From NCBI GenBank assembly GCA_014896485.1, contig JADBKH010000024.1, positions 1 to 32,011 of the forward strand: a stretch of DNA of 32,011 nt, in the 5' to 3' direction. This DNA is from Bacillota bacterium. GTDB taxonomy: Bacteria > Bacillota > Bacilli > Bu12. The stretch's first letter is position 1; each line of letters begins with the position of its first letter. Positions 1 to 32,011 of the stretch are shown piece by piece. The translations under genes were made by a program, and so were the position numbers. The notes under the pieces were generated by a model that was not told where the DNA came from, searched no databases, and was given only the letters and a program-made list of their open reading frames with translations.

Positions 1-1188
1 TAAACCCGCCCGCTTTTTTCGTTAAAACGCTTTCCGCCGAACGTGAACGTCGCCGGGATTCGGGTGGTGAAAGGCTTTGTACGTGAAAAAAACCAATCAG
101 AGAAATTCTATCGCGAAAACCTGAACTTTATGGAGCGCAACATGGCGATGGCCCGCATCCAGGGAATCTTCCAGCCGCTGGTCCAGGTGATCAGCGCCCT
201 CGCCTACGTGATCGTTTTGGCCTTTGGTGGCTATTTGGCCATCCACAGTTTCATCACCCTTGGCGATTTTGTTGCTTTTAACATGTATTTGGGGGAACTG
301 GTCTGGCCAATGATGGCCATCGGTTGGGTGGTCAACCTGATCCAACGCGGTCAAGCCTCGATGAAACGTATCAATGTACTGCTCTCCTACCCCGCTGAAG
401 TCCAAGAGAGCGCCAACGTAGCTGCAGTAACCCAGCTAAGCGGCCAGGTAAGCGTGCAACAGCTCTCGTTCCAATACCCAGATGCCCCGGCACCTGCTCT
501 ATCGGGGATCTCTTTCCAACTATTTCCCGGGAAACAGATTGGGATCATTGGACGCACGGGTGCCGGTAAGAGCACCCTGTGCAACCTACTCATCCGTCTG
601 ATGGAAGCTTCAGCAGGGAGTATCCGCTATGACGGCATCGACATCCGTCAGATCCCGTTACAAACGCTGCGGGAACAGATCGGCTACGTGCCACAAGACA
701 ATTTTCTTTTTTCCACCACCTTGCGTGAGAACATCGCTTTTCATCCCTATTCCATCTCCCAGGAAGAGGTTGTCTGGGCGGCCAAAGTGGCGCAGATCTA
801 TGATGAGATCATGGCGATGCCCAAGCAGTTCGACACGGTGATTGGAGTGCGGGGCATCACCCTCTCCGGTGGTCAGAAACAGCGCGTCGCCATCGCCCGT
901 GCGCTGGTCAAGCATCCCCGCCTGCTCCTTTTAGACGATTGCCTTTCGGCGGTCGATACGCAGACAGAAGAGAAAATCTTGCAGGGTTTAAAGCAGGTCA
1001 TGCCCGAGTGTGCAACGCTCTTTATCTCGCACCGTATCTCTTCGATCATGGATGCGGATGAAATCCTGGTCATAGAGGAAGGACAAATCCTCGAACGCGG
1101 TACCCATGCACAGCTGTTGGCCAAAGGTGGGCTGTACACACAACTTTACGAGCGTCAGCAGTTGGAACATGAAGTCGTCAACAGCTAG
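1..1188 (+). CDS. bmrC: BmrC/YheI-like half of a heterodimeric ABC exporter, 5' incomplete
   Basis: This is the C-terminal two thirds of an ABC exporter half-transporter: the last transmembrane helices (about residues 45-110, counted from the GTG at 43) and a complete ATPase domain. Visible motifs are Walker A GRTGAGKST (about residues 169-177), signature LSGGQKQR (about 274) and Walker B LLLLDD. The catalytic Glu after Walker B is replaced by Asp, as in BmrC of Bacillus subtilis, whose site is the degenerate one of the pair. Family members are about 580 residues, so some 190 N-terminal residues are missing. The reading frame meets TAA at bases 1-3, and the GTG at 43 lacks a ribosome site, so 43 is not the true start. 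The gene ends 23 bases before bmrD, so the two are co-transcribed. The role as a drug exporter is inferred from the family; the substrate is unknown. Confidence 0.85.
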
Positions 1189-1211
1189 AGAGAGATGGAG
1201 GATCCTCAGAC

Positions 1212-3320
1212 GTGATCCAAGAAGAAGAAAACGCACGACAAGGGATCAACCCTCATGTGCTACGGCGCCTGCTCGGATTGGCCCGACCTTTCTGGAAAGG
1301 TTTCGCAATTGCGGCCCTGTTGGTGCTGGTAGCAACAGGGGCCAACTTGGCACGTCCCTATCTTCTAAAGGTGGCCATCGATAATCACATTTTGCCGACC
1401 GGCCGTGTCTGGGTTGTCGACCAAGGGCCAGAGGCCATCCAAGTCGGTGATCTCTCCTTACGGCCTTATCCGGTAGGAATCCATCCACCCCAAGGCGAAC
1501 CGCGCTACACGCTGCAGAGCGTGGGCAAGACAACCTATCTGGTCAAAGGGGTTCCCCCTACTCAGACGACGTTTCAGGTACAGCAGATCGCCGGCCAGAC
1601 CGTGCTCGTCGACCCGTTGGGCCGTTCCTATCCCGCACAACGCCTGACGGCGCAACAGTTGGCAACGATCCGCCAAGCGGATTTGAGTGCTGTCTATCGC
1701 CTCACCTTGATCTTTTTGGGTATCGTTGCGGCGCAGTTCGTCGCCACCTTTGCACAGACCATGGTGCTCACTCGCACCAGCCAACGCCTGCTCATTCAGT
1801 TACGCCAACGCATTTTCGATCATGTCCAACAGATGGACCTGAGCTTTTTCGACCGCAACCCGGTCGGACGCCTGGTCACCCGGATGACCAACGACCCACA
1901 AGCGCTCAACGACTTTTTCACCCAGGCTTTGGTAACCTCGCTCAACGATTTTGCCATGATCATCGGCATCGTTGTCATCATGTTTCAGCTCGATGCCCAC
2001 TTTGCGCTGGTCGCAATGACACTGTTACCGGTCATCGTCGCTATGGTTTGGTTTTATCAGCTGCGGGCACGTAAAGCCTATCGCAACGTCCGCATCAAAC
2101 TGGCCAAGGTAAATGCCATGTTGGCAGAGAATATCGACGGTATGCGCATCGTGCAAATTTTCAGGCGGGAAAAAAAGCAACACGAAAGCTTTGACGCGAC
2201 CAACCGAGAGTACCTCGATGCGAACATGCGGCAGCTGCTGTTGTTTTCTATTTTTTATCCGGCGATCGACATGCTGGGATCGTTTGCCACTGCTTTGATG
2301 ATCTGGTATGGGGCACACTCGTTTCTGGCTGGTGCCGTTGCCTTCGGGGTAGTCTACGCCTTCTTGAACTACATCCAGCAGTTTTTCCGTCCCATCATGG
2401 ATATTGCGGAAAAGTTCGACATTCTGCAGTCTGCTTCGGCTGCTTCCGAGCGCATTTTTGCGTTGTTAGATGAGCAGCCGAAATTACAGGATCCACCCCA
2501 CCCGATTCCCCTGCCCCAGCCTGTGAGGGGAGAGATTCGATTTGAACATGTCTGGTTTGCCTATCAGCCGCCGAGATGGGTGCTGCAAGACATCGATTTT
2601 GCAATAAAACCGGGTCAGACAGTGGCTTTCGTCGGTCATACCGGCGCAGGCAAGTCATCGATCATGAGTCTGGTCAGCCGTTTCTACGACGTGCAGAAAG
2701 GTCGCATCACCTTTGACGGTATCGACATACGGGAACTCTCTTTGCAGGAATTGCGCCGTCAAGTAGGTGTCGTCATGCAGGATGTCTTTCTGTTTACCGG
2801 CACCATTGCAGACAACATCCGTTTGGAAAATCCTCAAATCCCGATGAATCGTGTCATCGCGGCTGCCCGTGCCGTCCATGCGGATCGTTTCATCGAAAAG
2901 TTGCCCGACGGCTATCAGACCAAGGTGGCAGAACGGGGGGCGACCCTCTCTGCTGGACAGCGTCAGCTGATCGCCTTTGCGCGGGCGCTCTGCTATAATC
3001 CCGCGGTGCTGATTCTGGACGAAGCGACCGCCAACATCGATACCGAAACCGAGCAGCTCATCCAGGAGGCAATGGCAACCCTCATGAGAAATCGCACCAC
3101 TTTGGTGGTGGCGCACCGCCTTTCAACGATCCAGCACGCGGATCGCATCTTCGTGCTTCATCACGGACAGTTGCGCGAAGCAGGCACGCATCAGGAGCTG
3201 CTGGCACGCCATGGACTCTACTATCAACTCTACCTGTTGCAGTACAAAGAGGAGTTGAGCCGTCGCCAAAGTGCATTCTCTCCGGCTGTCGGCCAGGGAA
3301 TCTCCCCACAGCGTTCATGA
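1212..3320 (+). CDS. bmrD: BmrD/YheH-like half of a heterodimeric ABC multidrug exporter
   Basis: Full-length ABC exporter half-transporter of 702 residues. TM1 lies at about residues 31-50. A loop of about 95 residues (about 62-158) precedes TM2; this extracytoplasmic insertion is the hallmark of YheH/BmrD. The ATPase domain has Walker A GHTGAGKSS (about 475), a degenerate signature LSAGQRQ (about 579) and Walker B LILDEA with the catalytic Glu. It therefore complements the upstream partner, which has a canonical LSGGQ but no catalytic Glu: one consensus and one degenerate ATP site, as in BmrC/BmrD. The GTG start at 1212 is supported by GGAGGA at 1197-1202, 9 bases upstream. In B. subtilis the homologous pair is induced by ribosome-targeting antibiotics through an attenuator; that region lies outside this window. 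The 3' end overlaps the convergent DUF309 gene by 6 bases. Confidence 0.92.
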   Translation: MIQEEENARQGINPHVLRRLLGLARPFWKGFAIAALLVLVATGANLARPYLLKVAIDNHILPTGRVWVVDQGPEAIQVGDLSLRPYPVGIHPPQGEPRYTLQSVGKTTYLVKGVPPTQTTFQVQQIAGQTVLVDPLGRSYPAQRLTAQQLATIRQADLSAVYRLTLIFLGIVAAQFVATFAQTMVLTRTSQRLLIQLRQRIFDHVQQMDLSFFDRNPVGRLVTRMTNDPQALNDFFTQALVTSLNDFAMIIGIVVIMFQLDAHFALVAMTLLPVIVAMVWFYQLRARKAYRNVRIKLAKVNAMLAENIDGMRIVQIFRREKKQHESFDATNREYLDANMRQLLLFSIFYPAIDMLGSFATALMIWYGAHSFLAGAVAFGVVYAFLNYIQQFFRPIMDIAEKFDILQSASAASERIFALLDEQPKLQDPPHPIPLPQPVRGEIRFEHVWFAYQPPRWVLQDIDFAIKPGQTVAFVGHTGAGKSSIMSLVSRFYDVQKGRITFDGIDIRELSLQELRRQVGVVMQDVFLFTGTIADNIRLENPQIPMNRVIAAARAVHADRFIEKLPDGYQTKVAERGATLSAGQRQLIAFARALCYNPAVLILDEATANIDTETEQLIQEAMATLMRNRTTLVVAHRLSTIQHADRIFVLHHGQLREAGTHQELLARHGLYYQLYLLQYKEELSRRQSAFSPAVGQGISPQRS

Positions 3321-3752
3321 ACCTGCAGGTTCGTCAAAAGTGCCACGCGGCGCGGCACTACGCAGCATCGCCCCTTCGGCATCGTTGGAGAGATGCAACT
3401 GGACGCGGGGCAAGCCCAGTTGGGCAACTTCTTCAAGAGAGATACGCCGCGCATCCGGCAGGCGTTGCACAATACAGCAGGTCTCATGGCGCAAGCGCGC
3501 CAGATCGAGTCCCCGATGGGTGGGCAAGTAGGGTTTCAGGAGTTCTCCCGAGGTCTCAAAAAGATGCCGTGCCCCCACGAGATTTCCATTTTCCAGATGG
3601 AGCAGGCCGACCGCTTGCTGAATGAGTCCTTTATAAAAATCTTGCCGATCGGTCCGCCACAAATCCTCAAGCACCTCATGGGCTTCAAAGTAAACGCCCC
3701 GGTTAAAGAGTGCACAAAATTCCAAGAATTCCTCGGGAAATGCCTCTGCCAT
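3315..3752 (-). CDS. DUF309 family protein
   Basis: A 145-residue soluble protein with the DUF309 signature near the N-terminus: FNRGVYFEAHEVLEDLW at residues 17-33, followed by YKGLIQQAVGLLHLENGN. The family is a small all-helical protein of unknown biochemical role, common in Bacillales, archaea and cyanobacteria; the conserved His and Glu residues of the EAHEVLE stretch suggest a ligand or metal site, but that is inference. The ATG at 3752 lies 6 bases after the M20 amidohydrolase stop, so the two genes form an operon. The ribosome site is weak (GGGGGC), which fits translational coupling. The last residues are encoded opposite the end of bmrD. Confidence 0.85.
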   Translation of the reverse strand: MAEAFPEEFLEFCALFNRGVYFEAHEVLEDLWRTDRQDFYKGLIQQAVGLLHLENGNLVGARHLFETSGELLKPYLPTHRGLDLARLRHETCCIVQRLPDARRISLEEVAQLGLPRVQLHLSNDAEGAMLRSAAPRGTFDEPAGS

Positions 3753-3758
3753 AGGCGT

Positions 3759-4958
3759 CTATGCCCCCGACAAACCGTTTTCCAAGAAATCAGCAACTAC
3801 CTGCAGAAAGAGTTGGGTGGTCGGTAAAAAGATGGTTTCATCCAGCATAAAGGTTGGCGAATGCTGGGCACCGGCGATCCCTTTGGCCTCATTGTGGACA
3901 CCCACATGCGCAAAAGCACCTGGAACATGTTGAAGAAAATAAGAGAAGTCCTCTCCGCCCATCGAGGGAGGAATGGCCAAGACCCCTTCTGGACCAAAGA
4001 CATTCCGCACTGCCTGCTGCACCAGCGCTGTCATTCGTGCCTCGTTGACAAGGGGTGGATAGCCTTCCTCGATTGCCAGATCGGCTTCCACCCCCTGTGC
4101 CGCAGCAACCCCACCGACGATTTGCCGCATCCAGTCAAAGAGAGCACGACGCAACGGCTCTTCAAAGGAGCGCATCGTCCCTGTCATGGTCACTTCGTCT
4201 GCAATGACGTTGTTCGCATACCCCCCGTGAATCGTACCGACAGTAACCACCGCCTGTTTCAGCGGGCTGACCCTGCGGCTGACGATCGTCTGTAGCGCTT
4301 CGATCATCTCTGCAGCCGCAGGGATCGGATCCCGCGTTGCCTCCGGCTCAGAACCATGGCCACCGACGCCAGTCACTTTCAGCGTAAACGTATCTGGTGC
4401 AGCCATCATCGGTCCGGGAATGATCCCGACTTTTCCAGATGGAATGCCCGCAATGTAATGAACCCCGAAGATCGCATCGACCCCATCAAGCGCACCGGCT
4501 TCGATCATACCCAATGCTCCACCCGGAAAGTGCTCCTCAGAAGGCTGAAACAGAAAGCGAACTTCTCCGTTGAGCTGTGCCCGAAACGGAGCCAACGCTG
4601 CAGCAACACCAAGGAGTGTGGCGGTATGCCCATCGTGTCCGCACGCGTGCATCTTCCCGTCTATCTCCGAGGCAAAGGGCAGCCCTGTCTTCTCCTGTAC
4701 GGGTAAAGCGTCCATATCTGCGCGCAACGCAATCACACGCCCTGGCTGGGCGCCGATCAACCGTCCTACAACACCGGTACGATTGACCCGCTCATAGGGA
4801 ATGCCGAGCTGTTTCAGTGTCGTGCCGATCAGTTGTGACGTCTGCTCTTCCTCAAAGCCTAACTCAGGATGGCGATGAATCTGCCGACGCCACGCGATCA
4901 CCTGCTGCTCTCCGTCCTCTGCTTGCTTGAACGCTTGCTGCAACCATACTGTTCCCAT
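3759..4958 (-). CDS. M20 family metallopeptidase / N-acyl-amino acid amidohydrolase
   Basis: A zinc-dependent amidohydrolase of peptidase family M20 (subfamily M20D, the hippurate hydrolase and N-acetyldiaminopimelate deacetylase group), 399 residues. Evidence: IHRHPELGFEEEQTS at the N-terminus, LRADMDALPVQE, the metal-binding HACGHDGHTA (about residues 101-110), FQPSEEHFPGGA, GGHGSEPEATRDP in the dimerisation domain, and SMGGEDFSYF near the C-terminus. It cleaves the acyl group from N-acylated amino acids; the exact substrate cannot be read from sequence. The ATG at 4958 was chosen because the protein aligns from there; an in-frame TTG at 4964, closer to AAAGGGG, is an alternative. The open frame extends upstream to 5273, but that part is not protein-like. 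Confidence 0.9.
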   Translation of the reverse strand: MGTVWLQQAFKQAEDGEQQVIAWRRQIHRHPELGFEEEQTSQLIGTTLKQLGIPYERVNRTGVVGRLIGAQPGRVIALRADMDALPVQEKTGLPFASEIDGKMHACGHDGHTATLLGVAAALAPFRAQLNGEVRFLFQPSEEHFPGGALGMIEAGALDGVDAIFGVHYIAGIPSGKVGIIPGPMMAAPDTFTLKVTGVGGHGSEPEATRDPIPAAAEMIEALQTIVSRRVSPLKQAVVTVGTIHGGYANNVIADEVTMTGTMRSFEEPLRRALFDWMRQIVGGVAAAQGVEADLAIEEGYPPLVNEARMTALVQQAVRNVFGPEGVLAIPPSMGGEDFSYFLQHVPGAFAHVGVHNEAKGIAGAQHSPTFMLDETIFLPTTQLFLQVVADFLENGLSGA

Positions 4959-4973
4959 GACCAACCCGCCCCT

Positions 4974-5002
4974 TTGGAAGGCTCTCTTGCGCCCAGTATG
5001 AG
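4974..5002 (+). promoter_or_regulatory. Candidate promoter for the small ORF and YyaL-like gene
   Basis: TTGGAA (4974-4979) and TATGAG (4997-5002) with a 17-base spacer, each matching four of six consensus bases. It lies about 50 bases before the TTG start at 5054. Its -10 shares bases with the minus-strand promoter, so the two promoters would be mutually exclusive or co-regulated. Confidence 0.35.
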
Positions 5003-5023
5003 ACCTCGCCTTCCACCAAGCAA
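4995..5023 (-). promoter_or_regulatory. Candidate promoter for the M20-DUF309 operon
   Basis: Read on the minus strand, TTGCTT and CATACT are separated by exactly 17 bases (complement of AAGCAA at 5018-5023 and AGTATG at 4995-5000), 37 bases upstream of the ATG at 4958. Match to the housekeeping consensus is partial. The -10 overlaps the -10 of the divergent candidate promoter. Confidence 0.35.
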
Positions 5024-5053
5024 GCACATGCCCCGACTCAAACGGACAGCTGG

Positions 5054-5212
5054 TTGGCGCAACAACGCTACTTCCACCAGCTCTGGAGCATTGCCAACGA
5101 CAAGTACCGGCACTTTCCGATGTCGTGTCAGAATCGTACGGAACAGTTCCTTTTGGACTTTGCCGGTAACGCAGTAGTATGGTCACGAGAGGAAAGGGGC
5201 AGATCTTTGTGA
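5054..5212 (+). CDS. Candidate small protein coupled to the YyaL-like gene
   Basis: A 52-residue frame from TTG (5054) to TGA (5210-5212). Its stop shares four bases (GTGA) with the GTG start of the next gene, a layout typical of translational coupling. The composition is protein-like and rich in aromatics, including QQRYFHQLW, NDKYRHFP and FLLDFAGNAVVW, with one Cys. The frame is open upstream to a TGA at 4958-4960 and reads plausibly from about 5030, yet no ATG or GTG exists there, so the start is uncertain and no good ribosome site precedes the TTG. I do not recognise the family. It could be a real small gene, a decayed N-terminal remnant, or a chance frame. Confidence 0.4.
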   Translation: MAQQRYFHQLWSIANDKYRHFPMSCQNRTEQFLLDFAGNAVVWSREERGRSL

Positions 5213-6861
5213 AAACGCTCGCGTGGCAACCCTGGTCTGCAGAGGCATTCCAGAAGGCAGCCGAGCAAGGCAAACTCGTTTTACTCGATATCAGCGCAGT
5301 CTGGTGCCATTGGTGCCATGTAATGGACGAAACTACCTACAGCGATCCCGAGGTCATCAAGGCAATCGAAGCGGGCTTTGTTCCCATCCGTGTCGATACC
5401 GACGCTTCTCCGGAGATCAACGAGCGCTACAACCTAGGGGGCTGGCCAACAACGGCCATTCTTTCGCCAGAAGGACGGCTGTTGACAGGCGGTACCTATA
5501 TTCCGCCCCAAAGCATGCTCCCGTTCTTACGACAGGTACGCAACTGGTGGGAGACCGAAGGATCCAGCTTACCCCCCACACCTGCTCGACGTCCAATGCG
5601 TCAGGCAACTTCATTTGCAGTGAAAGAGCTCCCCGAGCAGGCACTTCAAACAGTGTTAGATGCTTACGATGTTCAGTTCGGCGGTTTTGGGAAAGAGGCC
5701 AAATTCCCTTTTCCTATGGCACTCTCACTGCTCTTCGATACTGCCTTGCTCTACCAGAGCACGGAAGCGCGAGACGCATTGCTCCAAACACTCGCAGCTT
5801 ATGCCCGCGGTGGTATGTACGATCCCGTTGAAGGAGGCTTCTTCCGCTATAGCACCGATGCTGCTTTCCGCCTGCCACACTACGAAAAGATGGCGGAAGA
5901 CAACGGTCAACTACTCTCCATCTACAGTCATGCCGCTCTAATGGAGCCGCAACTGGCAGAAATTGCCGACGATGTGCTACGCTATGTACACGCTGCTTTC
6001 TGGCAAGAAGCAGAGGCTGGCTTCTCCGCCAGCCAGGACGCCGATCAAAGCTACTATGCCCTGGATGCCTCCCAGCGTTCAAGGCGTGTTCCTCCTATGA
6101 TCGACAGACGCCTCTTCACACGGCCCAATGCGTTTTTGGTTTCAGGGATACTCGCCCACTCTGCTTACCGAGGAGACCTGGCCTGGCAGCAGAGAGTAGA
6201 AGAGACACTACGCCGCTGGACGCAACGCAGCTTTGAAACCCCTGCTGGACTAGCCCATCAGCGGAATGCCCCTTCTCAGCGCGGGCTGCTCAGCGACACC
6301 GTTCCTTTGGCACTTGCTTGCCTAGACGCTTACGTGGTCGGCGGCAACCGCACCTTTTTGAATGATGCCACCCGCCTAGGTGACTGGATGATCGCCCAGC
6401 TGTGGGAGGAAAGTGAAGGTGCTTTTCGCGATCAACCCTTGCAGCGAGAAGCGATCGGCGCTCTTGCCGAACCGGTTTGGCCATACGAAGAAAATGGCCG
6501 GGCAGCACAGCTGTTGGCCCGCCTCCATTTGGCCGTACCCCAGCAAGGCTATGCCTACTACACCGATCGCCTGTTGGAGTGGGGAGCGATGCAGGTGGAA
6601 GAGATGGGGCTCTTCTCTGCGGCCTTCGGCATCGCAGCCATCGAGCGCAACGAGGTGTGGAACGAGATCGATTGGGTCGGGGATCCACCCGTATCGCTTG
6701 GGCGTTTGGCGCTTTGGCCTCTGACTTGGATTCGCCGGCTCAATGCTGAAGAAGCAGCTGTCCGCGGATACGCACAACCAGGCGGCTACCTCTGCCGCGC
6801 GGACAGCTGCGTTGGACCTTTGGACGTCGACGCACTCGAGCAAGCCTTACAGCTCTCTTGA
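5209..6861 (+). CDS. YyaL-like DUF255 thioredoxin-fold protein, short form
   Basis: A 550-residue protein starting with a thioredoxin-like DUF255 domain carrying WCHWCHVM (about residues 31-38) and NLGGWPTTAILSPEG, followed by a (alpha/alpha)-toroid-like region with GGMYDPVEGGFFRYSTD, LPHYEKMAEDN and SQDADQ, as in YyaL / spermatogenesis-associated protein 20 relatives. The family's activity is poorly defined; a redox or sugar-epimerase-like role has been suggested. YyaL is about 690 residues, so this copy is about 140 shorter. The GTG at 5209 was chosen because GAGGAAAGGGG sits 8-9 bases upstream; an in-frame ATG at 5179 has no ribosome site. The gene ends 7 bases before the convergent htpX, leaving no room for a terminator. 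Confidence 0.85.
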   Translation: MKTLAWQPWSAEAFQKAAEQGKLVLLDISAVWCHWCHVMDETTYSDPEVIKAIEAGFVPIRVDTDASPEINERYNLGGWPTTAILSPEGRLLTGGTYIPPQSMLPFLRQVRNWWETEGSSLPPTPARRPMRQATSFAVKELPEQALQTVLDAYDVQFGGFGKEAKFPFPMALSLLFDTALLYQSTEARDALLQTLAAYARGGMYDPVEGGFFRYSTDAAFRLPHYEKMAEDNGQLLSIYSHAALMEPQLAEIADDVLRYVHAAFWQEAEAGFSASQDADQSYYALDASQRSRRVPPMIDRRLFTRPNAFLVSGILAHSAYRGDLAWQQRVEETLRRWTQRSFETPAGLAHQRNAPSQRGLLSDTVPLALACLDAYVVGGNRTFLNDATRLGDWMIAQLWEESEGAFRDQPLQREAIGALAEPVWPYEENGRAAQLLARLHLAVPQQGYAYYTDRLLEWGAMQVEEMGLFSAAFGIAAIERNEVWNEIDWVGDPPVSLGRLALWPLTWIRRLNAEEAAVRGYAQPGGYLCRADSCVGPLDVDALEQALQLS

Positions 6862-6868
6862 GACAAGT

Positions 6869-7714
6869 CTAAAAGTGCATGGCCAGCAGACGGCGAATGC
6901 GTTCGGCTGTCGGCGGATGGGTAGAGAAGAGCGTCGTCCAATCCCGGGCTTTGAGCGGGTTGATGATGTACAGATGCGCCGTACTGGGACTCGCCGAATA
7001 GGAGGGGATTCGCTGTGCGGCGCTATCTATTTTTTCCAAAGCCTGTGCCAAAGGTTCTCCGGTACCCAGCAGCTTGGCTCCGGAAGCATCTGCCGCAAAT
7101 TCCCGCGACCGAGAGATAGAAAGCTGCACCAAGGCAGCAGCCAGGGGGGCCAAAATGATCATCAACAGTTGACCGATCAGTGCGAGGGGATTGTCCCGTT
7201 CGTCGTCGTTGCCCCCAAACAGCCACCCAAACTGCAGGATACGTGCGATTGAGGTAATGGCACCGGCCAAAACAGCAGCGATGCTGGAGATGAGGATATC
7301 TCGGTTACGCACGTGAGAGATCTCATGAGCGAGCACCCCTTCCAGCTCCCAGGGTTCGAGCATCTGCAGGATCCCTTGGGTGCACGCGACAGCTGCGTGA
7401 CTTGGGTTTCGTCCCGTGGCAAACGCATTGGGCTGCGGATCCGGCGTGATATAGATGCGCGGCATGGGCAGATTCGCACGCTCACACAGATCCCGCACGA
7501 TGGCATACAGCTGAGGGGCCTCCTGCTCGGTGACCGGCTGCGCATGCGCCATAGCCAAGGCAATACGGTCGCTGAAAAAATACGAGAACCCATTCATCGC
7601 CACGCCCAACAGCAAAAACCAGAGCATGCCGCTGATGCCGCCGATCCACTCCCCGATCAGCACCAAGATCACCGTCAGGACAGTCATCAATACCGCTGTT
7701 TTCAGGCGGTTCAC
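6869..7714 (-). CDS. htpX: HtpX-type membrane zinc metalloprotease (M48)
   Basis: A 281-residue M48 peptidase. Two N-terminal transmembrane segments (about residues 5-45) are followed by the zinc-binding helix HEISHVRNRD (about 129-138), two more hydrophobic stretches (about 140-195), and SREFAADASGA carrying the third metal ligand. HtpX degrades misfolded or damaged inner-membrane proteins with its active site facing the cytoplasm. I chose the GTG at 7714 (MNRLKTAVL), which matches the usual family N-terminus and lies 10 bases after GGAGG; a GTG at 7720 is closer but suboptimally spaced. It follows the LCP gene by 70 bases on the same strand and is the last gene of the pepA operon. Confidence 0.93.
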   Translation of the reverse strand: MNRLKTAVLMTVLTVILVLIGEWIGGISGMLWFLLLGVAMNGFSYFFSDRIALAMAHAQPVTEQEAPQLYAIVRDLCERANLPMPRIYITPDPQPNAFATGRNPSHAAVACTQGILQMLEPWELEGVLAHEISHVRNRDILISSIAAVLAGAITSIARILQFGWLFGGNDDERDNPLALIGQLLMIILAPLAAALVQLSISRSREFAADASGAKLLGTGEPLAQALEKIDSAAQRIPSYSASPSTAHLYIINPLKARDWTTLFSTHPPTAERIRRLLAMHF

Positions 7715-7784
7715 GTCCACCGTTCCTCCCCCTTGTTCCCTCTCGGGTCTGTCTATATATACGCAACAGCCAAACACAGTAGCT

Positions 7785-8822
7785 TCAAGAAACCGTATAC
7801 CCGTCAGGCAACAGGCGCCGATCGATGGGCGCATGATCAGGCCAGAGGCGATCGAACAGGTTGCGTGTTTTGGAAAGGTCGATCAGATAGTACCACCCAC
7901 CCCACACATACCGGTTTTCCCCCGGAAGGAGCTCTTGTACGAAGCGCGGTTTGTGCAGTCCATTGGCATGTACCAGTTGGGCCAGGATTTCTGCTGTCAG
8001 GTTGTTACTGCTGGTCGTTGAGACCGTCTCGAGCAATCCTGGAAGCAGGCCGATCCCACTTGGCGTCATGACTTTCGTCAAGACCGCCTCCACAATCTGC
8101 CGCTGCCGTGCCGTACGCCCCTCATCTCCCTGGGCATCGTGTCGGAAACGCACCAGCTTGAGGGCATCCGCACCGTCTACATGTTGCCTGCCAGCTGGAA
8201 AGTTGGCGTGTAATCCGGCATCGACGATGGGATGATCCAAAGTGATGTCGACGCCGCCGACTGCATCGACTGCTTTCTGAAAACTGAGGAAGTTGAACGT
8301 GACGTATCCCAAGATGGGAATACCCGTCAACCGTTCGACGATTTGCTGCGCGTATGTCGGTCCACCCAAGACGGCAGCTGCGTTGATCTTCTGCCTGCCG
8401 TAGCGGTCCATTGCCAGCGCGGTATCCCGCGGCAAAGTCAGCAGCGTCACGCGATGGGTCACGTCATCGAAAATCGCCAACATCATCACATCCGTGCGGC
8501 CCCCCAACCCTTTGGCGTAATCCGATCCAGGCTTCGCCCGCGGATCATAATCGGTGCCCAACAGCAAAATCGCCTGTCGTTGTGTCGAAGGGCCGCTTAC
8601 CAAAGCAGCAGTTGTGCTGGCCAGACGATCGGGTCCAGGCGTAAACGCCTGGACCGCTTGCCACAGACGCGCCACGAGATACCCAAAGTAGCCAAAGCCA
8701 ATCACCAGCAGGAAGATGATCAAGGCTAGGATCACCCGCCACACCGAATGTCGGCGTTTGGCCGTCTGGGGCGGTAGGGGTGGACTGCCGCTGAATCCCG
8801 TCGGCGGTCGATAGGCGCTCAT
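7785..8822 (-). CDS. LytR-CpsA-Psr (LCP) family cell-wall ligase
   Basis: A 345-residue protein with a short basic cytoplasmic tail, one transmembrane segment (about residues 29-52) and an extracytoplasmic LCP domain. Family motifs visible are LLGTDYDPR, GGRTDVMMLAIFDD, LTLPRDTAL with the conserved Arg/Asp pair, and LVRFRHDAQGDEGRTARQ. LCP enzymes transfer teichoic acids or other glycopolymers from undecaprenyl carriers to peptidoglycan. The ATG at 8822 is preceded by GAGGAGC. It lies 22 bases after pepA, in the same operon. Which glycopolymer it handles cannot be told from sequence. Confidence 0.92.
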   Translation of the reverse strand: MSAYRPPTGFSGSPPLPPQTAKRRHSVWRVILALIIFLLVIGFGYFGYLVARLWQAVQAFTPGPDRLASTTAALVSGPSTQRQAILLLGTDYDPRAKPGSDYAKGLGGRTDVMMLAIFDDVTHRVTLLTLPRDTALAMDRYGRQKINAAAVLGGPTYAQQIVERLTGIPILGYVTFNFLSFQKAVDAVGGVDITLDHPIVDAGLHANFPAGRQHVDGADALKLVRFRHDAQGDEGRTARQRQIVEAVLTKVMTPSGIGLLPGLLETVSTTSSNNLTAEILAQLVHANGLHKPRFVQELLPGENRYVWGGWYYLIDLSKTRNLFDRLWPDHAPIDRRLLPDGYTVS

Positions 8823-8844
8823 CTTTGCTCCTCACACGCTCCCA

Positions 8845-10356
8845 TCAGGACGCAAGGTGCATTGCCAAGTGGACAAAAGTCGCCACCGGTGTACCCGTCG
8901 CTCCGAAAGCCTGATAGGGCGTTTCAAAATCCAGAAAAGCGGGACCAGCGATATCGATATGCGCCCAGGGACGCCCCTCTTCGATAAACCGCCCCAAGAA
9001 CATGCCGGCGACAATCGTACCGGCCCCGCCTTGGTTGGCTACATTGCAGATATCAGCCACATGAGACCGGATTAACGCATCGTATTCCTCGTCGCTCGGC
9101 AACGGCCACATCTTCTCCCCTGCCTCGTCTGCGGCCTGCAGCACCATGTGCATAAAAGCCTGATCAAAGCCCATCACGGCGCTGCGATGGTACCCGAGGG
9201 CGACCACCTGCGCACCTGTCAGTGTCGCGACATCGACCACATGCGTCGCCTTCAGCTCCCGCTGGGCATAGGTCAGTGCATCACAGAGGATCAGTCGCCC
9301 TTCGGCATCGGTGTTGTCCACTTCTACCGTCTGCCCGCTCATCGTCCGCTGTACGTCGCCAGGATGCTGCGCCGTGCCGCTCGGCATATTCTCTACAGCA
9401 GGTACAACAGCGACTACATTGATGGGCAGATGCAACTGCGCAATGGCCAGCAATGCCGCTATACAGGCTGCACCACCAGCCATATCGTCTTTCATTTCAC
9501 TCATTCCCTTGGCCTGTTTGAGGGAGATACCTCCTGAATCAAAGCAGACACCCTTTCCCACCAAGGCCAGACGCTGCGCATGCTGGGGTGCACCATCATA
9601 GCGCAACACAATCAACTTCGGCTCTTGAACGCTGCCTGAAGCGACACCCAGCAGGGCCCCCATGCCCAGCTGCTGCATCGCTTCTCGACCCAAAACCTCT
9701 GCCTGCACTTCCGGAACGGCCTTCGCCTGCTCAAGCGCCGCATCTGCCATCTGTTGGGGAGTATTGTGATTGGCAGGGCGGTTGGTCAACGTTCGCGCGA
9801 AACAGACGGCCTGTCCAAGGATATCCCCTTCTGCCAACCCTTTCTCAAAATCCGCCCGTTCTTCTCCATTTTCCAGGATAAAGAAAATCTCCTGAACCGA
9901 TCCCTCTTCGCGGTGGCTCTTCAGCTCGTCGTAACGATAGGTTCCTTCCCAGGCACCCAGCGCCGCCAGTTGTCCTGCATCTTTGGCGTTGATCCCAAAA
10001 GAAGGAAGATCTTCTGGCAAACAGACAGCCACCTTCTCAGCCCTTACCTGTTGTGCACGACGTAATCCTGTTGCCACACCGCGGTGCAGGCGTTGTCGGT
10101 CAAAGCGCTCTCTTTTGCCCAAGCCCACCAAAAAGACGTGCGCCCACTGCTGCTTTCCCATTGGGGTAAGCGCCAAAACGGTGTAACATTCGGCCTTAAA
10201 CGACTGCCGCGAAACAGCAGCCATCAACCCCCCGTCCAGATATGCATTCACTTGCCGAGCCAGGCTGCTCCATTCGCCTTCTCCTTCAAAGGAAAAGAGA
10301 ACCACAGCGTCGGCAGCAAGTTCAGCAATCGGTCCAGCGCCCACTTGCAGCTGCAT
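8845..10356 (-). CDS. pepA: Leucyl (cytosol) aminopeptidase, M17
   Basis: A 503-residue M17 aminopeptidase of normal family length. The C-terminal catalytic domain has VGKGVCFDSGGISLK (about residue 263), MKDDMAGGA and the family signature NTDAEGRL (about 346), which carry the two-metal site and catalytic Lys/Arg. It removes N-terminal residues from peptides in the cytoplasm; in some bacteria PepA also binds DNA. The frame is open to 10422, but the ATG at 10356 is preceded by GGGGAGGAAGGA and gives the usual N-terminus (MQLQVGAG). It follows the small coiled-coil gene by 74 bases and precedes the LCP gene by 22. Confidence 0.95.
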   Translation of the reverse strand: MQLQVGAGPIAELAADAVVLFSFEGEGEWSSLARQVNAYLDGGLMAAVSRQSFKAECYTVLALTPMGKQQWAHVFLVGLGKRERFDRQRLHRGVATGLRRAQQVRAEKVAVCLPEDLPSFGINAKDAGQLAALGAWEGTYRYDELKSHREEGSVQEIFFILENGEERADFEKGLAEGDILGQAVCFARTLTNRPANHNTPQQMADAALEQAKAVPEVQAEVLGREAMQQLGMGALLGVASGSVQEPKLIVLRYDGAPQHAQRLALVGKGVCFDSGGISLKQAKGMSEMKDDMAGGAACIAALLAIAQLHLPINVVAVVPAVENMPSGTAQHPGDVQRTMSGQTVEVDNTDAEGRLILCDALTYAQRELKATHVVDVATLTGAQVVALGYHRSAVMGFDQAFMHMVLQAADEAGEKMWPLPSDEEYDALIRSHVADICNVANQGGAGTIVAGMFLGRFIEEGRPWAHIDIAGPAFLDFETPYQAFGATGTPVATFVHLAMHLAS

Positions 10357-10430
10357 GTCCTTCCTCCCCGCATCGATCCATTTGTCGTGCTGATGATACC
10401 GTTGCGACAGCGGAGCGATCAACCGACCAG

Positions 10431-10616
10431 TCAGCGAGAATCGTCGGAGTTGCCCAAACCAGCATTGAACGTCAACACTGCAGCCAGCCTCTCCGCCTGT
10501 TGTGCTGCCTCTTTCAGCGCTTGCGCTTGTTGTAAAGCCGCCGCATCCGCAAGCTGCCGCAAACGATCCGCTATTTCCTGCAACACTTGGGCAGTCTGCT
10601 GCAACGGTGCCTGCAT
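10431..10616 (-). CDS. Small coiled-coil protein, unknown function
   Basis: A 61-residue, Gln/Ala/Leu-rich protein with regular hydrophobic spacing (VLQEIADRLRQLADAAALQQ), predicted as one long helix forming a coiled coil. The ATG at 10616 is preceded by GAGAGAGGGAG. It is the first gene of the apparent operon with pepA. No family recognised. The composition is low-complexity, so coding status is probable rather than certain. Confidence 0.5.
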   Translation of the reverse strand: MQAPLQQTAQVLQEIADRLRQLADAAALQQAQALKEAAQQAERLAAVLTFNAGLGNSDDSR

Positions 10617-10627
10617 GGTTCTCCCTC

Positions 10628-10649
10628 TCTCTGTCACGTCTCTGTCACG
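10628..10649. repeat. Two tandem copies of an 11-base repeat
   Basis: TCTCTGTCACG occurs twice without a gap (10628-10638 and 10639-10649), just upstream of the ATG of the coiled-coil protein (minus strand reads CGTGACAGAGA twice). It could be a regulator site or a slippage-prone repeat in the 5' leader. Confidence 0.7.
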
Positions 10650-10720
10650 ATTTTCGAGTTGAAACCGCTTCCCTTCTTCGAAGTGTTTGCTCCCTGGTTC
10701 TGCCCTATCCTCCCCTTCAT

Positions 10721-10746
10721 TGCCAGATCGTTCGCTCTGTCTGGCA
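10721..10746. promoter_or_regulatory. Inverted repeat in the ppa promoter (candidate operator)
   Basis: TGCCAGA (10721-10727) and TCTGGCA (10740-10746) are perfect inverted arms with a 12-base spacer, ending 6 bases before the -10 box and covering the -35 region. Its position suits a regulator that blocks or replaces -35 contacts; no regulator is identified. Confidence 0.4.
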
Positions 10747-10749
10747 GGA

Positions 10750-10758
10750 TGGTATAAT
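10750..10758 (+). promoter_or_regulatory. Extended -10 promoter of ppa
   Basis: TGGTATAAT is a perfect extended -10 (TGn plus consensus TATAAT at 10753-10758), about 40 bases before the ppa ATG. No good -35 is present at 16-18 bases, consistent with an extended -10 promoter. Confidence 0.75.
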
Positions 10759-10798
10759 CACTTCATCGTATTTTTGGGTGAAAGGAGCGGGTAAACCG

Positions 10799-11290
10799 AT
10801 GGCGGATGAACTGGTCGTCGATGTCTTCGTCGAAATTCCCAAGGGAAGTCAAAACAAATACGAGTTCGATGAGGAAACCAAACAATGGAAGCTCGATCGT
10901 GTGCTCTATTCTCCGGTTTTCTATCCGACGGATTATGGCCATATCCCCGAGACATTGGGTGGTGATGGCGATCCTTTGGACGTGCTTGTCCTGGTCACCA
11001 ATCCAACTTTTCCGGGCTGTGTGATCCAAACGCGTATTGTCGGTATGCTGATCATGCGGGATGAAAAGGGGCAGGATGAAAAACTGCTCGGCGTTCCCGT
11101 CAAAGATCCCCGCTTCGACGAGATTCGCACCATCGAGGATGTCCCGGCGCATCTCAAAAAAGAGATCGCCCATTTCTTTGAAGTTTATAAGGCCCTAGAG
11201 CCAGGCAAAGAAAGCCATGTGGGTGACTGGAAAGACGTCAGCGCTGCTGCCGCCGTACTCGAAGAAGCACGCCGCAACTATCGCGGTTAA
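10799..11290 (+). CDS. ppa: Inorganic pyrophosphatase (family I)
   Basis: A 163-residue soluble pyrophosphatase that hydrolyses PPi to two phosphates in the cytoplasm, pulling biosynthetic reactions forward. Signature residues: EIPKGSQNKYE, FYPTDYGHIPETLGGDGDP and the metal-binding DGDPLDVLV, then KDPRF and the C-terminal GDWKDVSAA. The length is that of the prokaryotic family I enzyme; many Bacilli use family II instead. The ATG at 10799 lies about 12 bases after AAAGGAG. The frame is open far upstream, but the residues before the ATG are not protein-like. Monocistronic, with its own promoter and terminator. Confidence 0.95.
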   Translation: MADELVVDVFVEIPKGSQNKYEFDEETKQWKLDRVLYSPVFYPTDYGHIPETLGGDGDPLDVLVLVTNPTFPGCVIQTRIVGMLIMRDEKGQDEKLLGVPVKDPRFDEIRTIEDVPAHLKKEIAHFFEVYKALEPGKESHVGDWKDVSAAAAVLEEARRNYRG

Positions 11291-11316
11291 AGTGCCTTCC
11301 TGCAGGGTACATATCC

Positions 11317-11344
11317 AAAAAGCACGCCTGCTCGGCGTGCTTTT
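11317..11344. terminator. Bidirectional intrinsic terminator between ppa and the membrane-protein gene
   Basis: An 11-base-pair stem (AAAAGCACGCC paired with GGCGTGCTTTT) with a 5-base loop. The A-run on one side and T-run on the other let it work on both strands, ending ppa and the convergent minus-strand gene. Confidence 0.85.
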
Positions 11345-11365
11345 AAAGTGGCCGAAGAAAAGCGC

Positions 11366-11710
11366 TTACCTGGGATTTTGCGAATCGGCCGCCTCTCCCT
11401 TTTCTTCCCCTGGTGTACGGTTGCGTGACGGCGGGGGTCCACTCATCCGAAATCCTGCATGCATCAACGCCCTTACTGCCGCACCCCCGCCCCACGCCGC
11501 TACAACGCCAAGGGCGAACATCACCCAATTGCCCACCGCCAACTCCCCGAGCGGCTGCGTCTGAAAAAGGACCAAATAGACGAGGAGTCCAACGCCATAG
11601 AGGACCAATCCCGGCCAAATCCGTCGGGTGAGCATCGCAATTAAGAAAGTCACTGCAAAGACGAGAAACATCACGATGATCACCGTCAAGATGAGCATCA
11701 AGACGACCAC
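11366..11710 (-). CDS. Small integral membrane protein, unknown function
   Basis: A 114-residue protein with three predicted membrane segments: about residues 1-25 (LMLILTVIIVMFLVFAVTFL), 30-50 (PGLVLYGVGLLVYLVLF) and 58-82, followed by a hydrophilic tail rich in Pro, Arg and Glu. The GTG at 11710 was chosen because AAAGGAGG lies 6 bases upstream; the frame is open to 11743 but its upstream Met would put the ribosome site inside the gene. It follows ald by 41 bases on the same strand. No family recognised. Confidence 0.65.
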   Translation of the reverse strand: MVVLMLILTVIIVMFLVFAVTFLIAMLTRRIWPGLVLYGVGLLVYLVLFQTQPLGELAVGNWVMFALGVVAAWGGGAAVRALMHAGFRMSGPPPSRNRTPGEEKGEAADSQNPR

Positions 11711-11751
11711 GGCATGCCTCCTTTCCTCGATACGGGGGTGCAATGGCCAAT

Positions 11752-12870
11752 CTAGTCAAGCAGGTCAGTTAAGGGCACTGCGGTCATCTGGTGCGCTTCC
11801 GCAACTGCAGGATGGCAGAGCTGCCCCTGGTAGACGTTGACACCACCCGCCAAGGAAGGATCACGTCGCACTGCTTCACGCAAGCCAAGATCAGCGATCT
11901 CCTGCACGTAGGCCAACGTGGAATTGGTCAAAGCCCAGGTCGAAGTGCGAGGGACGGCTCCGGGCATGTTGGCCACTGCATAATGGAGAATGCCATAGCG
12001 CTCATAGACCGGATTTTCATGGGTGGTCGTATGATCGATTGTCGCGATCGATCCCCCTTGATCGACGGCCACATCGACAATCACCGAACCTGGCGTCATC
12101 TGAGAGACCATCTGCTCCGAAACCACCTGCGGCGCACGCGCACCGGGAATCAGCACCGCTCCGATGAGCAAATCGGCTTTTGCCACAGCAGAAGCAACCG
12201 TGTAGTCATTGGAAGCCAACGTGTCGATCTGATGGCCGAACAGCTCGTCGAGGTAACGCAGGCGCAACGGGTTCTTTTCAACGACGGTCACATGTGCACC
12301 CATTCCCGTCGCGATCCGAGCAGCATTGAGCCCGACGTTTCCACCCCCGATAATGACCACCTGTGCCGAAGGGACCCCCGGTGCGCCACCGACGAGAATT
12401 CCTTTGCCGCCTTCCGTCGCTTCCAAAAAGCGTACACCTTCCTGTACCGAGAGACGGCCAGCAATCTCAGACATTGGCACCAACAGGGGCAACGTGCCGT
12501 CTGGAAGTTGGATGGTCTCATACCCCAGCGCCGTCACCTTGGCAGAGATCAGCGCTGTGGTCAGCGCACGATTGGCTGCAAGGTGGAGGTAGGTAAACAG
12601 CAGCAGGCCTTCTCGCAAATAGGGATACTCCTGGGGCAAAGGTTCTTTGACCTTGACCACCATCTCGCTGTTCCTCCAGACGGTCGCTGCGTCACCGACG
12701 ATTCGTGCACCCGCCTCGGCATATTCAGCGTCGGTAAAGCCGCTGCCCACACCTGCCCCCGCTTCGATGAGGACTTCGTGGCCATGAGCGATCAACGCTG
12801 CACTTCCCCCGGGGGTGAGTGCTACCCTGGCCTCCTGTTCCTTGATCTCTTTCGGCACCCCGATATGCAT
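11752..12870 (-). CDS. ald: Alanine dehydrogenase
   Basis: A 372-residue NAD-dependent alanine dehydrogenase (L-alanine to pyruvate and ammonia, reversible). Evidence: MHIGVPKEIKEQEARVALTP, HGHEVLIEAGAG and KVKEPLPQEY at the N-terminus, the NAD-binding Rossmann motif VVIIGGGNVGLNAA, VDVAVDQGG and PVYERYGILHYAVANMPGAV. Length and N-terminus match the family. AAAGGAG lies about 10 bases before the ATG. It is divergent from the fetA-like gene, with about 128 bases between the starts. Confidence 0.96.
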   Translation of the reverse strand: MHIGVPKEIKEQEARVALTPGGSAALIAHGHEVLIEAGAGVGSGFTDAEYAEAGARIVGDAATVWRNSEMVVKVKEPLPQEYPYLREGLLLFTYLHLAANRALTTALISAKVTALGYETIQLPDGTLPLLVPMSEIAGRLSVQEGVRFLEATEGGKGILVGGAPGVPSAQVVIIGGGNVGLNAARIATGMGAHVTVVEKNPLRLRYLDELFGHQIDTLASNDYTVASAVAKADLLIGAVLIPGARAPQVVSEQMVSQMTPGSVIVDVAVDQGGSIATIDHTTTHENPVYERYGILHYAVANMPGAVPRTSTWALTNSTLAYVQEIADLGLREAVRRDPSLAGGVNVYQGQLCHPAVAEAHQMTAVPLTDLLD

Positions 12871-12998
12871 CGCTTTTCGACTCCTTTATGCGAAAATACT
12901 CATCAGGACAATACCACCATCGAAGCGCTGCGCCTAGTCAATTCGCATCGGCAGAAAGACGAACAAGCGAGCGCGCACTGCAGGGCCGGAGGAAGATC

Positions 12999-13751
12999 AT
13001 GCACCTGTTGGAAGTCGAGCGTCTATCCTACCGCGTTGACTCAAAACGATTGCTCGAAGAAGTTTCCTTTACGTTGGAGGAAGATGAGATTCTGGCAGTC
13101 ATCGGGCCGTCCGGCGCCGGAAAGAGCACTTTGCTCCGTCAACTCAACCGACTGGCAGACCCCAGTGAAGGAAACCGCTTTTTCCGAGGAAAGCCTTACG
13201 AAGCATGGCCCATCCGCGAGCTGCGCAGGCGAATTGCCTTGGCTGCCCAACAGGGCTCGCTTTTTCCTGGAAGCGTTGCGGACAATGTCTGCGCAGGGCC
13301 ACAGCTTCGTGGCCAACCTTGTGACGCTGCCGCCTTGTTACAAGCCTGCGACTTACCCGCAGACTTTGCCTCACGCGATGTGGCCGATCTCTCTGGAGGG
13401 GAGCGACAACGGGTGGTGCTGGCTCGCACGTTGGCCAACGACCCTGATGTGCTCCTGTTGGACGAGCCCACCGGCGCTTTGGATCCTGGCGCCCGAGGAC
13501 AGATCGGCGATCTGATTGCCTCGCTGGCCCGGCAGCGACATTGCGGCGTAATCTGGGTCACGCATCTGCTCGAAGAAGCTGAACGGTATGCCGACCGTGT
13601 TCTTCTGCTCGTCCATGGCCGTGTGGTCGCGCAGGGCAGCGCCGCAACGGTACTGCCCCAGGCTGCCCAATACTTCCCGTCTACTTCGGTCCACCCTGCC
13701 AACGACGCTCCTGCAGGAAAACCGCTCAAGGAGGTCGACGCTTCCTCATGA
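12999..13751 (+). CDS. FetA/YbbL-like ABC transporter ATP-binding protein
   Basis: A 250-residue ATPase with Walker A GPSGAGKST, Q-loop AAQQGSLF, signature LSGGERQRV, Walker B VLLLDEPTGALD and H-loop WVTHLLEEAER. Together with the UPF0014 permease it forms a transporter of the FetAB/YbbLM (plant STAR1/STAR2) type; E. coli FetAB is implicated in iron export and oxidative-stress resistance. The ATG at 12999 has GGAGGAAG just upstream; the longer frame from 12888 is not protein-like. The gene overlaps the permease by ATGA (13748-13751). Confidence 0.88.
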   Translation: MHLLEVERLSYRVDSKRLLEEVSFTLEEDEILAVIGPSGAGKSTLLRQLNRLADPSEGNRFFRGKPYEAWPIRELRRRIALAAQQGSLFPGSVADNVCAGPQLRGQPCDAAALLQACDLPADFASRDVADLSGGERQRVVLARTLANDPDVLLLDEPTGALDPGARGQIGDLIASLARQRHCGVIWVTHLLEEAERYADRVLLLVHGRVVAQGSAATVLPQAAQYFPSTSVHPANDAPAGKPLKEVDASS

Positions 13752-14548
13752 GTGCCTTTCTCTCGAACCTTTTCGGATCGGTGCATTGGAGTCTTTCCCC
13801 GCTGCAACTTTTGGCTTTGCTGAGTCTGCCGACCCTCAGTGTCCTGCTTTCGCTCTGGCGAAGCCTGCATGTGGAACGCGACTTGATAGAAGGGACCATC
13901 CGCACTTTTCTCCAACTCTTCATCGTTGGGCTTGTCCTTCATTTTGTCTTCAACGCCAACCGTTGGTGGTGGACAGCGCTCGTCTTGGCCGCCATGGTAA
14001 TCATCGCCAGTCAAAATGCCGCCAGACGAGGAAAAGGGTTTACGCATCTCTTTCGCAGCACGACGATCGCCATCGCCTGTGGCACAGCCGTGACCGTTGC
14101 GTTACTGCTGGGATTGCACATCATCTCTGGACAGCCACGCTATCTGATCCCCGTAGGCGGAATGATCGTCGGCAATGCGATGGTGGCTTGCGGCTTGGTG
14201 CTCAACCGTTATCGCGAGGAACTTATCGATCACCGTGCGGAGATCGAAGCCTGGCTTTCCTTGGGTGCTCCCCCCCGCATCGCTGTACAGCGGGGCTTGG
14301 GAGCCTCGCTACGCAACGGCATGATTCCGACGATCGATCAGATGAAAACCGTTGGATTGGTCACCCTGCCGGGAATGATGACCGGTTCGATCTTGGCGGG
14401 AGCAGACCCTCTGGCAGCCGTTGAGTTACAAATCATGGTGATGCTCATGCTGACCACGGCAGTGATGGTGACGGCCTTGGTCTTGGGGGAACTCTTGCTG
14501 CACCTTTCTTTCAATGCGCAGGAACAGCTGCGCGTTCTGACTTCCTGA
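13748..14548 (+). CDS. FetB/YbbM-like (UPF0014) ABC transporter permease
   Basis: A 266-residue integral membrane protein with about seven hydrophobic segments. Family motifs: EGTIRTFLQLFIVGL, GGMIVGNAMVACGLVLNRY, MIPTIDQMKTVGLVTLPGMM and GSILAGADPLAAVELQI. It is the membrane partner of the overlapping ATPase. The closest characterised relative is FetB (iron export). A position directly before the haem operon fits a metal-homeostasis role; the substrate is inferred, not shown. Confidence 0.9.
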   Translation: MSAFLSNLFGSVHWSLSPLQLLALLSLPTLSVLLSLWRSLHVERDLIEGTIRTFLQLFIVGLVLHFVFNANRWWWTALVLAAMVIIASQNAARRGKGFTHLFRSTTIAIACGTAVTVALLLGLHIISGQPRYLIPVGGMIVGNAMVACGLVLNRYREELIDHRAEIEAWLSLGAPPRIAVQRGLGASLRNGMIPTIDQMKTVGLVTLPGMMTGSILAGADPLAAVELQIMVMLMLTTAVMVTALVLGELLLHLSFNAQEQLRVLTS

Positions 14549-14629
14549 GGAGGATACCGTAGGGTAACCGTCGGATCGCTTCGCTTTTTGCCAAGCGCTA
14601 CAATCAAAATTTGTGAGGTGAGATGTTTC

Positions 14630-15409
14630 ATGGCAGAAGCTCCAGAAACCATCGAAGGCTGGTGGGTCCTACATGACGTGCGGCGGGTCGACTGGGCACA
14701 GTGGCGGAGGTTGTCGCCTGCCCAGCGGGAAGCCATCATCGGTGAGGCACAGGCTTACTTTGCCCACAGCGATGCGATCAACGGCACAGGCGACGGCGCG
14801 TTTGCGCTCTATCAGGTGATCACACAGAAGGGCGATCTCGAAACGCTTCACTTTCGACCACAAGCAGGGATGCTCTTTGACATCCAGAACGAGATGGCCA
14901 AACTGCAGCTCAACGATTTCTTGCAACCGGCCTACGCCTACTTCTCTATCATCGAGTTGAGCCGCTACAACGACGTCTCAGACGATCCCTTACGCAATCC
15001 TGCCCTGGCTGCACGCTTGCATCACGAGATTCCCGCGACGGCCTACAATTGCTTTTATCCAATGAACAAACGCCGCGGAGAGCGGGTCAACTGGTACGAT
15101 ACGGATGTCGAAGAACGCCGGGCCCTCATGCGTGGCCATGGGATGATCGGACGCAAGTATGCCGACCGTGTCACCCAGATCGTCACGGGATCCCAGGGAC
15201 TGGATGATTGGGAGTGGGGGGTTACACTCTTTGCCGACGATCCGCTTTACTTCAAAAAGCTGATCTATGAGATGCGTTTTGATCCCGCCAGTTCGCGCTA
15301 TGCCGAATTCGGCCCTTTTTACATCGGTCGACGGATGCGCGTACAACAACTGGCCACTTTTTTGGCACTGCCGCGAAACCAAGACGGGCCCCAGGCACAG
15401 GGGCTGTGA
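14630..15409 (+). CDS. hemQ: Coproheme decarboxylase HemQ (chlorite-dismutase-like)
   Basis: A 259-residue protein of the chlorite dismutase fold. HemQ/ChdC converts Fe-coproporphyrin III to haem b by two peroxide-dependent decarboxylations, the last step of the coproporphyrin-dependent pathway of Firmicutes and Actinobacteria. Visible: YPMNKRRGERVNWY with the catalytic Tyr, the proximal haem His in LMRGHGMIGRKYADR, and DDWEWGVTLFADDPLYFKK and MRFDPASSRYAEFGPFYIG. The residues after NWY (DTDVEERR) differ from the MLP-containing segment I expect in Bacillus/Listeria enzymes. The ATG at 14630 has GAGGTGA upstream; the frame is open to 14588. hemE starts 13 bases downstream. Confidence 0.94.
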   Translation: MAEAPETIEGWWVLHDVRRVDWAQWRRLSPAQREAIIGEAQAYFAHSDAINGTGDGAFALYQVITQKGDLETLHFRPQAGMLFDIQNEMAKLQLNDFLQPAYAYFSIIELSRYNDVSDDPLRNPALAARLHHEIPATAYNCFYPMNKRRGERVNWYDTDVEERRALMRGHGMIGRKYADRVTQIVTGSQGLDDWEWGVTLFADDPLYFKKLIYEMRFDPASSRYAEFGPFYIGRRMRVQQLATFLALPRNQDGPQAQGL

Positions 15410-15422
15410 GGACACTCAAACG

Positions 15423-16487
15423 ATGAGACCAGCGGAACGTTTTCTTGCGGCCTGCCGCAATCAACCCGTCGATTGCACGCCAATTTGGATGATGCGCCAG
15501 GCAGGCCGCTACCTACCCGAATACCGTAGCCTGCAAGAGCGGTACGATTTCCTGACCCTAGCCAAAACACCAGAGTTGGCAGCAACGATCACCTTGCAGC
15601 CCCTCCGGCGCTTCGATGTCGATGCTGCCATCCTCTTTGCGGATATCCTGTTGCCTCTAGAGGCGGTCGGGTTTGATTTGCGCTTTGTTCCACAGGTCGG
15701 TCCCGTCATCGATCATCCCATTACCCGGGCCGAAGAGGTAGCCCGGGTACAGATTGCTGATCCACAGGATCAGCTCGGCTTTGTGCTGGAAACGCTTCGC
15801 TTGCTCCAGCAAGAACTGCACGGCAAGCAGGCGTTGATCGGTTTTGCCGGAGCACCTTTCACGCTGGCCAGTTACGCCATTGAGGGGCGCAGCAGCAAGG
15901 ACTACCGCAAGACCAAGTGCTTGATGTGGGAAGCGCCCCAAGCTTGGCATCAGCTGATGGAAAAGCTCGCCGAAACGACCCTCCGCTATCTGCGCGCACA
16001 AGTGGCAGCAGGGGCGCAGGCAGTGCAACTCTTTGACTCCTGGGTAGGTGCGCTCTCCCCTCTCGACTACACCACCTACGTCTTGCCGCATTCCCGAACG
16101 ATCCTCGACGGTTTGAAGGAAACCGGAGTACCCGTCATCCACTTTGCCGTCGGTGCCAGTGGCATGATCGAAAGGCTCGCAGCTGCAGGGGGTGATGTGA
16201 TCGGACTTGACTGGCGGATCGATATTGGTGAAGCGCGCCAACGCTTGGGAAGAGATCACCCGGTCCAAGGCAATCTCGATCCAATGACGCTCCTTGCACC
16301 CCAGCAGGTCATCGCGCAGCGCTGTAACCAGATCCTGCAAGCTGCTGGACCGCTCGGCCATGTGATGAACCTGGGACACGGCATTTTACCCGATACTCCG
16401 GTAGAAAATGTCGCCTTTCTGGTCAACACCGTCCATACGCTGAGCCGAGAAGTTCCTGCAGGATCGTCCACATCCACGCAAGGCTAA
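15423..16487 (+). CDS. hemE: Uroporphyrinogen decarboxylase
   Basis: A 354-residue cytoplasmic enzyme that decarboxylates the four acetate side chains of uroporphyrinogen III to give coproporphyrinogen III. The two family signatures are present: PIWMMRQAGRYLPEYR near residue 20 and GFAGAPFTLASYAIEG near 140. FADILLPLEAVGF and LFDSWVGALSP also match. The ATG at 15423 gives the family N-terminus; the open frame starting at 15267 overlaps hemQ and is not real there. Second gene of the haem operon. Confidence 0.96.
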   Translation: MRPAERFLAACRNQPVDCTPIWMMRQAGRYLPEYRSLQERYDFLTLAKTPELAATITLQPLRRFDVDAAILFADILLPLEAVGFDLRFVPQVGPVIDHPITRAEEVARVQIADPQDQLGFVLETLRLLQQELHGKQALIGFAGAPFTLASYAIEGRSSKDYRKTKCLMWEAPQAWHQLMEKLAETTLRYLRAQVAAGAQAVQLFDSWVGALSPLDYTTYVLPHSRTILDGLKETGVPVIHFAVGASGMIERLAAAGGDVIGLDWRIDIGEARQRLGRDHPVQGNLDPMTLLAPQQVIAQRCNQILQAAGPLGHVMNLGHGILPDTPVENVAFLVNTVHTLSREVPAGSSTSTQG

Positions 16488-16518
16488 AAGAGAAGAACGA
16501 GATGGGAAGGAGGAAGAG

Positions 16519-17469
16519 ATGACCGACACAGAAAGACAGTGGGGGATCTTGCTGTTGAGCTTTGGAGGTCCGGCACGTCTAGAAGAGATCCCTGCTTTCC
16601 TGCGTAATCTGATGAAGCGGGAACCACCGGCACAAGTGGAAGCCGAAGTGACGGAACGTTATCGGCAATTGGGCGGTGGTTCCCCCCTTCCTGAAACGAC
16701 GCGTCGGCAAGGAGCACTGCTGCAGCAGGCTTTGTCCCGACGCGGCCATCGGTGGCCAACAGGTGTAGGCATGGCGTACGCACAGCCCTCCATTGAAGAA
16801 GCGGTTCTTGAGATGGCGGATCGAGGCGTAACCGACTTGGTCTTGCTCAGCCTCGCACCCTACCGTTCGACAGTTTCCACCGATGAGTACGAAGCAGCTG
16901 CCCTGGCAGCCATTGCTGCCCAAGCGTCACAAATGCGCGGACATTTAGCCGGGGATTGGTTTGCCCATCCGCGTTACATAGAAGCACTCTGCGAGCGTAT
17001 CCAAGCGTCTTTTGCCGATTTGCCGCCTCAGGGCCGCGATGATGTTCCCATCCTCTTTACTGCACATAGCCTCCCCTTGCGCATGATCGAAGCTGGAGAT
17101 CCCTACGTGCATCAGATAGAAACCACCATCCGTGCGATCGATGCCCGCATTGGTCCGCTCAACTGGCGTCTCGCGTTTCAAAGCCGCAGCTTGGCGGCGA
17201 ATGAACCTTGGCTCTCTCCTTCAGCCGAGTCCGTCATCGAAGAGGTGCGTGCCCAAGGACACACCGCCCTGCTCGTCGATCCCATCGGCTTTGTCAGCGA
17301 TCATTTGGAGACCCTGCATGACAACGATATCGAGCAACGCGAAAAGGCTCATCAGCTGGGGTTGGACTTTCACCGGGTCGCTTGCCTCAACGACAGTCCA
17401 CGGTTTATCGAAGCCTTGGTTGAGATCGTCGAAGGGGTCGTAGAAAGGGTGGAAAACAGCGATGGATGA
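16519..17469 (+). CDS. hemH: Coproporphyrin III ferrochelatase (HemH/CpfC)
   Basis: A 316-residue ferrochelatase. In organisms with HemQ it inserts Fe2+ into coproporphyrin III rather than protoporphyrin IX. Visible: LLLSFGGPARLEEIPAFL at the N-terminus, YRQLGGGSPLPETT, LSLAPYRSTVSTDEY, the metal-site His in LFTAHSLPLRM, and the conserved Glu in PIGFVSDHLETLHDND. GGAAGGAGGAAG lies just before the ATG. The gene overlaps hemY by 8 bases (17462-17469). Confidence 0.95.
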   Translation: MTDTERQWGILLLSFGGPARLEEIPAFLRNLMKREPPAQVEAEVTERYRQLGGGSPLPETTRRQGALLQQALSRRGHRWPTGVGMAYAQPSIEEAVLEMADRGVTDLVLLSLAPYRSTVSTDEYEAAALAAIAAQASQMRGHLAGDWFAHPRYIEALCERIQASFADLPPQGRDDVPILFTAHSLPLRMIEAGDPYVHQIETTIRAIDARIGPLNWRLAFQSRSLAANEPWLSPSAESVIEEVRAQGHTALLVDPIGFVSDHLETLHDNDIEQREKAHQLGLDFHRVACLNDSPRFIEALVEIVEGVVERVENSDG

Positions 17470-18883
17470 GCAAAACGGGCGCCGCCAGATCGCCGTTGTC
17501 GGTGGTGGTATTGCCGGATTGGCGGCAGCATGGCAGCTGTATCAGGCCAGCCAACAAGGGGAACCGCTGTCGGTCACTTTATTCGAGGCTTCGGAACGGG
17601 TGGGGGGCAAGATCCGCTCGCAAGAGATCGACGGTTTTACAATTGAAGGAGGGCCGGACAGCTTTCTTACCTCCAAACCGCAAGTCATCAGGCTGGCAGA
17701 AGCGCTCCATCTGCAGGAGCTCCTTCTGCCCACCCAGCCAACCGACGGCTCCTATCTCTTCTCCCGCGGTCACCTGACCCGCTTACCTGCGGGGCTGAAT
17801 TTGATGGTACCTTCGGATATCAACGCCTTTCTGGAAAGCGATCTGCTCTCTTGGGAAGGAAAAGTTCGCTTGCTGCAGGATCTGGTCCTTCCCAAGCGAG
17901 AGAGTGACGCCGATGAAACCCTGGAATCTTTCGTCACCCGTCGATTGGGTAGAGAGGCGCTGGAGCGGATTGCAGAACCGCTGATCGCCGGTATTCATGG
18001 GGCGCCCCCTGAGAAGATGAGCATGCGTGCCGCTTTTCCGCGGTTCATCGAGATGGAGCAGCGCTATGGAAGTTTGCTCAAAGCCGCCCTGGCCAGCCGT
18101 CACACTCCCCCTCCCCCTCCCACTGCCGGGAAAACCTACTTCATGAGCTTTCGAAACGGCATGGAGACACTTCCCACCGCCATCGCGCAGTCATTGCCAC
18201 CAGGAACGATCCAACGAAACACGCCTGTTTCAGAAATCGTCGAAACGCCCTTGCAAAGTCATCGGTACCAGCTACGACTACAAGACGGCCGGCACATGGA
18301 CGCAGATGGTGTCATCGTTGCAACACCGCCTGACAAGACGCGTTCCTTGCTCTTTCACCTTGATCCTGAAGTCGCGGTGCTGGTGGGAGAGATTCCCCAG
18401 GGGGCTACTGCTACGGTCAGCTTCGGCTTTCTCAAAACGCAGATCCCACAGCCCTTGACCGGTAGCGGCTTTGTGATCCCAGCCGTAGAAGGACGTCGTC
18501 TTATGGGCGTCACCTATCTCTCTGAGAAGTTCGCGTATCGCGCGCCTTCCCCGGAATGGGTGGTTGTGCGCGGTTTTGTGGGCGGCCAGAAAGCACAACC
18601 GCTGATCGCTTCCGGAAAGGACGCACTGATTCAAGTCGTTCTCGACGAGCTTAGGGAGCTTGTGGGAGTAGTGGGGGAGCCGTCTTTTGCTTCTGCTTTT
18701 CTTTTCCCGCAAGCCATGCCACAATACCTACTTGGCCACCTGGATCGGGTAGCCAGCATCGAAGCAGCAGTCGCTCGTCATCCTGCTTTGGCGTTGGCAG
18801 GCAGTGCTTATCACGGGATTGGGTTGCCTGACTGCATCGAAAGTGGCGAACGCGCCGCTACTGTCCTTCTCACCCGCTTGTAG
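17462..18883 (+). CDS. hemY: Coproporphyrinogen III oxidase, HemY/CgoX type
   Basis: A 473-residue FAD enzyme of the protoporphyrinogen oxidase superfamily, which in Firmicutes oxidises coproporphyrinogen III to coproporphyrin III with oxygen. Evidence: the dinucleotide motif VVGGGIAGLAAAWQL (residues about 9-23), FEASERVGGKIRS, EGGPDSFLTSKP, EPLIAGIHGA, and the C-terminal FAD site AGSAYHGIGLPDCIESG. The 8-base overlap with hemH implies coupling. It is the last gene of the haem operon; hemG-, hemF- or hemN-type genes are not in the window. Confidence 0.95.
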   Translation: MDEQNGRRQIAVVGGGIAGLAAAWQLYQASQQGEPLSVTLFEASERVGGKIRSQEIDGFTIEGGPDSFLTSKPQVIRLAEALHLQELLLPTQPTDGSYLFSRGHLTRLPAGLNLMVPSDINAFLESDLLSWEGKVRLLQDLVLPKRESDADETLESFVTRRLGREALERIAEPLIAGIHGAPPEKMSMRAAFPRFIEMEQRYGSLLKAALASRHTPPPPPTAGKTYFMSFRNGMETLPTAIAQSLPPGTIQRNTPVSEIVETPLQSHRYQLRLQDGRHMDADGVIVATPPDKTRSLLFHLDPEVAVLVGEIPQGATATVSFGFLKTQIPQPLTGSGFVIPAVEGRRLMGVTYLSEKFAYRAPSPEWVVVRGFVGGQKAQPLIASGKDALIQVVLDELRELVGVVGEPSFASAFLFPQAMPQYLLGHLDRVASIEAAVARHPALALAGSAYHGIGLPDCIESGERAATVLLTRL

Positions 18884-18923
18884 GCTTTTTAAACGAAAGG
18901 TCCAAGACACATGTACAGAGAGG

Positions 18924-18957
18924 GTGCCAGGCCGTGCCACAACATGGCCATGGGCAC
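18924..18957. terminator. Weak hairpin between hemY and the PTS IIA gene
   Basis: GTGCC...GGCAC and an inner GGCC...GGCC pair around a 12-base loop between two convergent genes. No T-run follows on either strand, so it is at best a weak or factor-dependent terminator. Confidence 0.25.
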
Positions 18958-18963
18958 TTGCTG

Positions 18964-19272
18964 TTATCCAAGCCCTGTCTTCTCTTCTAGTCGGTGGATG
19001 CGCTCGTAAAGCGCAAACAGCTCCTCCCCCATGTTGAGCTCGATGACAGCTGCCATGAGGTGATCCTCGGCGTGGATGAGCACCAAATCCGGCGTAGCGC
19101 CCCCTACTTCCCGGGCCAATAACTGCGTTTGTGCACGTTCGGCCGCTTCGATTTCCTTGCGGGCCCGCTGCATCCCGGCGCGTGCTTCCTCCATCTGGCG
19201 GTCACGACAATGTTGCAGCGCGGCCTGCACTTCACCCCGCGCATTGCCGGCATGTACGACCAATGCCATCAC
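18964..19272 (-). CDS. PTS lactose/cellobiose-type EIIA protein, orphan
   Basis: A small helical PTS IIA of the Lac family, about 102 residues. Visible: LVVHAGNARGEVQAAL, RKEIEAAERAQTQLL and the phospho-acceptor region LVLIHAEDHLM with the active-site His and following Asp. EIIA passes phosphate from HPr to EIIB; no EIIB or EIIC is present here. Homology seems to start at TIEEFVM, before the GTG at 19272 and ATG at 19269, so the true start is unclear: a strong GGGGAGGGG (19291-19299) is spaced for initiation near ACG/ATC codons at 19282-19287. In frame, the upstream limit is the amylase TAG at 19309-19311. It lies directly after the GH13 gene and is probably co-transcribed with it. Confidence 0.8.
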   Translation of the reverse strand: MMALVVHAGNARGEVQAALQHCRDRQMEEARAGMQRARKEIEAAERAQTQLLAREVGGATPDLVLIHAEDHLMAAVIELNMGEELFALYERIHRLEEKTGLG

Positions 19273-19290
19273 AAACTCTTCGATCGTCGT

Positions 19291-19299
19291 CCCCTCCCC
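19291..19299 (-). promoter_or_regulatory. Strong ribosome site with no canonical start at normal spacing
   Basis: GGGGAGGGG on the minus strand, 10 bases after the amylase stop. The nearest in-frame GTG (19272) is 18 bases away, too far; ATC at 19284 is 6 bases away. Initiation may use a rare codon, or a base is wrong. Confidence 0.5.
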
Positions 19300-19308
19300 A
19301 TGCGGCTG

Positions 19309-21045
19309 CTATCGCTCTAACGACAGCAATGCAAATTGATAACCCCGTAGCTGTAACTGCAGCTGACCCGCCACATTGGCTGTAGCGCTGTGTCCCGAAA
19401 AAAGGTCGACCACCCGCTGCCCAGGGGTAAAGCCGCCGATCGGGGTTTCGATGGTCCCATTTCCCGTGTGCAAAACCACCTGAATGCGTTGGTCCGTGGT
19501 AAATCGTTCAAAATGCAGGAGTTCGTAGACGGGATCGGCGGCCACCAGGCGCCATTGACCTATACGCAGCGCAGGATATGCCTGGCGCAAGTGTGTCCAT
19601 TTTTGATAGAGCGCTAGCCGCTGGCGATCCTGTCGCTTCTCCTCCCAGATCATCGCCTGTCTGCAGGCAGGCTCCGCGCCACCGGTCAGTCCAATCTCAT
19701 CCCCATAGTAAATCATTGGGCTGCCCGGCCAGGTCATCTGCAACGCCAAGGCCAGTTCAAAGCGCTCGCGATCTTCCTCGAGCGCTGTCGCGATACGCAT
19801 CGTGTCATGACTGCCCAGCAGGTTCCAACTGGTGGTCAGGGCAGGAACAGAGTAACGCCCCATCACCTGACCCAAGTAACGGACATAGCGTTCAGGACCT
19901 ATCTCGCCCTTCGTCAATGCCAACGTGGCATCTCGGAAAAGATAGTTCATCACTCCGTGAAAAGCATGGGGACCCAACCACCGCAGTGCATCGTTCCATA
20001 CCTCACCGATGAGTACCGACTCTGGACGTAGTGCCGTCGTAAGCGCACGGATGGCCTGCCAAAACGAAGGCGCCACTTCGTCGGCCACATCAAGCCGCCA
20101 GCCGTCGATGGGTCCAACCTGCATCCAATGCGAGACGACCTCGGCGAAATACCGCTGCACTGCAGGACGCTCTGTAGCCAGTTTGGGCATCTGGGAAACA
20201 AAGCCAAAGGTGGCATAGGCGGGTCCTTGGTCCCCCTTTTGGGAAGACAGGGGATAGAACCAATTGGCGTAGGAAGAGGCTTCGCCTTTGGAAAGGAAAT
20301 CCTGAAACGGCGCAAATTCGCTCCCTACGTGATTAAAGACACCGTCAAGCAAAAGGTGAATGCCACGGCGATGAGCTTCATCCGCCAAACGTTGCAATGC
20401 TGCCTCGTCTCCGGCCCGAGGATCGATGCGGTAATAGTCGGTTATATCATAACGGTGATTGGAGGGTGAAAGGAAGATGGGCGTCAGGCAGAGCGCGTCG
20501 ACACCGAGACGCTGAAGGTAGTCCAGGTGTGCCATGATCCCGGCCAGATTGCCCCCCTGGAAATCACGGGCGTTGGGTACGGCTCCCCAGGGCTGCGTTG
20601 GTTCTGGACCACCGTCCGGCTCTCGAGCAAAACGATCGACAAAGATTTGGTAGATGACCGCTCCCTGTGCCCACGGCGGCGCAGAATGCTTCTCCTCATC
20701 AAAAAGGTACGGCAGTTCGAAAGGCCTTGCCCCCGACGCGGTCGTCGACCATCCCGATGAGCCCAGCCAACGGTCCTGCATCTTGTCCTGAAAGCAGAAG
20801 CGATAGGAGAGCCGCCGTGTACCCACCGGCACCCGGATACGAAATACCCAGCCCTCGGCCGTCGGGGCCCACGGTTCCAGATAGCCACGAAAGAGCGGTT
20901 CTTCTCCACGGTATTTGTCCCAAGTGACAACCGCAATGCTGTCGGGAGCGTGCCCCATCACCTGCAGACGTAGTTCGACACTGTCATCGCCATAGAAATA
21001 GACAAAAGGGGCACACGGTTCATGGTCGGCCTGCCAGCGGTGCAT
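19309..21045 (-). CDS. GH13 alpha-glycosidase (neopullulanase/cyclomaltodextrinase-like)
   Basis: A 578-residue protein with an N-terminal CBM34-like beta domain (about residues 1-120), then a GH13 catalytic barrel from GAVIYQIFVDRFARE. The four conserved regions are DGVFNHVG (about 230), GWRLDVADE with the nucleophile Asp (about 311), GEVWND with the acid/base Glu (about 344) and LLGSHDTMRI (about 410). There is no signal peptide, so it acts in the cytoplasm on imported maltodextrins or cyclodextrins. The CBM34 dimerisation domain and MYYGDE-like loop (MIYYGDEIGLTGG) place it with neopullulanase, cyclomaltodextrinase and maltogenic amylase, which sequence alone does not separate. GGGAGAG precedes the ATG. 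Confidence 0.93.
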   Translation of the reverse strand: MHRWQADHEPCAPFVYFYGDDSVELRLQVMGHAPDSIAVVTWDKYRGEEPLFRGYLEPWAPTAEGWVFRIRVPVGTRRLSYRFCFQDKMQDRWLGSSGWSTTASGARPFELPYLFDEEKHSAPPWAQGAVIYQIFVDRFAREPDGGPEPTQPWGAVPNARDFQGGNLAGIMAHLDYLQRLGVDALCLTPIFLSPSNHRYDITDYYRIDPRAGDEAALQRLADEAHRRGIHLLLDGVFNHVGSEFAPFQDFLSKGEASSYANWFYPLSSQKGDQGPAYATFGFVSQMPKLATERPAVQRYFAEVVSHWMQVGPIDGWRLDVADEVAPSFWQAIRALTTALRPESVLIGEVWNDALRWLGPHAFHGVMNYLFRDATLALTKGEIGPERYVRYLGQVMGRYSVPALTTSWNLLGSHDTMRIATALEEDRERFELALALQMTWPGSPMIYYGDEIGLTGGAEPACRQAMIWEEKRQDRQRLALYQKWTHLRQAYPALRIGQWRLVAADPVYELLHFERFTTDQRIQVVLHTGNGTIETPIGGFTPGQRVVDLFSGHSATANVAGQLQLQLRGYQFALLSLER

Positions 21046-21083
21046 GGGCTCTCTCCCTTCCCAGTTCTATCCCCTGTCTTGTC

Positions 21084-21437
21084 TCAGCGGTAGAGCAGCC
21101 AAATGCCCAATGCAATGACCACGGCACCGGCAACCTTATGAGCGGTTAGCGGCTCTTGAAACAAGAAAAACGAGAGGATCTCGATGAGAATATAACCTAC
21201 CGCAAGCGTTGGGTAAGCAATACTGAGCGGCATGCGCGAGAGGACGTAAAGCCACAGCAAGGAGCTGACGACGTATGCGGCAATCCCGGCCAGCACTTTT
21301 GGAGAAAGGAGCAGTCGCAGCAACGATGCATTGAAGGCGACCGTGCCAAACGAACTTACCCCTGCTTTCAAAAAAAGTTGGCCGACAATCCCCAAAAGGA
21401 TCGAAGCTGCCAAGATGACCGCAACTGTCTGTGTCAT
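21084..21437 (-). CDS. Four-helix SMR/EamA-like membrane transporter
   Basis: A 117-residue protein with four predicted transmembrane helices (about 3-22, 35-57, 63-83 and 95-115) of the drug/metabolite transporter superfamily. The pattern LSIAYPTLAVGYILIEILSFFLFQEPLT matches single EamA-repeat and SMR-like proteins (EmrE/ArnE relatives), where PTLAVGY is the conserved loop. The EmrE-type membrane Glu in TM1 is absent (QLFLKAG is seen instead), which argues for an ArnE/undecaprenyl-lipid or unknown role rather than a classical drug:proton antiporter. The ATG at 21437 has GGGAGG 9 bases upstream; the frame is open to 21488. It starts 144 bases after the heptad-repeat gene, past the palindrome, and is followed by the amylase 38 bases on. 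Confidence 0.8.
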   Translation of the reverse strand: MTQTVAVILAASILLGIVGQLFLKAGVSSFGTVAFNASLLRLLLSPKVLAGIAAYVVSSLLWLYVLSRMPLSIAYPTLAVGYILIEILSFFLFQEPLTAHKVAGAVVIALGIWLLYR

Positions 21438-21496
21438 GCTGCGTCGCCTCCCATTACCGCCCATCTGACGCCTCCACTCCAACCGCAACGGGAATC

Positions 21497-21525
21497 ATTG
21501 TCGCCCAATCGATGCAGACAGACAA
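21497..21525 (-). promoter_or_regulatory. Candidate promoter of the SMR-like gene inside the palindrome
   Basis: On the minus strand, TTGTCT and GACAAT are separated by 17 bases (plus-strand AGACAA 21520-21525 and ATTGTC 21497-21502). Each box matches four of six consensus bases. The -35 lies in one arm of the 22-base palindrome, so a protein bound there would control access. Confidence 0.35.
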
Positions 21526-21563
21526 GATGGACGACCCCCCAGTCGTCCATCTTGTCTGTCTGC
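21514..21563. repeat. Perfect 22-base inverted repeat with 6-base loop
   Basis: Arms 21514-21535 and 21542-21563 are exact reverse complements around CCCCCA. The arm begins GCAGACAGACAAG and ends GGACGAC. Neither strand has a T-run after the stem, so it is not a typical intrinsic terminator. It lies between the heptad-repeat gene and the SMR-like gene. Confidence 0.9.
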
Positions 21564-21581
21564 CTTTCTGGTATTTTCTCT

Positions 21582-23399
21582 TTACTGGCCAATGGCCTTT
21601 GTTTGCAGAAGGAAACGCACCTGTGCGGTCGAATGAGTAGGGATCGGTAAAAAGTGGGTATAGGCATCGGCTTGCGCTTTTCCGGCGTCAAAGTTTGCCT
21701 GTTGCGCGTAGGCCGTATTAAGGCCTTCGACCAGCTTCTCCCGCATGGCAGCCAGTCCCTGATCGAGCTGTTCGGTGCCAGTACCCACCTGCTTTTGGCC
21801 TTCCGCCAACTGCTGTGCACCCGCTTGCAACTGCGTGAGTCCGTCATTGGCCTGGGATAGACCGCTGGCCAATGTCGAAAGTCCTGGCATCTGTTGACCC
21901 TGCAGCTGACCCCCTTTGGCCAAGAGATCAAAGAGCGTCTGTACACCTCCCATCCCCTGGGAAAACTGCTTGAGACCATTGGCAACTCCTTGGGCCCCTT
22001 GGGAGAGTTGTGTAACAGCTGTCGGTAACGCCTTTAAAGGAGTAGCCTGCCCGCTCACTTGCTGCAATCCAGTGGAGACCTTTGGCAATCCTTCGGCCAA
22101 TCCTTGCAGCGCTTCAGCCATCTGCTTTAGCGCCTGCGCCTGTTGTTGCGCATCGGCACTTCCGGATGCCTGGACGGTTTGCGCATCTTTCAACAGCTGC
22201 TGGGCTGCTGGTTTTAGCGCTTGGGTAGGCTCTTGCAACTGTTGCATGCCCGTATTCAGCTGGACAAGCGCATCGGCCAATTTCGGCAAAGCATCGCTTT
22301 GCGTTTTCAATTGTGCCAATCCACCTGCCAGCTGCACACTCCCCTCCGAGAGCTGCTGGGCCGCCGGAGCCAGCTGCTGGGCTGCAGAAGCGCCCTGCAG
22401 GGCGACGCGTTTCTGTGCATCAGCAAGTTGGGCAAGCTTGGCAATTCCAGCCTGACTCTGCCCAAGTCCGGAAGCAATCTGCGCGGAACCATCCGCCAAT
22501 GGTTTACTCCCTACAGCGATGGCATTGGCGGCTTGCTCGATCTGGGTCAGGCCATCCGCCATCGGCTTCATCTGCCCGACAAGATCGGGCAAAGGCAAAT
22601 CGAGTACACCTGGGATCAGTTGAATCTGAAAAGAAGGAAGCTTCAGTGCATCACTTTGCACAGTCAGGGTGAGTTTGTCATCGGGTGCTGGATTGAGGAT
22701 CCAGGAGTAGTTGGTCGTCTTTCCCACCGCCACCGCCATCGCTTTGGGAGCATCCACAGATTGATATTGGTCCATAGGCAATCCCAAGGTCGCCATTGCG
22801 ATAAACGGCGTGTAGACTTCCTGCGATTGCGTTTGTCTCCCACCGCCATACTTCGGCGCCGTCACCTGTTTCTTCTCTTTCAGTTTGTTATGCAGCGTCA
22901 GGGTAACTTCAAGCTTACCAGATTGCCCGGCGATCTGGTTGGCATCGACTGGCTTACCGTTTAATTGATAATGGATCGAGACGGCCACCGGCAGCGGCTG
23001 ATCGCTCGTCGTTTGGTAGTAAAGGTCTCGGTAAGGGGCACCGTTTTGCGTCTTTGGCAGCCCTGTTTGGGTCAGATCAAGGTACCACACCGTCTCCTGT
23101 CCTACCCGTTGAGGGGTTTCAGGGCCACTCAAGTTGACCACGTTTTTCAACGGCTCCGGAATACGTATCGCAACTTTTCCTTCTCCGCTGACACGCAGCC
23201 AATCGACAACGGTCGCCTGTTGTACATGACCATCGGCTGACAGATTGGCATAGACCGTCTGGTGATCCGCAATCGACGCAAGGGAGGCAGGCGTTTCAGC
23301 TGCTTGTGAAGCCTCTCCTTGGCCGGTCCCCAGCACGACGATCAAACTCGCACACACTGCAAGTGCGCATCCCATACGCGTCGTTTTTTTGCTCCACAT
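21582..23399 (-). CDS. Exported heptad-repeat coiled-coil protein (YhgE/Pip-like) paired with an MMPL exporter
   Basis: A 605-residue protein. A signal peptide spans about residues 1-31, with cleavage likely near GEASQA. Residues about 35-275 form a beta-rich exported domain (KVAIRIPEPLKNVVNLSG, PVAVSIHYQLNGKPV, SGKLEVTLTLHNK). From about 280 to 570 it is almost entirely helical, with repeating LxxG-type heptads (for example QLSEGSVQLAGGLAQ and LTQLQAGAQQLAEGQKQV), as in YhgE/Pip proteins. Unlike typical YhgE there is no C-terminal membrane block; the protein ends in a short Gln/Leu tail, so it should be free or peripheral on the outer face. It lies 37 bases after the MMPL gene, with GAGGAGG before the ATG. 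A role as an external accessory to the exporter is inference. Confidence 0.82.
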   Translation of the reverse strand: MWSKKTTRMGCALAVCASLIVVLGTGQGEASQAAETPASLASIADHQTVYANLSADGHVQQATVVDWLRVSGEGKVAIRIPEPLKNVVNLSGPETPQRVGQETVWYLDLTQTGLPKTQNGAPYRDLYYQTTSDQPLPVAVSIHYQLNGKPVDANQIAGQSGKLEVTLTLHNKLKEKKQVTAPKYGGGRQTQSQEVYTPFIAMATLGLPMDQYQSVDAPKAMAVAVGKTTNYSWILNPAPDDKLTLTVQSDALKLPSFQIQLIPGVLDLPLPDLVGQMKPMADGLTQIEQAANAIAVGSKPLADGSAQIASGLGQSQAGIAKLAQLADAQKRVALQGASAAQQLAPAAQQLSEGSVQLAGGLAQLKTQSDALPKLADALVQLNTGMQQLQEPTQALKPAAQQLLKDAQTVQASGSADAQQQAQALKQMAEALQGLAEGLPKVSTGLQQVSGQATPLKALPTAVTQLSQGAQGVANGLKQFSQGMGGVQTLFDLLAKGGQLQGQQMPGLSTLASGLSQANDGLTQLQAGAQQLAEGQKQVGTGTEQLDQGLAAMREKLVEGLNTAYAQQANFDAGKAQADAYTHFLPIPTHSTAQVRFLLQTKAIGQ

Positions 23400-23436
23400 C
23401 TTTATCTTTCCTCCTCTCGGACAGGTTTCTCTTGGA

Positions 23437-25563
23437 TTATCCGGGAAAGGATGCAGGGGGGTTCCCTACACCGACCGGTACATTGCCTTCGGCTTTTTGT
23501 GACCGCCCCCAATGCAACGTCGTCCGCTCAATTACGGGAGTCAGCTTGTACAGCACGGCGGGCAACAAGCAGAGGATGATCGTCATCGAAAGAAGCGCAC
23601 CGCGTGCAATCATCTGCGTCAATTGTGAAAGAATGGGAATATCGCTCAAAACCCAGATCCCCACCAGCGCCAAACACAGGGAAAGACCGCTGGCAATGAT
23701 GGCTTGCGCACTGCGCGCAGTCGCCGCAGCAATCGCTTCCCTTGGTGGTCGAGTAGCGCGTTCTTCGCGGTAACGTGAAGTAAGCAGCAGCGCATAGTTG
23801 ATGGTAGAACCGAGTTGGATGGCACCCAGCGCCAAAGAAGCAACAAAGGGAACACTTTGACCCAGGAAGAAGGAGAGACCTAAATTCAAAAAGACGGCCA
23901 GTTCGATCACGGCAACCAGCAACACCGGAATACTGAAGGAAAGAAAAGCCACGCCAATGATCGCTGCGATCCCCACAATGGAGTACAGATCGACACGCCG
24001 CTGGTCCCCACTGATCATCTTGCTCAGATCATTTTCCAATACTGCTTGACCAGAGAGATAAACGCCCGGGCCAAAACGGGAGACCACTTGCTGTACATGG
24101 GCAAGGGTCTGCTGTCCTTGGTCAGAGGAAGCGTCAGCCTGGGTCGTCACCATGTAGTAGCGCGTCTGCCCATCGATGAATTGATCCCGAACGGCTTGGG
24201 GAACAAACGAGACTGGAACGGTGGGATCGGCGAGGGTGGCATATCCCACGACATCTGAAACGCCCGCAACGTCTTTGACGGCATCGACGAGCGCCTGTTC
24301 ACGGTTCGGGGCCAGGGTGTGGCCGATCACAATATACGAGGCGTCTGCCAAACCAAATCGCGATGTCACGGCATCTAAGGCCTGAATGGACGCAATCTTT
24401 TGCGGCATCATATGATTGACGTTGGTATCCACCTGATTGTTTGCATTGCCGATGGCAGCAGGTACGACCAATAAGACAAGTATACCGATCAAAGTCCAAG
24501 GGTGCCGCATGACCAAACGACCTAATCCGTCCAGTTGGGGGATCAACGGACGATGGCGCAATTTTTCGACCGCACCATCACACAAGAGGATGAGGGACGG
24601 AAGCAGCGTGAGCGCCAAGAGTACGCTGATGGCCACACCCCGAGCCATGGTAATGCCGATGTCACGTCCCAATCCGATATTCATCGCACTCATCGCCAAA
24701 AAGCCGGCGATTGCAGTCGCAGCGCTGGCCAAAACCGCTTGTGCTGTACGGCCGATTGCCTTCGCCATCGCCTCGTGGAAAGGGAAATGATCCCGCTCTT
24801 CCAGATAGCGCATGATGAGAAAGATTGAAAAATCCATACTGACACCAAGTTGCAATGCGGCTGCGATCGCTTGGGTGATATAGGAGAGGCTGCCCCCAGT
24901 AAAGTAGGGAATGCCGAGGTTGATCACCACGCCGACTCCCATCGCCAGCAAGAAGAGAAAGGGGAGCAGGAACGAAGGCATCACAGCCAACAACAAGACT
25001 AGGAGCAAACCGCCTGCTGTCACCAGATACAGAGGCAGCTGTTTCTGAAGCAGCGACTGCAGATCAGCGAGGATAGCCGGCTCTCCTGTCACCTCGGCTC
25101 CCCCGTCAAGAAGGGCACGAATGTGGGAGATAGTCGCATTGGTTCGGGGATCACCGGGTGGAGTCGTCAAGGAGATTTGTAAAAGCGTAGAGCCATCTTT
25201 GGCGTAGAATTGGTCGACCAATGCTTGGGGCCAAAAAGACTTGGGAACCGTCAGATCGGCGAGTGAATCGGACCAAGTGACCTTGCTGACATTCGGAACA
25301 TGTGCAATGCGATCCTTAAGGGCAAGGACGCGCCAGTCCGGTGTTTTTTGGAGCAAAACGACCACAGAACCGTTCATCCGAAAATGGTCGTCCAGAATGC
25401 GTTGACCTTGCATGGCCGGGAGATCTGCGGGCATGTACGAGAAAAGATCATAGTTGACCCGTGTATGCGCAGCACCATACGCAGCGGGAATGGCCAAAAG
25501 GAGACAGAGGGTGAGAATAACCCACCGCAAGCGCACGATCTGGGTTCCGATGCGCTCAAACAT
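23437..25563 (-). CDS. MMPL/RND family membrane exporter
   Basis: A 708-residue transporter of the MMPL branch of the RND superfamily, with the internal duplication expected: one N-terminal TM (about 13-30), an extracytoplasmic loop of about 140 residues, a five-helix bundle (about 180-330), then the same pattern again (TM near 350, loop, bundle to about 690). Diagnostic segments are SYMPADLPAMQGQRILDD, LQLGVSMDFSIFLIMRYLEERD in the first half and LGAIQLGSTINYALLLTSRYREER in the second. The second-half Asn (TINYALLL) replaces the more usual Asp of TM10 (TVDYALF). Homologues export lipids, siderophores or antimicrobial compounds in Gram-positives. It overlaps the marR stop by 8 bases (25556-25563). 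Confidence 0.92.
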   Translation of the reverse strand: MFERIGTQIVRLRWVILTLCLLLAIPAAYGAAHTRVNYDLFSYMPADLPAMQGQRILDDHFRMNGSVVVLLQKTPDWRVLALKDRIAHVPNVSKVTWSDSLADLTVPKSFWPQALVDQFYAKDGSTLLQISLTTPPGDPRTNATISHIRALLDGGAEVTGEPAILADLQSLLQKQLPLYLVTAGGLLLVLLLAVMPSFLLPFLFLLAMGVGVVINLGIPYFTGGSLSYITQAIAAALQLGVSMDFSIFLIMRYLEERDHFPFHEAMAKAIGRTAQAVLASAATAIAGFLAMSAMNIGLGRDIGITMARGVAISVLLALTLLPSLILLCDGAVEKLRHRPLIPQLDGLGRLVMRHPWTLIGILVLLVVPAAIGNANNQVDTNVNHMMPQKIASIQALDAVTSRFGLADASYIVIGHTLAPNREQALVDAVKDVAGVSDVVGYATLADPTVPVSFVPQAVRDQFIDGQTRYYMVTTQADASSDQGQQTLAHVQQVVSRFGPGVYLSGQAVLENDLSKMISGDQRRVDLYSIVGIAAIIGVAFLSFSIPVLLVAVIELAVFLNLGLSFFLGQSVPFVASLALGAIQLGSTINYALLLTSRYREERATRPPREAIAAATARSAQAIIASGLSLCLALVGIWVLSDIPILSQLTQMIARGALLSMTIILCLLPAVLYKLTPVIERTTLHWGRSQKAEGNVPVGVGNPPASFPG

Positions 25564-26002
25564 CTTCTTTCTCCTCGATCTTCTCTACCCGTTCGACGAT
25601 TCTCGTCAACAAAACGAGGAGCTGGTCTTGCTCGGTTTCGTTGAGCACCTGCATATACTCCTGATAGACCGCCCGTTTCTCCTTTTCCAACCGCGTCAGC
25701 AGCTGCTCCCCACGCTTGGTCAGGCGGACCCAAATCGTCCGCCTATCCTTCGGATCATGGAGTCGCTCGACCCAACCTCCTGCAATGCCACGATCGACTG
25801 TGGCCGTGGCCGTGCTTTGGCGCACTTGTAATGCGGCAGCCAAGTCGCGCATGCGCAGTGGCGCCGGCCACAACGCCTGGAGCAGCATCCAAATGCCGGC
25901 CGTGGCACCCTCTTCCAGGATCGCATCCAAGCGCTGGCGCAAATGTCGTACAAGTTTCCAAAAGACGCGATCGAGTTCATCCATACGATCGGCCCGGACC
26001 AT
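25556..26002 (-). CDS. MarR family transcriptional regulator
   Basis: A 148-residue winged-helix regulator. Visible: LRMRDLAAALQVRQSTATATVDRGIAGGWVERLHDPKDRRTIWVRLTKRG, of which the helix-turn-helix is about residues 53-90 and DPKDRRTIWVRLT is the wing, with amphipathic dimerisation helices on each side. MarR proteins usually repress adjacent efflux genes and release DNA on binding phenolic or oxidising ligands; no redox Cys is seen. The ATG at 26002 has AGGAGGTG 6 bases upstream. The longer frame from 26044 would run over the regulatory repeats. First gene of the MMPL operon and probably autoregulated. Confidence 0.92.
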   Translation of the reverse strand: MVRADRMDELDRVFWKLVRHLRQRLDAILEEGATAGIWMLLQALWPAPLRMRDLAAALQVRQSTATATVDRGIAGGWVERLHDPKDRRTIWVRLTKRGEQLLTRLEKEKRAVYQEYMQVLNETEQDQLLVLLTRIVERVEKIEEKEDV

Positions 26003-26028
26003 TGTTACACCTCCTGCCTCTACAGAGG

Positions 26029-26038
26029 ATAGTACGTC
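26029..26038. repeat. Direct repeat copy 1 upstream of marR
   Basis: ATAGTACGTC, an exact copy of the sequence at 26061-26070, 32 bases (about three helical turns) apart. Both lie in the marR promoter region. Confidence 0.6.
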
Positions 26039-26048
26039 CATCATACCC

Positions 26049-26077
26049 TTCGACAGTGCAATAGTACGTCTGTCGAA
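26049..26077. promoter_or_regulatory. Candidate MarR operator upstream of marR-MMPL
   Basis: Perfect inverted arms TTCGACAG (26049-26056) and CTGTCGAA (26070-26077) with a 13-base spacer that contains the second ATAGTACGTC copy (26061-26070). It lies 47-75 bases upstream of the marR ATG, where a repressor would act. A clear promoter was not identified. Confidence 0.5.
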
Positions 26078-26274
26078 TGAATTTATTCTACTGCGTCTCT
26101 GCGACCTTTTTCTAACCTTTGGCGGAAAAATGCATCAAAAGAACTTCGGGGTAGCCTACTGTGGGGAAGGGAGATCAAGCCCATTTGGGGGATCAGAAAA
26201 GGGACTGTCTTTTCCACGGACAAAGCAGCCCCTGGCCCTAGAAGAAAAGGAAGGATGGAAAACCGCGCAATCCC
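26078..26274. other. Gap between marR regulatory region and the deacetylase gene
   Basis: About 200 bases without a convincing gene. It should hold the upstream part of the marR promoter and the 3' end of the deacetylase transcript, but I see no stem with a T-run on the minus strand and no clear promoter boxes. A short A/T-rich stretch follows the candidate operator. Confidence 0.5.
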
Positions 26275-27330
26275 TTATTTTTGGTAGAGGAGAGGCAAGG
26301 CACGTACCTCGTACCCAGCCGCAGCAATCTGCTTGAGCAACGGTGGGAGTGCACGGGCCGTCACGCGGCTCTCATGCATGTCAAAGATGGCACCTGCCTG
26401 CAAGTGACGCACCACCCGGGCTTCCAACACGTCCATCTGTGTCGGTGCCAAGGCCCAATCCCGTGGATCTTCGTTCCACATCACCAGTTCGTTACCGCGC
26501 CTGCCGGCAAGCTCCCGTGTTGTCGTATTGTAGTTGCCGTATGGTGGCCGCAATGCTAGGGGTGTCAAGCCCAGCAACGCTTGGAAGCGGTCGTCCGCTC
26601 GATCGATCTCCGAGGCCTGCTGTGCCGTACTCATCTTTTTCAAATTTCCATGATCCCACGTGTGACTGCCCACGCTATTCCCTTCTCTGACTGCCCGGCG
26701 AACCTGGGTCGGTTGGCTCTGCAACCGATTGCCTACCCAAAAGAACGTGCCCTTTGCATGCGCCTGGTCGAGTGCATCTAAAATCTCTCCGAGATAGGGG
26801 GTCGGCCCATCGTCGAAAGTGAGATAGACCACTTTTTTCCCTGTCTTTGCATCTACGGCTGGACCACTCCACACCAGCGGTGCCAGCTTTTCCGTCGACT
26901 CCTCTGCACTTTTTGGGTGCTGGTCTGTCGCTTCAGCCTGGGCAGCTTCAGCATGGGTCGAGGGAGTGGTTGGAGAGGATTGCCTCCCGTGTTGGGAAGA
27001 AGGGGGTTGCGTCGCTGCCTGATCCGTACCGTGCGGCTGACCGGATAGAGCGTGCACACTGGATTGTTTAAGGAGGGCCATTTGAACACCGGGCACAGAT
27101 GGGAAGGCCGATTGTCGTTGGGCAAGTTGGTACAGGGAGACAAGTGTTTTTGCGGTAGAAGACGCAGAAGGAAGAGAAACCGCTTCAGGGGCCGACAGGT
27201 TCGCCGGCTGTACAGCGGCCGTTCCCCGTTGAGAAGGTGACCCGACATTGTGACCGATGCCCCAGAGACTTCCTGCGATGACCAACGCTGAACTGAGGGC
27301 ATAAAGCGAGATTCTTGCCCACCCGCGCAT
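26275..27330 (-). CDS. Membrane-anchored polysaccharide deacetylase (NodB domain)
   Basis: A 351-residue carbohydrate esterase family 4 protein. One N-terminal membrane segment (about residues 5-26) anchors it. Then comes a low-complexity linker of about 120 residues rich in Ser, Thr, Pro, Gln and Ala, and a NodB domain: VVYLTFDDGPTP (motif 1, about 165), SHTWDHGNLK (motif 2, metal His pair, about 220), LRPPYGNYN (motif 3), MWNEDPRDWA (motif 4) and IFDMHES (motif 5). It probably N-deacetylates peptidoglycan or another surface glycan outside the cell. The ATG at 27330 has AAGGGGA upstream; the frame is open to 27411. It follows the molybdopterin oxidoreductase by 115 bases. Confidence 0.9.
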   Translation of the reverse strand: MRGWARISLYALSSALVIAGSLWGIGHNVGSPSQRGTAAVQPANLSAPEAVSLPSASSTAKTLVSLYQLAQRQSAFPSVPGVQMALLKQSSVHALSGQPHGTDQAATQPPSSQHGRQSSPTTPSTHAEAAQAEATDQHPKSAEESTEKLAPLVWSGPAVDAKTGKKVVYLTFDDGPTPYLGEILDALDQAHAKGTFFWVGNRLQSQPTQVRRAVREGNSVGSHTWDHGNLKKMSTAQQASEIDRADDRFQALLGLTPLALRPPYGNYNTTTRELAGRRGNELVMWNEDPRDWALAPTQMDVLEARVVRHLQAGAIFDMHESRVTARALPPLLKQIAAAGYEVRALPLLYQK

Positions 27331-27345
27331 GCTGGATCCCCTTCT

Positions 27346-27369
27346 AGACAGTCTCTTCCTGTACTGTCT
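27346..27369. promoter_or_regulatory. Inverted repeat upstream of the deacetylase gene
   Basis: AGACAGT (27346-27352) and ACTGTCT (27363-27369) are perfect arms around a 10-base spacer, 15-40 bases upstream of the start at 27330, just before the ribosome site. It could be an operator or an mRNA leader hairpin. Confidence 0.35.
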
Positions 27370-27445
27370 CAGTGCAAGAATAGGCAAAATTTGTCGAGAA
27401 AGGGTGAACAATGCGAGAAGAGAAAGTTACAAATCGGTTACTGGG

Positions 27446-28027
27446 TCACATGGGGGCGAAACGTTCTTCTTTCCAAGGGTCACCATGCATGTGATACCCA
27501 GCCTGTTCCCAGTATCCCGGGACGTCTTTTTCCAAAAAAGTAAGCCCTTCGACCCATTTTGCGCTCTTCCACCCATACAGATGGGGCACGACCAGGCGCA
27601 ACGGTCCGCCGTGTTCGGCAGAGAGGGGTTGCCCATCATGCCTGTAAGCAAACAGGACATCGTCTTGCAAGAGATCACGAAGTGGCACATTGCAGGTCCA
27701 TCCGTGGGCGGCGCGAACCAAAACATACTGCGCCTGCGGCAGGGGTGCTGCAGCGGCATAGACCGCCTGGAAAGGAACACCCTCCCAGCGGTTGTCCAAC
27801 CGGCTCCAACCGGTCACACAATGCATATCCGCGGTCACTTGGAGGTAACCCAGTCGAAGGAAAGCCTCCCAGTGAAACGTCTGCGGTTTTTCCACCAAGC
27901 CATCGATATGAAAACGCCAGCTGTGCAGATCGATCGTGGGAACCCATCCTGCATGCAAGACCGGCCACCCTTTTGTCACGGTCTGGCCGGGAGGTATGCG
28001 TGGCTCGTTGGTCTCTGTATCACCCAT
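27446..28027 (-). CDS. Molybdopterin-dependent oxidoreductase, sulfite-oxidase-like, cytosolic
   Basis: A 193-residue protein made only of the oxidoreductase molybdopterin-binding domain. Visible: IDGLVEKPQTFHWEAFLRL, then DMHCVTGWSRLDNRWEGV with the molybdenum-ligand Cys (residue 70), GWTCNVPLRDLLQDDV, and GGPLRLVVPHLYGWKSAKWVEGL. It resembles the MsrP/YedY and sulfite oxidase catalytic domain but has no Tat signal, no membrane helix and no dimerisation domain, so it should be cytoplasmic, with an unknown electron partner. The ATG at 28027 has GGAGGAAG upstream. It is divergent from the ferredoxin-NADP reductase gene. Confidence 0.88.
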   Translation of the reverse strand: MGDTETNEPRIPPGQTVTKGWPVLHAGWVPTIDLHSWRFHIDGLVEKPQTFHWEAFLRLGYLQVTADMHCVTGWSRLDNRWEGVPFQAVYAAAAPLPQAQYVLVRAAHGWTCNVPLRDLLQDDVLFAYRHDGQPLSAEHGGPLRLVVPHLYGWKSAKWVEGLTFLEKDVPGYWEQAGYHMHGDPWKEERFAPM

Positions 28028-28150
28028 GCTCTTCCTCCTGTCCCAAACACGTTTTTTGAATAGGCACTTGAGTAGGCGCTATTTCCAATGCGACGCCTTC
28101 CTCTCCCAAAGTACAGGACAAAGAATCTGCTTCTCGAGCCTGCAACCCTG

Positions 28151-28159
28151 TGTTATGCT
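28151..28159 (+). promoter_or_regulatory. Candidate extended -10 promoter of the ferredoxin reductase gene
   Basis: TGTTATGCT fits a TGn-plus -10 pattern (TATGCT, four of six consensus bases), about 65 bases before the ATG at 28223. No good -35. The rest of the gap 28028-28222 shows no other clear element. Confidence 0.3.
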
Positions 28160-28222
28160 ATGGCATGAGTATACAACGTACGGTGCATTCTCCACCTTCT
28201 GCAGCGAAGGGAAGTAGGTCTG

Positions 28223-29239
28223 ATGAGTGAAAATATCTTTGACTGTGCGATTATCGGTGCTGGACCTGTGGGACTTTTTGCAGCGTACTACGCAGGCGTA
28301 CGTACCATGTCGACCGTCGTGGTCGAAAGTCTGACCACCTCGGGCGGACAGCTCTCCACCCTCTATCCAGAGAAATACATCTATGACGTCGGCGGCTTTC
28401 CAAAGATCAAGGCACAGACCTTAGTCGATCAGCTGGTTGAACAGGCTGCCCCGTACCACCCTGTCTATCGCTTCGGTGAACGTGCTGAACAGCTGCAAGT
28501 TTTGCCCGATAGCAACCTGCAGCTCACGACAACGCGTTCGACGATCCTAGCACGCTCCCTCATTATTGCAGCCGGGGTCGGCGCCTTTGAACCGACCCGC
28601 TTGGATGCTGAAGGCGTCGATGTCTACGAAGACAGAGGCGTGTATTACGCAATCACGGATCTGGAACCCTTCCATGATCAAAACGTCTTGGTCATTGGTG
28701 GTGGCGATACGGCGCTCGACTATGCGCTGATGTTGCTTCCTGTCGCTCGAAGCGTCACGCTGATCCACCGGCGGGATGTCTTTCGTGCCCAAGAGGACAG
28801 CTTGCGTAAACTGCGCAACTCCAATGCTCAGATTTTTACTTTTCACGAGCTGCGCGCGATCAAGGGGGACACACAGCAACCGACGGAAGCGATCATCTTC
28901 GACAATCGCAGCGGTGCAGAAACAACCCTTCCGGTCTCCCGAATCGTCATCGGGCTGGGATTTAAGAGTAAGTTGGGCCCGATCGCACAGTGGGGACTGG
29001 AATTGACCGGCAACAAAATCAAAGTGGACAGCTGCATGCGGACCAATCTGCCGGGAGTCTATGCCTGTGGCGACATCGTCACCTACGAAGGCAAACTCGA
29101 TTTGATCGCAACAGGATTTGGGGAAGCGCCCATTGCCGTCAACCAGGCCAAACATTACCTGGATCCCAAGGCCCGCATCTTCCCTGGGCACTCTTCCAAC
29201 CGCGAGGAACGTCACCAAAAAGAACTGGCTCAGACCTAA
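28223..29239 (+). CDS. Ferredoxin/flavodoxin-NADP+ reductase, thioredoxin-reductase type (YumC-like)
   Basis: A 338-residue FAD flavoprotein. Visible: IIGAGPVGLFAAYYAGVR (FAD site), SGGQLSTLYPEKYIYDVGGFP, the NADP site VIGGGDTALDYAL and HRRDVFRAQEDS, and GVYACGDIVTYEGKLDLI. The redox-active CxxC of true thioredoxin reductase is absent, as in B. subtilis YumC, which reduces ferredoxin or flavodoxin with NADPH. The ATG at 28223 is preceded by AAGGGAAGTAGG. The stop overlaps the stop of the convergent pxpC by 4 bases. Confidence 0.93.
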   Translation: MSENIFDCAIIGAGPVGLFAAYYAGVRTMSTVVVESLTTSGGQLSTLYPEKYIYDVGGFPKIKAQTLVDQLVEQAAPYHPVYRFGERAEQLQVLPDSNLQLTTTRSTILARSLIIAAGVGAFEPTRLDAEGVDVYEDRGVYYAITDLEPFHDQNVLVIGGGDTALDYALMLLPVARSVTLIHRRDVFRAQEDSLRKLRNSNAQIFTFHELRAIKGDTQQPTEAIIFDNRSGAETTLPVSRIVIGLGFKSKLGPIAQWGLELTGNKIKVDSCMRTNLPGVYACGDIVTYEGKLDLIATGFGEAPIAVNQAKHYLDPKARIFPGHSSNREERHQKELAQT

Positions 29240-30213
29240 GCGACAGTCTGCCCCGTGGCCAACTGGACCAGCCATCGAAGGTTTTCGGCAGCACGAACCG
29301 CTTCTTTCCAGCCAATCCAGCGAAAATAGAGCCGTGCGCCTGGAAGCAGCTCTCCCAGGCGCCATTCATCTGCGAAGGCCACGATCCCCCAGATAGGGTA
29401 TCCTCCTGTGACCGGATGGTCGGCACCAGCTACCAGAAGCGTTCCGTCACCAGGTACTTGAACGGCGCCCCGCACCAGCGGCAAAGAGAAGAGTTCCTCG
29501 CCCTGATAGTCGGGAACGGCTCCGGTCAACCGCAGGGCGGTTCGGTCCGAATTGGGGTCGATTACAAATGGACCGTTCCCCCGAAGCGAGAAGGCTTTTT
29601 GTTGTGGGCCGGCCAACAACCGAATGGTCGTCGGTGCTGTCGTATGCGGCATCAACCGAACCAGGGTCGCCAATGCCTCAGTGTGACTGGCAAAGGTCCG
29701 CAGACAAGCTTCTTGCCCGACGCCCAGACGATCGCCCCCCTTTAAAGGACGGGAGCTTTGACCTGGCCACGGCGCACCGAGCAATGTGCTTTGACTCCCT
29801 AGAAAAGCTTCACTGACCAATCCTCCTGCAACTGCCAGATATCCCCTTGCCGCCTGCCGTACCGTGCCACAGGTCAACTGTGCTCCGGACGGCACTTCCC
29901 ACACAGAGAGCTGCCATCCTGCCATCTTCATACGCCAGAGACACCGGCTGTCGCGGTTTCCCTGTAGCATCGCAAAACTCCGCCCCACCACGGCGATCCG
30001 CAACGTTCCCCCGCAAGCTTCCACCGTCGGTCCATGCACCAAAAACTCCACAAGGGGAGCATCGATGGGATTGCCCACAACCGCATTTGCCAGCGCAGCA
30101 CTCACCCAGTCGGCTGGCCCACTGACGGGAACACCCTGGGCCTGCCAGCCTACCCGTCCACGGTCCTGTACCGTCGCCAGCATGCCCGCATGGACAACAC
30201 AAAGCTCAACCAT
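29236..30213 (-). CDS. pxpC: 5-oxoprolinase subunit PxpC (biotin-dependent carboxyltransferase-like)
   Basis: A 325-residue protein of the urea-amidolyase/allophanate hydrolase subunit 2 family. Evidence: TVQDRGRVGWQAQGVPVSGPADWVS at the N-terminus, GNPIDAPLVEF, and GYLAVAGGLVSEAFLGSQST. With PxpA and PxpB it forms the ATP-dependent enzyme that opens 5-oxoproline (pyroglutamate), a damage product of glutamine, to glutamate. The ATG at 30213 overlaps the pxpA stop by 8 bases; the frame is open to 30309. Confidence 0.92.
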   Translation of the reverse strand: MVELCVVHAGMLATVQDRGRVGWQAQGVPVSGPADWVSAALANAVVGNPIDAPLVEFLVHGPTVEACGGTLRIAVVGRSFAMLQGNRDSRCLWRMKMAGWQLSVWEVPSGAQLTCGTVRQAARGYLAVAGGLVSEAFLGSQSTLLGAPWPGQSSRPLKGGDRLGVGQEACLRTFASHTEALATLVRLMPHTTAPTTIRLLAGPQQKAFSLRGNGPFVIDPNSDRTALRLTGAVPDYQGEELFSLPLVRGAVQVPGDGTLLVAGADHPVTGGYPIWGIVAFADEWRLGELLPGARLYFRWIGWKEAVRAAENLRWLVQLATGQTVA

Positions 30214-30976
30214 CCTTCGGCCGCCGCAGGGGAGCAATCTGTATGCCCATCCCTTCAAGACGTTCCCGAACGGCTTGTGCAAACACAGCAGCATGGGGCC
30301 GATCCCCATGGATACAGAGCGTACTTCCTGTCAGGGCCACCTGCGTTCCATCGATGGCTGTAACCATATGTTCTGAAAGGATCTGCGCCGCCTGCTGCGC
30401 AGCTTCTTTTGGATCGTCGATGACCGCACCAGGCATCGACCGTGGCGCCAACGCGCCACTCGGCAAGTAGCGCCGATCGGCAAAGAGCTCACCAGCTACC
30501 TGCAGATCACAAGCGGTCCCCGCTTGCAGAAGTGCACTCCCTGCACGGCCGACAAGAATGAGACGTGCATCAAATGCACGGACGGCTTGCGCAATCGCCA
30601 ACGCAAGTTCCAGCTCTTCTGCGGCCTGATTGTACAGCGCCCCGTGGGGTTTGACATGATGCAAGTGCGCCCCTGCTGCCCGCACGAAGGCGTCCAGGGC
30701 ACCGAGTTGATAGAGGACGTCGGCAGTCACTTCTTCAGCAGAGAGTTCCATTTTCCGTCTGCCAAACCCGACCAGATCGCGATACCCCGGATGTGCCCCG
30801 ATCGCTACTCCAGCTTCGACAGCCAACGCCACCGTACGGTGCATGGTCCATGGATCGCCGGCATGAAAACCGCAAGCCAAGTTGACGGAACTCACCACCG
30901 TCACCAGCGCCTCGTCTTCGCCCATACGCCATGCGCCAAAGCTCTCACCCATATCCGCATTGAGATCGATCTCCAC
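30206..30976 (-). CDS. pxpA: 5-oxoprolinase subunit PxpA (LamB/YcsF family)
   Basis: A 256-residue protein with the family signature IDLNADMGESFG at its start, SVNLACGFHAGDP, GAHPGYRDLVGFGRR, HHVKPHGALYNQA and CIHGDRPHA. It is the ATP-phosphorylating/ring-opening part of 5-oxoprolinase. GTG at 30976 was chosen: AAAGGAG lies 11 bases upstream and the protein aligns from there; the frame is open to 31228 but that overlaps pxpB. 16 bases separate it from pxpB. Confidence 0.93.
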   Translation of the reverse strand: MEIDLNADMGESFGAWRMGEDEALVTVVSSVNLACGFHAGDPWTMHRTVALAVEAGVAIGAHPGYRDLVGFGRRKMELSAEEVTADVLYQLGALDAFVRAAGAHLHHVKPHGALYNQAAEELELALAIAQAVRAFDARLILVGRAGSALLQAGTACDLQVAGELFADRRYLPSGALAPRSMPGAVIDDPKEAAQQAAQILSEHMVTAIDGTQVALTGSTLCIHGDRPHAAVFAQAVRERLEGMGIQIAPLRRPKDG

Positions 30977-30992
30977 TGTCGCACACGCTCCT

Positions 30993-31700
30993 TTACAGTG
31001 GTTGAAAGCGGACCTCATCTCCCGGATGCAACAAGAAAGGATCAGCGCGTCTTGGATCAAAAAGGGCCACCGATGTACGCCCAATGATTTTCCAACCACC
31101 TGCAGAAGCCACAGGGTAGACCCCAGTCTGCCATCCAGCGATCCCCACAGAACCGGCTTCCACGCGCAGTCGCGGCGAATGACGACGGGGAGTGACGATC
31201 GACGCATCGACAAAGCCAAGGTAGGCAAAGCCCGGCAGAAAGCCGATCATGAGCACCCGATACACCGGCCGGCAATGCAGTGCGATCACTTCAGCAGGTA
31301 AAAGCCCGTGCAGCCGCGCGACCTCTTCTAAGTCGGGCCCCGCCTCACCCCCGTAGCGCACCGGAATCACCACTTGCCTGCCGTACTGGACCCCGTGCCG
31401 GAGCGTTGGCACCTGTTGCAGCAACCACTCGACAACGGCCGGGCCATCACCAGGGTGACGCAAACGAACCAACAGGTGCTCGACAGCAGGAACAAGCGCT
31501 GCCATTCCCGGCGTAGGCATGTCCTTCAACTGCTGGTAGCAGGCACGTACCCACGCATTGGCTTGGCGGGCACGTTCCGCACCGAAAGATGCTTTTTGCA
31601 CTCGAAAAGAAAGCAGCAGGGCCGACTCACCATAAGGTGCTATCTCCAGCACCACTCCGTTTGCCAGCACCTGCTGCCCCAGCAGTTTCTCTTTCGTCAA
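30993..31700 (-). CDS. pxpB: 5-oxoprolinase subunit PxpB (KipI-like, allophanate hydrolase subunit 1 family)
   Basis: A 235-residue protein: YGESALLLSF near the N-terminus, PVRYGGEAGPDLEEVARLHGL, VLMIGFLPGFAYLGF, PRLRVEAGSVGIAGWQTGVYP and GGWKIIGRT. These match PxpB; the B. subtilis homologue KipI also inhibits the sporulation kinase KinA, but the locus context favours oxoprolinase. Its ATG overlaps the accC stop as ATGA (31697-31700). Confidence 0.92.
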   Translation of the reverse strand: MTKEKLLGQQVLANGVVLEIAPYGESALLLSFRVQKASFGAERARQANAWVRACYQQLKDMPTPGMAALVPAVEHLLVRLRHPGDGPAVVEWLLQQVPTLRHGVQYGRQVVIPVRYGGEAGPDLEEVARLHGLLPAEVIALHCRPVYRVLMIGFLPGFAYLGFVDASIVTPRRHSPRLRVEAGSVGIAGWQTGVYPVASAGGWKIIGRTSVALFDPRRADPFLLHPGDEVRFQPL

Positions 31701-32011
31701 ACCGCCTTCTGTTCCGAGAGATCGGGCACCGATGGACGGTGCGCCAGGTATTCTTCCAAAAACTGCGTGTGTACACGGCTGCTTTCAAAGGCGGACGTTT
31801 CAATCAACTCCTGCAAAAAAGGGAGGGTCGTCTGGATACCGGTGATTTCAAATTCCGAAAGGGCTTGCACCATTCGTCCCAATGCCTCGTCACGATCGCG
31901 TCCCCAACAGATCACTTTGGCGATCATCGGATCGTAAAACGGAACGACCGAACAGCCCGCATAGAGCGCTGTGTCGATACGCACTCCTGGACCCCCGGGC
32001 AGATGGAGGCG
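31697..32011 (-). CDS. accC: Biotin carboxylase AccC, C-terminal part (runs off the window)
   Basis: The last 104 residues of an acetyl-CoA carboxylase-type biotin carboxylase: LPGGPGVRIDTALYAGCSV, PFYDPMIAKVICWGRDRDEAL, FEITGIQTTLPFLQEL and a C-terminal HTQFLEEYL. The gene enters from the right edge of the window on the minus strand, so start and upstream genes (often accB) are unseen. It is translationally coupled to pxpB. It may serve fatty-acid synthesis or be a cluster-specific copy. Confidence 0.88.
   Translation of the reverse strand, partial: RLHLPGGPGVRIDTALYAGCSVVPFYDPMIAKVICWGRDRDEALGRMVQALSEFEITGIQTTLPFLQELIETSAFESSRVHTQFLEEYLAHRPSVPDLSEQKAV

Follow-up and report, generated by a model that had tools for sequence, protein, structure and literature searches.

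An MMPL pump and an exported heptad-coil protein, paired in almost all Bacillota loci surveyed, suggest a two-part exporter with a predicted mu-homology-like head

The DNA analysed here (the window) is a stretch of 32,011 nucleotides from a Bacillota bacterium (assembly GCA_014896485.1, contig JADBKH010000024.1), which on its minus strand carries three real genes encoding a MarR-type regulator, an MMPL/RND pump and an exported heptad protein. The original prediction of a three-gene unit, its frames overlapping by 8 bases at the first junction and lying 37 bases apart at the second, proved exact in its coordinates, the marR and pump frames sharing positions 25556-25563 and the pump and heptad-protein genes being separated by positions 23400-23436, and the products matched PF12802/PF01047, PF03176 and TIGR03057, respectively. 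The unit and its flanks contain the following features:

26085..26114, minus strand: sigma-70-like promoter match, 9/12 (consensus match only)
26049..26077, no strand assigned: perfect inverted repeat TTCGACAG-13-CTGTCGAA, upstream of marR (sequence)
25556..26002, minus strand: marR-type regulator, 148 aa (PF12802 and PF01047 over cut-off)
23437..25563, minus strand: MMPL/RND pump, 708 aa, without a coiled-coil insert (PF03176; subfamily profile)
21582..23399, minus strand: exported heptad protein, 605 aa (TIGR03057; pump-adjacent in relatives)
21514..21563, no strand assigned: 22-bp perfect hairpin, terminator-like, 18 bases past the last stop codon (sequence)

The longest possible marR frame extends to 26044; the start adopted here, an ATG, has a good ribosome site. 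The inverted repeat upstream is a likely operator, judging by its sequence. Downstream, behind the hairpin, a small membrane protein that reads as SMR/EamA transporter-like (21084-21488, minus strand) is probably a separate unit. By kinship, as a member of the same class as Tepidibacillus, the host cell is taken to be Gram-positive.

The pump scored 227 bits against PF03176 (cut-off 20.5) in two stretches, either half exceeding the cut-off, and these two halves are the only PF03176 matches over the Pfam cut-off in its own genome, where two weaker matches lie elsewhere. Two positions stand out in its membrane segments:

24829..24834, minus strand: TM4 Asp244-Phe245 (motif position)
23794..23799, minus strand: TM10 Asn589-Tyr590, in GSTINYALL (motif position)

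MmpL3 is described as having a pair of Asp-Tyr dyads that span TM4 and TM10 (PMC7458404), a feature of MmpL3 that is not known to define the whole MMPL family; the window pump lacks the full set, retaining Asp244 and Tyr590 and carrying Phe245 and Asn589 in place of the second dyad. The Asn that had been pointed out where Asp is usual is confirmed as Asn589, and it is a conserved feature of a clade: among 72 pump rows (70 genomes, as two rows repeat a genome), the TM10 position is Asp in 61 and Asn in 11 (9/70 genomes). TM10 Asn is always accompanied by Phe after the TM4 Asp (11/11 rows), 8 further rows combining Phe with Asp, and it has at least two origins on the tree (support for the window clade 0.997; L116 and L119 separate). 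This constant association indicates that one of the two Asp-Tyr dyads was lost, and the window's clade would retain a single dyad, as judged by motif position and not read on a structure. The asymmetric energy coupling suggested at the outset thereby becomes a testable idea.

The third gene product is organized as a beta-rich head interrupted by a long coil:

23298..23399, minus strand: signal-peptide-like N-terminus, residues 1-34 (read from sequence; pLDDT <50 for residues 1-39)
22611..23276, minus strand: beta head domain with a mu-homology-like fold, residues 42-263 (predicted structure)
21663..22583, minus strand: LxxG heptad coil, residues 273-579 (periodicity, structure model)
21879..21914, minus strand: helix break GGQLQGQQMPGL, residues 496-507, kept in the near clade (alignment, model)
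21600..21632, minus strand: C-terminal strand completing the head, residues 590-600 (block-mean pLDDT 86-94 for residues 581-600)

TIGR03057, a 28-residue repeat, was the sole family over its cut-off for this protein (36 bits, cut-off 18.6). Its only hydrophobic segment is N-terminal, and by reading there is no membrane segment beyond the predicted signal peptide. The coil displays a 3.5-residue hydrophobicity period that 0 of 5000 permutations reached. In the full-length model it forms one excursion between strands of a single head domain, and the break within it, conserved in the near clade as GG.LQGQ..PGL, is a possible hairpin tip; the conserved ends of the coil and this break fit an out-and-back hairpin. 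The middle of the coil is modelled with low confidence (block-mean pLDDT 35-72), and coil length is highly variable among relatives, with a whole-protein length of 417 to 1033 aa in intact-looking partners while the pump varies little. The coil also resembles PDB entries of designed antiparallel coiled coils, a likeness set aside as probably due to composition (Ala, Gln, Leu, Gly). An amphipathic C-terminal tail (e.g., GFWDRLLDLFR) is present in 24 of 25 class genomes, a count made by eye as automatic labels overlook several visible tails; the window protein is the exception, and the tail is also absent from L032, L033 and L034. Shortening of the window protein by a frameshift was rejected, since the hairpin begins 18 bases beyond the stop codon and leaves no space before it for the tail of the relatives. 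A plasmid search with the heptad protein returned one unannotated record with 28% identity over 32%.

No Pfam or NCBIfam family matched the head (about 220 residues) at E 1. AlphaFold modelled it confidently on its own (mean pLDDT 88), and in the full-length prediction the confident parts were again the head (residues 42-263) and the strand at residues 590-600, most of the coil being not confident. Structural comparison of the head without its last strand gave a Z of 8.8 against mu-homology domains, near background, while inclusion of the strand raised the VIA Z to 12.9 (rmsd 4.1, 202 aligned residues) against the mu-homology domain of AP-2/COPI coats and gave a Foldseek E of 1.3e-7 (prob 1.00). 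Among the matches listed by Foldseek and by VIA, 50 of 50 in each case were mu-homology domains or chains containing one; target-normalised TM-scores of 0.28-0.50 indicate a shared fold with no close match. The predicted model, to be read as a model only, gives the head the two-subdomain beta fold of the mu-homology domain known from AP-1 to AP-4, COPI delta, FCHo and SGIP1, over about 202 residues with the last strand included. Unlike these eukaryotic domains, the head is bacterial and exported, has a coil inserted before its last strand and shows no sequence signal. Homology of sequence to AP-2 mu2 was unsupported, the hhalign score of 13.4 falling within the range of 40 shuffles (mean 12.8, max 17.7); the test is weak, as it used a single mu2 sequence and 53 of 68 relatives, 15 having been left out, either for a last strand that the pattern missed or for a head that could not be placed. 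The open-licence literature, in which the Greek letter mu is poorly searchable, yielded nothing on a bacterial mu-homology domain or on the pump/partner pair.

The pairing of pump and partner was followed in surveys of the class and the phylum. A head profile built from 10 rows and a pump profile built from 9 rows (E 1e-60) found the identical 25 of 398 class genomes, an exact match that is threshold-dependent because the pump profile was built from paired pumps. In all 25, head and pump genes are adjacent on one strand with junctions of -34 to +56 bases; at L063, unknown bases divide the pump frame in two. Across the phylum, the head profile found 48 of 398 genomes, 43 of them with a pump alongside. 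Three of these 48 places were already known and 45 new ones were read, the pump standing directly before the partner in 40 (once as half a pump at a contig start), at junctions of -67 to +67 bases, and not standing there in 5. Among those five, L121 has the partner alone, with the pump of the same genome on another contig (L161), and the partner of L154 is a fragment; at L131, L134 and L138 the partner carries a C-terminal membrane segment and follows a 5-TM protein of 169-195 aa, with no MMPL pump:

L131:3575-6069, L134:2558-5061 and L138:2923-5478: membrane-anchored head-and-coil proteins (the 5-TM neighbour in L131 is DUF1097-like)

At L153, the partner is split across two frames and adjoins an intact-looking pump. 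Viewed from the pump side, 42 of 46 phylum pumps of the subfamily (rows at E 1e-180 or better, counted from the table) have the partner alongside; two of the remaining four end at a contig edge (G659, G723) and two have no neighbouring partner (G705, G638). The pumps of L160 and L161 are followed by a TetR-like gene, and the partner is not alongside. A pump-first profile search that did not require the partner yielded 8 named loci, and the partner is encoded next in all six that have downstream DNA, namely Tepidibacillus, Bacillus methanolicus, Geobacillus and metagenome records titled Actinobacteria, Eubacteriales and Spirochaetales; the other two end inside the pump. Taken as mechanical frames, the junctions range from -71 to +67 bases overall. 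The class and phylum surveys rule out chance neighbours. Of the two outcomes that would have counted against the original prediction, an unconserved pairing or a heptad protein encoded elsewhere, neither prevailed, the pairing being near-obligate, and the original interpretation is supported in part.

Regulators vary by clade (MarR, TetR, an HTH protein), yet the pump keeps its partner. The regulator upstream in Tepidibacillus (L030:5173-5850) fits the Fe_dep_repress N-terminal domain just over the cut-off. Over 67 pairs, from which two duplicate genomes had been removed beforehand, pump and head distances correlated with a Mantel r of 0.915 (max of 999 permutations 0.161), which demonstrates co-inheritance and not contact. 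At L167:3146-4445, a pump reduced to 188 aa is followed by a frame with heptads, resembling a decayed pair.

The extracellular LxxG heptad coil is shared with YhgE/Pip and EsaA, in which it is fused to membrane segments, unlike the anchor-less protein described here. This contrast, drawn from the window alone at the outset, held in the survey: all 15 coil-only loci examined (L006-L020) are multi-span proteins, most of them YhgE-like in layout and two MMPL-like, the latter holding heptads within that frame. For a single example of either layout, family models matched TIGR03061/TIGR03062 in L010 and MMPL in L009. The identification of the window protein as a YhgE was rejected, TIGR03061 and TIGR03062 being unmatched at E 1. 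The fused MMPL layout occurs in the same class:

L009:628-3771 and L013:622-3702: MMPL-like spans and heptads in one frame of more than 1000 residues (MMPL model confirmed for L009)

Periplasmic adaptors such as AcrA are exported, have a beta part at both chain ends with a helical excursion between, and are encoded beside an RND pump. The window partner resembles them in export, beta ends, helical excursion and an adjoining RND pump gene, and differs in its mu-homology-like head and in matching no adaptor family, the HlyD and AcrA models being unmatched at E 1 in Pfam/NCBIfam scans of the locus. We know of no outer-membrane partner of the window system, whose relatives we take to be mostly monoderm.

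The mycobacterial pumps MmpL4, MmpL5 and MmpL10 with MmpS likewise combine an MMPL pump with a small beta domain and a coiled coil that is long, antiparallel and extracytoplasmic, the coil being an insert within periplasmic domain 2 (PMC12501195, PMC12183618). As reported there, deletion of the MmpL5 coil abolishes efflux, the MmpL5 tube being modelled at 13 nm (PMC12501195), and the MmpL10 coil drives oligomerisation (PMC12183618). In the window, by contrast, coil and beta domain form one separate exported protein, the pump is insert-less and the MmpS model was unmatched at E 1 in Pfam/NCBIfam scans of the locus proteins.

The near-constant pairing and the predicted coat-like head suggest a two-part exporter, so far unnamed. 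In the mechanism proposed, the proton-driven pump would extrude an amphiphile (perhaps a lipid, detergent or antibiotic) from the membrane, the beta head of the partner would dock on the outer face of the pump, and its long antiparallel coil would project outwards in the role of the fused coil of mycobacterial MmpL pumps. The coil could hold a putative pump oligomer together and guide it, as a conduit, or tether it into the wall, and MarR would repress the unit. Docking of a coil supplied in trans is proposed by analogy, as the fused coil is required for MmpL5 efflux and MmpL10 oligomerisation (PMC12501195, PMC12183618). Such a two-component MMPL exporter, to which we assign an even chance, is favoured by the survey counts (25/25 in the class, 43/48 partners and 42/46 pumps in the phylum, 6/6 pump-first loci), the persistence of the pair while regulators change between clades, the Mantel correlation, the single excursion of the coil from the head like the out-and-back chain of an adaptor, the fused MMPL-heptad pump in the same class and the mycobacterial coil data. 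Arguing against it are the partners without an adjacent MMPL pump (L131, L134, L138, L121 and L154), the pumps without a neighbouring partner (L160, L161), the low-confidence middle of the coil and the lack of an outer membrane at the far end of a tube across a monoderm wall; moreover, linkage and parallel distances are also compatible with mere co-inheritance.

The partner might have other roles. As a substrate carrier or extractor, its head would use beta-augmentation to receive an amphiphile or peptide from the pump, and the coil would shield this cargo, with no tube; resemblance to a peptide-binding domain, the wide range of partner lengths beside a pump that varies little, and the amphipathic tail of most relatives, suited to a membrane surface, speak for this reading, yet a likeness of fold gives no function and the window protein is tail-less, and we consider it unlikely. 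A long coil that varies in length but keeps its ends conserved would also suit a wall spacer, or an anchor holding the pump in position, with no part in transport. The Pfam/NCBIfam scans of the locus proteins found no wall-binding domain, though, and a one-to-one match with a single pump subfamily exceeds the needs of a general spacer; we take this role to be distinctly unlikely. Pump and partner might finally be co-regulated and act apart, the coil protein serving, for example, as a surface stress protein; in the phylum, 5 of 48 partners stand without a pump next to them, and three of these adjoin another membrane protein, but none of 398 class genomes had either of the two alone at the thresholds used, and we judge separate action very improbable.

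The two-component exporter could also be taken further. An exported bacterial mu-homology domain, related to the eukaryotic coat cargo-binding domain by descent or strong convergence, would grip a strand or tail of the MMPL pump by beta-augmentation, and a removable coiled-coil barrel before its last strand would extend the pump through the wall as the monoderm counterpart of a periplasmic adaptor, with a single Asp-Tyr dyad in the pumps of the window's clade; taken whole, this is a long shot. If the two-component exporter is true, a second subunit, so far without a name, belongs to a widespread Gram-positive pump. The coiled coil on which mycobacterial MmpL pumps depend, and which matters for drug resistance, would then have a soluble and separable counterpart more amenable to study. 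Likewise, the head fold as predicted would provide a bacterial look-alike of eukaryotic coat adaptors.

The next-nearest pumps (804-861 aa) contain about 90 additional residues in the second outer domain, and the exported protein encoded after them is of another kind:

L168:1530-5030, L169:1331-4945 and L171:1308-5078: exported proteins of 1166-1256 aa with a C-terminal membrane segment (genes overlap the pump end)

Three of these partners were read whole, and GLUG motifs occur in both of the two scanned. Considering that these pumps also precede an exported protein, association with exported partners may be more general among MMPL pumps.
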